DNA of 64,000 nucleotides from an uncultured Bacteroidota bacterium. Lineage in GTDB: Bacteria > Bacteroidota > Bacteroidia > Flavobacteriales_D > Parvicellaceae. Within the stretch, counting starts at the first letter, position 1. Each line of letters opens with the position of its first letter. This document shows, piece after piece, positions 1 to 64,000 of this stretch. Below the pieces are notes generated by a model that saw nothing but the letters and a program-made list of their open reading frames with translations, had not been told where the DNA came from and ran no database searches. The position numbers and the translations under genes were made by a program. The stretch is from the NCBI GenBank assembly GCA_902536695.1, contig CACAYQ010000002.1, positions 1-64,000 on the forward strand, in the 5' to 3' direction.

Positions 1-1323
1 TTTTGGTTCGTCACCTTCATTGTGTCCATATTTTCTATAGCACAACAGATCTACAAAAACATCTCTAGAAAATTCTTGTCTGTAACGCAGAGCAATAACT
101 ATAGTTTGTACTACCGCTTCAATATCATCCCCATTGACATGAAATACTGGACTAAGGGTTGTTTTACCTACATCCGTACAATATGTACTAGATCTTGCAT
201 CTAAGTAATTCGTGGTAAAACCAACTTGATTGTTTATTACAATATGTAAGGTTCCGCCTGTTCTGTATCCATCAAGTTGAGCCATTTGGACTACTTCATA
301 CACAATACCTTGACCCGCTATTGCAGCGTCTCCGTGAATAAGAATCGGTAAGATTTTTCTTTCATCCCCGTCTAACTCATGATCAATTTTAGACCTTGTT
401 ATCCCTTCAACAACAGGGTCAACCGCTTCTAAATGTGATGGATTTGGAGCAAGCGTTATTTTAACTTGACGCCCAGCATCAGTTTCGACTTCTGATGTAA
501 TTCCCAAATGATACTTCACATCACCATCAAACAAGGTGTCATCATCATACTCTTTACCCTCGAATTCGGTGAAAATACTTTCATAAGTTTTATTAAAAAT
601 ATTCGCTAGGACGTTCAATCTACCTCTGTGTGCCATGCCTACTATAAATTCCTTAAGGCCTAAAGCAGAGCCGTTTTCAATTAATGCATCCAATGCTGGA
701 ATTAAGGATTCTGCTCCTTCAATTGAAAACCTTTTTTGTCCCACGAACTTTTTTTGTAAGAATTGTTCAAAAACATTAGACTGATTTAGTTTATGTAAAA
801 TGTGTTTCTTTTGATCTTTAGTGAACTGAGGTCTATTTTTGAGTTCAATTTGCTTTCTTATCCATTCTACTCTTTCAGGGTGTCTTATATATTGGTATTC
901 AATACCAATAGACTGACAATACGTTTCTTCTAAGTGAGCTACAATTTCATTTAAGGAAGAAGGACCTATCCCTACTTGGTCACCTGCTTGAAAAACAGTT
1001 AACAAATCATCCTCATCAAGACCAAAGTTTTTAATATCCAAGGTTGGACTGTATTTTCTTCTTTCCCTAACAGGATTGGTCTTTGTAAATAAATGTCCTC
1101 TAGCACGATAGGCATTAATCAAATTAATGACCCTGAATTCTTTTTTAACTATGGATGGAACTTCATCGATTTCATCGTAATTGAATTTAGCAAATTCATA
1201 TCCATCGAAAAACTGTCTCCAGCTTGGTTCTACTAACCTTTTATCAATTAGATATTTTTGATGAAGCTCATCTACGTAATCACTATCGATACTATTTAAA
1301 AAAGAAAATCGATCTAGGCTCAT
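1..1323 (-). CDS. sucA: 2-oxoglutarate dehydrogenase E1 component, N-terminal part (truncated by window edge)
   Basis: This is the thiamine-diphosphate-dependent E1 subunit that decarboxylates 2-oxoglutarate in the TCA cycle. I translated the minus strand by hand because the ORF track misses it (it runs off the window). It reads MSLDRFSFLNSIDSDYVDEL at the start, with later segments FIVGMAHRGRLNVLANIF, ITLAPNPSHLEAVDPVVEG and ILIHGDAAIAGQGIVYE, all typical of the E1o family. The start is the ATG at 1321-1323. About 441 codons are present, roughly half of the usual 900-plus residues; the C-terminal half lies left of the window. No interruption is seen in the part visible. Confidence 0.93.
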   Translation of the reverse strand, partial: MSLDRFSFLNSIDSDYVDELHQKYLIDKRLVEPSWRQFFDGYEFAKFNYDEIDEVPSIVKKEFRVINLINAYRARGHLFTKTNPVRERRKYSPTLDIKNFGLDEDDLLTVFQAGDQVGIGPSSLNEIVAHLEETYCQSIGIEYQYIRHPERVEWIRKQIELKNRPQFTKDQKKHILHKLNQSNVFEQFLQKKFVGQKRFSIEGAESLIPALDALIENGSALGLKEFIVGMAHRGRLNVLANIFNKTYESIFTEFEGKEYDDDTLFDGDVKYHLGITSEVETDAGRQVKITLAPNPSHLEAVDPVVEGITRSKIDHELDGDERKILPILIHGDAAIAGQGIVYEVVQMAQLDGYRTGGTLHIVINNQVGFTTNYLDARSSTYCTDVGKTTLSPVFHVNGDDIEAVVQTIVIALRYRQEFSRDVFVDLLCYRKYGHNEGDEPK

Positions 1324-1542
1324 TCCAAAACAAAGATGCAAAATATTTATTTGAAAATAAACCTGAAAATCACTTTCTTTTTTATCATATATAAAACAGA
1401 ATTTTTAACCGGCTCTATATTCAATTAAACAAAACTTTCCTTGTATTTTATAACCAAGATCATTACGAAATGAAATCCATAAATTTTAAACGATCTTATC
1501 TAATAGAAATAATAAAAAATGGGTTTATTGTTAATCCATTTT

Positions 1543-1557
1543 AACAGATAATCTGTT
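1543..1557. promoter_or_regulatory. 15-nt perfect inverted repeat upstream of the TIGR01777 epimerase
   Basis: AACAGAT-A-ATCTGTT is a perfect 7-bp inverted repeat with a one-base centre, 45 nt before the epimerase start and in the divergent gap with sucA. A weaker hairpin (AAAATGG...CCATTTT) lies just before it. The geometry suits a dimeric regulator's operator, but no regulator or second site was identified, so the role is inferred. Confidence 0.3.
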
Positions 1558-1602
1558 GGACAATATATCTCAGTTTATTTGACATGCTTATATTAGTTTA
1601 TC

Positions 1603-2508
1603 ATGAAAAATAAAGTTCTTATCACGGGTGGTTCTGGACTTATAGGATCAAGATTAACACAAAAACTAATCGCACACAATTATGATGTGGTACACCTTAC
1701 CAGATCAAAAAATTCAAAGCATGATATAAAAACTTATGAGTGGAACTGGGGGAAAAAAGAAATTGATGAAAATTGTCTTGAAAACATAAACGTTATTGTC
1801 CATCTAGCGGGTGCTGGGATAGCAGAAAAACCTTGGACACAGAAAAGAAAAGAAACCATTGTAAAAAGCAGAGTACTTACTACTCGACTTTTACATGAAG
1901 TTATTAACAAACACAAAATAAAATTAAATTCTTTTATTTCAGCTTCGGGAATAGGTGTTTATGGAGCAATCACCAATGAAATAGTATACCGTGAAGCTAA
2001 TGAACCTTACAATGATTTTATTGGCAATTGTTGTAAACAATGGGAAAGAGCAGCAGACTTATTTCAAGATGATACTAATGTATATAAACTTAGACTAGGA
2101 ATTGTACTTGATAAAAATGAAGGAGCACTACCAAAAATGAGTTCAATGATCAGAAAAGGATTAGGTTCGCCTCTAGGGTCTGGCAACCAATATATGCCAT
2201 GGGTGCATATTGACGATGCAGTAAATGCCTTTATGAACACAATAGAGAAAAAAATAAATCCAGGAACTTACAACGTGGTTAGCAGCCAACATTGCAATAA
2301 TAAAGAATTCACCAATGCTATGGGAAATGCTTTAAATAAAAGAATCAGATTACCAAATGTTCCAAGTTTCGTTTTAAAATTTATTTATGGTGAATTAGCG
2401 GATATATTATTAGAAGGTTCCAGAGTTTCTAACGAGAAAATCAAATCTCAAGGCTTTGATTTTAAATATGATCGTATTGAAGATGCTCTTAGTGAAATTT
2501 ACAGTTAG
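1603..2508 (+). CDS. TIGR01777-type NAD(P)-dependent epimerase (YfcH-like)
   Basis: This extended SDR-fold protein belongs to the poorly characterised TIGR01777/YfcH family; its substrate is not known. The N-terminus KVLITGGSGLIGSRL is a Rossmann NAD(P)-binding motif. Residues near 70 (VHLAGAGIAEKPW) and 170-210 (LRLGIVLDKNEGALPKM, YMPWVHIDDAV) are family hallmarks, and the C-terminal DUF1731-like part includes a RLPNVPSFVLKF segment. Length 301 aa is normal. It is divergent from sucA and converges on the polyprenyl synthase gene, with which it overlaps by four bases so that the two stop codons interleave. Confidence 0.87.
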   Translation: MKNKVLITGGSGLIGSRLTQKLIAHNYDVVHLTRSKNSKHDIKTYEWNWGKKEIDENCLENINVIVHLAGAGIAEKPWTQKRKETIVKSRVLTTRLLHEVINKHKIKLNSFISASGIGVYGAITNEIVYREANEPYNDFIGNCCKQWERAADLFQDDTNVYKLRLGIVLDKNEGALPKMSSMIRKGLGSPLGSGNQYMPWVHIDDAVNAFMNTIEKKINPGTYNVVSSQHCNNKEFTNAMGNALNKRIRLPNVPSFVLKFIYGELADILLEGSRVSNEKIKSQGFDFKYDRIEDALSEIYS

Positions 2509-3470
2509 TAATTTCTATTCATCAAATTTTCTGCAAACATTACCAATACTTCTTTACTTCTCTCATTTAAACTGGTTTGCATTATGTTAGAAATAGCTTC
2601 AGTATGGTAATTATCCTTTCTTCTAATAGCTAAATCTAATACACCATATTTATCATAAAGTACTTTTATCTGATTCACAATTTCTTTGTCCTTAATGTCA
2701 TTGGATTCATAAAGAGAGTTTACGTGAATTTTTTCTTTTTTTGATAATTGATTTAACATAGAGATAAACATGAGTGTCTTCTTTTTTTCTAATATATCAC
2801 CACCTATTTTTTTTCCAAATTTTTCACCAACAGGGTAGGCATCAAGTATATCATCATGTATTTGGAATGCAATTCCTAAATTGATACCAAAATTGTACAA
2901 AAATTGAGCATCTGTTTCAGTTGCCCCTCCCACCATGGCCCCCATTTTTAAGGCACAAGCTACTAAGACAGCTGTTTTCAATTTTATCATTTTAAGATAC
3001 TCCTCTTCACTAACCTCATTTTTTTCTTCAAATATCATATCCAACGATTGACCTTCACAAACCTCAATAGCTGTTTTATGAAAAACGGAATGAATAGACT
3101 GATTAAGTGATTGAGATTCAATTAAAATCTGATTAACAAGGGCATACAGTAGGTCTCCTGAAAGTATAGCGTCATTAGTAGACCATTTTTCATGTACTGT
3201 TTGCTGACCCCTTCTTAACGTTGCCTGGTCCATTATATCATCATGGACTAAAGTAAAATTATGAAACAGTTCAACCGCCATTGCTTCTTTAATGGCTAAG
3301 TTGGGATTACCTCCGTATAAATCTGATGCTAATAATGTAAGAGAAGACCTAAATCGTTTACCACCCAGATTTACCATATATTTTATGGGGTCATATATAG
3401 TGTAAGACGGCAGTGAATCTAGGTATTTCAGTAATGCCTCATCAATGATTTCTTTGTATTTCTCTAGCAT
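2505..3470 (-). CDS. Polyprenyl diphosphate synthase family protein
   Basis: This trans-prenyltransferase condenses isopentenyl diphosphate with allylic diphosphates. It supplies isoprenoid chains, for example for menaquinone or carotenoids; chain length cannot be read from the sequence with confidence. The first aspartate-rich motif is LVHDDIMDQATLRRG (about residue 75) and the second is QIHDDILD (about residue 205). GGKRFRSSLTLLASD gives the IPP-binding region. Length 321 aa is typical. It is the last gene of a minus-strand run behind the RND exporter and rfbA (four-base gap to rfbA). Confidence 0.9.
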   Translation of the reverse strand: MLEKYKEIIDEALLKYLDSLPSYTIYDPIKYMVNLGGKRFRSSLTLLASDLYGGNPNLAIKEAMAVELFHNFTLVHDDIMDQATLRRGQQTVHEKWSTNDAILSGDLLYALVNQILIESQSLNQSIHSVFHKTAIEVCEGQSLDMIFEEKNEVSEEEYLKMIKLKTAVLVACALKMGAMVGGATETDAQFLYNFGINLGIAFQIHDDILDAYPVGEKFGKKIGGDILEKKKTLMFISMLNQLSKKEKIHVNSLYESNDIKDKEIVNQIKVLYDKYGVLDLAIRRKDNYHTEAISNIMQTSLNERSKEVLVMFAENLMNRNY

Positions 3471-3474
3471 TTAT

Positions 3475-4335
3475 TTAGTTGATTAAACTCATGAGATAAT
3501 TACCATACCCACTCTTTAGAAGTGGTAATGCTAATTCCTTTAACTGATTATCATCTATAAAGCCATTTGAATATGCAACTGCCTCAATACAACCTACTCC
3601 CATACCTTGTCTTTCTTCTATTGTTTGAACAAAATGAGAGGCTTGCATCAATGAACGGAAAGTCCCAGTATCTAGCCAAGCTACTCCTCTACCTAAATTC
3701 TTGACTTTAAGGTTCCCCTGCTCAAGATAAACCTTATTAACATCTGTAATTTCATATTCTCCTCTAGAACTAGGCTTTAAATTTTCTGCAATTTTTATGA
3801 CTTCATTGTTATAAAAATAAAGTCCGGGAACTGCATAATTAGATTTTGGATTATCAGGTTTTTCTTCAATGGATAACACATTTTCATTTTCATCAAATTC
3901 AACCACTCCATAACGCTCAGGATCGTTAACCCTGTATGCAAAAATTAAGCCCCCTTCAGGACCGGCTGAAGATTCCAATTTTTTTCCCATTCCAGATCCA
4001 AAAAATATGTTGTCTCCTAGAATTAAAGCTACTTTATCTTTACCTATAAAGTTTTTACCAATTATAAATGCTTGAGCGAGTCCATTCGGCTCAGGTTGTA
4101 TCTGATATTCAAATCTACAACCCAACTTTGACCCATCTCCAAGTAAATGTTGAAACAAAGGTTGATCGTGGGGAGTAGTGATGAAAAGGATTTCTCTAAT
4201 ACCAGCATGCATTAAAGTGGATAATGGATAATAAATCATTGGCTTATTGTATACTGGCATAAGTTGTTTACTGACTGCTAGTGTCAACGGGTGAAGCCTT
4301 GTCCCTGATCCTCCTGCTAAAATTATTCCTTTCAT
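3475..4335 (-). CDS. rfbA: Glucose-1-phosphate thymidylyltransferase
   Basis: It makes dTDP-glucose from dTTP and glucose-1-phosphate, the first step of dTDP-rhamnose and related deoxysugar supply for surface glycans. The N-terminus [18 protein letters not shown] is the nucleotidyltransferase signature and [20 protein letters not shown] follows directly. [29 protein letters not shown] and [11 protein letters not shown] are further family blocks. Length 286 aa matches RfbA/RmlA. No rfbB, C or D genes lie next to it here; it sits between an exporter and a prenyl synthase with gaps of two and four bases, so it is probably co-transcribed with them. Confidence 0.94.
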
Positions 4336-4337
4336 GA

Positions 4338-6974
4338 TTACAATTTATTCCATTCTATATCTTGATCATCTTGAAAAAGATCTTCTGATTCTTTAAAGTT
4401 TTGAGTTAAAATTCTTTTTTCTAAGCTTAACAACAGTGAAGGTAATAACACCAAGTTAGTTAACATAGCCACAAATAAAGTTAATGAAACCAGTAATCCC
4501 AAAGCTTGAGTGCCACCAAAATTAGATGCTGTGAAAATAGAAAATCCAAAAAATAGAATAATGGATGTATATATCATACTCACACCTGTTTCTCTAATTG
4601 ATGTTTCAACTGACTTTCTTATATTATTATATTTTAACTCCTGTCTATATTTTGCTAAAAAATGTATCGTGTCATCAATAGAAATCCCAAATGCTATACT
4701 GAATACAAGGATGGTGGAAGGCTTTATTGGAATACCAAAGTAACCCATTAATGCAGAAGTAAAAATGAGCGGTAACAAATTTGGGAGGAGCGAAACCAAG
4801 ACCATTTTTAAGGATCTAAATAAGAAAGACATAAGCAGCGCTACTACGACAATCGCTATCATTAAGCTAATAAAAAGATTATTTACTAAATATGTTGTAC
4901 CCTTTGCATAAATCACACCTGTTCCTGTTATTTGAAGATCAATTTTTAGTTCATCAACTGCTTTTCTAACAGCACTTTCAAATGCATCTAAACCAAAATC
5001 GTGTTTCAACTCAGCCCATTCAGTAGGAAACTCTACAATTCCAACTTGTTCATCCGATGTAAGTTGATTTTGAACCATATACTTAATATTGTTGTGACTA
5101 TTATAAAAATCAAACATCTCTTTTTCTGACTCCACAACTTTAAATTGTGTAGCTTCGGGGTTAACTATACTATCAACATAGGTATTTATCCTAGAAATCA
5201 AACTATCCATAGCAGCTGTCCCTATATCCGCAATTTGCATAGTTATTCTAGTAGTCTTGTGATTTGAATCTAAAAATGTTTTTACAAAACCATTGCTATT
5301 GTCAATTACGGAGTCAGAAAACGTGTTCTTAAAATATATAGAATTAATTATTCTTGAAAAGTACCTTTGATCTTTTGATTTACTAAAATCTAAATCATAT
5401 TTTGACTTTTTTCCATTTGCGTAAGACTGTGAAATAAACTTCATTGCATCAACAATGGAGAGTGATTTTGATAAATATTTTTCACTTTTCAACTGCTCTT
5501 GTAGCTGTTGAATTTTAGCAATGTTTGAAAAATTATCATACACTACACTATTGAAATTTAAAATTATTTCAAATGGTAGGACTCCATTTAATTCTTCTTC
5601 GAAAAACTTTAAGTCTTTCACAACCAAATCATCATTTGGTAAATCATCTACTATATTTCCAGTTGTATGCATTAAAGACATACCATAAATACCAGCAATG
5701 AATAGAGCTGTTGTTACAAGATAAATTTGCTTTCTTTTTTGAGTAGCAAAGTAAACTAATGCATCTAATACCTTAAACATCCATTGTCTATCTAAATGCT
5801 CAGTATGTTTACCCTTTGGTTCAGGTAAATAACTAAATATAATTGGCACCAGACAAATACTAATAATAAACATGCAAATAATATTGATGGATGCTACCAC
5901 ACCAAATTCCTTCATAATTGCTGAATGAGTAAATATAAAGGTGCCAAAACCCATAGAAGTTGTTGCATTAGTCAAAAAAGTAGCATTTCCTACTTTTTGG
6001 ATTACTCTATCAAGAGCTTTAATTTTCTTACCATGACTTTTAAATTCCTGTTGAAATTTATTAATAAGGTAGACACAGTTTGGTATACCTATTACAATTA
6101 ATAATGGAGGAATAAGCCCAGTTAAAGCGGTGATTTCATAATTAAAAAGGCTTAAAACACCAAGCGACCAAACTACCCCAATTGCCACTACAATCATTGA
6201 AATAATAACAACTTTGATTGATCTAAAAAACAGCAACAACAATAAAGCAGTTACTATCATAGCTAGCAAAATAAAAACTTTTAATTCTTTCTGAACAGTA
6301 GTCATCATTACAGATCTAATGAAGGGTAAACCAGAAAATTTTAAGTGTGAAAAATAATTTGAATACGAAAGGGCCTTAGATCTAATATCTTCTATTAAAG
6401 TACCCCTGTTATTTGAATTGAAAATATCTTTATTCAGAAATAACATCATAAAGTGCAAGTCAGAAGAGTCCTTGTATACAATATTGTTATAGAACTCGAG
6501 GTTTTTAATTATCTTTTTTACGCTGTCTACCTGTAATTGAGACAGAGGATGTTGATTAATAATTTCTTTAAGGGTGAATTTAGAGTTTGACTTATCTTTA
6601 ATAATGTTGTAAAGGTGAGCCTCAGAAAAGATTGAATCGACAACGCATTTAAAATGGGGTGTTTCTGTCTCTGAAATATTAACTTTTATATTTTTTAAGC
6701 TATCTGCTAACTCTAGCCATGCATTGAATCTACTTTCTGTATAGAATTCGGGCTCATCTGTAGCAATAACCACCATCATTCCATCAATACCAAAATTGGC
6801 TTTGAACTTTTCATAAGCAAGAAAAGTAGGGTCATTTTCTGGGAGAAGTTTATTGAACTGGTACTGTAGCTGAACTTTTGTGGATTGAAGACCCATAAAA
6901 GCAGTAATCAAAAAGAGAATACACAATATCAGAATTCGATTCCTTAGTATGAGAATAGAAATCTTTCTCCACAT
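4338..6974 (-). CDS. RND/MMPL superfamily membrane exporter
   Basis: This large inner-membrane protein (878 aa) has the two-fold RND layout. There is one helix near residue 15, a long periplasmic loop, a helix bundle around 230-400 ([39 protein letters not shown]), another helix near 420, a second loop, and a final bundle around 695-860. The [12 protein letters not shown] and [17 protein letters not shown] segments resemble the conserved helix-4 motifs of MMPL/sterol-sensing-type transporters. The substrate is unknown; lipids or hydrophobic compounds are common in this family. It is first in the run with rfbA and the prenyl synthase and is divergent from the radical SAM gene. Confidence 0.85.
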
Positions 6975-7030
6975 ATTTTTTTTTTGCTAATGTATTAATT
7001 AATACTATAGTTTATTGGTTCTAATCATAA

Positions 7031-8077
7031 ATGATTTTAGTATTTTTAAATTCTATCAGACCTCATTTTATAAATACACTTAATATTTTAAATTCCATTA
7101 CCTTAATCAGATTGGTCAATGCTTTAAAACTGTTTTCTAGCTTCAAAATAGCAATCTTACTTAAAAAACCCATTCATTTCGGATTTCCAATGGCCTTAAG
7201 TATAGAGCCCACTACAGCTTGTAATCTTGGATGCCCTGAATGTCCAAGTGGACTCAAACAATTTACTAGGAAAACTGGAAATCTAACACTAGAACTACAT
7301 CAAAAGATAATTAACGAATCATATAAGAATTTAATGTATGTGAATTATTATTTCCAAGGAGAACCATACATAAATCCTAATCTCTTTACTATGATTAGTC
7401 ATTCTACTTCCAAAAATATTTTTTGTTCCACATCCACAAATGGTCATTTCTTAACAGATGAGAATTGCAAAAAAACCATTTATTCAGGATTGCAAAGTTT
7501 AATTATCTCAATCGATGGGAATTCTCAAGAAAGCTATGTTGAATATCGAAAAAATGGCGATTTAGAAAAAGTAAAAAAAGGAGCTAAAAACTTAGTGAAT
7601 TGGAAAAACAAATTAAAAAGTAAATATCCGTACATCATACTACAATTTTTAATTGTAAAAACGAATGAACATTTAATTAATGAAATGAAAGCGTTTTGTG
7701 ATGAACTTGGATTAAATGAATTCAGAATTAAAACAGCTCAGTTTTATGATTTTAAAAATGGGAACCCACTTATGCCTTCAAATGAACAGTATTCTAGATA
7801 CCGGAAGAAAAAAAATGGACAATATGAACTTAAAAATAAATTTAAAAATCAGTGTTGGAGAATGTGGAGTAGTTGCGTTATTACGGTAAATGGTGAAGTT
7901 GTGCCGTGTTGTTTTGATAAGGACGCAAAATATCAACTTGGAATGATAAAATCAAAAAGTTTAAGAAGAATATGGAAGAGTGAAGATTATACTAATTTCA
8001 GATCTAGAATTTTGACCAACAGAAATGGTGTTGATATTTGTAAAAATTGTTCTGAGGGCTCAGAGGTATGGGCATAA
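7031..8077 (+). CDS. Radical SAM protein with SPASM domain
   Basis: This is a radical S-adenosylmethionine enzyme. The CNLGCPEC motif near residue 65 (CX3CX2C) binds the catalytic 4Fe-4S cluster. The C-terminal third carries a SPASM-like cysteine set (CWRMWSSC, VVPCCFDK, ICKNC) that would bind auxiliary clusters. VNGEVVPCC is typical of this family. Length is 348 aa. No peptide precursor or obvious substrate gene lies next to it, so its substrate (peptide maturation or a small-molecule reaction) is unknown. A bidirectional hairpin terminator follows the stop codon immediately. Confidence 0.85.
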   Translation: MILVFLNSIRPHFINTLNILNSITLIRLVNALKLFSSFKIAILLKKPIHFGFPMALSIEPTTACNLGCPECPSGLKQFTRKTGNLTLELHQKIINESYKNLMYVNYYFQGEPYINPNLFTMISHSTSKNIFCSTSTNGHFLTDENCKKTIYSGLQSLIISIDGNSQESYVEYRKNGDLEKVKKGAKNLVNWKNKLKSKYPYIILQFLIVKTNEHLINEMKAFCDELGLNEFRIKTAQFYDFKNGNPLMPSNEQYSRYRKKKNGQYELKNKFKNQCWRMWSSCVITVNGEVVPCCFDKDAKYQLGMIKSKSLRRIWKSEDYTNFRSRILTNRNGVDICKNCSEGSEVWA

Positions 8078-8104
8078 AAAAAGCCCTCAATAAGGGCTTT
8101 ATCT
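8078..8104. terminator. Bidirectional rho-independent terminator
   Basis: AAAGCCCTC-AATA-AGGGCTTT forms an 8-bp stem with A-runs on the left and T-rich sequence on the right. It sits one base after the radical SAM stop codon and between two convergent genes, so it can serve both strands. Confidence 0.8.
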
Positions 8105-8122
8105 TAAATAAATAAAAATTAT

Positions 8123-8392
8123 TTATTCGTGATCATGTCCTTCGTGATCAGAATGATCTTCAGTAGCTTCTTCTACTTCATCCATCATTTCAGAAGTTAC
8201 ACTATCAAGTGAATCTGACATCATTTCCATTTCATTAACTGCAGAATCAACAGTAGCTTCAATTTCTTCAAGAGCTTGATCTACAATAGCATCTAACTCT
8301 GCTTCCATCTGAGCTTCTAATTCTGCTTCTGAAACACCACTACCGCAAGAAAAAGCAAGCAAAGCAAGTGGTAAAATCCAAAATTTTTTCAT
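8123..8392 (-). CDS. Small acidic lipoprotein with histidine-rich tail
   Basis: An 89-residue protein with signal peptide MKKFWILPLALLAFSCG, where Cys16 fits a lipobox. The mature part is extremely acidic and probably helical (EAELEAQMEAELDAIVDQ and similar), and the last residues alternate His/Asp/Glu (DHSDHEGHDHE). The composition suggests a surface or periplasmic lipoprotein able to bind metal cations through its tail, but this is inferred from composition alone. It lies downstream of frr on the same strand with an 83-base gap. I do not recognise a named family. Confidence 0.75.
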   Translation of the reverse strand: MKKFWILPLALLAFSCGSGVSEAELEAQMEAELDAIVDQALEEIEATVDSAVNEMEMMSDSLDSVTSEMMDEVEEATEDHSDHEGHDHE

Positions 8393-8475
8393 TTTTTATT
8401 AAGTTTAAATTTGCAAATTAAGATTCAAAACTAAACTATTTTTACGAATAGAGAAGAAAATCAATTAATAATCGA

Positions 8476-9036
8476 TTAAACCTTCATAATATCTTCTTCT
8501 TTTACAGAAACTAATTCGTCTACTTTTGTAGAATAAGAATTGGTTAAATTTTGAACATCGAGCTCTGCATTTTTAACCGCGTCTTCGCTTAACCCTTCGT
8601 CTTTAAGCGATTTAACCATATCATTAGCATCTTTCCTTTGTGTTCTCAAACTGACTTTTGCATTTTCGCCCTCAGCCCTTGCTCTTTTCACAAGATCTTT
8701 TCTTCTTTCTTCTGTTAGTACTGGAACAGAAATTATAATAACTTCTCCATTATTTTGTGGGTTCAATCCCAAGTTGGCATTAATAATGGCTCTGGTAATT
8801 TCGTCTAATAAACTTTTTTCCCAGGGTTGAACGGTTAGTGTTCTTGGATCTAAAGTACTTATATTTCCAATTTGGGATAAAGGAGTTGGAGAACCATAAT
8901 AGTCCACTCTGACTGTATCTAACATGGAAGGGTTTGCTCTTCCTGCTCTAATTTTGCTCAATTCTGAATTTAAATGAGAAATGGCTTTCTTCATTCCATC
9001 TTCAGCTTCTTCTAAAATCATGTTTATTTCTTCCAT
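8476..9036 (-). CDS. frr: Ribosome recycling factor
   Basis: RRF splits post-termination ribosomes together with EF-G. The sequence shows the long helical hairpin and the conserved segments ELSKIRAGRANPSMLDTV, WEKSLLDEITRAI and VPVLTEERRKDLVKRARAEGE. Length 186 aa is normal. It is nine bases downstream of pyrH on the same strand, the usual pyrH-frr pair in many bacteria. Confidence 0.97.
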   Translation of the reverse strand: MEEINMILEEAEDGMKKAISHLNSELSKIRAGRANPSMLDTVRVDYYGSPTPLSQIGNISTLDPRTLTVQPWEKSLLDEITRAIINANLGLNPQNNGEVIIISVPVLTEERRKDLVKRARAEGENAKVSLRTQRKDANDMVKSLKDEGLSEDAVKNAELDVQNLTNSYSTKVDELVSVKEEDIMKV

Positions 9037-9045
9037 AGTGTTTAT

Positions 9046-9753
9046 TTAAACCGTAACTAAAGTTCCTATTTCTTCACCTGTAACCACTTTTTTAAGGTTA
9101 CCTTTACTATTCATATTAAATACAATAACAGGCAAATCATTTTCCTTACAAAGCGTGAATGCAGTCATATCCATGACTTTTAGGTTTCTCTTGTAAGCTT
9201 CGTCAAAAGTTATAGTGTCAAATTTTTTGGCGGAAGCATTTTCCTCAGGATCCTTATCATAAATACCATCAACCCTTGTTCCTTTAAGAATCACTTCTGC
9301 ATCAATTTCTATTGCTCTAAGTGAAGCAGCAGAATCAGTCGTAAAAAAAGGATTTCCAGTGCCAGATCCGAAAATAACTATTCTACCCTTTTCTAAATGT
9401 CTTACTGCTTTTCTTTTAATAAAGGGTTCTGCAATTTGTTTCATTTCAATAGCAGACTGTAAGCGAGTGAATAAACCCACAGATTCTAATGCGGCTTGCA
9501 AAGCCATACTATTAATCATGGTAGCTAACATACCCATGTAATCTCCTTGAGTTCTTTCCATTCCACCTCTCTCCGCTTGAACACCTCTAAATATGTTTCC
9601 ACCACCAATTACAATACCAATTTCAGCACCTAGATCAGCAATCTCTCTAATTTCCTCTGCATATTGCATTAATCTATTATTGTCAATTCCAAATTGCTTA
9701 TTTCCCATTAAGGCTTCTCCACTAAGTTTAAGTAAGATTCTTTTATATTTCAT
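9046..9753 (-). CDS. pyrH: UMP kinase
   Basis: It phosphorylates UMP to UDP in pyrimidine nucleotide synthesis and is of the amino-acid-kinase fold. [40 protein letters not shown] and [13 protein letters not shown] are signature blocks. Length 235 aa is normal. It precedes frr by nine bases and is separated from tsf by a clear terminator, so pyrH-frr is probably its own transcription unit or reads through partially. Confidence 0.97.
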
Positions 9754-9772
9754 ATAATATTCAATTTTTGAG

Positions 9773-9799
9773 CAAAAAAAAGAGAGCTTAAAGCTCTCT
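9773..9799 (-). terminator. Rho-independent terminator after tsf
   Basis: On the minus strand AGAGAGCTT-T-AAGCTCTCT (9-bp stem) is followed by a run of eight T. It lies 17 bases after the tsf stop and upstream of pyrH, so it ends or attenuates the rplM-rpsI-rpsB-tsf transcript. Confidence 0.85.
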
Positions 9800-9816
9800 A
9801 AATATAGATAATGTTA

Positions 9817-10638
9817 TTAAATCGAAAGCGAATAACGCTTAAAATCTGTGACTTTAAGATCTGGGTTACTTTCTTTTAAAAACTGAGAGACTGTTTTTTT
9901 GTTGTCTCTTATAAAAGCCTGATTTAATAATGTAGTTTCTTTAAAAAACTTATTCAATCTACCTTTAGCAATTTTTTCTGCCATTTGCTCTGGCTTACCT
10001 TCTTGTATTGCTAAGTCTTTTCCTATTTCAATTTCTCTTTCAATAACTTCTTGCGGTACTGAGTCTTGATCTAGTGCAATAGGGTTCATCGCTGCAACTT
10101 GCATAGCCACTTGTTTACCTTCATCTTCTGCATCAGCTGTAAGACCAACCATAGATGCGATTTGGTTTCCAGGATGATTATATGCCACAACCCTTTCAGC
10201 CGAAATTCTTTCAAAATAAGAGATTTCAATTTTTTCACCAATTACGCCACTTTGCTCCGTTATTTTTTCAGCTACTGAAAGGTCAGATCCTGTGTAATTT
10301 GAGTTTAACAGGTCATCTAAATTTGAAGAGCTATTCGTTATAGCTAAATCTAATATTGCATTGGCAAAGTTTCCAAAATCGTTATTCTTTGCAACAAAAT
10401 CAGTTTCACAGTTAAGACAAATAAGATATCCTGTATTCCCTGAAGATTTAGAAATAACTAATCCTTCTTTAGCATCTCTATCCCCTCGTTTTGCAGCAAT
10501 TTTTTGACCCTTTTTTCTTAGAAAATCGATTGCAGCTTCTAAATCACCGTTTGATTCTTGCAAAGCTTTTTTACAATCCATCATTCCAGCACCGGTTTTT
10601 TTTCTTAATTCATTTACGTCTTTAGCAGTAATATTCAT
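9817..10638 (-). CDS. tsf: Elongation factor Ts
   Basis: EF-Ts is the guanine-nucleotide exchange factor for EF-Tu. The N-terminal UBA-like domain shows VNELRKKTGAGMMDCKKAL, followed by CLNCETDFVAKN and later MQVAAMNPIAL blocks. Length is 273 aa. It follows rpsB by 26 bases on the same strand, the near-universal rpsB-tsf order, and is followed by a strong terminator. Confidence 0.97.
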   Translation of the reverse strand: MNITAKDVNELRKKTGAGMMDCKKALQESNGDLEAAIDFLRKKGQKIAAKRGDRDAKEGLVISKSSGNTGYLICLNCETDFVAKNNDFGNFANAILDLAITNSSSNLDDLLNSNYTGSDLSVAEKITEQSGVIGEKIEISYFERISAERVVAYNHPGNQIASMVGLTADAEDEGKQVAMQVAAMNPIALDQDSVPQEVIEREIEIGKDLAIQEGKPEQMAEKIAKGRLNKFFKETTLLNQAFIRDNKKTVSQFLKESNPDLKVTDFKRYSLSI

Positions 10639-10664
10639 TTTTAAATACTTTTATAAAATCAAAT

Positions 10665-11423
10665 TTATTCTTCCGATTTTTCAGCAACCACAGCTTCTTT
10701 TTCGGCTTTCTCTTTAGCTAGTTTTTCTTTGTTTTGTTTTCTTTCTCCTAAACCTTCCTTAATAGAGTCACATAAATGACCAACGATTAAATCAATTGAT
10801 TTTGTAGCGTCATCATTAGATGGTATCAAAAAGTCAATGCCTTCAGGACTTGAATTCGTATCTACCATAGCAAAAACGGGGATGTTTAAGTTTTTTGCCT
10901 CTGCTAAAGCAATGTGTTCTTTCTTAACATCAACTATAAAAATAGCAGCAGGTAATCTGTTCATATCAGAAACACTCCCAAATACCTTACCAATTTTTTC
11001 TCTCTGTCTAGTTAATTGTAGTCTTTCTCTCTTTGACATGGTGTCAGCTGTACCATCTTTCATCATTTTATCAATAGAAGACATTTTTTTTACTGTCTTA
11101 CGAGTGGTTTTGAAATTGGTAAGCATACCCCCTGGCCATCTTTCTGTAATGAAAGGCATATTTACTTCAGTTAGCTTAGATGAAATGATTTCCTTAGCTT
11201 GCTTCTTAGTTGCTACAAATAGAATTTTTCTACCTGACTTTGCAATTTGTTTCATTGCATTAGATGCTTCTTCAAGCTTTGCTAATGTCTTATTAAGGTC
11301 GATTACGTGAATACCTTTTTTTTCATCGAAAATGTATGGAGCCATACTTGGGTTCCACTTCCTTTTAAGATGCCCGAAATGCACTCCCGCATCAAGCATA
11401 GTTTCAAAAGTTACTTTTGACAT
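10665..11423 (-). CDS. rpsB: 30S ribosomal protein S2
   Basis: Ribosomal protein uS2. Key segments are MLDAGVHFGHLKRKWNPSM, TKKQAKEIISSKL, RWPGGMLTNFKTTRKTVKK and IPVFAMVDTNSSPEGIDFLI. Length is 252 aa, with a Lys/Glu-rich C-terminal tail that is common in Bacteroidota. It is preceded by a 110-base gap rich in inverted repeats that may be an autoregulatory leader (listed separately), and is followed by tsf. Confidence 0.97.
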   Translation of the reverse strand: MSKVTFETMLDAGVHFGHLKRKWNPSMAPYIFDEKKGIHVIDLNKTLAKLEEASNAMKQIAKSGRKILFVATKKQAKEIISSKLTEVNMPFITERWPGGMLTNFKTTRKTVKKMSSIDKMMKDGTADTMSKRERLQLTRQREKIGKVFGSVSDMNRLPAAIFIVDVKKEHIALAEAKNLNIPVFAMVDTNSSPEGIDFLIPSNDDATKSIDLIVGHLCDSIKEGLGERKQNKEKLAKEKAEKEAVVAEKSEE

Positions 11424-11533
11424 TTTGTTTACTTTCTTTTTACTGTTTTACTTTAATCAGCAGATGTGAAGTAGCAATATTTGGTCTCCACACCTTAGAT
11501 ACTAAACCACGTACCCAGGTACGTTTTATAAAA
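11424..11533 (-). promoter_or_regulatory. Candidate structured 5' leader of rpsB-tsf
   Basis: The rpsI-rpsB gap is unusually GC-richer and symmetrical for this AT-rich genome. On the sense (minus) strand it has ACGTACCTGGGTACGT (stem ACGTAC/GTACGT), then TTAG-TAT-CTAA, then GGT...GACC and later TGTG...CACA pairings. S2 is known to repress its own operon through leader RNA in other bacteria; a leader here is inference. It could also hold a secondary promoter. Confidence 0.4.
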
Positions 11534-11920
11534 TTATCTTTTACTAAATTGAAATTTCTTTCTAGCTTTAGGCTGGCCTGGTTTTTTACGCTCTACCATT
11601 CTTGGATCTCTAGTCATTAACCCCTCAGCCTTTAAAAGAGGTTTATATTCTTCATTAATTTCAACTAATGCTCTTGAAATAGCCAATCTTATAGCTTCAA
11701 CTTGTCCTGTAGTTCCTCCACCATTAACATTAATTGTAGCATCATATTTTCCAGATGTTCCTGTTAATGCAAAAGGTTGGTTGATTTTATATTGAAGTAC
11801 ATCTGTAGAGAAATACTCTTTTTGATCTCTTTTGTTAATGGTAATTTTTCCTTTACCTGATTTTAAATAGACCCTCGCAACGGATGATTTTCTTCTACCT
11901 ATTTTATTTATAATCGACAT
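11534..11920 (-). CDS. rpsI: 30S ribosomal protein S9
   Basis: Ribosomal protein uS9. IGRRKSSVARVYLKSGKGKI starts the protein, GGGTTGQVEAIRLAISRAL is the central block, and the C-terminus RDPRMVERKKPGQPKARKKF ends in the basic tail that contacts tRNA in the P site. Length 128 aa is normal. It follows rplM by seven bases, the conserved L13-S9 pair. Confidence 0.97.
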   Translation of the reverse strand: MSIINKIGRRKSSVARVYLKSGKGKITINKRDQKEYFSTDVLQYKINQPFALTGTSGKYDATINVNGGGTTGQVEAIRLAISRALVEINEEYKPLLKAEGLMTRDPRMVERKKPGQPKARKKFQFSKR

Positions 11921-11927
11921 ATAATAA

Positions 11928-12374
11928 TTAGTTAAGTTCTACTTTCTTTGGTTTTTGAGCAACTTTATCATGTTCGCTACCAACAAAAACATGAAGATTA
12001 GTATATAATTTTCTACCTAATCTATTTTTCGGCAACATGCCTTTAACTGCTTTTTCAATTAATCTTTCTGGAAATTTTGCAAGAAGATCTGTGGCATTAA
12101 TTGATCTTTGTCCACCAGGATATCCGGTATGTCTAATATATTCTTTTGATTCCCATTTGTTCCCCGATAATTTTACTTTCTCTGCATTAATCACGACTAC
12201 ATTGTCACCACAATCAACATGTGGAGTAAAATTAACTTTATGCTTTCCTCTGATCAATGCGGCTATCTTGCTAGCAACTCTTCCAAGAGGCTGATCAGCA
12301 GCATCAACTAACAACCATTCTTTATTTGCGGTTTCTTTGTTAGCAGATAATGTTTTATAACTTAAATGACTCAA
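11928..12374 (-). CDS. rplM: 50S ribosomal protein L13
   Basis: Ribosomal protein uL13. The segments WLLVDAADQPLGRVASKIA, NFTPHVDCGDNVVVINAEKV and KGMLPKNRLGRKL identify it. Length 148 aa is normal. It is the first gene of the rplM-rpsI-rpsB-tsf run and has a convincing Bacteroidota-type promoter just upstream. Confidence 0.97.
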   Translation of the reverse strand: MSHLSYKTLSANKETANKEWLLVDAADQPLGRVASKIAALIRGKHKVNFTPHVDCGDNVVVINAEKVKLSGNKWESKEYIRHTGYPGGQRSINATDLLAKFPERLIEKAVKGMLPKNRLGRKLYTNLHVFVGSEHDKVAQKPKKVELN

Positions 12375-12401
12375 TTTGGTTTAATTTTGATTAACGGGCT
12401 G

Positions 12402-12432
12402 CGAAGATATGATATAATTTAGAAACTAACAA
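12402..12432 (-). promoter_or_regulatory. Bacteroidota-type promoter of the rplM operon
   Basis: On the minus strand a -33 TTG is followed after 20 bases by TATCTTCG, a one-base variant of the TAnnTTTG -7 box. The box ends 27 bases before the rplM start codon. The consensus is known from Flavobacteriia; the assignment is by pattern only. Confidence 0.55.
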
Positions 12433-12459
12433 TTCACTTTTAATATTTTTAAAGATAAG

Positions 12460-13650
12460 TTAACTTATTACTTTCAACTGTTTTCCAACTTTAATAAATG
12501 CAGCAATAGCTTTATCCAAGTGATGCTTTTCATGAGCTGCAGAAATTTGTGTTCTAATTCTTGCCATACCCTTTGGAACAACAGGAAAGAAGAAACCTAT
12601 AGCATAAACTCCCTCTTTAAGCAATAAATCAGCAAAACGTTGCGATAAACTGGCATCATAAAGCATGATAGGAACAATAGGAGAATCTCCTTCTTTAACA
12701 TCAAAACCTGCCTCTATTATTTTATCTTTGAAATAAGCAGTGTTGCTTTCTAATTTATCTCTTAACTCCGTTGAAGAGCTTAAAATTTCAAATACTTTTA
12801 TGGCAGCACCCACTATGGAAGGAGCAAGGGAATTTGAAAAAAGATAAGGCCTAGATCGTTGTCTTAACATTTCAATAATTTCCTTTTTACCAGTAGTATA
12901 TCCACCCATGGCTCCACCAAGGGCCTTTCCTAGAGTACCTGTAATAATGTCAACTCTGTCCATTACATTGTGATATTCAGGAACACCCCTCCCTGTTTTA
13001 CCTATGAATCCAGCAGAATGGCACTCGTCTGTCATAACGAGAGCATCATATTTATCAGCTAAATCACAAATTTCATTCATTTTGGCAATATCACCATCCA
13101 TAGAAAAAACCCCATCCGTAACAATAATTCTGTGTCTATCAGATTGAGCAGCAATCAATTGCTTTTCTAAATCCTGCATATCGCTATGTTTATAACGATA
13201 TCTATTAGCCTTACATAATCGAACTCCATCGATAATTGATGCATGGTTCAGCTCATCCGAAATAATCGCATCTTCGGGACCAAATAAAGGTTCGAAAAGA
13301 CCTCCATTAGCATCAAAAGCAGCTGCATATAAAATGGTATCTTCAGTATGGTAAAATTCAGCAATCTTTCTTTCTAGTTCTTTATGAATATCTTGAGTTC
13401 CACAAATAAAACGCACTGAGGACATACCAAACCCATGCGTGTCCAATGCATCTTTGGATGCCTTAATCACATCTGGGTGAGAAGATAATCCCAAGTAGTT
13501 ATTTGCACACATGATGACTACCTCATCAGTATTCTCTACATGGACCTGAGCTCCCTGAGGCGAAGTAATAACTCTTTCCTTTTTAAAGAGACCTGCTTCT
13601 TTTACACTTTCTAGTTCTTCTTCTAGAAAAAATTTAAGTGATTTATACAT
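12460..13650 (-). CDS. kbl: Glycine C-acetyltransferase (2-amino-3-ketobutyrate CoA ligase)
   Basis: A PLP-dependent alpha-oxoamine synthase that interconverts 2-amino-3-ketobutyrate plus CoA with glycine plus acetyl-CoA in threonine degradation. DEVVIMCANNYLGLSSHPDV is the family opening, DECHSAGFIGKTGRGVPEY and TGTLGKALGGAMGGY (PLP lysine near residue 240) follow, and SRPYLFSNSLAP is typical of Kbl. Length is 396 aa. It lies 11 bases downstream of gdhA on the same strand, suggesting joint transcription of two amino-acid catabolic genes. Close relatives (serine palmitoyltransferase-like) are possible, but the motifs favour Kbl. Confidence 0.88.
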   Translation of the reverse strand: MYKSLKFFLEEELESVKEAGLFKKERVITSPQGAQVHVENTDEVVIMCANNYLGLSSHPDVIKASKDALDTHGFGMSSVRFICGTQDIHKELERKIAEFYHTEDTILYAAAFDANGGLFEPLFGPEDAIISDELNHASIIDGVRLCKANRYRYKHSDMQDLEKQLIAAQSDRHRIIVTDGVFSMDGDIAKMNEICDLADKYDALVMTDECHSAGFIGKTGRGVPEYHNVMDRVDIITGTLGKALGGAMGGYTTGKKEIIEMLRQRSRPYLFSNSLAPSIVGAAIKVFEILSSSTELRDKLESNTAYFKDKIIEAGFDVKEGDSPIVPIMLYDASLSQRFADLLLKEGVYAIGFFFPVVPKGMARIRTQISAAHEKHHLDKAIAAFIKVGKQLKVIS

Positions 13651-13661
13651 ATTTCAACTTT

Positions 13662-15023
<1,362 letters not shown>

Positions 15024-15159
15024 TTAGTTTAATAAAAGTTTAATTTCGGCCAAATGTATGGAAATTTATTATTGTTTTTTGTTTATGCACATTCATTTTA
15101 TTTTGCATTTTATTTGAAACAAAATATAATAATTTGTGTAAGCTCTCTACATTTGTGAT

Positions 15160-15351
15160 ATGAGTTTTTTCGGTCAAGACTTTCATAACAAAAAAAACAA
15201 TGTGGAGGATGATTTTTATTATTCTACAGATGGTTATATTATTTTTACTGAAAAATATCATTTAAAGAGGGGGTACTGTTGTAAAAGCAATTGTAAGCAT
15301 TGTCCCTTCGGGTATGATATTAAAACAGGAAAAATAAGATCTAATGACTGA
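15160..15351 (+). CDS. DUF5522 small cysteine-rich protein
   Basis: A 63-residue protein with the conserved core FTEKYHLKRGYCCKSNCKHC, the hallmark of the DUF5522 family found across Bacteroidota. Cysteines in CC-X3-C-X2-C spacing suggest metal binding, but no function is established. The ATG is the only possible start in frame. A TACATTTG sequence ends just four bases before it, so if that is the real -7 box the mRNA would be nearly leaderless. Its 3' end overlaps the urocanate hydratase start by eight bases, implying co-expression. Confidence 0.87.
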   Translation: MSFFGQDFHNKKNNVEDDFYYSTDGYIIFTEKYHLKRGYCCKSNCKHCPFGYDIKTGKIRSND

Positions 15352-17335
15352 TTTTAAATCTCTTATCAGGGCTGGAATCCCCACAACTCTCCCAGAACCA
15401 AAAAAAAGATCAGCAAAATTAAGCCACGCTCCAAAGAGAAAGGCAATACTTAATGCAAAAGAAACCCAACTGGCTTTGAAAAATGCCTTGAGATATTTTC
15501 CGTCTCGTTTTCACCAAATTTTAGCAAAAGAATTCCTATCGGAACTAAACGAATATGGAAGAATATACATGTATCGTTTTATGCCAGATTATAAAATCTA
15601 TGCTAGACCAGTTGAGGAATATCCCGGGAATTCATTGCAAGCCAGAAGTATTATGCATATGATCCAAAATAATTTAGATCATAAGATCGCTCAACACCCT
15701 GAAGAACTAATCACATATGGAGGTAATGGTGCCGTTTTCCAAAATTGGGCACAATATCTTCTTACTATGCAATACCTAAGTGAAATGAATGACGAACAAA
15801 CGTTGGTAATGTATAGTGGACACCCTCTTGGTTTATTTCCATCCTCGAAAATCGCTCCAAGAGTAGTTATAACAAATGGAATGGTTATACCAAATTATTC
15901 TAAACCAGATGATTGGGAAAAATTTAACGCACTTGGAGTAAGTCAGTATGGTCAAATGACCGCTGGATCATACATGTACATTGGACCTCAGGGAATTGTT
16001 CATGGCACTACAATTACTGTTTTGAATGCATGTCGAAAAATTGATAATAAAGGGACTGCAGGGAAATTATTTGTTACGGCTGGTTTGGGAGGAATGAGTG
16101 GAGCACAACCAAAAGCAGGGAATATTGCTGGTGTGGTTTCTGTAACTGCAGAAATCAATCCTAAAGCTACTTACAAACGACATGAACAAGGATGGGTTGA
16201 TGAAGTAATTGCTGATCTAGACGAATTATGTACTCGTGTTAAAAAAGCAGTTGCAAAAAAGGAAGTGGTTTCTATAGCCTATGATGGCAATATTGTTGAC
16301 GTATGGGAAAAATTTGACGAAGAGGGTATTTTTATTGATTTAGGTTCTGATCAAACATCACTTCACAATCCATGGGCTGGAGGATATTATCCAGTTGGAA
16401 TGACTTTAGATGAATCTAACAAGTTAATGTCTAGTAATCCTGAACTGTTTAAAACTAAGGTAAAAGAAACACTCATAAGGCATGCTAATGCCATAAATAA
16501 TCATACTAAAAAAGGAACCTATTTCTTCGATTATGGAAATGCATTTTTGTTGGAGGCGTCTAGAGCTGGAGCTAATGTAATGGATAATGAAGGAATTAAC
16601 TTCAAATACCCTTCGTACGTACAGGATATAATGGGCCCCATGTGTTTTGATTATGGATTTGGTCCTTTTAGATGGGTGTGTGCATCAGCTAATTCAAAAG
16701 ACTTAAAGATTACAGATGATATTGCATGCCAGGTTCTTGAGCAAATCATGAAAGACTCTCCGCAAGAAATTAAACAACAAATGGCGGATAATATTCAATG
16801 GATAAAAGGAGCTCAAAAAAACAAATTAGTTGTTGGGTCACAGGCTCGTATTTTATATGCGGATGCTGAAGGAAGAATGAAAATAGCTTCAGGCTTCAAT
16901 AAAGCAATTGCTGAAGGAGTTATTAGTGGACCTGTAATTTTAGGTCGAGATCATCACGATGTTTCTGGAACAGACAGTCCATATAGAGAAACTTCAAATA
17001 TTTATGACGGTTCTGCTTTCACAGCAGATATGGCTATTCATAATGTTATTGGTGATTCATTTAGAGGAGCAACATGGGTTAGCATTCATAATGGTGGAGG
17101 TGTTGGATGGGGAGAAGTAATAAATGGTGGTTTTGGATTAACATTAGATGGTTCAAAGGAAGCAGATGAAAAATTAAACAATATGCTTTTCTGGGACGTG
17201 AATAATGGTATTGCAAGACGAAATTGGGCGAGAAACCCAGAAGCCATTTTTGCAATCAAAAGAGAAATGCAAAGAACACCAAACCTTAAGGTAACTATTC
17301 CATCAATTGTGGATGATGAAATTTTTAATAGTTAA
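15344..17335 (+). CDS. hutU: Urocanate hydratase (long form)
   Basis: It converts urocanate to imidazolone propionate in histidine degradation, using tightly bound NAD+. TAGLGGMSGAQPKAG (around residue 245) is the NAD-binding block, and YGFGPFRWVCAS contains the catalytic cysteine. GGNGAVFQNWAQY and DRHHDVSGTDSP-like (here RDHHDVSGTDSPYRETSNI) are family motifs. At 663 aa it belongs to the long subclass common in Bacteroidota rather than the 555-residue form. No hutH, hutI or hutG lies next to it in this window. It overlaps the DUF5522 gene. Confidence 0.95.
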   Translation: MTDFKSLIRAGIPTTLPEPKKRSAKLSHAPKRKAILNAKETQLALKNALRYFPSRFHQILAKEFLSELNEYGRIYMYRFMPDYKIYARPVEEYPGNSLQARSIMHMIQNNLDHKIAQHPEELITYGGNGAVFQNWAQYLLTMQYLSEMNDEQTLVMYSGHPLGLFPSSKIAPRVVITNGMVIPNYSKPDDWEKFNALGVSQYGQMTAGSYMYIGPQGIVHGTTITVLNACRKIDNKGTAGKLFVTAGLGGMSGAQPKAGNIAGVVSVTAEINPKATYKRHEQGWVDEVIADLDELCTRVKKAVAKKEVVSIAYDGNIVDVWEKFDEEGIFIDLGSDQTSLHNPWAGGYYPVGMTLDESNKLMSSNPELFKTKVKETLIRHANAINNHTKKGTYFFDYGNAFLLEASRAGANVMDNEGINFKYPSYVQDIMGPMCFDYGFGPFRWVCASANSKDLKITDDIACQVLEQIMKDSPQEIKQQMADNIQWIKGAQKNKLVVGSQARILYADAEGRMKIASGFNKAIAEGVISGPVILGRDHHDVSGTDSPYRETSNIYDGSAFTADMAIHNVIGDSFRGATWVSIHNGGGVGWGEVINGGFGLTLDGSKEADEKLNNMLFWDVNNGIARRNWARNPEAIFAIKREMQRTPNLKVTIPSIVDDEIFNS

Positions 17336-17404
17336 TTTAATAAACACTTCCGTTTAAATTTTTTCAATTTACTTTTTTCATTGTTTCTTTGTAAGAATAA
17401 ATAA

Positions 17405-18208
17405 ATGATGAAAGATAATATTTCAATAGTAGGGGCTGGTAACCTAGGTTTGTCGCTTGTAAAAGGGCTTGTTGAATCCGGAGAATTTACTCCTCAACAA
17501 TTTAAATTGTCCAGAAGAAGAATTGAAAAATTAAATGAAATGGCCAAAACGGGTTATCATATTTTTAATGATAATAAACTTGCTGTTGAAAATACTAGTA
17601 TTGTAGTTCTTGCGGTTTTACCACAAAAGATTAACGAAGTATTGCAAGAAATTAAAAATAAGCTAGATCCAGACACATTATTGATTTCTTTAGTTTCAGG
17701 AGTAGAAATTAATAACATTTCATCCATAATTGGCGATCAAATACCCATAGTTAGAGCCATGCCAAACACTGCTATATCCATCAGAGAAAGTATGACTTGC
17801 ATTACTACAATACAAAAATGGGAACATCATTTAGATAAAGTAAAAAGTATCTTTGATCATGTGGGCGAAACCGCTATAATTAATGAAGAAAAAATGACAT
17901 CAGCTACTGCATTGTGCGCATGTGGAATTGCCTTTTTCTTAAGATCAATTCGAGCCGCATCTCAAGGAGGGAACGAAATTGACTTTCATGCTTCTGAAGC
18001 TTTAAAAATGGCCGCTCAAACTGCAAAAGGAGCTGCATCATTATTATTGGAAAACAACTCACATCCTGAAGACGAAATTGATAAAGTTACATCTCCAAAA
18101 GGATGTACTATTGCCGGGCTTAATGAAATGGAGCATAATGGATTTAGCTCCGCTTTTATTAAAGGGATTACGATATCAGCCAATAAAGCAAAATATTTAT
18201 ACGAATGA
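17405..18208 (+). CDS. proC: Pyrroline-5-carboxylate reductase family protein
   Basis: It reduces pyrroline-5-carboxylate to proline with NAD(P)H. The Rossmann start ISIVGAGNLGLSLVKGLV, IVVLAVLPQKINEVL, LVSGVEINNIS and RAMPNTAISIRESMT are typical, and the C-terminal dimerisation helix has SPKGCTIAGLNEMEHNGFSS (compare VTSPGGTT in the family). Length 267 aa is normal. The ORF begins ATGATG, so the start could be either codon. It overlaps the following SDR gene by four bases (ATGA), indicating translational coupling. Confidence 0.85.
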   Translation: MMKDNISIVGAGNLGLSLVKGLVESGEFTPQQFKLSRRRIEKLNEMAKTGYHIFNDNKLAVENTSIVVLAVLPQKINEVLQEIKNKLDPDTLLISLVSGVEINNISSIIGDQIPIVRAMPNTAISIRESMTCITTIQKWEHHLDKVKSIFDHVGETAIINEEKMTSATALCACGIAFFLRSIRAASQGGNEIDFHASEALKMAAQTAKGAASLLLENNSHPEDEIDKVTSPKGCTIAGLNEMEHNGFSSAFIKGITISANKAKYLYE

Positions 18209-18993
18209 TAGGGTTTAAAAATAAAACGGTATGGGTTACGGGAGCATCTTCAGGTATAGGAAAAGCTTTAGCAATTCAGTTTTCAAAATTAGGAGCCAAT
18301 GTGGTTTTATCTTCTAGAAAAGAATCAGACCTTAAAGAGGTAGAAAAACAATGTCAATCTAACACATTCGTGCTTCCATTGGACTTATCTTTTCAAGATA
18401 ATTTTAATGAATTGGTTAAAAAAGTCTCTGATCAATTTGGACATATTGATGTCTTAATTAACAATGGGGGAATTAGCCAACGATCTCTCGCTTCTGATAC
18501 CACTTTAGAGGTAGACCGAAAACTTATGGAAGTCAATTACTTTGGAACTGTTGGGCTTACCAAAGCAGTTTTACCCGTAATGCAAAAACAAAAAAGTGGT
18601 CATATTATCACCATTAGTAGTTTATCTGGAAAATTTGGCTTTTTTCTTCGCTCAGCCTATTCCGCAGCAAAATTTGCCCAAGTTGGATTTTTTGAATCGC
18701 TAAGACTAGAGGAAGAAAAAAATAACATTCTAATAAGTATGGTGTTCCCTGGATTTGTAAGAACAAATATTTCACAAAATGCTCTTTCTGGAGATGGAGA
18801 AAAACACGGAAAATTAGATAACAATCAAGAAAAAGGAATAAGTCCTAAAAAATGTGCACAGGATATCATCAACGGAATTTTAGATGAAAAACACGAAATT
18901 TATACTGGAGGAAAAGAAATTTTAATGGTCAAAGTTAAACGTTTTTTACCTCGCCTTTTTTATAAAATATTAAGAAAACAATCGGGAACTTAG
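18205..18993 (+). CDS. Short-chain dehydrogenase/reductase
   Basis: A classical SDR oxidoreductase of 262 aa. VWVTGASSGIGKALAIQFSK is the TGxxxGxG cofactor site, LINNGGIS is the NAG-type motif, and the catalytic Ser-Tyr-Lys set is seen in TISSLSGKFG and AYSAAKFA. The C-terminus is basic and hydrophobic and may touch the membrane, as in DHRS7-like members. The substrate is unknown. It is translationally coupled to the proC-like gene and overlaps the convergent VOC gene by four bases (interleaved stops). Confidence 0.85.
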   Translation: MIGFKNKTVWVTGASSGIGKALAIQFSKLGANVVLSSRKESDLKEVEKQCQSNTFVLPLDLSFQDNFNELVKKVSDQFGHIDVLINNGGISQRSLASDTTLEVDRKLMEVNYFGTVGLTKAVLPVMQKQKSGHIITISSLSGKFGFFLRSAYSAAKFAQVGFFESLRLEEEKNNILISMVFPGFVRTNISQNALSGDGEKHGKLDNNQEKGISPKKCAQDIINGILDEKHEIYTGGKEILMVKVKRFLPRLFYKILRKQSGT

Positions 18994-20051
18994 TCTTTTA
19001 TCCTAGAGAATTTCATCGCCTTAAGCATCCAATTAGGAAGAGGTTGGCTAGGAGGTCTTTTTTCTACATTTAGGTAAAGCCCTAATTTTTCGATTATTGG
19101 GATTTTATATACTTCAATCATTTCAATCAGGGTTCCATCTGGATCTTCACAATATGTACAATGTACTTTTGTAGAATCACCCATACTTAATACATCTTTT
19201 GTATCGCAAGTAAACCCGTGACCTTCTGAAGATAATTTCTTTCCTAAAGACGGCATATTTCTCACATCAAAACCCAAATGAACAAATCCGGTATCTCCCC
19301 AGAGTCTATCTGCATATATTTTAACTGGTTTTCTTTCTGTTAAGTCTTGAACTAACTCTATGTAGCTTTTGCCAGCTAACTTTGTGAAGCCACCGCCTGA
19401 GGGATTTTTTTGCGTGAGAAGAACTCTTCTAAATTGACTGGTACCTCCTTCAATATTTGACCAATCTTCAAAAACACCACTTTTATCAAAAACAACCTCA
19501 TCATATCCAAGCAATGCATAAAAATCAATTGACTTATCCATATCTGTGACTCCCACACTACAACCTGCTGTTCCGCCAGTAACAGTTGGATGACTTGTAT
19601 AAAAATCATTTGCTGGAATGATTTGCCAAAGTAAATTATCAAGATCCTTTACGTAAAATGTTTCTCTACCATCTGGAGTACTTGTAATATCTGAAATCAC
19701 ATTGGCTTTGTTTTTAATAAAAAAGTCATATGCTTTAGATACATCAGGAGATTTAACCTGACCTATGAAAATTCCCAAATCTCCTAGTTGATGTTTTATT
19801 TTAGCATGTGTTGCTTTAAACGTACTCGGGCAGACCACTTCCATGGCACAACCTCCCTTTATATTTAGTATCATGGCCGCACGCTTAGAGATAACTTTAC
19901 CTTCTGTATAAATGGTCATTAAAGGTGCTTCTGCCTCGTCATTAAACAAAGGAATATCCATTCCAAAAAACTTCCTGTACCATTTCCAAGAATCTTCATG
20001 GCATGGAACACCAACTCCTACATGTTGTATACCGTGTATGGTGTAACTCAT
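18990..20051 (-). CDS. VOC family (glyoxalase/dioxygenase fold) protein with two domains
   Basis: A 353-residue protein with two vicinal-oxygen-chelate halves. The first starts GIQHVGVGVPCHEDSWKWYR and the second contains GCSVGVTDMDKSIDFYALLG, HLGFDVRNMPSLGKKL and CEDPDGTLIEMIEVYK. VOC proteins bind a metal and include glyoxalases and extradiol dioxygenases; the reaction cannot be assigned here. Its start codon overlaps the efp stop by four bases (ATGA), so it is coupled to efp, and its stop interleaves with that of the convergent SDR gene. Confidence 0.8.
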   Translation of the reverse strand: MSYTIHGIQHVGVGVPCHEDSWKWYRKFFGMDIPLFNDEAEAPLMTIYTEGKVISKRAAMILNIKGGCAMEVVCPSTFKATHAKIKHQLGDLGIFIGQVKSPDVSKAYDFFIKNKANVISDITSTPDGRETFYVKDLDNLLWQIIPANDFYTSHPTVTGGTAGCSVGVTDMDKSIDFYALLGYDEVVFDKSGVFEDWSNIEGGTSQFRRVLLTQKNPSGGGFTKLAGKSYIELVQDLTERKPVKIYADRLWGDTGFVHLGFDVRNMPSLGKKLSSEGHGFTCDTKDVLSMGDSTKVHCTYCEDPDGTLIEMIEVYKIPIIEKLGLYLNVEKRPPSQPLPNWMLKAMKFSRIKD

Positions 20052-20614
20052 GACTTTACCCTTTCCACATAAACTCCCTTTTGAACATCCACCTTTATTT
20101 TATCACCCGTATCAATAAATAATGGAACCCTAACTTCTGCTCCTGTATCAATAGTCGCGGGTTTCATGGTGTTAGTTGCTGTATCCCCTTTAATTCCAGG
20201 TTCAGTATAAGTTACTTCTGCTTCTAAAAATTGGGGTTGCACCACAATTAAAGGCATTTCTTCTTCCGCATGAAAAATGATAGTACATACCATACCTTCT
20301 TTAAGAAAATCAGGCTTATCAATCATATGACCTTCAACAAATATTTGCTCAAAATTTTCGGTATGCATGAAATGATAACCAGCCCCCTCCATATATAAAA
20401 ATTGATAGGGTCTATTTTCAATTCTTACCGTTTCAATTTTGTGTCCTGCTGGAAATGTATGGTCAAGCACCCGTCCATCTTCAATTCCTTTCATCTTAGT
20501 TCTTACAAAAGCTGGACCTTTACCAGGTTTTACGTGTTGAAATTCAATTATTTGCATCAATTTATGATTGTGTTTGATGCAAAGTCCGTTTCTGATATCT
20601 GATGTTGTTGCCAT
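20048..20614 (-). CDS. efp: Elongation factor P
   Basis: EF-P relieves ribosome stalling at polyproline stretches. The segments ATTSDIRNGLCIKHNHKLMQ, FQHVKPGKGPAFVRTK (loop with the lysine that is modified in many species), FPAGHKIETV and the C-terminal VQKGVYVERVKS-type ending identify it. I chose the ATG at 20612-20614 (188 aa) rather than the track's start seven residues earlier, because the family begins with MATTSDIRNG. It is downstream of recG by 45 bases and coupled to the VOC gene. No EF-P-modifying enzyme is visible nearby. Confidence 0.95.
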   Translation of the reverse strand: MATTSDIRNGLCIKHNHKLMQIIEFQHVKPGKGPAFVRTKMKGIEDGRVLDHTFPAGHKIETVRIENRPYQFLYMEGAGYHFMHTENFEQIFVEGHMIDKPDFLKEGMVCTIIFHAEEEMPLIVVQPQFLEAEVTYTEPGIKGDTATNTMKPATIDTGAEVRVPLFIDTGDKIKVDVQKGVYVERVKS

Positions 20615-20659
20615 TTTGAAAATATTGAAGGGCAAATATAAAAATATGTTGGTGAGAAT

Positions 20660-22768
20660 TTAACTTATATTGCTCCAATTGGGTTTGAGTTTTGACTGCC
20701 TTATTAATTCTTTTCTTATAAAGAAGCTTTCTTTCAATACTAAATCAGGATCTCTTATTAGTAGTTCATCCACATGCTGTTTAGTAAGTTGAACTAGTTG
20801 AGCATCCTTAGCTAAATCAGCAAGTTTAAAATCTAAAACACCACTTTGTTGCGTTCCCATAATGTCTCCTGGTCCTCTTAATCTCAAATCTTGCTCTGCT
20901 ATTTCAAAACCATCATTGGTTCTAACCATTGTTTCTATCCTAGTTTTTCCATCTTCTGAAAGTTTAAACCCAGTCATCAATATGCAATATGACTGGTCAG
21001 CACCACGTCCTACTCTACCTCTTAGTTGATGTAATTGTGAAAGCCCAAATCTTTCTGCACTTTCTATAACCATTAATGAGGCATTAGGAACATTAACTCC
21101 CACTTCTATAACAGTTGTTGCAACCATTATTTGAGATTTACCACTTACAAATCGTTCCATCTCAAACTCTTTATCATTAGGTTTCATTTTACCATGTACA
21201 ATACTTACTGTATAATCAGGCAATGGGAAACGCCTTACTACACTTTCATATCCATCCATAAGGTCTTTATAATCCATTTTTTCCGATTCTTCAATCAAAG
21301 GATATACAATATAAACCTGTCTTCCAAGCTTAATTTCATCTTCAATAAATTGAAATACTTTTAACCTGCTGGAGTCGAAACGGTGAACCGTTTTGATTGA
21401 CTTTCTTCCAGGCGGAAGTTCATCAATAACAGAAACATCTAAATCTCCATAAAAAGTCATCGCTAATGTTCTTGGAATTGGAGTTGCTGTCATGACTAGA
21501 ATGTGGGGAGGACAACTATTTTTTTTCCAAAGTTTTGCTCTTTGTGCTACACCAAAACGATGTTGTTCGTCAATTACTGCTAGTCCTAGATTTTGAAATT
21601 TTACCTTATCTTCTAATAAAGCATGCGTACCAACCAATAAATTTAATTCTCCGCTTTCTAAATCTTCATGAATTACAACTCTATCTTTCTTTTTCACTGA
21701 ACCTGAAAGTAAAGAAACTTTTAAACCTAATTTTTGGAAATAAGGTTGAATAGAATCATAATGTTGGTTTGCTAGAATTTCGGTAGGTGCCATGAGGCAC
21801 GCTTGAAATCCATTGTCAATGGCTAATAGGATAGTTAAGATAGCAACTATTGTTTTTCCGCTACCCACATCACCTTGCAATAATCTATTCATGTGTTTCC
21901 CCAGACCTAAATCTTTTCTAAATTCCTTTATGACTTTTTTTTGTGCATTTGTGAGTTCAAAGCCTAAATGGTGATGGTAAAAATCATTAAAATATTGACC
22001 TACAATTTCAAACTTAAAACCTTCTACTTTTCTTCTTGTTGTTATCTTTTGTCTTGTCATACTGAGTTGTAGAAAAAACAACTCTTCATATTTAAGTCTT
22101 AGGATAGCTTTTTTTAGTAAAGAAGAATTTTGAGGAAAGTGAATGTTTTTGAAAGTTTCCTTATTAGATAAAAATGCATTTATCTTTTCTAACTCAGGAG
22201 ATAGAGTTTGATTTAAGTAACCTAATACGAGTGGCAACAAATTGCGTTGTAAATTCTCTATTCCTCTGGAATGAAGCCCAAACTTAGTTAACTTTTCTCC
22301 TGAATGATATATGGGTTGTAATTCACCCATTTTATTCTTGTTTTTGTCCTCTAATTCTAATTCAGGATGATTAAAATTCCACATGTTATTATATTCATTT
22401 GCCTTTCCATATAAAACATATTTTTTACCTATTTCAACTGATGATTTTATCCACTTAATCCCTTTAAACCAAACTAAAACCACATCGCCTGTTTCGTCTC
22501 GGGCATGAGCAACTAATCTTTTACGTCTTGGAGGTCCCAATTCTTCGATATCATAAATAACTACGGAAAGCTGAACAGCAGTATTCGGTACTTGGATTTG
22601 ATTTACCTTGATTGTACTTGATCTATCAATATATCTAAAAGGAAAGTAATGGAGTAAATCTAGATACGTATAAATCCCCAACTCACTCTTCAACACCTCT
22701 CCTCTCTTAGGACCTACACCCTTCAGGTAATCAATTGACGTATTAAGTATATCATGTTGCAATTTCAA
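20660..22768 (-). CDS. recG: ATP-dependent DNA helicase RecG
   Basis: RecG remodels stalled replication forks and branch-migrates Holliday junctions. The N-terminal wedge/OB domain (SIDYLKGVGPKRGEVLKSE, DLLHYFPFRYIDR) is followed by the helicase core with LLQGDVGSGKTIVAILT (Walker A), VIDEQHRFGVAQR (DEQH box), VMTATPIPRTLAMTFYGDLD and QLRGRVGRGADQSYC (motif VI). Length 702 aa is normal. It lies 38 bases after pdhC on the same strand. Confidence 0.96.
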   Translation of the reverse strand: MKLQHDILNTSIDYLKGVGPKRGEVLKSELGIYTYLDLLHYFPFRYIDRSSTIKVNQIQVPNTAVQLSVVIYDIEELGPPRRKRLVAHARDETGDVVLVWFKGIKWIKSSVEIGKKYVLYGKANEYNNMWNFNHPELELEDKNKNKMGELQPIYHSGEKLTKFGLHSRGIENLQRNLLPLVLGYLNQTLSPELEKINAFLSNKETFKNIHFPQNSSLLKKAILRLKYEELFFLQLSMTRQKITTRRKVEGFKFEIVGQYFNDFYHHHLGFELTNAQKKVIKEFRKDLGLGKHMNRLLQGDVGSGKTIVAILTILLAIDNGFQACLMAPTEILANQHYDSIQPYFQKLGLKVSLLSGSVKKKDRVVIHEDLESGELNLLVGTHALLEDKVKFQNLGLAVIDEQHRFGVAQRAKLWKKNSCPPHILVMTATPIPRTLAMTFYGDLDVSVIDELPPGRKSIKTVHRFDSSRLKVFQFIEDEIKLGRQVYIVYPLIEESEKMDYKDLMDGYESVVRRFPLPDYTVSIVHGKMKPNDKEFEMERFVSGKSQIMVATTVIEVGVNVPNASLMVIESAERFGLSQLHQLRGRVGRGADQSYCILMTGFKLSEDGKTRIETMVRTNDGFEIAEQDLRLRGPGDIMGTQQSGVLDFKLADLAKDAQLVQLTKQHVDELLIRDPDLVLKESFFIRKELIRQSKLKPNWSNIS

Positions 22769-22806
22769 AAATTAAATCATTCTTGAAATTAAATTAAATA
22801 AAATTC

Positions 22807-24096
22807 TCAAATGGAATCTTTACCAAGCAATAAAACTGGGTTTTCTAAATAATTCTTGAAGGAGTTTAGAAATGCAGATCCTACAGCACCATCTACAACT
22901 CGGTGATCGCAACTTAAGGTAGCTTTCATGACATTTCCTGGAACTACTTGACCATTTTTTACTACAGGAACTTGTTGAATTCCACCTACTGCTAAAATGC
23001 ATGAGTCTGGAGGATTAACAATAGCAGTAAATTCATCAATACCAAACATACCTAAGTTTGAGATGGTAAATGTGTTACCAGCCCAATCTTCAGGTTGTAG
23101 TTTTTTGTCTTTTGCTTTTTGTGCGAATTCCTTTACTTCGGCCCCAATTTGAGTCAACGGTTTTTCATCGGCAAATCGTACAACTGGAACAAGCAAACCC
23201 TCATCTACTGCAACAGCCACACCAATATGAACGTGTTCATTATATCTAATAAAATCCCCGTACCATGAGGCATTGACTTTTGGGTTTTCCTTGAGAGAAA
23301 CCGCTACAGCTTTTACCACTAAATCATTAAAAGAAACTTTTAATGGATTTATAGATTTATTTATTGAAGTTCTTACCTCCATGGCATTATCCATATGAAT
23401 GCTAACTGTCAAATAAAAATGTGGAGCTGAGAACTTACTTTCGGCAAGCCTTTGCGCAATAACCTTTCTCATTTGAGAAACAGGTTCATCAACAAAAGAT
23501 TCTACACCACTAAATGATACTTTTCCTTGAAAATTTTCAATATCTCTTTTGACAATTCTGCCGTCAGTACCAGTCCCCTTAATCAAATTCAAATTAAGAC
23601 CTCGCTCATCAGCCAATTTTTTAGCTAAAGGAGATGCCTTTACAATCCCATTAGAAACAGTAGTAGAAGGCGGAAAAGAAGTTGTGTTTGCTGTTTGATC
23701 TATAGAAAAAGATGGGGCAGGTTGAGGAGCTGGTTGACTCACTTCCACAGGTTTAACTTCTTCAGCTTTGGGTGGAATAATCTCGGTGTCAGATACCTCA
23801 TCTTTATTGGATTTTTGTGGCTCTTCGTCTTCTTTTAAAAGTGCTGTAACATCTTCATCTTTTTCTCCTAAAATAGCTAATATTGAATCAACTGGAGCAG
23901 TCTGACCTTTTTCCACACCAATGTGTAAAAGCACACCTTCTTGGAAGGATTCAAACTCCATGGTAGCTTTATCGGTTTCAATATCTGCTAATAAGTCACC
24001 ACTTTCAATGCTGTCACCAACACTTTTATGCCATTCTGCAACAACACCTTCAGTCATGGTGTCACTTAGTTTGGGCATCCTAACAATTTCGGCCAT
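22807..24096 (-). CDS. pdhC: Pyruvate dehydrogenase complex E2, dihydrolipoamide acetyltransferase
   Basis: E2 transfers acetyl groups to CoA in the pyruvate dehydrogenase complex. One N-terminal lipoyl domain is present (DIETDKATMEFESF, lipoylated lysine near residue 44), then a Pro/Glu-rich linker, a peripheral-subunit-binding domain (VKASPLAKKLADERGLNLNL, about 150-185) and the catalytic domain ending in LSCDHRVVDGAVG (HxxxDG). Length is 429 aa. It is ten bases downstream of pdhA; the E1-beta gene is not adjacent and must be elsewhere, as in other Flavobacteriales. Confidence 0.94.
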   Translation of the reverse strand: MAEIVRMPKLSDTMTEGVVAEWHKSVGDSIESGDLLADIETDKATMEFESFQEGVLLHIGVEKGQTAPVDSILAILGEKDEDVTALLKEDEEPQKSNKDEVSDTEIIPPKAEEVKPVEVSQPAPQPAPSFSIDQTANTTSFPPSTTVSNGIVKASPLAKKLADERGLNLNLIKGTGTDGRIVKRDIENFQGKVSFSGVESFVDEPVSQMRKVIAQRLAESKFSAPHFYLTVSIHMDNAMEVRTSINKSINPLKVSFNDLVVKAVAVSLKENPKVNASWYGDFIRYNEHVHIGVAVAVDEGLLVPVVRFADEKPLTQIGAEVKEFAQKAKDKKLQPEDWAGNTFTISNLGMFGIDEFTAIVNPPDSCILAVGGIQQVPVVKNGQVVPGNVMKATLSCDHRVVDGAVGSAFLNSFKNYLENPVLLLGKDSI

Positions 24097-24106
24097 AAAT
24101 CAAATG

Positions 24107-25150
24107 TTATAAATATTCTTTAATATAAGGATAGTCTTTTTGAACATATACGTCTTCGTATAACTCGTGAGGTTCAAGGTCTGGAGATTCTTCAGCAAAT
24201 TTCACAGATTCCTCTACTATTTGTTTTACCTCGTTTTGAATCTCTTTAATTTCTTTTTCAGAAGCTAATTTATTGTCTTCTATAGTTTTTAGAACTTGAG
24301 AGATTGGATCTTTTTGCTTATAATCTTCTACTTCGTCTTTAGTTCTGTATTTTTGTGGATCAGACATGGAGTGTCCTTTGTATCTATATGTTCTTATATC
24401 AAGCAAAGTTGGACCATCACCCTTTCTTGCTCTATCGCAAGCATCTTTAATGGCATGATGCACATCTTCAACAGACATTCCATTTACTACATAAGAAGGC
24501 ATATGATAAGATTTTCCAATTTCACTCATGTCTTCTACATTAGTTGTTCTTTTTACAGAAGTCCCCATCGCGTAATTATTATTTTCAATAATAAAAACTA
24601 CTGGCAATTTCCACATCATGGCCATATTAAATGTCTCATGAAGTGCACCTTGTCTAGCTGCTCCGTCTCCAAATGAACAAAAGGTGACATTTTTGTTGCC
24701 TTTGTACTTGTCCGCAAATGCTATTCCGGCCCCCATAGGTATTTGAGCACCTACAATCCCATGTCCGCCCATAAGATTAACTTCTTTTTTAAACATATGC
24801 ATAGATCCACCTTTTCCTTTGGACATACCTGTCTTTTTTCCATAAAGCTCAGCTAACATATATTTAGGATGAATACCTAGCCCAATCGGATGAGCATGGT
24901 CTCTATAAGCTGTGATGTGTTTATCTTCTTTTTGGCATGCAGAAACTGTACCTGCAACAATGGCTTCTTGCCCTATATAAAGGTGACAAAATCCACCAAA
25001 CTTTTGTTGAATATACAGGTGACCAACGCGTTCTTCAACTTTTCTCATCACAAGCATATCTTTATACCATTTGATATACTGTTCTTTTGAAAAATCCAAC
25101 GAGTTTTTTTTCTTGGATTTTGTATTTTTTTCCATCGTTTGAATAGACAT
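24107..25150 (-). CDS. pdhA: Pyruvate dehydrogenase E1 component, alpha subunit
   Basis: The thiamine-diphosphate-binding alpha subunit of pyruvate dehydrogenase. FGGFCHLYIGQEAIVAG, GGHGIVGAQIPMGAGIAFAD, CSFGDGAARQGALHETFNMA (GDG...N ThDP-binding motif) and YRYKGHSMSDPQKYR (phosphorylation-loop region in eukaryotes) are diagnostic. Length is 347 aa. It lies between cdd and pdhC in the porU-porV-cdd-pdhA-pdhC order often seen in Flavobacteriia. A 60-base gap separates it from cdd. Confidence 0.95.
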   Translation of the reverse strand: MSIQTMEKNTKSKKKNSLDFSKEQYIKWYKDMLVMRKVEERVGHLYIQQKFGGFCHLYIGQEAIVAGTVSACQKEDKHITAYRDHAHPIGLGIHPKYMLAELYGKKTGMSKGKGGSMHMFKKEVNLMGGHGIVGAQIPMGAGIAFADKYKGNKNVTFCSFGDGAARQGALHETFNMAMMWKLPVVFIIENNNYAMGTSVKRTTNVEDMSEIGKSYHMPSYVVNGMSVEDVHHAIKDACDRARKGDGPTLLDIRTYRYKGHSMSDPQKYRTKDEVEDYKQKDPISQVLKTIEDNKLASEKEIKEIQNEVKQIVEESVKFAEESPDLEPHELYEDVYVQKDYPYIKEYL

Positions 25151-25210
25151 AATTTAAACTATTAAAACAAATATATATTAAAGTTATTTAAACTGTGGAA
25201 ATGTTGTGAA

Positions 25211-25699
25211 TTAATGACGCTTTAGCGCATCAGTTTTAAATGCAAGAGGCAATAAATCAGAGATACTATTCAGTTCATAAATTTCTCCAATCTCACCTTT
25301 TAAAAAGATAGGTATATCTGAGTTTTGATTTCTTTCATACTCTACCATGACCTGTCTACATGCTCCGCAAGGGGTAATGGGTTCTTTTATTATGGCATGA
25401 GTAGCTCTCACAGATACGGCCATTTTTTTAATAACCAAATCAGGAAAGTGAGCGCGACAATAATACAACAGAACTCGTTCTGCACACAATGAAGAAGGCA
25501 AAGCCATGTTTTCTTGATTATTAGCCGTCATGATTTCTCCATTTTCCAGCAAAGCGGACGCACCCACATTAAAACCAGAATAAATGGCATATGCTTTTTC
25601 GAGAATTTGATCAGAGGCCTCAATTAATTTTTGGTCTAATTCATTCAAATCTTTAACAGAATTGTAAATCTTATAGGAGAATGAAATTTTCTTAATCAT
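25211..25699 (-). CDS. cdd: Cytidine deaminase
   Basis: It deaminates cytidine and deoxycytidine to the uridine forms for pyrimidine salvage. The zinc site is visible as SSLCAERVLLYY (catalytic glutamate, one cysteine ligand) and TPCGACRQVMVEY (two cysteine ligands). AYAIYSGFNVGASALLENGE is the usual substrate-side segment. Length is 162 aa. It lies 28 bases after porV on the same strand. Confidence 0.93.
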   Translation of the reverse strand: MIKKISFSYKIYNSVKDLNELDQKLIEASDQILEKAYAIYSGFNVGASALLENGEIMTANNQENMALPSSLCAERVLLYYCRAHFPDLVIKKMAVSVRATHAIIKEPITPCGACRQVMVEYERNQNSDIPIFLKGEIGEIYELNSISDLLPLAFKTDALKRH

Positions 25700-25727
25700 T
25701 TGCTATAAAGATAATAAATAGCTGATA

Positions 25728-26993
25728 TTACTCTGTAGAACCTGACTCAGTAGAACCAAGATTAAACTTAATAGAAAATCTTATAGTGTTTGCTAATGGG
25801 CTCTGTTGGGTTAAAGCGAGAATGTAAGATAAATCTAGCCCAATAACTTTGTATTTAATACCCGCTCCGAAAGAAATGAATTGTCTATTCCCTTTGGTAG
25901 GATGTTCGTAAAAATAACCTGCTCTTACAGCAAATAATTCAGAATACAAAAACTCAGCGCCTGCTGATAAATTCACTTCTCTTAACTCCTCTCTAAATCT
26001 AGAACCATTTTCTACCGTGTAAACGCCTCCATCATTTACTAAACTTCCAGGAGCATCTGTAAATGATCCAAACATACCCGTAGCCACTCCAACATTAGGA
26101 TCTCTGCCAGAGAGAATCATGTTGGGATTGTTAGGGTCATAAATGGGTGGGGTTGGGATTAATAATTTGTTTGCATCAATGGTAAATGTAAATTTGTTGT
26201 ATTCATCTAAATCCATTTTAAGAGCTGAACCAAGTCTAAGATTGGTTGGTATGAAATCTCTATCCGCATTTTCCGTGTAAGCCATTTTAGCTCCAATATT
26301 TGAAATATTTGCTCCAAATGCCAGAGTAGAAGGCATATCTCCAATATCAAAAGAATTGGATTGGTAATAAAATGATAAATCAGTGGATATGCTTTGCCCA
26401 GGTTTTGTACTTGCACCGGCAACCTGTGTTCCGCCCGTTAAATTTGAAAAAATATACCTAGCTGTCAAGCCAGCAGAAAAATTATCACTTAATTTTCTTG
26501 AGTAGGCTAAATCAACAGCAAATTCGTTTGGATTAAAATCACGAATGGTTTGACCATACACATCTGTAAATGTGATGCTTCCTAACGAGAAATACCTCAG
26601 CGACACACCAATACTTGAAAAACGATCTAATCTTTTATATCCTGAAAGATAGGCTAGGTTAATGTCATTAACAAGCGCTCTTAGCCAAGGTGAATATGAC
26701 AAACTATAACCCATGTCATTCATTTCATCAATAAAAACCAACTTGGCTGGATTCCAATGTACGGCATTAGCATCTGGACTAATTGCAACACCAGCATCTC
26801 CCATGGCACCTGATCTTGAGTCAGGAGAAATCAATAAAAAAGGAACTGCAGAAGTTATTGTGTTTATACCAGAACTTCCGTTTAACGTTTGAGTTGAAAT
26901 TTGCGCCCTTATATTGCTTACTAAAAAAAGTGCAACAAGCAGAATAGCTGATTGTATTTTATATCGATTTAAGTTTCCCATACCATTTATCAT
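25728..26993 (-). CDS. porV: Type IX secretion system outer-membrane protein PorV
   Basis: PorV is an outer-membrane beta-barrel shuttle that binds T9SS cargo signals and delivers them to the PorU attachment complex. After a signal peptide (IQSAILLVALFLVSNIRAQ) the protein has the family opening AVPFLLISPDSRSGAMGDAG, then VHWNPAKLVF and GYSLSYSPWLR, and barrel-like alternation to the end. Length is 421 aa. A second ATG four codons in (26981) would give a cleaner signal peptide. It follows porU by 46 bases, the expected operon partner. Confidence 0.93.
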   Translation of the reverse strand: MINGMGNLNRYKIQSAILLVALFLVSNIRAQISTQTLNGSSGINTITSAVPFLLISPDSRSGAMGDAGVAISPDANAVHWNPAKLVFIDEMNDMGYSLSYSPWLRALVNDINLAYLSGYKRLDRFSSIGVSLRYFSLGSITFTDVYGQTIRDFNPNEFAVDLAYSRKLSDNFSAGLTARYIFSNLTGGTQVAGASTKPGQSISTDLSFYYQSNSFDIGDMPSTLAFGANISNIGAKMAYTENADRDFIPTNLRLGSALKMDLDEYNKFTFTIDANKLLIPTPPIYDPNNPNMILSGRDPNVGVATGMFGSFTDAPGSLVNDGGVYTVENGSRFREELREVNLSAGAEFLYSELFAVRAGYFYEHPTKGNRQFISFGAGIKYKVIGLDLSYILALTQQSPLANTIRFSIKFNLGSTESGSTE

Positions 26994-27039
26994 AATTCAC
27001 TATAACGACAAATATATATAAATAGTATATAGTTTTTAA

Positions 27040-30000
27040 TTATTTCAAAAGGAACATCGTTTCTGTTTTAGACGAACTAAGCCCTTGTTCATTCGTAACC
27101 TCTAGTTTATATAAATAGACCCCTCTAGCCAATTGCTCACCAAAATCATCTAACCCATCCCATGAAATGCCGCTTGATCTAAAACCTTCATTGTGAATTC
27201 TCCTATTTATTGTCTTCACTGTTTTACCTGAAACATTATAGATATGAATGTCAACATCAAGATAGTTGCAATTTTGGTTGTGTTCAAAAAAGAAAGAAGT
27301 ATTTGTTGTAAATGGATTCGGGTAATTTAATACGTGATTAAGTTTTATCTCTGCATTATCAACAACAATAAAGTTGATATCTGATTTAGAAGAATTATTA
27401 TAATTATCCCAAACTTTTAATTCAATTTGATGTTCACCAGCAGATAAATCTGTTAATTCATAGAAAATCTTACCACTCTGATAAGAGTCTAAATCGGATT
27501 CATAATATTCATTTAAAACTATACTATTTGCATAATCAGCATCTAAAATGAGCTCAATATCATGACCAATTCCATTCCCCACTGTATTTATTCCGTTTGA
27601 GTCAAATATATGAGCAATCAACATGGGACTGTTGTTTGAAATACCACCAGATACAAAATTCATATCATTCATGTAAAGCTTAACATCTGGACCAACCTCA
27701 TCGCTTGTAGCATTGGTGTTGATACCTCCAATTATTAAATTCTCATCACTTCCATTTCCATCAATATGACCATTTTCAGCATAGAAACTGATTCTTGAAC
27801 TTCCAAAAGAATAATCAATATCCTTAGGAACTTTTAATCTAAAAGTAAATTGCCCATTAGTAACGGTAGACTTTCCCTTGTAAATCAGGTTTTTCCACAT
27901 TTGAAAGGGTGAAGCCGAAGATCCAGAGTTTGTACCCAACGTAGAAAAGGATGTTTTTTTATCGAATAATGAAATATTTACGACACCATCAAAAGTAGAA
28001 TATGGATGGTAATATTCATTTTCTATATGTCCATAAATTACTAATTCGTCCAATGCGCGAATCGTATCGGTACTCGTAGAATCTAAAACAACATGTATTT
28101 CTGGTAAAGCCAATTTTAATGCAGGGTCTCCAAGTAATGCAAATTTTCTATAATTCTGATCTGCACTAGTAATTGCAAACTTGTTTTTTGTGCCTTTATA
28201 GATGTCACCTAATGTTTGAGCTTTATAATTTACCAAGTCAAACACTGTATCATAGAAATACCTATTCAACCATTCGTTTGGAGTTGCATAAACCAATCTT
28301 GTTGTCGTATAAAGACCCACACCTCCTCCATTTGGGTTTAACAACACATATTCACCTGCAGATACACGATCATGGTCGTCAAACCTACCAAACTCGCAAG
28401 TGGCTGTCATAAACACCGGCATATTCGATAAATTAGACCAATTTTGAATAGTGGGTACCTTCAGTATTTGCTCATGGGCCCAACCTGTTTCACCTCCATG
28501 TCCAATGTAATTAACCAAAAGAGCACCATCATTTACTCTCTGATTGATAGCAAGCTCAGCATCAGGTATTCTTTCGCCTGTTGCGGAGGGTTGTTGAGCA
28601 TAGGCATCAGCATGAATTTTGATAATATTTTGAGTGGGTTTTGTTTGCTCAATTTTTGAAGCCATAATTTCTATGTCATTGAAATAGGCGTTTTGATCTT
28701 CATCATCGCTAACTAGAATTACTTTATTTCTCCAGTCACCTAAAATCCCATTGCTTGGATTGATATTACAATCGAGGGATGAATTTGTGGTGTCAATGGT
28801 TTGATATTGGATTATTTTTTTAATCATATCCATGGCCTCTTGCTCTGTAGACACGGTTAATCTTCCGATAGCAATATTCAATAAGTCTGTATTCCGCATA
28901 GATCCACCATCCGATAATATGGCAAAGAAATCATCCGTTGCAAAGGTGTTCACCTTGGAAAGGGATTCTTGAGACTCAAATACAGGTAACAAATTATTAC
29001 CGTGATCTAAAATATTTCTATTATCATACGTTCCGTCACCTATCAATACACAATATTTAGGAATCTGATTGGGGATTCCAGATCCACGAACATAAAACAT
29101 CCTTAAAAATTGTTTTAATGCAGTTGCATCTCTCATGCCTGAAGAAAATTCATTATAAATCTGTTGATCTGAAACGACATGAACGGATAGTCCTTCTTGT
29201 TCATGGAATGTTTTCAGCGTTGCAGCTGACTGAAAAAATTTACTGTTAGTTATTATAATTACATCAGCTGATGACAAACCATGTAAATTTTGACTTTCTA
29301 CCCTTTTCACAAATGTTGGATATGGAAATGAATTCCCTGATATAGCTATGTAATTTTTTAAACTATCTATCTCTTCTATAAAAAATAAGTTATTTCCATC
29401 TCGTTCAAAAGCTAGATTTTTTACATTATTTAAATCTGTTATGTCCCAAATCATTTGTACAGAATTGCTGTTTTGGAGATTAATTTTTGACCAAGCTGAA
29501 TTGTCACTAGATAGGCTAAAATCAAAAGAGGAATTATCTACAATTAGTTGCCTCTTACAATTAACTTCAATGTAGTCCAAGTAGCCTTTAGCAGAAGGTG
29601 AACCATTGTTATTATACGTTAAATCCATTTGATAATTGGAGTTTAAATTGTTAACGAATGGATATTCAACTACTGCTGCTCTTCCTGCATCGGACAAATA
29701 AGAACTACCTGATCCATTGATAGTAATCGTTCTATTTTGTCCAAATAAGGATAAGTTAAATGAAGCTGGAGTAGACGAAGATTTACTGACAACCCTAAGC
29801 TTCAACCAAGAAGAGTCGCTGAGGTTGCTAAATGGGAAATCATATGTGTATTGATTTGTTAAATCAAAAACATCACCCAACCAGATAGCACCGGATTTTA
29901 ACAGATTTATTTTATCTTCATTTATATATGCAAAATCCCAAAATTCATTAATCACCTGGGTGTAATTTTGATTTAGATTATTAATGCTATCTGTTGAGTT

Positions 30001-30837
30001 TGTAGCACCAGTGCCAATCCCTAAAAAGCAATAAGCGCTATCAGAATAAATATGATTAACGTGCCTGTACTTACCATTATTCATCTCTACTCTGTCACTA
30101 CCGCTATGATAAAAAAGGACATAATCTCCTGAAGAAAAATTTCCGTCATTACCATCATAAATATACAAGGTTCGTTGAATTAAGTCATCAGGTCTAAAAG
30201 TACCATTTTCTGTATTTAACAAACCTTGATTATTAGAGTATAAATGAAGTTGAGAAGAAGGCGTAGGACCATCAATAATACCATGATTAATTAAGTAAGA
30301 ATAATCAATTTTATACAGTCCACTTTGGGAAATACCAAGTTTGAACCAGTTCCATCCATTGGATAAAATAGATTGTGAGACGAACTCAGAAGATTTTTTT
30401 TTATTTGAAATAGGATGTGTTTTTTTAACTGATACATTAAATTTTGTTATTCTGTAATTTTTCCCATTTACTGATCTAATACATGAAAGTAAAAGTTGTG
30501 TCTTTTTAGCTTTATAGTTTTCCTCTTGATTACGAAAACTGATCTTGTAGTTTTCATCGTAATCTAATGAATTGGAGTTATTGGAAGTAAATTCCACTAA
30601 TTCTTCTTTAAATTCAAAACTTAGCACTTCATAAGAACCAAAGTCTAGTTCATTTTGAAAATACAATTGTTTTGTCGAATAATCTTGAAATCCCTTTTCA
30701 GGGTAAAATGTTAATTCTAAATTTAAATCATCAGTATGAGTTTTGTAATGAATTTCTGAGTTAATATGAATGACTCGCTGGGAAAAACTTGTGTTTATCC
30801 AAAATAAAATAATAATTACGGCTACACTCCTTCTCAT
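27040..30837 (-). CDS. porU: Type IX secretion system sortase/peptidase PorU
   Basis: PorU is a gingipain-like (peptidase C25) cell-surface enzyme that removes the C-terminal signal of T9SS cargo and links it to the surface. A signal peptide is followed by a long beta-rich N-terminal region. The C25 domain covers about residues 550-930, with the catalytic histidine in NYIGHGGETGWAHEQ (about 779) and cysteine in MTATCEFGRFDD (about 813). The C-terminus (LNYPNPFTTNTSFFFEHNQ ... GVYLYKLEVTNEQG) is itself CTD-like. Length, 1265 aa, is in the family range. It has its own promoter upstream and porV downstream. Confidence 0.93.
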   Translation of the reverse strand: MRRSVAVIIILFWINTSFSQRVIHINSEIHYKTHTDDLNLELTFYPEKGFQDYSTKQLYFQNELDFGSYEVLSFEFKEELVEFTSNNSNSLDYDENYKISFRNQEENYKAKKTQLLLSCIRSVNGKNYRITKFNVSVKKTHPISNKKKSSEFVSQSILSNGWNWFKLGISQSGLYKIDYSYLINHGIIDGPTPSSQLHLYSNNQGLLNTENGTFRPDDLIQRTLYIYDGNDGNFSSGDYVLFYHSGSDRVEMNNGKYRHVNHIYSDSAYCFLGIGTGATNSTDSINNLNQNYTQVINEFWDFAYINEDKINLLKSGAIWLGDVFDLTNQYTYDFPFSNLSDSSWLKLRVVSKSSSTPASFNLSLFGQNRTITINGSGSSYLSDAGRAAVVEYPFVNNLNSNYQMDLTYNNNGSPSAKGYLDYIEVNCKRQLIVDNSSFDFSLSSDNSAWSKINLQNSNSVQMIWDITDLNNVKNLAFERDGNNLFFIEEIDSLKNYIAISGNSFPYPTFVKRVESQNLHGLSSADVIIITNSKFFQSAATLKTFHEQEGLSVHVVSDQQIYNEFSSGMRDATALKQFLRMFYVRGSGIPNQIPKYCVLIGDGTYDNRNILDHGNNLLPVFESQESLSKVNTFATDDFFAILSDGGSMRNTDLLNIAIGRLTVSTEQEAMDMIKKIIQYQTIDTTNSSLDCNINPSNGILGDWRNKVILVSDDEDQNAYFNDIEIMASKIEQTKPTQNIIKIHADAYAQQPSATGERIPDAELAINQRVNDGALLVNYIGHGGETGWAHEQILKVPTIQNWSNLSNMPVFMTATCEFGRFDDHDRVSAGEYVLLNPNGGGVGLYTTTRLVYATPNEWLNRYFYDTVFDLVNYKAQTLGDIYKGTKNKFAITSADQNYRKFALLGDPALKLALPEIHVVLDSTSTDTIRALDELVIYGHIENEYYHPYSTFDGVVNISLFDKKTSFSTLGTNSGSSASPFQMWKNLIYKGKSTVTNGQFTFRLKVPKDIDYSFGSSRISFYAENGHIDGNGSDENLIIGGINTNATSDEVGPDVKLYMNDMNFVSGGISNNSPMLIAHIFDSNGINTVGNGIGHDIELILDADYANSIVLNEYYESDLDSYQSGKIFYELTDLSAGEHQIELKVWDNYNNSSKSDINFIVVDNAEIKLNHVLNYPNPFTTNTSFFFEHNQNCNYLDVDIHIYNVSGKTVKTINRRIHNEGFRSSGISWDGLDDFGEQLARGVYLYKLEVTNEQGLSSSKTETMFLLK

Positions 30838-30860
30838 CTACAATGATTATCTTTAGAACT

Positions 30861-30891
30861 CAAAATTATAATGATTATTGTAATACATCAA
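30861..30891 (-). promoter_or_regulatory. Bacteroidota-type promoter of porU-porV
   Basis: On the minus strand TTG, a 20-base spacer and TAATTTTG match the TTG-(17-23)-TAnnTTTG pattern exactly. The -7 box ends 23 bases before the porU start codon, in the divergent gap with the porP/sprF-like gene. Confidence 0.55.
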
Positions 30892-30937
30892 AAATGATTA
30901 AGTTGCGATAATTGATTTTTTGTATAATTGGAACTTA

Positions 30938-31939
30938 ATGAGAAAAATCATTTATAAAATACTCAATAATTTATGCTTAACATGTACTATCATTTTTACT
31001 TTGATATGTCTTAGCATAAGAGATGCATATTCTCAAGACGCTGAATTTACTCAGTTTTATGCGAGTCCCATATTTTTAAACCCGGCTTTTGCCGGAACTC
31101 ATATGTGCCCGAGACTTACTTTGAATCATAGAAATCAGTGGCCAGGTGTTCCAGCCACATTTATTACAAATGCATTTTCTTATGACCAACATGTAGACGG
31201 CCTTCATGGAGGTCTTGGACTAATGATTGTGAATGACCGAATGGCAAATTCTCTTCAAAATAACAGAGTTAGTGGTGTGTATTCTTACCAAATGAAATTA
31301 TCCAGAAAATTTTCTGTTAGGCTGGGGCTTGAAGCCGCGTTTTGGCAGAAAAAATTGGATTGGAATCAACTTACTTTTGGAGATATGATTGATCCTATAA
31401 GAGGTTTTGTTTACCAAACAGGTGATATTCCTAGAGGTGGTACAAGATCTGGATTAGATTTTTCTGCAGGATTTCTAGGCTTTAGCGAACAATTTTATTT
31501 TGGTTTTGCAGCTCATCACTTAAATGAACCAAACGAATCGCTATTAACAAACGAAACTAGTCCTTTACCTAGAAAATTCACAGGTCACATGGGCTTTCAT
31601 ATTCCTTGGTCTGGTAATGGTTCTGTATACAGGGAAACAGAAACTATTGTTTCTCCAAACATTTTATACAGAATGCAGGGAAGTGCTCAACAATTAAACA
31701 TGGGACTGTATGTTCAAAAAGGCCCATATGTAGGTGGAGTATGGTATAGAAACCAAGATGCTTTTATCATCTTGTTGGGTGTTGAAGTGGGATTAGTAAA
31801 GGTAGGTTACAGCTATGATGTAACCGTATCTGATTTATCAATGGCAACGTCTGGTTCTCACGAACTATCTTTACAGATTAATTTTGATTGTCAGCCTAAA
31901 AAGAGAACATACAGGACAATAAGTTGCCCTTCTTTCTAA
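30938..31939 (+). CDS. PorP/SprF family type IX secretion membrane protein
   Basis: An outer-membrane beta-barrel of the PorP/SprF family, whose members are T9SS components or cargo-specific anchors. After a signal peptide ending near AYSQ the sequence has the family opening DAEFTQFYASPIFLNPAFAG and then LTLNHRNQWPG. Beta-strand alternation and a final HELSLQINF strand fit a barrel. I used the ATG at 30938 instead of the track's upstream TTG. Length is then 333 aa. It is divergent from porU and lies just before gldJ. Which paralogue (PorP proper or an SprF-like one) cannot be decided from sequence alone. Confidence 0.87.
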   Translation: MRKIIYKILNNLCLTCTIIFTLICLSIRDAYSQDAEFTQFYASPIFLNPAFAGTHMCPRLTLNHRNQWPGVPATFITNAFSYDQHVDGLHGGLGLMIVNDRMANSLQNNRVSGVYSYQMKLSRKFSVRLGLEAAFWQKKLDWNQLTFGDMIDPIRGFVYQTGDIPRGGTRSGLDFSAGFLGFSEQFYFGFAAHHLNEPNESLLTNETSPLPRKFTGHMGFHIPWSGNGSVYRETETIVSPNILYRMQGSAQQLNMGLYVQKGPYVGGVWYRNQDAFIILLGVEVGLVKVGYSYDVTVSDLSMATSGSHELSLQINFDCQPKKRTYRTISCPSF

Positions 31940-31956
31940 AAAATTACCTAAATTTG
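31924..31956 (+). promoter_or_regulatory. Bacteroidota-type promoter of gldJ
   Basis: TTG, 22 bases, then TAAATTTG gives a full match to the TAnnTTTG class. The -7 box ends 51 bases before the gldJ ATG. The -33 element lies within the last codons of the upstream gene. Confidence 0.5.
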
Positions 31957-32007
31957 TAACTTATCGTTCGAAATTTTCGTTTAGAGCGACACTAAATAAT
32001 TTTAAAG

Positions 32008-33936
32008 ATGAAGAAGAGTATTTACATAATCGGGGTTTTTGTTATTGCTTTAATTACAAGTTGTACAGAATACGAAACCTCAAGTATTACTGGGTGGGAT
32101 TACAACAATCCGAAAAACGGAGGATTTCAAAAAGTACCCTATGCCGAGCAAGAAACAGGTCCAGGTTTAATTCTTGTAGAAGGTGGAACTTTCACCATGG
32201 GCAGAATCGAGCAGGATGTGACATATGAAAACCATAATGTTCCAAGGAGAGTTACCGTTTCTTCGTTTTATATGGACGAAACAGAAATATCAAACTTCCA
32301 TTGGTGTGAATACCTCTATTGGGTTGGAAGAACCTACATCGATTTTCCGATGATCTACAAAAAAGCTTTACCTGATACATTATGTTGGAGAGAGAAACTT
32401 GGATTCAATGAAAAATATGTAGAATATTACTTAAGACACCCTGCTTACAGAGATTATCCAGTTGTTGGTGTTTCTTGGAATCAAGCTAATGATTTCGCAG
32501 CTTGGAGAACAGATAGGGTAAATGAATATATCTTGATCAGAGAAGGAATCTTACTTATGAATCCCAACCAACAAAATGAACCATTTACAACAGACGCTTA
32601 TTTTGCAGGGCAATACGAGCAAGGTTTAAATCCTCAAGGTCAAATAGCTGATTTAGACCCTTCAAAGGGTGGTTATGATCCTACTACGGGGAAATTTAAG
32701 CCAAGAGATATGGCAACTAGAACTGTAAAGATGTCTGATGGAATCCTATTACCTAGATACAGGCTTCCGACCGAAGCAGAATGGGAGTTTGCTGCGTATG
32801 GTTTAATTGGTAATACCATTGACGAAAGAATTATTGAAAAAAGATTATATCCATGGGATGGCCATTGGGTAAGAAACCCACAGGAAAATTTTCAAGGAGA
32901 TATGCTTGCCAACTTCGTTAGAGGAAGAGGTGATTACATGGGTGTAGCCGGTCACCTGAATGACAACGCAGACATTACTGCTCCAATATATTCATACTGG
33001 CCAAATGATTATGGTCTTTATAACATGGCTGGAAACGTGAGTGAGTGGGTTAGTGATGTATACAGACCACTTAGTTCTGAAGACGTTGATGAGTTTAGAC
33101 CCTACAGAGGTAATGTTTTCAAAACAAAAACACTAAATGCCTCTGGCTCTATAGATGAAAAATACGATGCAACTATATATGATATTTACGGAATAGAGCA
33201 ATATCTCGTAGAATTCAGAGCAGAAAGACAGGGTAAAGCAGAAAGAAAGTATGGTTATTCACCTAAAAACATGTTGGATTCTGTAGAAACTGAACTGTTA
33301 AATACGGTAGATCAATATGTTCAAGATGCGAAAAAGCTTTTAGAAGACAAACAGATTATAGAAGCATCTGTCAAAATACAAGAAATCTTCGATAATGTTT
33401 TCGAGGATTTTGAAATGCAAGTTGAACAAGATGTAAGTCTAGCTGGTTATTCAATTCAAATAAGTCCTATGTTGAGGGTCGGAATGGCTAATTACATTGT
33501 AAATACACCAGGAAATGTCAAAATGAGAAACGTTACTGCTGAAGAAAATATGAAAAGAAGTAACTACAGGATTGCAGATAACATAGATTATTTGGATGGA
33601 GATTTAAAATCTTCAAGGTGGCATCCTGGTGATCCAGACTACAATGAACCAATCATTAATGAATTTAACGCTGGAACCAAAAATGAAGATTTTGCGATGT
33701 ATCAAAGAGGCCCTGAACAAGCATTAGGTGGAATTAAAAACCCTGCTGGAGCCCCAACCACTTTGATTTCTGATAAGTCAAGAGTTTTTAAAGGCGCTTC
33801 ATGGAGAGATCGAGCCTATTACCTAAATCCAGGAACTAGAAGATTCCTAGAAGAAGATAGATCACTATCGACCATCGGTTTTAGATGTGCAATGGACAGA
33901 ATAGGTAGTCCAACTGGAATTGGGGTTTTCAAATAA
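32008..33936 (+). CDS. gldJ: Gliding motility / T9SS lipoprotein GldJ
   Basis: GldJ is an outer-membrane-associated lipoprotein needed for gliding and for stability of the T9SS ring components. The lipobox is LITSC (Cys near residue 19). The SUMF1/FGE-sulfatase-like domain is visible as LILVEGGTFTMGRIE, PVVGVSWNQANDFAAW, YRLPTEAEWEFAAYG and GNVSEWVSDVY, with the final GASWRDRAYY...GFRCAMD block. An insertion with coiled-coil character (about residues 410-470) makes it 642 aa, longer than the roughly 560-residue norm. GldK/PorK is a paralogue, but the opening fits GldJ better. A terminator follows. Confidence 0.87.
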   Translation: MKKSIYIIGVFVIALITSCTEYETSSITGWDYNNPKNGGFQKVPYAEQETGPGLILVEGGTFTMGRIEQDVTYENHNVPRRVTVSSFYMDETEISNFHWCEYLYWVGRTYIDFPMIYKKALPDTLCWREKLGFNEKYVEYYLRHPAYRDYPVVGVSWNQANDFAAWRTDRVNEYILIREGILLMNPNQQNEPFTTDAYFAGQYEQGLNPQGQIADLDPSKGGYDPTTGKFKPRDMATRTVKMSDGILLPRYRLPTEAEWEFAAYGLIGNTIDERIIEKRLYPWDGHWVRNPQENFQGDMLANFVRGRGDYMGVAGHLNDNADITAPIYSYWPNDYGLYNMAGNVSEWVSDVYRPLSSEDVDEFRPYRGNVFKTKTLNASGSIDEKYDATIYDIYGIEQYLVEFRAERQGKAERKYGYSPKNMLDSVETELLNTVDQYVQDAKKLLEDKQIIEASVKIQEIFDNVFEDFEMQVEQDVSLAGYSIQISPMLRVGMANYIVNTPGNVKMRNVTAEENMKRSNYRIADNIDYLDGDLKSSRWHPGDPDYNEPIINEFNAGTKNEDFAMYQRGPEQALGGIKNPAGAPTTLISDKSRVFKGASWRDRAYYLNPGTRRFLEEDRSLSTIGFRCAMDRIGSPTGIGVFK

Positions 33937-33954
33937 CTCTTTAAAAAAGATCAT

Positions 33955-33989
33955 TAAAAAAAGGGGATTAAAGAATCCCCTTTTTTTTT
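33955..33989. terminator. Bidirectional terminator between gldJ and acyl-CoA dehydrogenase gene
   Basis: GGGGATT-AAAG-AATCCCC forms a 7-bp GC-rich stem flanked by a run of A on the left and nine T on the right. It lies between two convergent genes and can serve both. Confidence 0.9.
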
Positions 33990-34005
33990 GAATAAACTCT
34001 CTTCT

Positions 34006-35148
34006 TTAATCTTTTAAGATACTTCTTGCTATCACAATACGTTGTATTTCTGAAGTACCCTCATAAATTTGTGTGATTTTAGCATCTCTCATTAAACGTT
34101 CCACGTGATATTCTTTCACATAACCATATCCTCCGTGAATTTGAACTGCCTCCACTGTAGTCCTCATGGCTACTTCTGATGCATGTAATTTTGCCATAGA
34201 ACCGGATAATGCATAATCCATTCCATGATCTTTATGCCAAGCTGATTTGTATACTAAGTTTCGAGCGTTTTCAATTTCTAAAAACATATCAGCTAGTTTA
34301 AACTGTATGGCTTGATGATTTGAAATGGGCTTGCCAAATGTGGTTCTTTCTTTTGAGTAAGCTAAAGATAATTCGTAAGCACCAGCAGCTATTCCTAAGG
34401 CTTGAGCAGCTATTCCAATTCTTCCACCCGATAATGTTTTCATCGCAAATTTAAAACCAAACCCGTCCTCTCCTATTCTATTTTCTTTGGGAACTTTGAC
34501 ATCTGTAAATACTAAAGTATGGGTATCACTTCCTCTGATACCTAATTTATCTTCCTTTGCACTAATCTCAAATCCATCCCAACCTTTCTCTACAATAAAA
34601 GCATTAATACCTCTATGCCCTTTTTCTACATCTGTTTGCGCGATAACTAGATAAGTTGAAGCTGTACTTCCATTGGTAATCCAATTTTTTGTACCGTTAA
34701 GAAGGTAATGATCTCCCTTATCTATAGCAGTAGTTCGTTGAGATGTTGCATCTGAACCTGCTTCAGGTTCAGAGAGACAAAATGCACCTACTTTCTCTCC
34801 TTTAGCTAATGGAACTAAATACTTTTGCTTTTGTTCTTCATTAGCATATTGTTCAAGTCCCCAACATACCAAACTGTTATTTACTGACATAGCCACAGAT
34901 ATAGAAGCATCAATTTTGGAAATTTCTTCAATTGCAAGCACATAGCTTAACGTATCCATACCGCTTCCACCGTATTTTGGATCTACCATCATTCCCATAA
35001 ATCCAAGTTCACCTAATTGTTTTAATTGATCATAGGCTACTGTTTGTGTGCTATCTCTTTCAATGACACCAGGTTTACATTCATTAATAGCAAAATCTCT
35101 AGCTGCATCTCTTACTGCTAAATGTTCTTCAGATAATTCAAAATTCAT
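34006..35148 (-). CDS. Acyl-CoA dehydrogenase (short/medium-chain type)
   Basis: An FAD-dependent dehydrogenase that introduces the alpha-beta double bond into acyl-CoA. GAFCLSEPEAGSDATSQRTT is the flavin/substrate block, LNGTKNWITNG follows, and YEGTSEIQRIVIAR near the C-terminus contains the catalytic glutamate position. QIHGGYGYVKEYHVERLMRD is also typical. Length is 380 aa, as for butyryl-CoA dehydrogenases, but exact chain specificity is not readable. A TAGCTTTG box lies upstream on its strand (about 20 bases before the ATG), without a clear -33 element. Confidence 0.92.
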   Translation of the reverse strand: MNFELSEEHLAVRDAARDFAINECKPGVIERDSTQTVAYDQLKQLGELGFMGMMVDPKYGGSGMDTLSYVLAIEEISKIDASISVAMSVNNSLVCWGLEQYANEEQKQKYLVPLAKGEKVGAFCLSEPEAGSDATSQRTTAIDKGDHYLLNGTKNWITNGSTASTYLVIAQTDVEKGHRGINAFIVEKGWDGFEISAKEDKLGIRGSDTHTLVFTDVKVPKENRIGEDGFGFKFAMKTLSGGRIGIAAQALGIAAGAYELSLAYSKERTTFGKPISNHQAIQFKLADMFLEIENARNLVYKSAWHKDHGMDYALSGSMAKLHASEVAMRTTVEAVQIHGGYGYVKEYHVERLMRDAKITQIYEGTSEIQRIVIARSILKD

Positions 35149-35219
35149 AATTGATTAATTTGGCTGCAAAGCTATAAAATTAATCATATATTGTTGTTGC
35201 AGAAAACTGTTAAAGATAA

Positions 35220-36284
35220 ATGACAAATTACCGAGTTATTGGACTTATGTCTGGAACTTCTCTAGATGGTTTAGATATTATCTGTGTTCGTTTTAATTAT
35301 CGTAATACATGGAAATATCAGATCGAATATTGCTCCACTTATTCTTATCCAGATGAGTGGATACAAAAATTAAAAAATGCACCACAATTAAATGAAGAAA
35401 AAATCAAATTATTAGATCTTGAATATGGCATTCTTTTAGGTGACATGATCAATCATTTTATTCAGGAAAATAAAATTATAAAAACCAAATTAGATTTAAT
35501 TAGTTCTCATGGACATACGGTGTTTCACCAACCTGAAAGAGGAATTACACTACAAATTGGTGATGGACAATCCATTTCAAACTTGACTAAAATTAACGTC
35601 ATTAATAACTTTAGAGCAGTTGATGTGAGCTTAGGAGGTCAAGGTGCCCCACTAGTCCCGATTGGAGATCAATTACTGTTTTCTGAGTATACCTATTGCT
35701 TGAACCTTGGTGGCATTGCAAATATTTCTATAAAAGAGAAGGATGAAATAAAAGCTGGAGATATTGCATTTGCCAATATGGTAAGCAATGATTTAGCTAA
35801 AAAAAAGAATTTAATGTATGATATTAATGGACATTTAGCTAAAAGTGGTCGTGTAAATGCACCATTACTAAATGAACTTAATGAGTTGTCTTATTTTGAT
35901 AAACCCTTTCCTAAATCGTTAGCAACAGAAGGGTATTTGAATTGGTTCAAACCAGTATTAGAAAAATATGATTTGTCTATTGAGGATAAACTACATACTG
36001 TTGGAAATCACCTTTGTGTTCAGATAAAAAAAGTAATTAAGGAAATTGAATCCCCTATTTTGGTCACAGGGGGAGGAGCCTTCAATTCCTTTTGGATTAA
36101 AAACTTATCCCACTTAGGACTAAATATAAAAATACCTGATCGAGAATTAATTGAATATAAAGAAGCGTTGATCTTTGCTTTACTAGGAGTTTTAAAAAAA
36201 GAAAACTTGATTAATGTTCTTTCATCTGTTACTGGCTCATCGTCAGACACCTCATCTGGAGATGTGTTTAATCCAAAATCATAA
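35220..36284 (+). CDS. anmK: Anhydro-N-acetylmuramic acid kinase
   Basis: It phosphorylates and hydrates 1,6-anhydro-MurNAc from recycled peptidoglycan to MurNAc-6-phosphate. VIGLMSGTSLDGLDIICVRF is the ATP-binding opening of the family, followed by SSHGHTVFHQPERGITLQIG, GGQGAPLVPIGDQLLF and LNLGGIANIS. ILVTGGGAFNSF is the C-terminal nucleotide motif. Length 354 aa is typical. It is divergent from the acyl-CoA dehydrogenase. A separate promoter for the next gene lies just after it. Confidence 0.94.
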   Translation: MTNYRVIGLMSGTSLDGLDIICVRFNYRNTWKYQIEYCSTYSYPDEWIQKLKNAPQLNEEKIKLLDLEYGILLGDMINHFIQENKIIKTKLDLISSHGHTVFHQPERGITLQIGDGQSISNLTKINVINNFRAVDVSLGGQGAPLVPIGDQLLFSEYTYCLNLGGIANISIKEKDEIKAGDIAFANMVSNDLAKKKNLMYDINGHLAKSGRVNAPLLNELNELSYFDKPFPKSLATEGYLNWFKPVLEKYDLSIEDKLHTVGNHLCVQIKKVIKEIESPILVTGGGAFNSFWIKNLSHLGLNIKIPDRELIEYKEALIFALLGVLKKENLINVLSSVTGSSSDTSSGDVFNPKS

Positions 36285-36305
36285 TCTTATCCTTTGTTAA
36301 ATCCA

Positions 36306-36337
36306 TTGTATAAGTGACTTGTTTTTTCATACATTTG
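36306..36337 (+). promoter_or_regulatory. Bacteroidota-type promoter before the Glu/Leu-type dehydrogenase
   Basis: TTG, 21 bases, then TACATTTG matches the TTG-(17-23)-TAnnTTTG consensus. The -7 box ends 17 bases before the ATG at 36355, which supports that ATG over the upstream TTG start in the ORF track. Confidence 0.55.
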
Positions 36338-36354
36338 GGAGCATAAAATCTACA

Positions 36355-37584
36355 ATGAAGGAATTACTTAAAAAGTTCGAAAATAAAACACCTGAAGTTG
36401 TTTTCCAATGGAAAGATTCTCAGACGGAAGCTAAGGGATGGGTAGTGATTAATTCTCTTCGAGGCGGTGCCGCTGGAGGAGGAACTCGGATGAGATTGGG
36501 CTTAGACCAACATGAAGTAACTTCTTTAGCCAAAACAATGGAGGTGAAATTTACCGTGTCAGGACCACCAATTGGAGGAGCAAAATCTGGAATTAATTTT
36601 GACCCAAATGACCCTAGAAAAGCAGGGGTGCTAAAAAGGTGGTACGAAGCGGTTACTCCTCTTTTAAAACACTATTACGGCACTGGAGGAGATCTTAATG
36701 TGGATGAAATTCACGAAGTAATTCCTATTACGGAGGATTGTGGGGTATGGCACCCTCAGGAAGGAGTTTTCAACGGCCATTATCAGCCTAGAGAAGCACA
36801 AAAAATAAACCGTATTGGTCAATTAAGACAAGGTGTATTAAAAGCCATTGAAGATGAAAAGTACTCTCCAGATGTACACAAAAAATACGTAGTAGCCGAT
36901 ATGATTACAGGGTATGGTGTTGCTGAGTCTGTAAAGCATTATTTTGACATATATGGAGGGGAATTAAAAGGTAAAAGAGTTATCGTTCAAGGTTGGGGTA
37001 ACGTAGGTTCAGCAGGAGCATATTATCTCGCTCAAGAGGGCGCTAAAATTGTAGGCATTATAGACAGAGTAGGTGGATTAATCAACGAAAATGGTTTTAC
37101 TTTTGAAGAAATCAAACAACTTTTTATCAATAAGAACGGAAACGCATTAAATGCCCCCAATATGCTTTCTTTTGAAGAAGTTAATGCTAAAATTTGGAAC
37201 CTAAAATCTGAAGTCTTTATTCCTTGTGCTGCGTCCAGACTTATTACCAAAGAGCAAGTGGATAGCATGATAAAATCTGGTATTAAAGTCATTGCTGCTG
37301 GAGCTAATGTTCCCTTTGCAGACCCAGAAATTTTCTTTGGTCCTATTGCAGATTATACCGATGAAAAAATAAGCGTTATTCCGGATTTTATTTCTAATTG
37401 CGGTATGGCTAGGGTATTTGCCTATCTTATGGGGAATGACCTTGACAAAATAGAGGATGAAGCTATATTTGAAGACACTTCTGACACTATTAAAAACGCG
37501 CTACAAAAAACATTTGAAACTAAAAACCAAAAAACAAGTATATCTAAAACCGCATTTGATATTGCGCTTAATCAGTTAGTCTAG
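36355..37584 (+). CDS. Glu/Leu/Phe/Val dehydrogenase family protein
   Basis: An amino-acid dehydrogenase of the glutamate/leucine superfamily, 409 aa from the chosen ATG. RGGAAGGGTRMRLGLDQHEV and GPPIGGAKSGINFDPNDPRK (active-site lysine) are seen in the N-terminal domain, and GKRVIVQGWGNVGSAGAYYL is the dinucleotide fold. VFIPCAASRLITKEQV and AAGANVPFADPE follow. It differs clearly from gdhA at 13.7 kb; the substrate may be glutamate or a branched-chain amino acid. Its stop is one base from the nhaD start, so the two are co-transcribed. Confidence 0.87.
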   Translation: MKELLKKFENKTPEVVFQWKDSQTEAKGWVVINSLRGGAAGGGTRMRLGLDQHEVTSLAKTMEVKFTVSGPPIGGAKSGINFDPNDPRKAGVLKRWYEAVTPLLKHYYGTGGDLNVDEIHEVIPITEDCGVWHPQEGVFNGHYQPREAQKINRIGQLRQGVLKAIEDEKYSPDVHKKYVVADMITGYGVAESVKHYFDIYGGELKGKRVIVQGWGNVGSAGAYYLAQEGAKIVGIIDRVGGLINENGFTFEEIKQLFINKNGNALNAPNMLSFEEVNAKIWNLKSEVFIPCAASRLITKEQVDSMIKSGIKVIAAGANVPFADPEIFFGPIADYTDEKISVIPDFISNCGMARVFAYLMGNDLDKIEDEAIFEDTSDTIKNALQKTFETKNQKTSISKTAFDIALNQLV

Positions 37585-37585
37585 G

Positions 37586-38935
37586 ATGGAAACCATAATT
37601 GTTGTCGTATTTATTCTTGGGTATTTAGCTATCACATTAGAACATACCCTTAAAGTTGATAAGCTTGTTCCCGCACTACTAATGATGGCCATTGCATGGG
37701 CTTGTATTGCCTTTGGTCTTCCAGAGCTAACCACCTGGTTTGATTCTTCTCATCACCAATTAGTAAACGGATTTTCTGATTTACCTTACGATTCGGATCA
37801 ACACGGTATATCCAAGATGCATTTCTTGGAAGAAACACTATTACACCACTTTGGAAAGACTTGTGAAATCCTTGTTTTTTTAATAGGTGCCATGACCATT
37901 GTAGAAATTATTGATTATTTCAATGGCTTTGCTACGATAAAACAATTTATCAAAACAAATAAAAAAAGATCACTATTATGGATCATGTGTATTTTGGCTT
38001 TTATTTTATCAGCCATCATTGATAATCTAACAGCTACAATAGTGTTAATCACTATCCTTAGAAAATTAATTGCTGAAAATAAAGATCGGATTTGGTTTGC
38101 TGGACTTATTATCATTGCTGCAAATGCAGGTGGTGCATGGTCACCCATTGGAGATGTTACTACTACCATGCTATGGATGGGAGAAAAAGTAACTACGGTT
38201 AATTTGATTAAACTACTCATCATTCCATCTTTAATTTGTATGATAATCCCTACCACAATTGCTAGCTTTTTAAAACCATTTAACAGCACATTTACTGCTC
38301 CACCATCTGCAGAAAATAAGAGTAAATATGGCCCTTCTATGCTTTATCTTGGTTTAATCTCGATTGTTTTTGTCCCTATATTTAAAACCGTAACACATTT
38401 ACCACCCTATGTAGGAATGATGTTGTCATTATCGATAGTGGCCCTACTTGCTGAAATCTTTAATGCTAGACAAAGTACATCCAGTGAAGGTGGTCATGCT
38501 AATAGCCCCATTTTTAAAGCTCTTTCGAAAATTGAAATGCCTTCAATTTTATTCTTTCTAGGCATACTTATGACCGTAGCAGCCCTGGAGTCATTAGGGC
38601 TGATATTCATGTTTGGACAAGATGTCCAGCAAGCTATTTCTACAGATCTATTTGTCATTCTATTAGGAGCTGGATCTGCTGTTATAGATAATGTACCGTT
38701 AGTCGCAGCAAGCATGGGTATGTTTGATCTACCGATTGATAGTACCACATGGCACTTCATTGCTTATGCAGCTGGAACTGGGGGAAGTATGTTAATTATT
38801 GGTTCTGCAGCGGGTGTTGTTGCTATGGGTATGGAAAAAATCTCCTTTTTTTGGTACTTAAAAAAGATGGGATGGTTAGCTATGATTGGGTACTTAACAG
38901 GCGCTGGTTCATTTCTATTATTTAGCGTAGCGTAA
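37586..38935 (+). CDS. nhaD: Sodium:proton antiporter, NhaD family
   Basis: An inner-membrane antiporter exporting Na+ (or Li+) in exchange for H+, consistent with a marine habitat. About a dozen hydrophobic segments are present. FILSAIIDNLTATIVLITIL and NAGGAWSPIGDVTTTMLWM are the conserved motifs of the NhaD/citrate-transporter-like group, and GAGSAVIDNVPLVAASMGMF with AGTGGSMLIIGSAAGV forms the second half-repeat. Length is 449 aa. It follows the dehydrogenase after one base. Confidence 0.92.
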   Translation: METIIVVVFILGYLAITLEHTLKVDKLVPALLMMAIAWACIAFGLPELTTWFDSSHHQLVNGFSDLPYDSDQHGISKMHFLEETLLHHFGKTCEILVFLIGAMTIVEIIDYFNGFATIKQFIKTNKKRSLLWIMCILAFILSAIIDNLTATIVLITILRKLIAENKDRIWFAGLIIIAANAGGAWSPIGDVTTTMLWMGEKVTTVNLIKLLIIPSLICMIIPTTIASFLKPFNSTFTAPPSAENKSKYGPSMLYLGLISIVFVPIFKTVTHLPPYVGMMLSLSIVALLAEIFNARQSTSSEGGHANSPIFKALSKIEMPSILFFLGILMTVAALESLGLIFMFGQDVQQAISTDLFVILLGAGSAVIDNVPLVAASMGMFDLPIDSTTWHFIAYAAGTGGSMLIIGSAAGVVAMGMEKISFFWYLKKMGWLAMIGYLTGAGSFLLFSVA

Positions 38936-38977
38936 TTCGTATTCAAAAAATAGTACTTTCATAGCAAAATACTATAC

Positions 38978-39718
38978 ATGAATTTAAATTTCCTACCTAT
39001 GTTCTTTTCTATTCAAGAAAGTTCATCTGATATTCTAGAAGAAGCTACTTCAATTATTGAAACCGAACAGATCTCCATGTGGCAATTGATTTGGGGGTAC
39101 GACTCCATGACAGGCGATTACAGCATTACAAGTTTAGTCGTGATGTCTCTTCTATTTCTATTTTCATTTATTGCTATTTATGTTTTCATTGAACGATTTA
39201 TGGCTGTGCAACGCGCTTTGAAAGGAGAAAAAGATTTTATGCAAAAAATTACGGGATTCGTCAAAGCTGGAAATTTAAATGAAGCTAAAGATCATTGTAA
39301 ATCATCTGATAATCCTATTGCTAGGATGATTGAGAAAGGAATTAGTAGAGTGGGTAGACCCATGAAAGACATTACCACTTCCATTGAAAATGTGGGTAAA
39401 TTAGAAATTTCAAGACTTGAAAGAAGATTATCCATGTTAGCTACCATTTCAGGTGTAGCACCCATGCTAGGGTTTCTAGGTACTGTTCTTGGTATGGTAA
39501 AAGTTTTTCAAAACATGTCAAAAGAAAAAACATTTGAAATTGCCAGTTTGTCTGGTGGAATTATGGAAGCTATGATTACTACAGTTGGGGGATTAATTGT
39601 AGGTATAGTTGCTTATGTAGCTTACAATTACCTTGTAAGTAAGGTGGAGAAGGTGATTCATAATATGGAAGGTGCATCCATTGAATTCATTGATATTCTG
39701 GAAGCTCCAGGCAAATAA
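38978..39718 (+). CDS. exbB: MotA/TolQ/ExbB-type proton channel protein
   Basis: The ExbB/TolQ subunit forms the proton-driven motor with ExbD and drives TonB. A first membrane helix (SLVVMSLLFLFSFIAIYVFI) is followed by a cytoplasmic loop, then the paired helices ATISGVAPMLGFLGTVLGMV and ITTVGGLIVGIVAYVAYNYL with the conserved Gly/Thr pattern. Length is 246 aa. It starts an operon with two exbD genes, a TonB-like gene and folC. Confidence 0.93.
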   Translation: MNLNFLPMFFSIQESSSDILEEATSIIETEQISMWQLIWGYDSMTGDYSITSLVVMSLLFLFSFIAIYVFIERFMAVQRALKGEKDFMQKITGFVKAGNLNEAKDHCKSSDNPIARMIEKGISRVGRPMKDITTSIENVGKLEISRLERRLSMLATISGVAPMLGFLGTVLGMVKVFQNMSKEKTFEIASLSGGIMEAMITTVGGLIVGIVAYVAYNYLVSKVEKVIHNMEGASIEFIDILEAPGK

Positions 39719-39721
39719 TTT

Positions 39722-40111
39722 ATGGATTTTAGATCAGGTAATAAAATCAAAATTGAAGGCGGTATGTCATCTATGACTGATCTTGTTTTTCTCCTTTTGA
39801 TTTTTTTCATTGTGATTTCTACTATGATTACTGCAGGAATAAATATCGATGTTCCTAAAAATGGTGGCAAGTCGTCCAATAAGAAAATCCTGAGCATCAA
39901 TATTAATGACAAAAATGAATACTTCATTAATAAGAAAAAAACAGCCATAACTAGTGAAGACATAGAAGCTGTTATTTTGAAAAATATCGGAAATGACAGC
40001 ATCATTTCACTATATGGGAGTGAGGAAAGTTCTTGGGAAGCCACCGTATATGTGATTGATATTGCCAAACAAAACAACTTTAAAATTTCATTGAACGGAA
40101 ATAGAAAATGA
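39722..40111 (+). CDS. exbD: ExbD/TolR biopolymer transport protein (first copy)
   Basis: A small membrane protein with one N-terminal helix (LVFLLLIFFIVISTMITAGI) and a periplasmic domain. The opening KIEGGMSSMTDLVF includes the conserved aspartate of the proton path. Length is 129 aa. It starts three bases after exbB and overlaps the second exbD by four bases. Confidence 0.92.
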   Translation: MDFRSGNKIKIEGGMSSMTDLVFLLLIFFIVISTMITAGINIDVPKNGGKSSNKKILSININDKNEYFINKKKTAITSEDIEAVILKNIGNDSIISLYGSEESSWEATVYVIDIAKQNNFKISLNGNRK

Positions 40112-40494
40112 GGTCTTCCAATAAAATAAAAGTAGAGGGAGGGATGTCATCCATGACAGATCTTGTATTCCTCTTATTGATATTCTTCATTATCATCTCT
40201 ACTTTCGTCAACACATCTCACCAAATTCAGCTGCCAGATGGTAGTGGAGACCCATCGTTAACTTCACCAGTTAAAGTGTATGTAAATGCGGAAAATCAGT
40301 TCTTTATTAACAGCAATGAAGAACCTATTCAGGTGTCTAATGTTGAACGTGAAATAATGAATCTTATTGGAGAAAATAAGGCTATTGAATTATTGGCTGA
40401 CAAAGAGACTCATCGTGCTTCAGCTTACGAAATAATTAGAATAGCAAAACAAAATGCCCTGAAAGTCGTTGTTAAAACTAAAGGCGGTAAATAA
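40108..40494 (+). CDS. exbD: ExbD/TolR biopolymer transport protein (second copy)
   Basis: It is a paralogue of the preceding gene: KVEGGMSSMTDLVFLLLIFF is almost identical, but the periplasmic part (VKVYVNAENQFFINSNEEPI) has diverged. Length is 128 aa. Paired ExbD genes are frequent in Bacteroidota and may form hetero-oligomers; this is inference. It overlaps the first copy by four bases and ends one base before the TTG start of the TonB-like gene. Confidence 0.92.
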   Translation: MRSSNKIKVEGGMSSMTDLVFLLLIFFIIISTFVNTSHQIQLPDGSGDPSLTSPVKVYVNAENQFFINSNEEPIQVSNVEREIMNLIGENKAIELLADKETHRASAYEIIRIAKQNALKVVVKTKGGK

Positions 40495-40495
40495 A

Positions 40496-41224
40496 TTGGA
40501 TCTCGTAAGAAAAAAAGATAATCGAACTGGCATCATCATAAGTGTGGGTATACACCTCTCTTTACTACTACTTGTGTTTTTGAGCAAGGGTTGTGTTGAA
40601 CTGCAAAATCCACCTCAATTCACATTGGAAGAGGTAGTTGTGCTAGACTTTTCTGAAAAAGGTGGTGGAAGTCCGGGAAGTTCATCTCCACAACAACCTC
40701 AACCCGTAGTTAAAGATCCCGCTCCCCAAGAAGTTACTCAGGAAGAGTCGCCCGTGGTAACCCCAACTAGCAACAACACTCAAAATGCATCCAGCGAAGA
40801 AACTACTGCTGAACCTAAGCCGCAACAGCCCAAAAACGATTTTAGTAACCTATTTGGACATGGTTCTGGAAGCAGTCAAGGAGGAAATGGACAAGGTGAA
40901 GGTACTGGCATTGGAACAGGAAGTGGACCAGATACTGGTGGTGGTATGGGTGATGGAAAAGGAAGGCAGGTTATAGGAAATCCAGAACTGGATAATCCGA
41001 AAAGTTGGGAAGGGTTTGTGATGGTTCAGTTTATTATTGACGCTAGCGGTAATGTTATAAGTACCAAGGTCTTAAAAGGGCACTCCAAAACAACTATCAA
41101 CTTAACCAGTAGCGATCAAATTTTTATAGAAAATGACTGTAGAAAAAAATTCAAGTTTACTCCTACCTCTACGGGAAGTATTAAAGATAGACTAGTTAAA
41201 CGTATTCAATACATTAAAAAGTAA
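40496..41224 (+). CDS. TonB-like energy transducer (TTG start)
   Basis: A TonB-like protein with one N-terminal helix (TGIIISVGIHLSLLLLVFLS), a Pro/Gln-rich then Gly-rich periplasmic linker (GEGTGIGTGSGPDTGGGMGD) and a C-terminal TonB/TolA-like domain (GFVMVQFIIDASGNVISTKV). There is no ATG at the 5' end. The TTG at 40496, one base after the exbD stop, is the best start; the track's TTG at 40469 lies inside exbD. Length is about 242 aa. Its stop overlaps the folC start by one base (TAATG). TolA-like function is an alternative. Confidence 0.85.
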   Translation: MDLVRKKDNRTGIIISVGIHLSLLLLVFLSKGCVELQNPPQFTLEEVVVLDFSEKGGGSPGSSSPQQPQPVVKDPAPQEVTQEESPVVTPTSNNTQNASSEETTAEPKPQQPKNDFSNLFGHGSGSSQGGNGQGEGTGIGTGSGPDTGGGMGDGKGRQVIGNPELDNPKSWEGFVMVQFIIDASGNVISTKVLKGHSKTTINLTSSDQIFIENDCRKKFKFTPTSTGSIKDRLVKRIQYIKK

Positions 41225-42420
41225 TGAAGACCTACGAAGAGGTCATCGACTTTTTATTCCAACAATTCCCATCATACCAACAAAAAGGAGGAAGCGCATA
41301 TAAAATAGGACTAGATAATATCCAGGCTATTTGTAATGTCATTGGAAATCCTGAGAACAAGATCAAGACCATACATCTTGCAGGTACGAATGGTAAAGGT
41401 ACAGTTAGTAATTATCTAACTAACATTTACCAACAAAATGGTTACAAAGTAGGAACTTTCACCTCGCCTCACCTTGTCGATTTTAGAGAACGTATTACCA
41501 TAAATGGAGAATGGATTCCCAAAAAAGATATCATTTATTTTTATGAGACATTTAAAAATGCCTTAAGCCAACTAGCACCTTCTTTTTTTGAATGGTCTAC
41601 CGCTCTAGCATTGCATTATTTTCATAAGGAGAATACAGATATCAATATCATTGAAACTGGTTTAGGTGGTAGATTAGATTCTACCAATGTCATACAACCC
41701 TTACTATCCATAATCACCACCATTGGATTAGATCACAAAGAATTTTTGGGGGATGACATAAAAAATATTGCACAAGAAAAAGCTGGTATTATCAAAGAGA
41801 AAACACCGGTATTATTGGGCCTTGACATAAAGGAAACATTACCAATTTTCGAAAGAATAAGTAAAGAAAAAGAGGCTCCTCTTTACCAAACAAAAGGTTC
41901 AATAATTCAACAACTCGCCCTACCATCCTATTTACTTCATAACTGGAGGACAGCTCTTGAAGCCAGTTCTATTTTATATAAAAGCTTTCCTGTAAGTATT
42001 GAAGACAACCCTAAAAAGTATCTCACTATTAGAGGAAGGTGGCAAGTAGTACAAAAAGAGCCGAAAATAGTTCTAGATGTGGGTCACAATGAACAAGGGG
42101 TTCATGCCATAGTAAATCAACTTGATAATGAGTCATATGACCAACTACACATCATGTTAGGTTTTTCTGCTGAAAAGGAAACGGAACGAATATTACCGTT
42201 ATTTCCAAAAGATGCTACCTACTACATTACAAAATCAAACAATCAAAGAAGTGCAGATCCCAATATAATTCAACACCATATTCGAGCTAAAAAAGTAAAT
42301 TGCTATAATGACTTTAAAGAAGCATTTCTTACCATAAACAGGACTGTAAAAAAAGATGATTTTGTGTTAATATGCGGAAGTGTTTTTCTAGTAGGAGATG
42401 TACTGCAGGAATTTTTCTAG
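41224..42420 (+). CDS. folC: Folylpolyglutamate synthase / dihydrofolate synthase
   Basis: A Mur-ligase-type enzyme adding glutamate to dihydropteroate and folates. IHLAGTNGKGTVSNYLTNIY is the P-loop motif, FTSPHLVDFRERITING is the family signature, and ETGLGGRLDSTNVI with TTIGLDHKEFLGDD follows. The C-terminal domain has RGRWQVVQKEPKIVLDVGHN. Length is 398 aa. It ends the exbB-exbD-exbD-tonB operon and is followed 51 bases later by tRNA-Val. Confidence 0.94.
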   Translation: MKTYEEVIDFLFQQFPSYQQKGGSAYKIGLDNIQAICNVIGNPENKIKTIHLAGTNGKGTVSNYLTNIYQQNGYKVGTFTSPHLVDFRERITINGEWIPKKDIIYFYETFKNALSQLAPSFFEWSTALALHYFHKENTDINIIETGLGGRLDSTNVIQPLLSIITTIGLDHKEFLGDDIKNIAQEKAGIIKEKTPVLLGLDIKETLPIFERISKEKEAPLYQTKGSIIQQLALPSYLLHNWRTALEASSILYKSFPVSIEDNPKKYLTIRGRWQVVQKEPKIVLDVGHNEQGVHAIVNQLDNESYDQLHIMLGFSAEKETERILPLFPKDATYYITKSNNQRSADPNIIQHHIRAKKVNCYNDFKEAFLTINRTVKKDDFVLICGSVFLVGDVLQEFF

Positions 42421-42450
42421 CCGCTAGTAAACAAAAAATAAAATTTATAA

Positions 42451-42458
42451 TATATTTG
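42451..42458 (+). promoter_or_regulatory. -7 box (TATATTTG) of tRNA-Val(TAC)
   Basis: TATATTTG fits the TAnnTTTG consensus and ends 13 bases before the tRNA 5' end. No TTG is found at the usual -33 distance. Confidence 0.45.
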
Positions 42459-42471
42459 CAGACCCAAATAA

Positions 42472-42549
42472 GGGCGATTAGCTCAGCTGGTTCAGAGCAC
42501 CTGCCTTACAAGCAGGGGGTCACTGGTTCGAATCCAGTATCGCCCACCA
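42472..42549 (+). tRNA. tRNA-Val (anticodon TAC), CCA encoded
   Basis: A full cloverleaf can be drawn: acceptor GGGCGAT/ATCGCCC, D arm GCTC...GAGC, anticodon arm CCTGC-CTTACAA-GCAGG (anticodon TAC, valine) and T arm CTGGTTCGAATCCAG, with discriminator A and an encoded CCA. A strong terminator follows at once. Confidence 0.95.
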
Positions 42550-42573
42550 AGCCTCTATAGAGGCTTTTTTTTT
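42549..42573 (+). terminator. Terminator of tRNA-Val(TAC)
   Basis: AAGCCTC-TATA-GAGGCTT forms a 7-bp stem followed by a T run. It begins within the CCA end and its T run ends exactly where the tRNA-Val(GAC) fragment starts. Confidence 0.85.
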
Positions 42574-42601
42574 GGGCAATTAGCTCAGTTGGTTTAGAGC
42601 G
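42574..42601 (+). repeat. 5' fragment of tRNA-Val(GAC), left copy of direct repeat
   Basis: These 28 bases (starting GGGCAATTAGCTCAGTTGG) equal the acceptor strand and D arm of the tRNA-Val(GAC) at 49502. After GAGCG the sequence turns into an unrelated T-rich stretch. It cannot fold as a tRNA. It also encodes, on the minus strand, the last codons of the SGNH hydrolase. Confidence 0.9.
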
Positions 42602-43377
42602 TTTTTTATTTTTTCAGTTCTAAATATTTCTCTAGCTATGTACTTAGCCCATGTTTGATAAGTGAGCTTTGATGGATGCACTCCATCGCTAAAAAAATCT
42701 TCCTTTTTTTTCTTCAATTGAAACTTTTCTATCCATCCACTTAGGGTGATTTTGTCCCCGAAGTAAAAAACATTTTCGTGATCTGTTGCTACTGCTTTTA
42801 GTTCTTCTCCTAAAATTTCAACTAGATTACCAACAATAAATTTGATAAGGGATGTGAAAGCTGGAAATTCTTTTATCGGGGGCATGTTGCAGAAAATAAT
42901 AACAGTACCAGGAAATTTTGTTTTAATAGACTTGATTAATGAATCAATTTCATTTTTCCATTTTGTAGGTCGATTCAATGTAAAGGCATCATTGCCACCT
43001 AATCCAACAATTATTAAGTCCGCTCTACACTTACTTATTTTGGGGATTAATTTATATTCTACTCTTTTAGCTGTGTAACCACTACGTGCATATACTCTCC
43101 AATCAACGTTAAAATCAAGCAATTTCGAAATCTCTTTGGCAAGAGTTCCCGTGAACCCTTCTTCATGGGTCTCAACTCCAACTCCTGCAATTGTACTTTC
43201 ACCAATGGATATGATTTTTATTGGTCTTTCATTTTTTTCATTGATTTGAAAACTTCCTGCTAATCCTTTTGCTTCAGGAAGTTTGGGTACACTTGCTATA
43301 ATTCTCTTCCCCTGGTAATACATTAAGGGAAGAAGAGGTATAGAAATTAATGCTCCTAATAAAAATCTTAAATTCAT
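42580..43377 (-). CDS. SGNH/GDSL-type hydrolase
   Basis: A 265-residue hydrolase (esterase/lipase-like) with one N-terminal membrane anchor or signal (LRFLLGALISIPLLPLMYYQ). The SGNH blocks are visible: ISIGESTIAGVGV (nucleophile serine, GES in place of GDS), the conserved glycine region SGYTAKRV, VGLGGNDAF (asparagine), and FFSDGVHPSKLTYQTWA (Asp-His pair). Substrate is unknown; related enzymes deacylate sugars or lipids. The stop codon and last six residues lie inside the tRNA-Val(GAC) fragment read antisense, so the C-terminus was probably created by the junction. Confidence 0.85.
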   Translation of the reverse strand: MNLRFLLGALISIPLLPLMYYQGKRIIASVPKLPEAKGLAGSFQINEKNERPIKIISIGESTIAGVGVETHEEGFTGTLAKEISKLLDFNVDWRVYARSGYTAKRVEYKLIPKISKCRADLIIVGLGGNDAFTLNRPTKWKNEIDSLIKSIKTKFPGTVIIFCNMPPIKEFPAFTSLIKFIVGNLVEILGEELKAVATDHENVFYFGDKITLSGWIEKFQLKKKKEDFFSDGVHPSKLTYQTWAKYIAREIFRTEKIKNALNQLS

Positions 43378-43398
43378 TGTCTTTTAATGCTCTACAAC

Positions 43399-43602
43399 TC
43401 AGAAATAGTAATTATTCATTATTGACCGAAGTTCTTTTCCACATTTTATTTCTTCGAGTGATTTTTGAATAATTTCTAATTTACATAAATCTTTTGTAAC
43501 TCTTTCGATTCCTCTTACATAGTTATTTATTGACTTCTCTGATAGGTCAGTATTTAATTCTAACCACTTTAGGAAATTTTGATATTGAGTATTATTCATC
43601 AT
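43399..43602 (-). pseudogene. N-terminal fragment resembling the leading domain of HNH/restriction-type endonucleases
   Basis: A 67-codon ORF starting MMNNTQYQNFLKWLELNTDL and continuing LSEKSINNYVRGIERVTKDL. It has the helical SAM-like opening often found before nuclease domains or in recombinases. It stops after IKCGKELRSIMNNYYF, where longer homologues would continue into a further domain, so it looks truncated. The assignment rests on pattern memory only. It lies seven bases from the dihydrofolate reductase remnant, in a decayed stretch. Confidence 0.4.
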
Positions 43603-43608
43603 TAATAA

Positions 43609-43920
43609 TTATCTTTTATTCCATATTGTATATATGCAGTTATCGCTTAGTTTCTCTTCCAATTTCATTTTATAACTGATTTTTATTTTATCCATTGTTA
43701 TAGGAAAAAATGTATCAATTCCATTTACAGAATCACTAATAAATGTAATATGCAAGGTGTCTGCATACTCAAAAAGGCATTATAAATCATTTCTCCACCA
43801 ATTATAAATACATCTGGAATATTATCTTTTTCTAATGATTGCAAGCAGTTTTCAATAGAGGTATAGCATTCAACATCATTTACTTTGTTTGATGACAGTA
43901 CGATATTTCTTCTCGGGGGG
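43609..43920 (-). pseudogene. Dihydrofolate reductase remnant (C-terminal half, frameshifted)
   Basis: Hand translation of the minus strand gives PPRRNIVLSS, then IPDVFIIGGEMIYNAF, and after a one-base shift EYADTLHITFISDSVNG, IDTFFP and a terminal CIYTIWNKR before TAA. These are the C-terminal blocks of DHFR (the IGG loop and the Tyr/Asp-rich strand). The frameshift sits in a poly-A/poly-T run at 43771-43775, where one base has been lost. The catalytic N-terminal half is absent and the homology starts abruptly near a GGGGGG tract. The fragment cannot make an active enzyme. Confidence 0.8.
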
Positions 43921-44036
43921 AAAAATATTTAAAAACTCCTAAAAAGGGTGAAAGCTAGAGATAGGTATCGAGTGAGTAGCCCGCTTTTAGGTTAGAGAAA
44001 AGTTTTAATTTTAAAGTGAACTAAAACTTAAAAATT

Positions 44037-44318
44037 ATGAAAGACACAATTAAAAATTCAATAACAGGAGCATTTGCAATATTTGGTTTAGTAGCTCTAA
44101 TATCAAGTTCTAATAATGCACCAACATTAATTCACGAAGGTTCTAATATTCCTGAGAGCCATGTATATAGTTTAATAGAATCTGATGGTAGAGCATTTTC
44201 CATAAACGCAAAAACAGGAGAGGTAAAGATGTATGTTAGAACAACAACTAGTAGTGGGGCTACAACACTAGGATTAAAAGAATACAAGCCAGTTCTAAAA
44301 GAATTTGGAGAGAAATAA
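44037..44318 (+). CDS. Small exported or membrane-anchored protein of unknown function
   Basis: A 93-residue ORF with a hydrophobic N-terminal segment (SITGAFAIFGLVALISSS) and a polar mature part (HVYSLIESDGRAFSINAKTG). No family is recognised. The sequence just before the ATG, TAAAACTTAAAAATT, resembles the leader element in front of the minus-strand islet genes. It is the only intact plus-strand gene inside the islet. Confidence 0.6.
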   Translation: MKDTIKNSITGAFAIFGLVALISSSNNAPTLIHEGSNIPESHVYSLIESDGRAFSINAKTGEVKMYVRTTTSSGATTLGLKEYKPVLKEFGEK

Positions 44319-44526
44319 CTTAACATGTTTAGGAGAAAAAAGAGCGAGGACCTTGTGAATTATTAAACACATAATCTGAAAAAAAACCTCCCCCTTTTAT
44401 TTTTCAAATGCGCAACTAAAATATAGTTGACGAATTAAATAGAAATTAAACTGTGATAAAGATGCCTTAGAGATGTTAAAATATCATAGTATTAACGTAA
44501 CACACATACATAGAAAAAAATAGATC

Positions 44527-44883
44527 ATGCCATTTCAAAAAGGTAATAAGCTAGCAAAGGGAAGGCCGAAAGGTTCAAAGAATAAAGCTACAGACATACA
44601 GAAGTTTGAGATTCAAAACATATTCTTCAATCTGGATGAAATGAAAAGAGACTTCGAGATGCTATCCCCAGACAAGAAGTATGACATAAGAATGAAAGCA
44701 ATGAGCTTCTTTTATTCTAGGCCAGCTGTTGAGCTGTAGGTAGATGCAACCCCATGGACTAAGGTTGAATATATCACTGAAATTGGAGAAGATCAGCCTT
44801 CAGACGAAGAAAAGAAACGCATCTATTTTGAAAATGGAGGTGATGGTGTTAACCCTATTGACCTACCCTTATTCATTGATTAA
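44527..44883 (+). pseudogene. Phage-like small protein gene interrupted by an in-frame amber codon
   Basis: The ORF starts MPFQKGNKLAKGRPKGSKNK, the Lys/Gly-rich opening common in Bacteroidota phage/terminase-small-subunit-like (DUF5681-type) proteins. TAG at 44737-44739 ends it after 70 residues. The same frame stays open for 47 more codons (VDATPWTKVEYITEIGEDQ ... PIDLPLFID) to TAA at 44881, and the tail reads like normal protein. One C-to-T change (CAG to TAG) would explain it. Either a recent pseudogene or, less likely, readthrough. Confidence 0.65.
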
Positions 44884-44895
44884 TCCGATTCTTTA

Positions 44896-45498
44896 TTAAT
44901 ATAAACCTCGACCACCACTATTTATTGCTTTCATGAAAACCCTAAAGGCTAGATACCACAATATTAAACTAATTAATAGACTTGCAGCAGCAATAACAAA
45001 TGATTCAAAAAATAAAAAATAGAGCGCTAACCCAAACATAAATACAGAACCAATTAAAGTTACGATTGAAAGTAATACCAAAAGTATTTTGTTTTGTTTG
45101 TTTTTAGTTTTTGACTTTTTTTTGGTGATTTCTTTGTGCTTTAAAATGGGAACTTCAACTAATAAAGATTTATTTATTTTTTCTTGTTGAATAAAATGAG
45201 GCAATTCTTTGTGAGAATACTTAGTTGTTAAAACAGAGGGACCAATTTTATCTTTTGATGCTAAGAAATCTTGGTTATTAGTAACTGCAGTTATACTGGC
45301 TTCAACTTCAGATAGATTTTTAGCAGAACTATTTTTTGAAATATTAAGAGTGCTGTATTGCTTTTGACTAAAATCATATCGTGACGCTATATTGTTTATA
45401 ACCCCATTGTGAGCGATTTTTCTAACGGACAATATTTTTTTTGAGCTGCAACTTATAGTCAAAACAGCTAGAAGCATAAATACTAATAACCTTTTCAT
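44896..45498 (-). CDS. Lipoprotein with two C-terminal membrane helices, unknown function
   Basis: A 200-residue protein with lipoprotein signal MKRLLVFMLLAVLTISCSS (Cys17). A polar middle part is followed by a very basic stretch (KKKSKTKNKQNK) and two hydrophobic segments (ILLVLLSIVTLIGSVFMFGL, AASLLISLILWYLAFRVF). No family is recognised. A predicted outer-membrane lipoprotein with helical membrane segments is odd; it may stay in the inner membrane. The first codons match those of the genes at 46118 and 48702 closely at the DNA level, while the upstream leader element is weaker than theirs. Confidence 0.7.
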   Translation of the reverse strand: MKRLLVFMLLAVLTISCSSKKILSVRKIAHNGVINNIASRYDFSQKQYSTLNISKNSSAKNLSEVEASITAVTNNQDFLASKDKIGPSVLTTKYSHKELPHFIQQEKINKSLLVEVPILKHKEITKKKSKTKNKQNKILLVLLSIVTLIGSVFMFGLALYFLFFESFVIAAASLLISLILWYLAFRVFMKAINSGGRGLY

Positions 45499-45686
45499 CT
45501 TGTGGGTTTAAATATTTTAATAAAATTAAGTTACTTCTATTTATAATAAATGGGATTTTAATTAAAAAAAGGATAAGTTTTTAATCAATAATTTTATTTA
45601 ACTATCTGTTTTACATTGGTTTAAGTAAGTGTTTACGGATTACTTAAGAAAAGTATTTATTGGGATTGATTGGTGAGGATTAGTAT

Positions 45687-46118
45687 TTAGGGTACTGTAA
45701 AATCAAACCTAATTCGATTTACATTATGATAATTAGTAAAAGATCTATTCTCTTGTAGATTTCCGTCTACAAAAAATCCAATAGCAATTTCAAAGTCACA
45801 TTGTAGTCTATCAGGACTAGATACAGAATCACATTCTGCTGTCAACATTAAGGAAATATTTTCACCTTTATCTTCTCTTTCAGTAGTTGTTTGAAAGCTA
45901 GAACCTTCAGGAATAGGTCCTGGAATGCCCCCAAAAGGGTCAATTCCAAAATAACGATTCCCCATAAGGGCATTATATCTATAATAATCATCACTATCGC
46001 AGCTAAACCAATTAACATCAGCATTAGAAACAAATACATATTCAAAATGCACGTTTCTTTCTTTACTACAACTCCCCAAAAGAACCACAGCAAATACAAA
46101 TACTAATAATTTTTTCAT
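45687..46118 (-). CDS. Lipoprotein of unknown function
   Basis: A 143-residue protein with lipobox LLGSC (Cys17) after MKKLLVFVFAVVLLGSC. The mature part is rich in Asp, Ser and aromatic residues (NWFSCDSDDYYRYNALMG) and looks like a small beta domain (DFEIAIGFFVDGNL). No family is recognised. The 20-nt leader element lies six bases upstream of the start. The 188-base gap on its downstream side shows nothing recognisable. Confidence 0.7.
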   Translation of the reverse strand: MKKLLVFVFAVVLLGSCSKERNVHFEYVFVSNADVNWFSCDSDDYYRYNALMGNRYFGIDPFGGIPGPIPEGSSFQTTTEREDKGENISLMLTAECDSVSSPDRLQCDFEIAIGFFVDGNLQENRSFTNYHNVNRIRFDFTVP

Positions 46119-46124
46119 CTTTTA

Positions 46125-46144
46125 AAGTTTTGATACTAATTTAA
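46125..46144 (-). repeat. Conserved leader element, copy 1
   Basis: The minus strand reads TTAAATTAGTATCAAAACTT, six bases before the ATG of the 143-aa lipoprotein. It is identical to copies 3 and 4. No matching copy was noticed outside the islet. Confidence 0.75.
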
Positions 46145-46238
46145 GAAAAGTATATTATGCTATTTGGTTATATAGTATTCTCTTACCAAGACCCTAAATA
46201 GTAAAGTGTTTTATTTTGATTATAAATTACAACAGTAT

Positions 46239-47369
46239 TTAATTTATTGAGTTGTAAACTGCTTGTCTAAATTGCTTTTGAATCTCAAATGAAAATTCTC
46301 TTGCTCTTGTAAGAAATAAACCAAACATTTTTTTTTCAGAATCGATCCAAAAATGCGTATTATGATAACCAGACCACCCATATATTCCTTTAGTGGAATT
46401 TGTTCCGTCTAATTTAGGATTGTCAAGAACAAATAATGAAAACCCATAATTAAATGGATCACCTTCTTTTTCTGTGTATGATTTTACCATAATGTTTAAA
46501 CTCTCTTTTGAAATTAATTGCTCATTATTAAATACCCCATCATTTACCAGCATTCTACAGAAGTTAGAATAGTCATCTAACGTTGATACAAGTCCTTCTC
46601 CTCCAAAATATGCTTTGTTATCTATATCGTAAGTTAATTGGTCTAAATTGTTAGTATAACCTTTCAGTGAAGAATTATTTATGAACAAGGGTTGAAACCT
46701 CTTTCTTTCTTCTTTTGTTAAATAGAACTTTGTATCGTACATCTCTAAAGGGTCAAAAATTTCTTGCTTTAAAAAATCATAAAAACTTTTTTTGGTCACG
46801 ACCTCAACTACTCTTCCTAAAATAGCCATATTTATCCCATATAAATACTTTGATCCAGGTTCAAACTCAACTGGGTGATTTGCAACATCAGAAGCAAAAT
46901 CTTTTAAATTATTATATTTAATTGTACTTGTAAAATAATGAGGATTTTCATAATATTTATATCCAGATCTATGTGTCATCAAGTGAAATAACGTTATTTC
47001 GTTTTTACATTTGTAGATTCCATTTTCATTTTTACATTTAAGATTTTTAAATTCTGGGATGTATTTTGATAGTTTGTCTTCAAAATTAATTAATCCTCTT
47101 TCCTTTAAAATCATCATACCAACGATCGTAATTGGCTTAGACATTGACCATATGGGAAAAATTGAGTTATCATAAATTGGTTTTGAATTTTTATGCATTG
47201 AATTTTCAATGTTTTTAAAAATTATATTTCCGTCTTTATAAACCATTGCAACATTGCTAGATGTTACTTCGTTTTTTATAAGATTTTTTTGAAAATCGAT
47301 AACTTTTTCAAACTGAGCAGTAAGGAAATTAAGTGATAAAACACAAATTGATGTTATTATAATCTTCAT
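46239..47369 (-). CDS. Exported serine hydrolase, beta-lactamase (class C-like) family
   Basis: A 376-residue protein with signal peptide IITSICVLSLNFLTAQ. PIWSMSKPITIVGMMIL holds the SxxK nucleophile motif (about residue 75), and KYLYGINMAILGRVVEVV the Tyr-x-Asn motif (about residue 170). GYSGYHNTHFWID-like (here GWSGYHNTHFWID) replaces the KTG/HxG block. The family includes esterases, D-aminopeptidases and penicillin-binding enzymes; the sequence does not prove beta-lactamase activity. The leader element lies five bases before its start. Confidence 0.85.
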   Translation of the reverse strand: MKIIITSICVLSLNFLTAQFEKVIDFQKNLIKNEVTSSNVAMVYKDGNIIFKNIENSMHKNSKPIYDNSIFPIWSMSKPITIVGMMILKERGLINFEDKLSKYIPEFKNLKCKNENGIYKCKNEITLFHLMTHRSGYKYYENPHYFTSTIKYNNLKDFASDVANHPVEFEPGSKYLYGINMAILGRVVEVVTKKSFYDFLKQEIFDPLEMYDTKFYLTKEERKRFQPLFINNSSLKGYTNNLDQLTYDIDNKAYFGGEGLVSTLDDYSNFCRMLVNDGVFNNEQLISKESLNIMVKSYTEKEGDPFNYGFSLFVLDNPKLDGTNSTKGIYGWSGYHNTHFWIDSEKKMFGLFLTRAREFSFEIQKQFRQAVYNSIN

Positions 47370-47374
47370 TTTAT

Positions 47375-47394
47375 AAGTTTTGATTCTAATTTAA
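47375..47394 (-). repeat. Conserved leader element, copy 2
   Basis: The minus strand reads TTAAATTAGAATCAAAACTT, one mismatch to the other copies, five bases before the serine hydrolase ATG. Confidence 0.75.
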
Positions 47395-47478
47395 GAAAAC
47401 AATGAAAATACAGCACGTCTACAGTACAAATACAAAAGGATTAGCAACTAATAAATTAGGAAAAAATGGCTTGACTAC

Positions 47479-48702
47479 CTAAAAACAGTCTGCCGGGAAA
47501 TTGCAGTTAGTTGAGAAGGAAAGATTAGAATTTTGAAAAATTGAAGACCAATTCTGATTGGCGTAACTCACATCGTCAACTTCTACGCAATTTAAATTTG
47601 GATAATATGCGCTGCTGTAACCAAAAATATTTAGATTTTGATTGTTACCATTTTTTAAGTTTAAGCAAGTTAAATCGAGGTAAATATTTAGCAGTGTCAA
47701 ATTAGAATTGTTGCTTAAATTCAAACCTCTTTGATCAATAGAACTTAATGATAAAGTTTCAAGATGGGTAAAGTCTGTAAAGTCAATTTCTGAAAAATGA
47801 AGATTACGTAAATTAATGTGCTTCAAATTAATGCAATCTGTTATTTTTAATTCAGTAGGAGAAGTCTGATCCCAGGGAGCATTTTGACTATACCCTATTA
47901 ATTGGAGATTTTCAAGGCTGTTACACCCACCCAAGTTTAGGTATTTTAAATAAGAATCCTCAGTATTTTCAATTTCTTTGATTTTTAAATAGGAAAGATT
48001 GTTGTAATTTGATAAATCAAGACTGTCAAATCCTAAAGCTCCAACTATTATTGTAGATAGGTTTTGATTAAATTTAATTGAGTCGTATTCAAAATTATTT
48101 TCGCAATTAATGAATCTTATTTGATTATTTTTTGACAAATTGATATATGAAAGATTGTTGCTTTTACAATAAAGACTGTCTAATGAACTAAAACCGTCAA
48201 TCCCTGTTAAATCATAAATTCCCTTTTGATCTAAATTTAGCACGAGAACATTTTTTACATTATCATATTCAAGTGTGCTATCAATTACATCGTCATAGCC
48301 TAAATCAATTAAAGCTTGTTCAAAATTTTCATCTGGAATAATAACTACACTTAATGTCTGGAAACTAATTTCTTCTCCGTAACCGGTTCCATTATCATTT
48401 GTAGCATATGCTCTCGCATAGTATGTTGTATTATAGTTTAGGTCATTTAAAGTGCTTATGAAATTTCCATCTACTGAGTTACTCTGAGAAGTATTATCGT
48501 TTAAAGTTGGGGTTCCTGTTGTACTCCAGCAGATTCCTTTGGAAATTATTTCACTTCCACCGTTAGAAATTATTTCACCACCCGAATTTGCAGAGATCCC
48601 AGTTATATTGGAAATAGGAATAGTATTAATTTCAGGAAGTTTATTTTTAGAACAACTACCAAACACACCAACAATAAACATAAATACTAATATCCTTTTC
48701 AT
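47479..48702 (-). CDS. Lipoprotein with fibronectin-III-like domain and leucine-rich repeats
   Basis: A 407-residue protein with lipobox signal MKRILVFMFIVGVFGSC. Residues 25-115 form the FN3-like module frequent in Bacteroidota surface proteins (SNGGSEIISKGICWSTTGTP, YYARAYATNDNGTGYGEEIS). From about 125 onward there are irregular leucine-rich repeats of the internalin-like type (LTGIDGFSSLDSLYCKSNNL, LTLLNIYLDLTCLNL). There is no T9SS sorting domain, so export is by the lipoprotein route. A binding role at the surface is inferred. Its leader element lies within the 28-base gap to the upstream gene. Confidence 0.8.
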   Translation of the reverse strand: MKRILVFMFIVGVFGSCSKNKLPEINTIPISNITGISANSGGEIISNGGSEIISKGICWSTTGTPTLNDNTSQSNSVDGNFISTLNDLNYNTTYYARAYATNDNGTGYGEEISFQTLSVVIIPDENFEQALIDLGYDDVIDSTLEYDNVKNVLVLNLDQKGIYDLTGIDGFSSLDSLYCKSNNLSYINLSKNNQIRFINCENNFEYDSIKFNQNLSTIIVGALGFDSLDLSNYNNLSYLKIKEIENTEDSYLKYLNLGGCNSLENLQLIGYSQNAPWDQTSPTELKITDCINLKHINLRNLHFSEIDFTDFTHLETLSLSSIDQRGLNLSNNSNLTLLNIYLDLTCLNLKNGNNQNLNIFGYSSAYYPNLNCVEVDDVSYANQNWSSIFQNSNLSFSTNCNFPADCF

Positions 48703-48707
48703 CTTTT

Positions 48708-48727
48708 AAGTTTTGATACTAATTTAA
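48708..48727 (-). repeat. Conserved leader element, copy 3
   Basis: The minus strand reads TTAAATTAGTATCAAAACTT, five bases before the ATG of the LRR lipoprotein. It fills most of the 28-base gap to the previous stop codon. Confidence 0.75.
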
Positions 48728-48730
48728 GAG

Positions 48731-49321
48731 TTACTCAAAAGTGTATGTTTTAGTTTTCTTATCATAGCTTTTGTAGTTCTTTTCAAATTTAAGTTTTGAA
48801 AAACTTGCTAAATCAATAATGAAACCTGTTAATGATATAGCTGTACCCCCATATACAAATAATCTTGGATCAGAATCAGCTGCTGTTCCAAGAGTTGAAA
48901 CAACCACTCCTAAAATTGACATCAATCTTCCTGTAAGTTGTAGTTTTCTGAACTTTGATAAGTTATATTGGGTGTAATTTATGTTATCCTCCATAAGAGA
49001 AAAATTACTGCTTGAACTTAATAAGTAGTTTTTAAAATCATTTGAAGTTTTATTTATTAAAATTTGGTTTCTATCAATAATAAAATGACCATTATTAAGC
49101 TTCTTTGATTTGTAGGTAGTTGATTTACCATTTTGATTTTTGAATATTATTTGATTGTTCTGCGACTCAAGAGGAATAAATGATATTTGTTTTGCATTAA
49201 TAGAAACAATATTACCTTTTGCAACCCACTCTTCAGATTTAACAAGAGAAATACTTTCATTTTGTGCATTTACATAGAAACTAAACGCAAATATTAATAA
49301 AGGAAAAAATAAATGTCTCAT
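48731..49321 (-). CDS. Exported protein of unknown function
   Basis: A 196-residue protein with a Sec signal peptide (LFFPLLIFAFSFYVNAQ). The mature part begins with a beta-rich stretch (WVAKGNIVSINAKQISFIPL), and two hydrophobic segments near residues 130-175 (LMSILGVVVSTLGTAAD, FVYGGTAISLTGFIIDLASF) may insert in a membrane. No family is recognised. It is the first minus-strand gene of the islet cluster and lies 180 bases from tRNA-Val(GAC). The leader element sits five bases upstream. Confidence 0.7.
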   Translation of the reverse strand: MRHLFFPLLIFAFSFYVNAQNESISLVKSEEWVAKGNIVSINAKQISFIPLESQNNQIIFKNQNGKSTTYKSKKLNNGHFIIDRNQILINKTSNDFKNYLLSSSSNFSLMEDNINYTQYNLSKFRKLQLTGRLMSILGVVVSTLGTAADSDPRLFVYGGTAISLTGFIIDLASFSKLKFEKNYKSYDKKTKTYTFE

Positions 49322-49326
49322 AACTT

Positions 49327-49346
49327 AAGTTTTGATACTAATTTAA
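49327..49346 (-). repeat. Conserved leader element, copy 4
   Basis: The minus strand reads TTAAATTAGTATCAAAACTT, five bases before the ATG of the 196-aa exported protein. Confidence 0.75.
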
Positions 49347-49353
49347 AAAATCA

Positions 49354-49374
49354 AAGTGTAAAGTGTAAAGTGTA
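49354..49374. repeat. Three tandem copies of AAGTGTA
   Basis: Three exact 7-base units lie between leader copy 4 and tRNA-Val(GAC). It is a short simple repeat of unknown meaning. Confidence 0.7.
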
Positions 49375-49501
49375 ATTTGACTTTTAGTGTTACATTTGAA
49401 GTATAAAGACACTAAAAAAAGCATAAGATGTGCAAACATTGTGCAAATAATGTTTTTACTAAGTTTAAAGTTATCACGTAACTCACTGATAATCAATACT
49501 T

Positions 49502-49576
49502 GGGCAATTAGCTCAGTTGGTTTAGAGCGCTTGCTTGACAGGCAAGAGGTCACTGGTTCGAATCCAGTATTGCCCA
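49502..49576 (+). tRNA. tRNA-Val (anticodon GAC), CCA not encoded
   Basis: The cloverleaf is complete: acceptor GGGCAAT/ATTGCCC, anticodon arm CTTGC-TTGACAG-GCAAG (anticodon GAC, valine), T arm CTGGTTCGAATCCAG, discriminator A. The gene is followed by CTCG, so CCA must be added by the nucleotidyltransferase, unlike tRNA-Val(TAC). No TAnnTTTG box is obvious in the 60 bases upstream. Its first 28 bases are duplicated at 42574. Confidence 0.95.
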
Positions 49577-49618
49577 CTCGTAATAAATAAGGCTATTTTA
49601 AACGAAAGTCTATTTTTG

Positions 49619-49640
49619 GTCTCACCAAAGTCTCACCAAA
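49619..49640. repeat. Two tandem copies of GTCTCACCAAA
   Basis: Two exact 11-base units lie 43 bases after the tRNA-Val(GAC). Further on, GCAAATACGCTGCA and TGCAGTATCGAAGTTTGC can pair as an imperfect hairpin. Such direct and inverted repeats beside a tRNA could be old recombinase arm or core sites; this is speculative. Confidence 0.4.
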
Positions 49641-49758
49641 TTGCAAGAATTTTACTGTTTTTAGCTGTTTTCGCAAATACGCTGCACTCCCCTTGCAGTA
49701 TCGAAGTTTGCAGTCATTCGTCTTTTTTCTAAACTCATAGTTCACTAAAATTAAAACT

Positions 49759-49914
49759 ATGAAACAGAAAGTTAAAATGGCTTCGAATGAAAGTTTTGCT
49801 CATATAACAGGCACTATAAAGGAAATGATTGAAAACGGTGCAGAAATAGTTCAACTTGTAAATGCAGGGCAAAGTTTAAGTTATCCTGACTGTGTAATTA
49901 TAAATAAAAAATAA
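49759..49914 (+). CDS. Small protein, 51 aa, unknown function
   Basis: This ORF is too short for the track. It reads MKQKVKMASNESFAHITGTI, then KEMIENGAEIVQLVNAGQSL, and ends in VIINKK. The mix of helix and strand with normal codon use makes it look real. It is followed at once by a hairpin terminator. No family is recognised; position next to the tRNA/islet border suggests it may belong to the same accessory region. Confidence 0.5.
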   Translation: MKQKVKMASNESFAHITGTIKEMIENGAEIVQLVNAGQSLSYPDCVIINKK

Positions 49915-49953
49915 TACTGCTGTTCTAATTTTTACAATTTGAGCAGTATTTTT
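49913..49953. terminator. Terminator between the 51-aa ORF and the symporter gene
   Basis: AATACTGCT and AGCAGTATT form a 9-bp stem around an AT-rich loop of about 20 bases, followed by TTTTT on the plus strand and a T-rich stretch on the minus strand. It sits between convergent genes. Confidence 0.65.
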
Positions 49954-49957
49954 GTAT

Positions 49958-51619
49958 TTAAGGTTTTCTTATTTCTTTAACAAGATCGAGAACATGCTTA
50001 GGTGGATCAGGAAAGAACTTGCATACAATAATAGAAACTAAAAAGTTGACTAACATAGCAAAAGAACCAAATCCTTCTGGTGAAATACCGAACCACCAAT
50101 CTTCTTTATTACCACCCCCAAACCACCCCATCTTATATTTTAGCATATAAAATAACATTAATATCACTCCAACCAACATTCCAGAAATTCCACCTTGCTT
50201 ATTCATTTTTTTATAAAAGATTCCTAAAAATATTGCTGGAAAAAAAGATGCAGCTGCAAGTCCAAATGCTAAGGCAACAGTTGCGGCTACAAAACCAGGT
50301 GGGTTAATACCAAAGTAACCTGCTAAACAAACGGCTAAGGTTGCTGAAATTCGAGCTGCTATGAGCTCTCCTTTTTCTTTAATTTCAGGCATTACTATTT
50401 TCTTTAGCAAGTCATGCGAAACAGATGATGATATCACAAGTAATAAACCAGCTGCTGTAGAAAGGGCTGCTGCTAAAGCTCCTGCTGCCAATAATGCAAT
50501 TACCCAATTTGGCAATTGAGCTATTTCAGGATTTGCTAGAACCATTATATCTTTATCTACGTTTAGCTCATTGCTGATTGGATCTGCTTGATACTGAATT
50601 AATCTGTCTTGATTTTTGTCCTCAAATGTCAATAATCCTGTAGTTTCCCATTTATTAAACCAAGAGGGCATAGAAGTATAGGGTTGGTCTTTTACGGTTT
50701 CAATAAGATTAGTTCTAGAGAATACTGCCACAGCTGGTGCCGTAGTGTAAAGAATAGCTATAAACAAAAGAGCCCATCCTGCAGATCTACGAGCATCGCT
50801 TACTTTTTTAACAGTAAAAAATCGAACTATAACATGAGGGAGTCCTGCCGTACCAACCATCAGAGCTAGAGTAATAAAAAATACATCAAGCATAGATTTA
50901 TTACCTGATGTATACTCATGAAAGCCCAGCTCTTTGTGCAAACCATCTAATTTATCCAACAGATAAACCCCATCTTCATCAGAAGATCCAAAACCAATTT
51001 GAGGAATTACATTACCTGTAGTTATAAAAGATATAAAAATGGCAGGAACCATAAATGCAAATATTAACACACAGTACTGTGCTACTTGTGTATAGGTTAT
51101 CCCTTTCATACCTCCAAGAACTGCATAAAAAAAAACTATAGCCATACCAATAAAAACTCCAGTAGTAATGTCTACCTCAAGATATCTAGAAAAGACAACT
51201 CCAACTCCTCGCATCTGACCAGCGATATAAGTAAATGAAACAATTAAAGCACAAAACACTGCTACTCCCCTAGCCATATTGGAATAATACCTGTCACCAA
51301 TAAAATCAGGTACAGTAAATTTTCCAAATTTTCTTAAATATGGTGCCAATAGAAGAGCTAATAACACATAACCTCCAGTCCACCCCATTAAATATACCGA
51401 GCCATCATACCCGTCAAATGAAATAATTCCAGCCATGGATATAAATGATGCTGCTGACATCCAATCAGCCGCTGTTGCCATACCATTAGCAATTGGATGG
51501 ACACCGCTTCCAGCTACATAAAACTCACTTGTAGACAATGCTCTTGACCGGATAGCTATTCCGATATATATTAAAAAACTAGTACCTACTGCAATCCATA
51601 TCCAATATTGCAGTTCCAT
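49958..51619 (-). CDS. Sodium:solute symporter, ActP (acetate)-like
   Basis: A 553-residue SSS-family transporter with about 13 membrane helices. NGMATAADWMSAASFISMAGI, GGYVLLALLLAPYLRKFGKF and FTYIAGQMRGVGVVFSRYLE are typical of the ActP branch, and AAGALAAALSTAAGLLLVISSSVSHDLLK (shown in parts) is the conserved C-terminal helix pair. It probably imports a short-chain carboxylate such as acetate with Na+. Its start overlaps the stop of a DUF4212 small-subunit gene by one base, a pairing known for this symporter subgroup. Confidence 0.9.
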   Translation of the reverse strand: MELQYWIWIAVGTSFLIYIGIAIRSRALSTSEFYVAGSGVHPIANGMATAADWMSAASFISMAGIISFDGYDGSVYLMGWTGGYVLLALLLAPYLRKFGKFTVPDFIGDRYYSNMARGVAVFCALIVSFTYIAGQMRGVGVVFSRYLEVDITTGVFIGMAIVFFYAVLGGMKGITYTQVAQYCVLIFAFMVPAIFISFITTGNVIPQIGFGSSDEDGVYLLDKLDGLHKELGFHEYTSGNKSMLDVFFITLALMVGTAGLPHVIVRFFTVKKVSDARRSAGWALLFIAILYTTAPAVAVFSRTNLIETVKDQPYTSMPSWFNKWETTGLLTFEDKNQDRLIQYQADPISNELNVDKDIMVLANPEIAQLPNWVIALLAAGALAAALSTAAGLLLVISSSVSHDLLKKIVMPEIKEKGELIAARISATLAVCLAGYFGINPPGFVAATVALAFGLAAASFFPAIFLGIFYKKMNKQGGISGMLVGVILMLFYMLKYKMGWFGGGNKEDWWFGISPEGFGSFAMLVNFLVSIIVCKFFPDPPKHVLDLVKEIRKP

Positions 51620-51885
51620 TAGCTATTCAAATTTTTGTATTGATTATCTAGTTTATTCATCAATTTTATATAAACGAAAATCAAAATCACGAAAACAAAA
51701 ATTGAACCTTGTTGAGCAAACCAAAAACCTAGTTTAAAACCACCCATTCTTATAGAATTTAATTCGTCAACTAACAAGATTCCAAAGCCAAAAGAAACTG
51801 TGAACCAAATGCTAAGTAGAATACTTAAATACTTAAGATTAGTTTTCCAATAATTAGTAGTAGAAGAATTTTTATTGTTTATCAT
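51619..51885 (-). CDS. DUF4212 small subunit of sodium/solute symporter
   Basis: An 88-residue membrane protein with two helices (LSILLSIWFTVSFGFGILLV and GSIFVFVILIFVYIKLMNKL) separated by the segment FKLGFWFAQQGS, which is the DUF4212 signature. These proteins accompany SSS symporters of the acetate/cation branch. It is translationally coupled to the large subunit gene by a TAATG overlap. Confidence 0.9.
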   Translation of the reverse strand: MINNKNSSTTNYWKTNLKYLSILLSIWFTVSFGFGILLVDELNSIRMGGFKLGFWFAQQGSIFVFVILIFVYIKLMNKLDNQYKNLNS

Positions 51886-52005
51886 ATCAATAAAAATACG
51901 ATAATTAGATTAAGGATGAAGCAATAAGATTATCTATTGTCTGAACCTAGTAAATAGTTTTCTTGCAATAATATCAAATCTTAAAAGATGGGAAATTTAT
52001 TGATT

Positions 52006-53412
52006 TTATTCCTTTATTACTTTAAATTCTGAGACCTCATTATTATGGGTTACTTTAACAACATATACCCCATTAGAGAAATGCTGAATGCTGATAATAT
52101 TTTCAGTTGAAACAAGTAATCTATTTCCAATAATATCAAAAATTTCGGTTTTAACTAAACCATTATTATTTTCAACAGACACTGAAATTTTGTCATTAGT
52201 TGGATTTGGGTATATAACTACTTTTTCATTTGTGTTTTCAGAAATTGAATTCACCCATGATACATCTTCATAAACCTGAACTTCATTATAAGCAGTGTAA
52301 ACTGAACCAGGAAAACTAACCCCTGGTGAGGCAGCTGCTCGCCTACCATAGCTCGCCATTCTAAAATCCATTAGTGGTCTTGTTAGAGTAGTTTGAGTAA
52401 AAGATTGCGTTTGAGGATTAAAAATATTTACTGTTCCAAAAATAAAAGATCCACCATGGTGAAAATTTAAATCATGAGTTAGTCCTCCAGCAAATAATAT
52501 TTTATTTCCGGCTACAGCACAATCTTCTACTGCCCTGGCACTACTAACTAGATTCTGAGTAGTCCAGTTGGATCCATCGTAAATATCAATTCTTGAAGAT
52601 GCAATATTATCATTTAAAGCTCCACCCACAAACACAAAATAGCCATCACAATGACAAGCAGAGATTTTTGCTCTACCACCATTTGTTGGTAAGGTACCAG
52701 TGGACCAAGTATCTGTTTGACTATCGTAAATTTCGTATGCGTCTGACAGACTAAATCCATCAAGAATACTACTAGGAGTAGAGTTCATGACAAGACCACC
52801 AGCAAAAATGGCGATATCTCCATCCGTTACAGCGCTGCTATAAAATCTGTTGTCAGTTGAAGGTCTTGAACTCCACGTCATAGAGGCTTCGTCATAAATC
52901 CAAAGGTCTGTTTCACCAACTACATCAGCAGCACTCTGATACCATTTCCAGTATTTCAGACCACCTGCAACTATAATTTTTCCATTTAATGCTACTGCGT
53001 GTCCATCAAATGTGCTAAAGGGGATACTTACTTCTGTAAAACTACCATTTTTATAAATCTCCATGGTGTTTTCTACAAGCCATCCATTTCCGTTAACATC
53101 TGCCCAGTTAGAAACACCTCCTATGATATATATACCGCTATCTCCTCTAACCATTATGGGTTCTAATCTTGGCGTATTCATGGATAATAAACTTGATTGC
53201 TTAGAAGAAATTTCATAAAGATGAGCAAGCTGTGTTATATTAACATTTGTTCCTCCAGCGCTCCAAGTATGTCCACCAGCAATAAGCAAATTATTAGAGT
53301 CAATGAATTCTATATTGGCCCTTACTTGATTGAACGCAATCGAGCCATTGTTCCATTGCGAGTAGACTACCAAATTAGAGATAGCAATTATAACAACAAT
53401 AAATTTTTTCAT
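52006..53412 (-). CDS. Kelch-type beta-propeller protein with T9SS type A sorting domain
   Basis: A 468-residue secreted protein. The signal peptide ends near VVYSQ. Repeats with the kelch double-glycine pattern follow (NNLLIAGGHTWS, GIYIIGGVSN, GKIIVAGGLKYW, DIAIFAGGLV, YFVFVGGALND, NKILFAGGLTHD), about six to seven blades. The C-terminus is a T9SS type A domain (VVIYPNPTNDKISVSVENNN ... SNGVYVVKVTHNNEV), so it is exported through PorU/PorV and attached to or released from the cell surface. The ligand or substrate is unknown. Confidence 0.88.
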   Translation of the reverse strand: MKKFIVVIIAISNLVVYSQWNNGSIAFNQVRANIEFIDSNNLLIAGGHTWSAGGTNVNITQLAHLYEISSKQSSLLSMNTPRLEPIMVRGDSGIYIIGGVSNWADVNGNGWLVENTMEIYKNGSFTEVSIPFSTFDGHAVALNGKIIVAGGLKYWKWYQSAADVVGETDLWIYDEASMTWSSRPSTDNRFYSSAVTDGDIAIFAGGLVMNSTPSSILDGFSLSDAYEIYDSQTDTWSTGTLPTNGGRAKISACHCDGYFVFVGGALNDNIASSRIDIYDGSNWTTQNLVSSARAVEDCAVAGNKILFAGGLTHDLNFHHGGSFIFGTVNIFNPQTQSFTQTTLTRPLMDFRMASYGRRAAASPGVSFPGSVYTAYNEVQVYEDVSWVNSISENTNEKVVIYPNPTNDKISVSVENNNGLVKTEIFDIIGNRLLVSTENIISIQHFSNGVYVVKVTHNNEVSEFKVIKE

Positions 53413-53878
53413 TTTTTTTGAATTAAAAAGGTTATCTAAGATAGTTTTTTTATCCTTTTAAAAGATTGTATTTTCAGTAATTTGAAGTAATTAAATTTAA
53501 TCACAGTTATTTCCTGGTTTAGAATTTTTTTCTGATTGCATTTTAACTTTTTATTTATACTCATGAAAAGAAAATTAAAAGTTAGTTCACTGATTTTGAG
53601 AATGTTTGCTACAAAACCAATAAATGGCATAATGTTCAAACAAAATCGACACACCAGATTAAACTCAACTAGGTTTGTTACGTGAATAAAAAAATCCCTT
53701 CGGGAAACAAAGAAAAAAACCACAATATCTCGGATTTCAAACCAACTGTAGATAAAAAGAATCCTTCCCTAAGCACTAAGCTGAGTAATATTCACTACTG
53801 GCTCTATTTTAATTAACTTCCGTTTTCCTTAATTACATTGAACGAAAGCATGTTTCTGTTCTTTTGTATATTAGAAGT
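53413..53878. other. 466-base stretch with no convincing gene
   Basis: The 95-aa minus ORF in the track here has an unlikely composition and I do not accept it. A 40-codon plus-strand ORF begins at 53563 (MKRKLKVSSLILRMF) without other support. TCCC-TTC-GGGA at 53695-53705 followed on the minus strand by seven T could be a weak terminator for something transcribed leftward. Promoter elements for the next gene are not clear. Confidence 0.5.
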
Positions 53879-54049
53879 ATGAAAAAATTTACCATTTCTG
53901 CAGCTATTCTGTTTTCACTATGTTCAGGAATTTATTTTGCCAACAACCTGATATCTTCAGAAAACATCAATTCAAAGGAATGTCCTTGTACACCTGACTG
54001 TCAGCCAGGAGATGCTTGGTGCACATGCGAAGCAGTCTGTGAAAATTAG
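53879..54049 (+). CDS. Small exported cysteine-rich peptide
   Basis: A 56-residue ORF from the ATG at 53879 (the track starts five codons earlier at a less likely codon). A signal peptide (MKKFTISAAILFSLCSGIYF) is followed by a short spacer and a tail with six cysteines in 22 residues (CPCTPDCQPGDAWCTCEAVC). The even cysteine number would allow three disulphides outside the cytoplasm or a metal site. No family is recognised. The proline- and cysteine-dense tail recalls small secreted toxins or metal-binding peptides, but that is only a resemblance. Confidence 0.65.
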   Translation: MKKFTISAAILFSLCSGIYFANNLISSENINSKECPCTPDCQPGDAWCTCEAVCEN

Positions 54050-54201
54050 ATCAATTTGATCATTTTACTTTTAACAGCTACTAAAATACCTTAAAGTAGG
54101 TATTGACTAGTGTGCTGATTACGTTTTATTTAGCATTAAATATGCTAGATAAACACATTTTCACACCTACTTGTCTCTACATCTATTCTGAAGATGTAAT
54201 T

Positions 54202-54282
54202 ATGAAGACCAAGAAAAAATGCTGTAAGAAGTATAAAAAAAAGGGGAAAGCGTGTAAAAAATGCCCTCTCAATCACGCTTAG
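54202..54282 (+). CDS. Tiny Lys/Cys-rich ORF (26 aa)
   Basis: ATG at 54202 gives MKTKKKCCKKYKKKGKACKK followed by CPLNHA and TAG. The CC...C..C pattern in a strongly basic peptide suggests metal or nucleic-acid binding. The frame remains open upstream to another ATG at 54142 (46 aa), but that part lacks character. It is far below usual gene-calling limits; the unusual composition is the only evidence. It lies between the cysteine-rich peptide and the asparaginase on the same strand. Confidence 0.45.
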   Translation: MKTKKKCCKKYKKKGKACKKCPLNHA

Positions 54283-54334
54283 CATCTTTCTTCATTTAGT
54301 CCATTTTAATTATAACTTTAAGAAAAGTTTATTC

Positions 54335-55309
54335 ATGCTTAGAATAATCACATCTATTCTTGTTTTCCTTATGATTTCTTGTTCAGAAAAAAATCAAGAG
54401 GTGCCCATAAAACCACCCATTGCTATTGTTGTTCACGGAGGTGCAGGAACCATACTCAAAAAAAACATGTCTTATGAGAAAGAAGAAAAATATAAATCCA
54501 AATTAGAAGAAGCCATACGTGCGGGATATCAAGTTTTACAAAATGGCGGTACAAGTCTAGATGCAGTTGAGCAAACGATCATAATTTTAGAAGACTCCCC
54601 CCTATTTAATGCCGGTAAAGGAGCTGTTTTCACACATGATGAAAAAAACGAGTTAGACGCCTCTATTATGGAAGGGAGCAATTTAAAAGCAGGAGCTGTA
54701 GCTGGGGTGACCCATATTAAAAACCCAATAAGAGCTGCAAGGGCTGTAATGGAAAAATCAGAGCATGTACTACTGGCTCGTGAAGGGGCTGAGCATTTTG
54801 CTCTATTACAAAAGTTAGACACAGTAAGTCCAACTTATTTTTTTACGGAGAAAAGAGCTAAATCTTTAAAAAGAGCCAAAAAAGAGGAGAAGTTTGGAAC
54901 TGTAGGTTGTGTGGCATTGGACCAAAATGGAAACATAGCCGCTGGAACATCAACTGGTGGAATGACGAATAAAAAATGGGGTCGAATTGGTGACTCTCCC
55001 ATTATTGGTGCTGGAACTTATGCAAATAACAGCACTTGTGGGGTGTCTTCCACTGGATGGGGAGAATATTTTATTAGAGGAGTTGTAGCGCATGATATTT
55101 CAGCTATGATGGAATATGGAGGGAAATCATTAAAAGAATCTGCAAATCATGTAATTCATCACAAACTAACTGAGCTTGGTGGAACTGGTGGTATCATCGC
55201 ACTGGATCAAAAAGGAAATATTGTAATGGAGTTTAATACTGATGGGATGTACAGGGGTTTTATGACTGAAGATTCATTGAGTATATCCATATACGGGCCG
55301 AAAATTTAA
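54335..55309 (+). CDS. Isoaspartyl peptidase / type 2 L-asparaginase, lipoprotein
   Basis: An N-terminal-nucleophile hydrolase that cleaves isoaspartyl peptides and asparagine. IAIVVHGGAGTIL opens the family domain, AVEQTIIILEDSPLFNAGKG follows, and the autocleavage site with catalytic threonine is in KFGTVGCVALDQNGNIAAGT (about residue 190). STGGMTNKKWGRIGDSPIIG is the substrate region. The N-terminus LVFLMISCSEK is a lipobox, so the enzyme acts outside the cytoplasm. Length is 324 aa. Confidence 0.92.
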   Translation: MLRIITSILVFLMISCSEKNQEVPIKPPIAIVVHGGAGTILKKNMSYEKEEKYKSKLEEAIRAGYQVLQNGGTSLDAVEQTIIILEDSPLFNAGKGAVFTHDEKNELDASIMEGSNLKAGAVAGVTHIKNPIRAARAVMEKSEHVLLAREGAEHFALLQKLDTVSPTYFFTEKRAKSLKRAKKEEKFGTVGCVALDQNGNIAAGTSTGGMTNKKWGRIGDSPIIGAGTYANNSTCGVSSTGWGEYFIRGVVAHDISAMMEYGGKSLKESANHVIHHKLTELGGTGGIIALDQKGNIVMEFNTDGMYRGFMTEDSLSISIYGPKI

Positions 55310-55378
55310 TGAAGTTTATTCATCCGTTTACTTTTTAAAATTGTAAAAAAACCTTATAATTATATAAATTATACAATC

Positions 55379-56602
55379 ATGAAAATAAAGTTAACAGTAC
55401 TATTTAGCAGTTTATTTTTTTTGTTGAATGCTCAAAATATCATAGATAATAAGGTGCGTTTTCAATATGTCCAACTACCTAAAATAAAAATTGATGAAGA
55501 AGTAGATACCTATTTTATTACCTATAAAAATTCTTTTGTAAATGGAAATGATAGACAAAATGCACTACACCAATTAAGAGTAGATTCTGCAGAAAGAGCA
55601 CAAGAACTACAAATTCAAAATTGGGAGCTAGAATTCAATCAAGCTAAAAAACAATATTTGACTTTATTATCTGTATGGAAAGAAAATGAAAACAAAGGTG
55701 TAATAAGTCCAAAACCACAAGAACCTATTTGGCCCGTTTATCCAGAACCATATGAGCTGTTTCCTCCGGTTTTAACAAGACCATTTAGTGAACTAAATAT
55801 TCAAAATAATTTTCAATTATCTGGTTTTGAAGAAGGAAATTCAGGGTTTGAAATTTCTATTGATAACCTTGGATTAGAAATCACTTCCACTAAAGGAACA
55901 TACGTGCAGAATACTCAGACACCTGGTAAAACTTACAAAGCAATAAGTAAGTATAAAATGCCATTACATGTTGTTGTTAATGTTAATGGAAACAAGATTT
56001 ACGAAAAAACGCTTAATGATAAATTAAATGATTTTCAATTATTTACTGGTAAAACAGAATACGACTACCAACTATGGAAAATTAAAAATAGGGAAGAGAA
56101 TAAAGATATTTGGGAGCAAACACAAGCAAATATTTGGAAACAAGCTCTAAATTCTATTGAATCTATGTTAGATGAAGAAATTGGATATCCTGAAAAAAGT
56201 GAAATGACAGAAGTCTACGTGGTTAAAAAATATCAAGATTACACATATAATAAATTAATTGATGCTTTAACCCTTGCTCAAACTGCCTATTCGTCTTTGG
56301 CCATGGAAAGAGACAAGTCAACTGCTAAAGTCAATTTAGAAAAAGCAATTGCTTTATGGGAAGAAGAGCTCCAAGAAAGTGATTTAAACGAAAAAAAAGC
56401 TAGAATAAACAAAAAAATTACGGGCTTAATTAATGCAAATTTAGCTGATGCATATTTCTGGTCAGAAAATTTTGAAAAAGCCAACTACTACATTAATCAA
56501 ACCATGACGTTCGGAACGCTAAAAGCTAAAAGTCATTGTAAGAAATTAAAAAAGGATATAGCTGAATTTCAAAAAAGATATACTGCCTACGCTGGTAATT
56601 AG
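55379..56602 (+). CDS. Exported protein of unknown function
   Basis: A 407-residue protein with signal peptide LTVLFSSLFFLLNAQ. The first half contains a coiled-coil-like stretch and a Pro-rich segment (PKPQEPIWPVYPEPYELFPP). The second half is helical with TPR-like character (AKVNLEKAIALWEEELQESD, LADAYFWSENFEKANYYINQ). No T9SS sorting domain and no named family are recognised. It stands alone between the asparaginase and a convergent T9SS cargo gene; a periplasmic scaffold-like role is only a guess. Confidence 0.7.
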   Translation: MKIKLTVLFSSLFFLLNAQNIIDNKVRFQYVQLPKIKIDEEVDTYFITYKNSFVNGNDRQNALHQLRVDSAERAQELQIQNWELEFNQAKKQYLTLLSVWKENENKGVISPKPQEPIWPVYPEPYELFPPVLTRPFSELNIQNNFQLSGFEEGNSGFEISIDNLGLEITSTKGTYVQNTQTPGKTYKAISKYKMPLHVVVNVNGNKIYEKTLNDKLNDFQLFTGKTEYDYQLWKIKNREENKDIWEQTQANIWKQALNSIESMLDEEIGYPEKSEMTEVYVVKKYQDYTYNKLIDALTLAQTAYSSLAMERDKSTAKVNLEKAIALWEEELQESDLNEKKARINKKITGLINANLADAYFWSENFEKANYYINQTMTFGTLKAKSHCKKLKKDIAEFQKRYTAYAGN

Positions 56603-56669
56603 TGACACTAAAATTATATTCTTTTTAAAACCATATAGTTTGATTTAAAATACAAAATCATATTAATGC

Positions 56670-58814
56670 TTATTTCAACACATTTATTTTTTGGGCACTA
56701 AACTTATACCCATCTGAGAGGATAAGCATATAATTTCCATCAGAGATATTACTTAGATCTAAAACTTTAACATCATTTTCATTTACCTCTAACACAACTT
56801 GACCAAATACATTTCTTAAAACAGCACTTAAAATTGGAGTTGTTGATTCCAAATTTAACAATGTCTTGGCTGGATTTGGGTAAATAAAAATATCATCTTC
56901 TTTTTCTACAATAAGGCTAGGTGAATCACATAGTTGAATTCCGTATGTACTCTCAGGTCCATTTCCGTTATTATCCAAAGATGTTTTTTCATGTATTAAC
57001 ACTCCAAATTGATCGTAAACTTTGTATGAATGCTCATTTTGAAAAGTTGTGGAATACTCCAGATCAACAATACCTCCTGAATCTACAGGAAATAAAAATG
57101 TTTCGGGTCCACATCCATTAGGGAGTAAAATGGTTTGGGTATTTACACCGTTTATTATCACATCCATTGAGGCTCCGTAAAGTGGCCACCCATCACAAAA
57201 GTCGTCATATAGCTCCACTTTTAGAAGTCCACAATTTCCTTGACTCAACAAACTGTTGCAACCAATCAAGCCAGTAGTGCTCATGGGGCCAGCTCCGTTA
57301 GAACCAGATTGTGACGCAATAATATTATTATTTTCATCGAATAGTTCATAACTGTTCTCCTCTGGCCAACCACCAGCATTATAGAATAGGCTAACCACAT
57401 CACCTGAGTCAACAGGAAAATCAAAGAATTCTGGGCCATTCCCATTCATAAGAGTAACTGATTGAATAACAATATTGTTGACATTTATATCTAAGTAACC
57501 TCCGTTCCAACCATCACCCCAAGAATCAGAAAGCGATAAAGTGTACATTCCGCATGTCCCTGGTACTGGAAGAGTCGCAAATGAAAATGGCCCCGACCAA
57601 TAGCTTGATCCGTTTAAACCACAATTTTCTTGTACATAAAAGTCATAAGAAGTAAATGAGGACAACCCAGTTAAGAGATAACTAGTTGTGGTGACATTGG
57701 AAATAGTTGCCCCGCTACCTATTGCAAAACCACTTAGACCCCACTCTATATCCCAAATTCCATTCATACTTCCTGATGCACTGTTCCACGCAATTAATGC
57801 ATCAGTAGGTGTGATATTTGATGCAGATAAATTGACAGGATTGACACAAAGTGGACAGGCCGTGAGACCCATTGTATTTGGTGGGCCACTCGTCCCACTT
57901 CCCGATTGAGTAGCTATTACCACATTTGTATGATCGTAAACCACATAACTGTTTTCTTCTGGCCAGCTTCCAGGAGTATACACCAAATCTATTACGTCTG
58001 AAGAGTCAACTGAAACAAAAAATTGTTCGGGGCCAGCTCCCTGTTGCAAGGTTATTGTCTGCAGGTTGTTTCCATTTACTATTATATCTATTAAACCTCC
58101 ATTCCATCCATCACCATAACTATCATACAATTCAATCATAAAAGCGCCACATGTACCGGTAGTAATGCCAGTGGTGAAACTATGCGGGCCGTTCCAAGAG
58201 CTTACATAACCAGAATCACAAACGGATTGAACGTAAACATCATAAGAAGTACTTGATTGTAATGTATTGAGTGTGACAAGGGTGTTTTGTAAGTTAATTA
58301 GTTGAGTACCTACTCCCGAAAGGGCAAATCCAGAAATACCATACCTTAAATTCCATATAGAATCATTTAATCCAGGAGTCCAAGAAATATCAGCTGAATT
58401 TGTAGTAACATTAGTATATAAAACATTACCAACTCCACTACAATTTCCAGTAGGGGATGCACAACTTGATGTGGAAGTATGCAACAGATTATCTAAATCA
58501 CTTGGTGCAGCTCCGCTAAACAAGGTATCATTTAGTGGGTCTACAATAGTAAACGTAATTTCACTATCCCATGATCCAGAGTGAAAAATAAAGTCCATTG
58601 TAGCGCCTGTAGTAGAATAAACAGAGTCAAGCGTAAAACTTCCTTGACACTCGTAATTGCCCACAAAACTACCATTCATTGTTACTTCAAGGTAAGCACC
58701 ATTCCACCCATCCCCATAACTATCGTACATATATAATTTGTAATGGCACTGTGCACCAAACTCTAAAAAAAGTAATTGGCTTAATATTACCGTTTGAAAT
58801 AGTTTTTTTAGCAT
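56670..58814 (-). CDS. T9SS cargo protein with four DGWNG-type modules and FN3 domains
   Basis: A 714-residue secreted protein from the ATG at 58814 (the track's TTG start is four codons upstream). Four related beta modules open with YDSYGDGWNGAYLEV, YDSYGDGWNGGLIDI, SDSWGDGWNGGYLDI and YDDFCDGWPLYGASM. FN3-like domains separate the first three (ADISWTPGLNDSIWNLRYGI, ALIAWNSASGSMNGIWDIEW). The C-terminal sorting domain has DIFIYPNPAKTLLNLES and DGNYMLILSDGYKF. The modules probably bind a ligand, perhaps glycans or calcium through the Asp/Gly turns; this is inference. Confidence 0.85.
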   Translation of the reverse strand: MLKKLFQTVILSQLLFLEFGAQCHYKLYMYDSYGDGWNGAYLEVTMNGSFVGNYECQGSFTLDSVYSTTGATMDFIFHSGSWDSEITFTIVDPLNDTLFSGAAPSDLDNLLHTSTSSCASPTGNCSGVGNVLYTNVTTNSADISWTPGLNDSIWNLRYGISGFALSGVGTQLINLQNTLVTLNTLQSSTSYDVYVQSVCDSGYVSSWNGPHSFTTGITTGTCGAFMIELYDSYGDGWNGGLIDIIVNGNNLQTITLQQGAGPEQFFVSVDSSDVIDLVYTPGSWPEENSYVVYDHTNVVIATQSGSGTSGPPNTMGLTACPLCVNPVNLSASNITPTDALIAWNSASGSMNGIWDIEWGLSGFAIGSGATISNVTTTSYLLTGLSSFTSYDFYVQENCGLNGSSYWSGPFSFATLPVPGTCGMYTLSLSDSWGDGWNGGYLDINVNNIVIQSVTLMNGNGPEFFDFPVDSGDVVSLFYNAGGWPEENSYELFDENNNIIASQSGSNGAGPMSTTGLIGCNSLLSQGNCGLLKVELYDDFCDGWPLYGASMDVIINGVNTQTILLPNGCGPETFLFPVDSGGIVDLEYSTTFQNEHSYKVYDQFGVLIHEKTSLDNNGNGPESTYGIQLCDSPSLIVEKEDDIFIYPNPAKTLLNLESTTPILSAVLRNVFGQVVLEVNENDVKVLDLSNISDGNYMLILSDGYKFSAQKINVLK

Positions 58815-58878
58815 TACTAACTGCAAGTTAGTAAATTAGATAAAGTAACAAATTAACTTATGTTAATGTGGAATTAAG

Positions 58879-59355
58879 CTACTTTATGATATTTTTGAAA
58901 TTCTGTAATTCTTTTTCAGCTTCAGATTTAGAATAATAACGGTTAGACAATGTCAATCCGCTTACCCTATTTTTAATTACGTAATAAGAAGTGTCTTGAT
59001 TATTAATAAGTGAGGTTTCCCAATATTTTGCAGAGTTATTATAATCTATCCTTTTTTTATTAGGCAAAGTAACAGGTTGGTCTTGAATTTCTTCAACTAC
59101 CTCATCTGCCTCGGCATCTAATACGGTGATATCCTCTTGGACTACTTCAATAGTATCAATATCCTCAACTTTTTCTTCTTCAACAATCTGTAAAGGTTCT
59201 TGTTGAACCACTTTTTCACTGTCATTCATAAAAAAATATGCTGCTGCAAGAACTGTAACAATAACTAAAAGTACTAGGACAACTATCTTTAAAGACTTAT
59301 TACTTTCTGTTTTTGGAGCTTTCTTTTTTTCTTTTTGATCTTTAGACATACTCAA
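58879..59355 (-). CDS. Single-pass membrane protein with acidic linker, unknown function
   Basis: A 158-residue protein. A basic N-terminus precedes one helix (IVVLVLLVIVTVLAAAYFFM), then a very acidic Glu/Val-rich linker (about residues 50-95) and a short C-terminal domain (SYYVIKNRVSGLTLSNRYYS, KSEAEKELQNFKNI). The layout resembles SPOR-type envelope proteins, but I cannot confirm a SPOR fold. It follows the mazG-like gene by 30 bases and is probably in the rsgA operon. Confidence 0.7.
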   Translation of the reverse strand: MSMSKDQKEKKKAPKTESNKSLKIVVLVLLVIVTVLAAAYFFMNDSEKVVQQEPLQIVEEEKVEDIDTIEVVQEDITVLDAEADEVVEEIQDQPVTLPNKKRIDYNNSAKYWETSLINNQDTSYYVIKNRVSGLTLSNRYYSKSEAEKELQNFKNIIK

Positions 59356-59385
59356 ATATCTATTAAAAAACGCAAGTGTAGTTGA

Positions 59386-59721
59386 TTACAATTTCTTGTT
59401 TTCAACGTGACGATGTGCATCACGATTTGTTTTTTTATCTAAGTTTTTTTGGAAGGCCTCTTCAAGATCCACACCAGTTTGATTGGCTAAACAAACTAAT
59501 ACAAAAAAAACATCTGCCAACTCATCGCTAAGATTCGCTTTTTCATCACTTTTCTTTTCGCTCTGTTCTCCATACCTTCTTGCCATAATCCTAGCAACCT
59601 CTCCAACTTCTTCTGTTAATATAGCCATGTTAGTCAATTCATTAAAGTAACGAACTCCGTATTTTTTAATCCATTCATCCACTAATTTTTGAGCTTTTCC
59701 AATGGTGATTTCCTTATTCAT
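59386..59721 (-). CDS. MazG-like nucleotide pyrophosphohydrolase
   Basis: A 111-residue protein of the all-alpha NTP pyrophosphatase fold. The metal-binding motif is visible as LTEEVGEVARIMARRYG and, further on, DELADVFFVLVCLANQTGVD. It would hydrolyse (d)NTPs, often non-canonical ones, to monophosphates. It overlaps dtd by one base and precedes the single-pass membrane protein. Confidence 0.88.
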   Translation of the reverse strand: MNKEITIGKAQKLVDEWIKKYGVRYFNELTNMAILTEEVGEVARIMARRYGEQSEKKSDEKANLSDELADVFFVLVCLANQTGVDLEEAFQKNLDKKTNRDAHRHVENKKL

Positions 59722-60176
59722 TATTCCTTGTTTTTTGAATCTATCGTAATGGTTACTGGACCCTTATTACACAAATTTACATCCATCATAGCACCAAAGA
59801 TTCCTGTTTTAATTTTGTTTTCATGCATCATCGTCTTTGCATAATCTATGCACTCATTATAAAGATTTACAGCATAATCAGCAGGTGCAGATTTAACAAA
59901 AGATGGCCTGTTTCCCTTCTTAGTTGAAGCATGTAAAGTAAACTGACTGACTAGTAATAATTCTCCATCCAAGTCGCTTAAGGACAGGTTCATTTTTTGA
60001 TTTTGATCATCAAACAAACGCATATTGACAATTTTATTTATCACCCATTGTACATCTGCTGTATTATCTGATAATTCAAAGCCTAATAAGACCAGTAATC
60101 CTTGTTTAATTTTACCGACAAACTCATTCTCAACCTTTACACTAGCATGGCTTACACGTTGAACAATTGCTCTCAT
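59721..60176 (-). CDS. dtd: D-aminoacyl-tRNA deacylase
   Basis: It removes D-amino acids (and glycine) mis-attached to tRNA. MRAIVQRVSHASVKVENEFV, GLLVLLGFE, LLLVSQFTLHASTKKGNRPS and FGAMMDVNLCNKGPVTITID (with the Gly-Pro motif) are the family blocks. Length 151 aa is normal. It overlaps rsgA by four bases and the mazG-like gene by one base, so the three are translationally coupled. Confidence 0.96.
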   Translation of the reverse strand: MRAIVQRVSHASVKVENEFVGKIKQGLLVLLGFELSDNTADVQWVINKIVNMRLFDDQNQKMNLSLSDLDGELLLVSQFTLHASTKKGNRPSFVKSAPADYAVNLYNECIDYAKTMMHENKIKTGIFGAMMDVNLCNKGPVTITIDSKNKE

Positions 60177-61114
60177 GAATACATATTTTGACGGTAATTA
60201 TTTTCGGGATCGTCTTGATACATGCTTAGATAACTTTGATATCTTGAAATAGATAAGTTGCCCTGTTTAAGTTGATTTAATACTTCGCAACCTGGTTCAT
60301 TTATATGCTTACAATTATGAAACTTACATTGATCTAACAATGCCATCATTTCTGGGAAATACATCCCCAATTCTTCTTTCTTAAAATCAACCAATCCAAA
60401 CCCTTTTATTCCAGGTGTATCTATGATTCTTGTACTTTCATTTACATCAAACATTTCTGCAAAAGTAGTGGTATGTTTACCAGTCATATGGGTAGTTGAA
60501 ATATTTCCTGTTTTTAAAGCCAAATTAGGGATAATTTGATTAATCAATGTAGATTTACCAGCTCCGCTGTTTCCTGCAATTAAAGTAGTTTTATCAGCAA
60601 TAAGAGCTGATAATTTATTTAGTCCTTCGCCTGTTTTAGCAGAAATGCATAAGTTATTGTAATTGGCTTTTGAATAAGTACTTTCCCATTCATGTAACGT
60701 CTTTTTATCTCTATCGTCATATAAATCAATCTTATTAAATACAATGTGAAGTGGAATGTGATATGCCTCTGCCGTCACGGTAAAACGATCAATAAATCCC
60801 GTTGCCGTTGCAGGATTAGAAATGGTAACTAATAATACCGCTAAATCGATATTTGATGCGATGATATGAGCTTCTTTGGATAAATTAACGGATTTTCGGA
60901 TAATGTAGTTTTTACGTTCCTGAATTTCATCTACTATATATTCGCCTATATCATTTTTTATAAGGTGAACATAATCCCCTACTGCTAAAGGATTAGTTGT
61001 CCTTAAACCTTTGGTTCTAAACTTTCCTTTTATTCTACTTTTGATAAGAGTTCCATCTTCCAGTTTGACATCATACCAACTTCCCGTTGATCTATACACT
61101 ACACCATTAATCAT
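60173..61114 (-). CDS. rsgA: Ribosome small subunit-dependent GTPase RsgA
   Basis: A circularly permuted GTPase that helps mature the 30S subunit. An OB-fold N-terminus is followed by FNKIDLY (G4), TLIAGNSGAGKSTLINQI (G1) and IDTPGIKGFGL (G3), the permuted order of this family. The zinc knuckle CKFHNCKHINEPGCEV is near the C-terminus. Length is 313 aa. It leads the rsgA-dtd-mazG-like run and is divergent from gldA. Confidence 0.96.
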   Translation of the reverse strand: MINGVVYRSTGSWYDVKLEDGTLIKSRIKGKFRTKGLRTTNPLAVGDYVHLIKNDIGEYIVDEIQERKNYIIRKSVNLSKEAHIIASNIDLAVLLVTISNPATATGFIDRFTVTAEAYHIPLHIVFNKIDLYDDRDKKTLHEWESTYSKANYNNLCISAKTGEGLNKLSALIADKTTLIAGNSGAGKSTLINQIIPNLALKTGNISTTHMTGKHTTTFAEMFDVNESTRIIDTPGIKGFGLVDFKKEELGMYFPEMMALLDQCKFHNCKHINEPGCEVLNQLKQGNLSISRYQSYLSMYQDDPENNYRQNMYS

Positions 61115-61201
61115 GGTATAAAATTAACACAGATTACATTCACATTCACATTAAATTCATTTTTCTATTGATGAACATTCTATTACTTTAGCGATATATT
61201 T

Positions 61202-62104
61202 ATGAGTATAGAGGTAAAAAATATCACAAAGAAATATGGCAATCAAATTGCCGTAAACAATATTTCTTTTCGGGTTAATGCAGGGGAGATAGTTGGGTTT
61301 TTAGGACCTAATGGTGCGGGTAAATCAACCACCATGAAAATTATATCTTGCTTTAATTCTGCTCACTCAGGAGAAGTTCTTGTGAATGGAAATTCCGTTC
61401 AAAAAGACCCCTTAAAGATCAAAAAACAACTTGGGTATTTAGCTGAAAATAATCCACTGTATGAAGAAATGTATGTGAAAGAATTTTTATTGTTTGTGGC
61501 TAAGATTCACCAACTGAACAACCCTCAAGATGCTGTTGATGATGTCATTGGAAAAGTAGGACTAACTCCAGAAAAAGGTAAAAAAATTGGACAACTTTCT
61601 AAGGGATACCAACAACGTGTAGGGATTGCTCAAGCTATAATTCACGATCCCGATGTGCTTATTCTTGACGAACCTACAAGTGGTCTAGATCCATTACAAT
61701 TAGATGAAATCAGAACCCTAATTAAAACTCTTGGTAAAAATAAAACCGTTCTTTTATCTACCCACATTATGCAAGAAGTGGAATCTATTTGTGATCGCAT
61801 CATTGTGATTAAAAAAGGGGAAATAGTAGCTGATCAAGGGATTAAGGACGACCTAAACCGTTCCGATGAACAAGTAATTGTAGTGGAATTTGACCAAGAA
61901 CCCAAGGAAGAAAAATTAATTGCATTTCTGGGTGAAAAAACCAACATAAAAAAGAAGGGGTCGTCTTGGGTGATTGCATCCAAAGAGAATAAAGACCTAA
62001 GAAGAGAAATAGCGTCATTTGCTAAAGAACATAGTCTTCTTATTCTAGAGCTCAAAAAAGAATCTGCTAAACTGGAAGATCTGTTCAAAAAATTAACGAA
62101 ATAA
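61202..62104 (+). CDS. gldA: Gliding-associated ABC transporter ATP-binding subunit GldA
   Basis: An ABC ATPase of 300 aa. FLGPNGAGKSTTMKIISCF is Walker A, IGQLSKGYQQRVGIAQAIIH the signature, and LILDEPTSGLDP Walker B. YLAENNPLYEEMYVKEFLLF is characteristic of GldA-like proteins. In Flavobacterium GldA works with GldF and GldG in gliding; those permease genes are not in this window, and many non-gliding Bacteroidota carry homologues. The next gene is metK with its riboswitch. Confidence 0.87.
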   Translation: MSIEVKNITKKYGNQIAVNNISFRVNAGEIVGFLGPNGAGKSTTMKIISCFNSAHSGEVLVNGNSVQKDPLKIKKQLGYLAENNPLYEEMYVKEFLLFVAKIHQLNNPQDAVDDVIGKVGLTPEKGKKIGQLSKGYQQRVGIAQAIIHDPDVLILDEPTSGLDPLQLDEIRTLIKTLGKNKTVLLSTHIMQEVESICDRIIVIKKGEIVADQGIKDDLNRSDEQVIVVEFDQEPKEEKLIAFLGEKTNIKKKGSSWVIASKENKDLRREIASFAKEHSLLILELKKESAKLEDLFKKLTK

Positions 62105-62127
62105 ATTTTTTCTTTTTGACTTTTTTT

Positions 62128-62135
62128 TACATTTG
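62128..62135 (+). promoter_or_regulatory. -7 box (TACATTTG) of metK
   Basis: TACATTTG matches the TAnnTTTG consensus and places the transcript start about 10 bases before the riboswitch. The only nearby TTG is too close (nine bases) for a standard -33 element. Confidence 0.5.
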
Positions 62136-62146
62136 CGCCAATAATA

Positions 62147-62198
62147 CGGTGGAGTGATTTGACTGCTTGCAACCACATCAAAAAAGCTAAAATGATGA
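62147..62198 (+). promoter_or_regulatory. SAM-II riboswitch
   Basis: The sequence carries the SAM-II consensus blocks in order: GGTGG, TGATTTGAC, TTGCAACCAC and AAAAAGCTAAAATGATG. GGTGG/CCACC-type pairing makes the first helix, and the 3' AGCTAAAA segment forms the pseudoknot strand in known members. SAM-II is known from alphaproteobacteria and Bacteroidota. Here it lies 35 bases before metK, the SAM synthetase gene, so binding of SAM would turn off its own synthesis, probably by blocking translation start. Confidence 0.85.
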
Positions 62199-62233
62199 TT
62201 TCACCATCTATGTTTAAATTTAATTTATAAGAT

Positions 62234-63487
62234 ATGTCATATCTATTTACATCCGAATCTGTTTCCGAAGGTCACCCTGATAAGGTAGCTGATCAAATCT
62301 CTGATGCGCTCATTGATCATTTTTTGGCTTTTGACCCATCCTCAAAAGTAGCTTGCGAAACACTTGTTACGACAGGTCAAGTAGTATTGGCAGGAGAAGT
62401 AAAATCTACTGCCTATCTAGATGTTCAAAAAATTGCAAGAGATACCATTAATAAAATTGGATATACAAAAGGAGAATATATGTTTGATGGGAATTCGTGT
62501 GGAGTACTTTCCGCCATTCATGAACAATCACCTGATATCAATCAGGGAGTAGAAAGAGCAAGTCTAGAAGATCAGGGAGCAGGAGACCAAGGAATGATGT
62601 TTGGTTATGCGAGTAGAGAGACCGATAATTACATGCCTTTACCTTTGGAAATATCCCATCTGTTACTTAAAGAATTAGCTGAGATTAGAAGAGAAGGAAA
62701 GCAAATGACTTACTTAAGACCCGATTCTAAATCTCAAGTAACTATTGAATATGACAATGAGAACAATCCGATTAAAATTGATGCCATAGTAGTGTCAACT
62801 CAGCATGATGACTATGCATCTGAAAAGGAAATGCTTGAACAAATTAAAAGTGACGTGATTCATATTTTAATACCTAGAGTTAAATCCCTACTTCCTCAAT
62901 CTATACAACAATTATTTAATGATGATATCACATACCATGTTAACCCTACCGGAATTTTCGTCATTGGAGGACCACATGGAGATACGGGACTTACGGGAAG
63001 AAAAATTATTGTTGACACCTATGGTGGTAAAGGGGCACATGGCGGTGGTGCTTTTTCTGGAAAAGACCCAAGTAAAGTAGACCGATCTGCAGCTTATGCT
63101 ACTAGACATGTTGCTAAAAATTTAGTGGCTTCGGGAGTAGCAGATGAGGCTTTAGTACAAGTGGCTTATGCTATAGGTGTAGCTGAACCAGTAGGTTTAT
63201 ATGTCAACACATTCGGAACATCTAAGGTTGATTTCACTGATGGAGAAATTGCTGAAAAATTACACGACATTTTTGACATGAAACCCTATGCCATTGAGCA
63301 AAGATTCAAACTTAGAACACCTATATATTCAGAAACAGCTGCTTACGGACATATGGGCAGAAACCCTAAGAAAGTAACAAAAACATTCGTTTCACCTGAT
63401 GGAGTTGAAAAAACGATGGAAGTAGAGCTATTTCCATGGGAAAAATTAGATTTTGTTGAAGCAATAAAATCAGATTTTAAACTTTAA
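62234..63487 (+). CDS. metK: S-adenosylmethionine synthetase
   Basis: It makes SAM from methionine and [39 protein letters not shown], and [20 protein letters not shown] are the diagnostic blocks. Length is 417 aa. A SAM-II riboswitch and TAnnTTTG-type box precede it, giving product feedback. Its stop codon interleaves with that of the convergent T9SS cargo gene, leaving no space for a terminator between them. Confidence 0.97.
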
Positions 63488-64000
63488 ATCTTTTTAACTT
63501 TTAAAACTTTCGTAAAGTTTTCATTAGATAACTTTAAAAAATACATTCCAGTTTTTAAATTATTCATAAAAACATTTATTTCAATCGAGGTAATTGTTTT
63601 ATAAAAAATAGTTTGGCCAATATTATTGAATAACTCAATAGTGTAAGGTAAATTGATGTTGGTACTTACATGAAATTCTGTTAGAAATGGATTTGGATAT
63701 AAATTCACAAAAATATCAGAACTATTATAGGCTAACCCTACAATATTGAAAGGGTAGATATTTGATGTTACGCTGCATCCGTTGGAATAAGTAACCTCAA
63801 CCGAATAATATCCGGGGATGGTTGGGACAAACGATTGTGTATTTCCATCTACAAAAATAGGATTACCATTTAAAAACCATTGATAGCTATCGCCTGTTTG
63901 CGAAGCATAAAAAATACTGTCCACTACAATTACAAATACTTCGCTAGCAGGTAAAACAGAAACATCAACAGAATTTGATGGACAGGATGTTTTGGAGGTA
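63484..64000 (-). CDS. T9SS type A sorting domain protein, C-terminal part (runs off the window)
   Basis: The frame is open past the track's start (a GTG at 63924) to the window edge, reading [20 protein letters not shown] before it, so this is the C-terminal part of a longer secreted protein. An Ig-like/PKD-like adhesin module is visible ([36 protein letters not shown]). The sorting domain follows: [20 protein letters not shown] and [20 protein letters not shown]. At least 171 residues are present. Confidence 0.87.

Follow-up and report, generated by a model that had tools for sequence, protein, structure and literature searches.

The 20-nt sequence TTAAATTAGTATCAAAACTT, which stands before four genes of a 64-kb window (the whole stretch of DNA analysed, 64,000 nucleotides), is read here with moderate confidence as the start-side half of a standard junction between exchanged gene cassettes in tRNA-anchored islands. 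The cassettes, mostly single accessory genes, are situated at tRNA genes, in integrase-bearing islands or their remnants, and occur in two sister genera of marine Flavobacteriales. The full junction consists, in order, of a stop-side tail, a linker, and, on the start side, a leader whose end lies 5-6 nt ahead of the ATG. As a 5' UTR and translation start, the leader would let a captured gene be expressed, and a ready-made lipoprotein signal peptide may sometimes be supplied along with it. Genes would be swapped by recombination at the common junctions, either by some recombinase or by ordinary homologous recombination, for which the ~60 bp of common junction would in principle be sufficient; no junction-specific recombinase was identified.

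Integrons are the main setting from which gene cassettes with a standard junction are known, and here an array-like arrangement, with conserved adaptors on the start and stop sides, occurs without an integron integrase in uncultured marine bacteria. Movement of the cassettes as units, if it takes place, would account for the continued exchange of single surface-protein genes at the tRNA islands of small marine genomes, and metagenomes and phages could then be searched for such genes by means of the two adaptors.

The window islet and its leader copies

A pattern search of the window returned four copies of the leader, all on the minus strand. Three are exact, at 49327..49346 (5 nt before the ATG at 49321), 48708..48727 (5 nt before the ATG at 48702), and 46125..46144 (6 nt before the ATG at 46118), and one, at 47375..47394 (5 nt before the ATG at 47369), has a single mismatch; even when three mismatches are allowed, the window has no fifth copy. 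The sequence-only reading had placed the 20-mer 5 or 6 bases ahead of four successive start codons, which is borne out by gaps of 6, 5, 5, and 5, and the 28-base intergenic gap that it described around one copy (the second) is real, at 48703-48730. The genes behind the leaders, all on the minus strand, encode a 196-aa protein with an N-terminal signal sequence and without a Pfam match (48731..49321), a 407-aa LRR-repeat lipoprotein (47479..48702, PF23952), a 376-aa serine hydrolase of the beta-lactamase fold (46239..47369, PF00144), and a 143-aa lipoprotein without a Pfam match (45687..46118). Past the last of them lies the upstream half of a junction, CCTCACCAATCAATCCCAATAAATACTTTTCTTAA (45644..45678, minus strand), with no leader after it, and further on a lipoprotein gene that has the common ACAAGATGAAAAGGTTATTAGTATTT start and lacks the 20-mer (44896..45498, minus strand). 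No complete tail was found within the window islet.

The islet spans 42576-49502, from a 28-bp repeat of the tRNA-Val(gac) 5' end (42576..42603, plus strand) to tRNA-Val(gac) itself (49502..49577, plus strand). A 67-aa ORF within it (43399..43602, minus strand) resembles the N-terminal domain of tyrosine integrases (PF02899, E=0.0023, below the Pfam cut-off) and is a probable integrase remnant. The sequence preceding the plus-strand gene at 44037 had been taken for a partial match to the 20-mer; it is indeed a related leader, but of a distinct, third type (44010..44036, plus strand), and stands ahead of a 93-aa ORF (44037-44318) whose homologues follow a tail at two loci of another genome (L197 and L198 in G017). 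The same third type precedes the ORF at 49759 (49720..49758, plus strand).

Some further features of the islet were noted in passing. The frames of 43609-43920 resemble, by eye, a decayed dihydrofolate reductase gene, and a GDSL-type lipase gene (42580-43377) at the islet edge reaches the 28-bp tRNA repeat. A small protein with the start MPFxKGxKLAxGRPKGSxNK is encoded at 44527-44739, and a similar one in the tRNA-Gln island of G023 (L146:1890-2192); the only matches of these proteins, to phage families without a known function, are weak.

Leaders and tail in two sister genera

The earlier statement that no copy lies outside the islet holds for the window but not for the genome: the host assembly (G000), which is 1.7 Mb in size and 62% complete, contains 17 matches to the 20-mer at up to three mismatches. 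One of these is a duplicated contig end (C35) and the match on C3 is probably due to chance, and about 15 genuine copies stand on seven contigs of this incomplete genome, namely C2 (the window), C5, C39, C58, C61, and, with single copies, C33 and C35. The ends of C35 (1-3000 and 14350-17354, L022) repeat each other in inverted orientation; this is probably an assembly artefact, and they were counted once. Many of the copies are part of a longer repeat that extends about 50 bp upstream and, on the other side, into the DNA of a lipoprotein signal peptide, and the proteins behind this repeat differ over their remainder. Its upstream part is missing from several first copies that adjoin a tRNA.

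Beyond the host, copies were found in three relatives, G002 (Crocinitomicaceae RS467), G003 (a Tara bin), and G023. In host and relatives, the copies lie largely beside tRNA genes or in tRNA-borne islands, a recurrence at many tRNA islands that the sequence-only reading had missed. Arrays of copies in the same orientation occur in all four genomes, and within an array every copy has one orientation. When 299 genomes of the order were searched with a sequence model of the leader (R1), strong matches were confined to these four, with one further marginal match in G130 (E 9e-5). Among 27 exact-pattern stretches in GTDB genomes, those with a leader context belong to three relatives only; the others look unrelated, and many of them are one conserved gene start in Bacilli. 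A wide distribution of the 20-mer is thus ruled out by the model search and the GTDB contexts. The sole viral match to the pattern (L114) has no leader context.

The tie of the leader to the start codon is close. An ATG follows after 5-6 nt in 17 of the 20 leader copies from the host genus and its relatives (the exceptions are at L020:6453, L021:2159, and L021:4763), whereas the TAnnTTTG box was found in none of the 20 within ~75 nt upstream. The earlier claim of a spacing fixed to the start codon and not to such a box is supported, and a canonical Bacteroidota housekeeping promoter is rejected. In Flavobacterium johnsoniae, the measured start preferences are A at -3 and an A-rich stretch from -14 to -11 (PMC6847099). 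The leader fits this Kozak-like context of the Bacteroidota, with A at -3 in 16 and A at -12 in 17 of 18 copies, but its T at -6 and C at -13 depart from the preferred bases. From the spacing, the two A positions, the missing TAnnTTTG box, and these published start rules, we infer that the leader acts as a translation-start adaptor. The proposal of a translational rather than a promoter element stands in so far as these features go, although the element may instead be a variant promoter. Rfam searches of nine array loci gave only tRNAs, and a known structured RNA was rejected on that basis.

In the sister genus (g6), the arrays have a leader of their own, TTACTTTAATGGTTTAAAACTTATGAA, typically 5 nt before an ATG. 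Among 32 copies, the ATG of an ORF with 40 or more codons lies 5-6 nt downstream in 17 cases and 25-27 nt downstream in two; the remaining 13 are without such an ORF. Common to both genera, and nearly identical in them, is a 23-bp tail, CCTCCCTTTGCTTTCTTAACTAA, which follows many array genes, sometimes right at the stop codon. The 20-mer is thus the leader half in the form that belongs to the host genus. In g6, the complete junction has the sequence CCTCCCTTTGCTTTCTTAACTAA-GTCAACTTTTTCTTACTTTAATGGTTTAAAACTTATGAA-ATG, and its conserved length is about 60 nt. The sequence-only reading, which took the 20-mer for a start-codon element, was right about the tie to the start and missed this other, stop-side half.

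With three mismatches allowed, 12 of the 39 genomes of the family have the tail. All 12 belong to the two sister genera and none to the seven further genera that were searched, and the reversed tail pattern, used as a control, had no match in the 39 genomes. For 10-11 of 54-55 tails, the first base lies exactly at the end of a stop codon (ORFs of at least 40 codons), compared with 0.4% of random positions, and together with the flanking CTAA the tail provides a stop in each of the three frames. Of 55 tails, 24 have no ORF of this minimum length ending nearby. The leaders rarely cross between the genera: the host type occurs once in G023 (L036:3171) and the g6 type once in G000 (L207). Many arrays (L192, L195, L196, L199, L203, L208, and L209) reach or approach contig ends, as is expected if repeated junctions break assemblies, so that all copy numbers, most of them from incomplete MAGs, are lower bounds.

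The fetched stretch includes a tRNA gene (Val, Leu, Asn, Arg, Gln, or Ala) in about half of ~40 loci; by a rough estimate, a random position would have one within 2 kb in fewer than 10% of cases. Tyrosine integrases were found upstream of the arrays at L018, L036, and L146, and the window islet has only the weak fragment described above. L018 also encodes an excisionase-like protein and carries a tRNA-Leu end repeat; this locus and the window, with its tRNA-Val repeat, are the two that were checked for such repeats. Directly after tRNA-Val(gac), G002 and G003 also have an array, with other genes. Where measured, the islands are ~7-10 kb long. Short direct repeats just downstream of tRNAs, e.g., TTGTGCCAAACTTTGTGCCAA, were observed at 49620-49650 of the window and at L018:1585-1612 and 11144-11165; they differ between tRNAs and, judged from their sequence, look like integrase arm-binding sites.

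Movement of single genes and competing explanations

The 55 ORFs flanked by the elements fall into 41 families. Their products include lipoproteins, Por secretion tail proteins, a serine hydrolase, nucleases, a START-like protein, CIA30, and many unknowns. The expectation that the leader always precedes exported proteins fails with the START-like protein (L021:1725-2150) and a small, soluble-looking protein (L020:6131-6418), and the leader spacing is altered before both. Genes with many internal direct repeats of ~63 bp, of the leucine-rich type, were seen in arrays of G021 and G023 (L187, L188, and L036:6241-6718).

Some array genes have clearly moved between the genera, in the manner of interchangeable cassettes. 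Between G000 and either G016 or G015, identity reaches 90.8% in one cassette and 91.5% in another, compared with 71-77% in core stretches of the two genera. For the first of these cassettes, the similarity stops inside the tail, and each genome continues with its own genus's linker. At one locus, G018 has ~2.3 kb of genes and G024 a bare tail; at the tRNA-Arg(tct) locus, G000 has a cassette and G002 and G003 have none. On a 107-kb viral contig (IMGVR_UViG_3300028284_000003), one tail borders a methyltransferase-like gene and immediately adjoins the stop codon of another gene; no homologue of the methyltransferase-like gene was found in the fetched arrays. The same contig encodes, at L224:5163-6716, a protein that reads like phosphoenolpyruvate carboxykinase, which is unusual in phage. 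Of the points at which similarity between loci ends, 12.5% lie no more than 25 bp from an element, compared with 2.7% of random positions; the 12.5% is diluted by repeats inside proteins, and the locus pairs are not independent. The proposed exchange at the junctions is based on these signs of mobility. No sharp, uniform crossover point is seen at the tail-leader junction, and the similarity declines little by little in either direction from the leader.

More specifically, the arrays may reflect a non-integron gene-capture system, an idea that we put forward tentatively, in which a recombinase would recognise the tail and/or the leader and move single genes as cassettes. Each cassette would thereby gain a start (5' UTR, ATG, and sometimes a signal peptide) and a three-frame stop, and in marine flavobacteria it would travel among tRNA islands, among genera, and to or from phages. 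The tail-leader junction was not found in phage and plasmid records.

Clearly less likely than the cassette reading, in our judgement, is that the two elements do no more than direct the expression (leader as promoter or 5' UTR, tail as 3' UTR) of co-regulated island genes that were spread by duplication, with no role in exchange. The fixed start-codon spacing is in keeping with this, as are the difference of the leader between genera, which a regulatory element might show, and the lipoprotein signal peptide start that is often common. However, the genes belong to 41 unrelated families and lack a canonical promoter box, single genes have moved between genera with the similarity ending inside the tail, a bare tail is retained at an otherwise empty locus, and in a phage contig an inserted gene is bordered by a tail. 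It is improbable that the flanks are the ends of a non-autonomous transposon without inverted repeats (e.g., of the IS200/IS605 or IS91 type) whose passenger genes are moved in trans. Conserved 5' and 3' ends around unrelated cargo and the insertion in the phage contig would fit such an element, but the units stand head to tail in tRNA-island arrays and are not scattered, and no transposase was noticed among the listed array ORFs, inspected without a profile search.

An integron cassette array, or a cluster of attC sites without an integrase, would equally present tandem, same-orientation, single-gene cassettes with a conserved junction of ~60 nt between them. It is nevertheless very improbable here and was rejected on two grounds. 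None of the 39 family genomes, most of them incomplete, has an integron integrase (TIGR02249) above the curated cut-off, and weaker matches to this profile in the family are of a kind also seen in 13 of 14 control genomes. Furthermore, 29 junctions fold no better than shuffled sequence, with mean z values for an attC-like fold of -0.24 (top strand) and -0.39 (bottom strand) against mononucleotide shuffles. Chance recurrence of an A+T-rich word, for which the 34% G+C of the DNA might speak, can be practically dismissed, as shuffles of the window gave a mean of 0.03 copies against the four seen (0 of 100 reached four), reversed-pattern controls gave 0-1 matches, and the tail was not found in 1.1 Mb of shuffled sequence.

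Relation to known systems

Literature searches returned no published description of such leader and tail adaptors. The arrays resemble those of integrons (IntI and attC) in their tandem, same-strand, mostly single-gene cassettes of unrelated function and in the conserved junction between stop and start codons. In contrast to integrons, they lie in tRNA islands, showed neither an integrase nor an attC-like fold, and have a junction that would supply a fixed translation-start context and sometimes a signal peptide start.

In Borrelia, an 'upstream homology box' provides one upstream sequence and signal-peptide start that are common to different lipoprotein genes. The likeness lies in the shared upstream sequence and signal-peptide start; the genes described here, however, are unrelated, some are not exported, and they have a common downstream tail and reside in tRNA islands.

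Additive flexible islands anchored at tRNA genes have been described in marine Actinomarinales (PMC7771536) and Methylophilaceae (PMC10872708). Like the arrays, these are small cassettes beside tRNA genes that vary among close relatives and are exchanged between genera. The repeats named in those two studies are tRNA fragments, and we found in them no account of a leader and tail for each gene. Tycheposons, tRNA-integrating cargo elements as summarised in PMC10872708, share with the arrays the tRNA location, a tyrosine recombinase, and accessory cargo, a general resemblance only; the islands found here differ in their length of ~7-10 kb where measured and in their per-gene adaptors.
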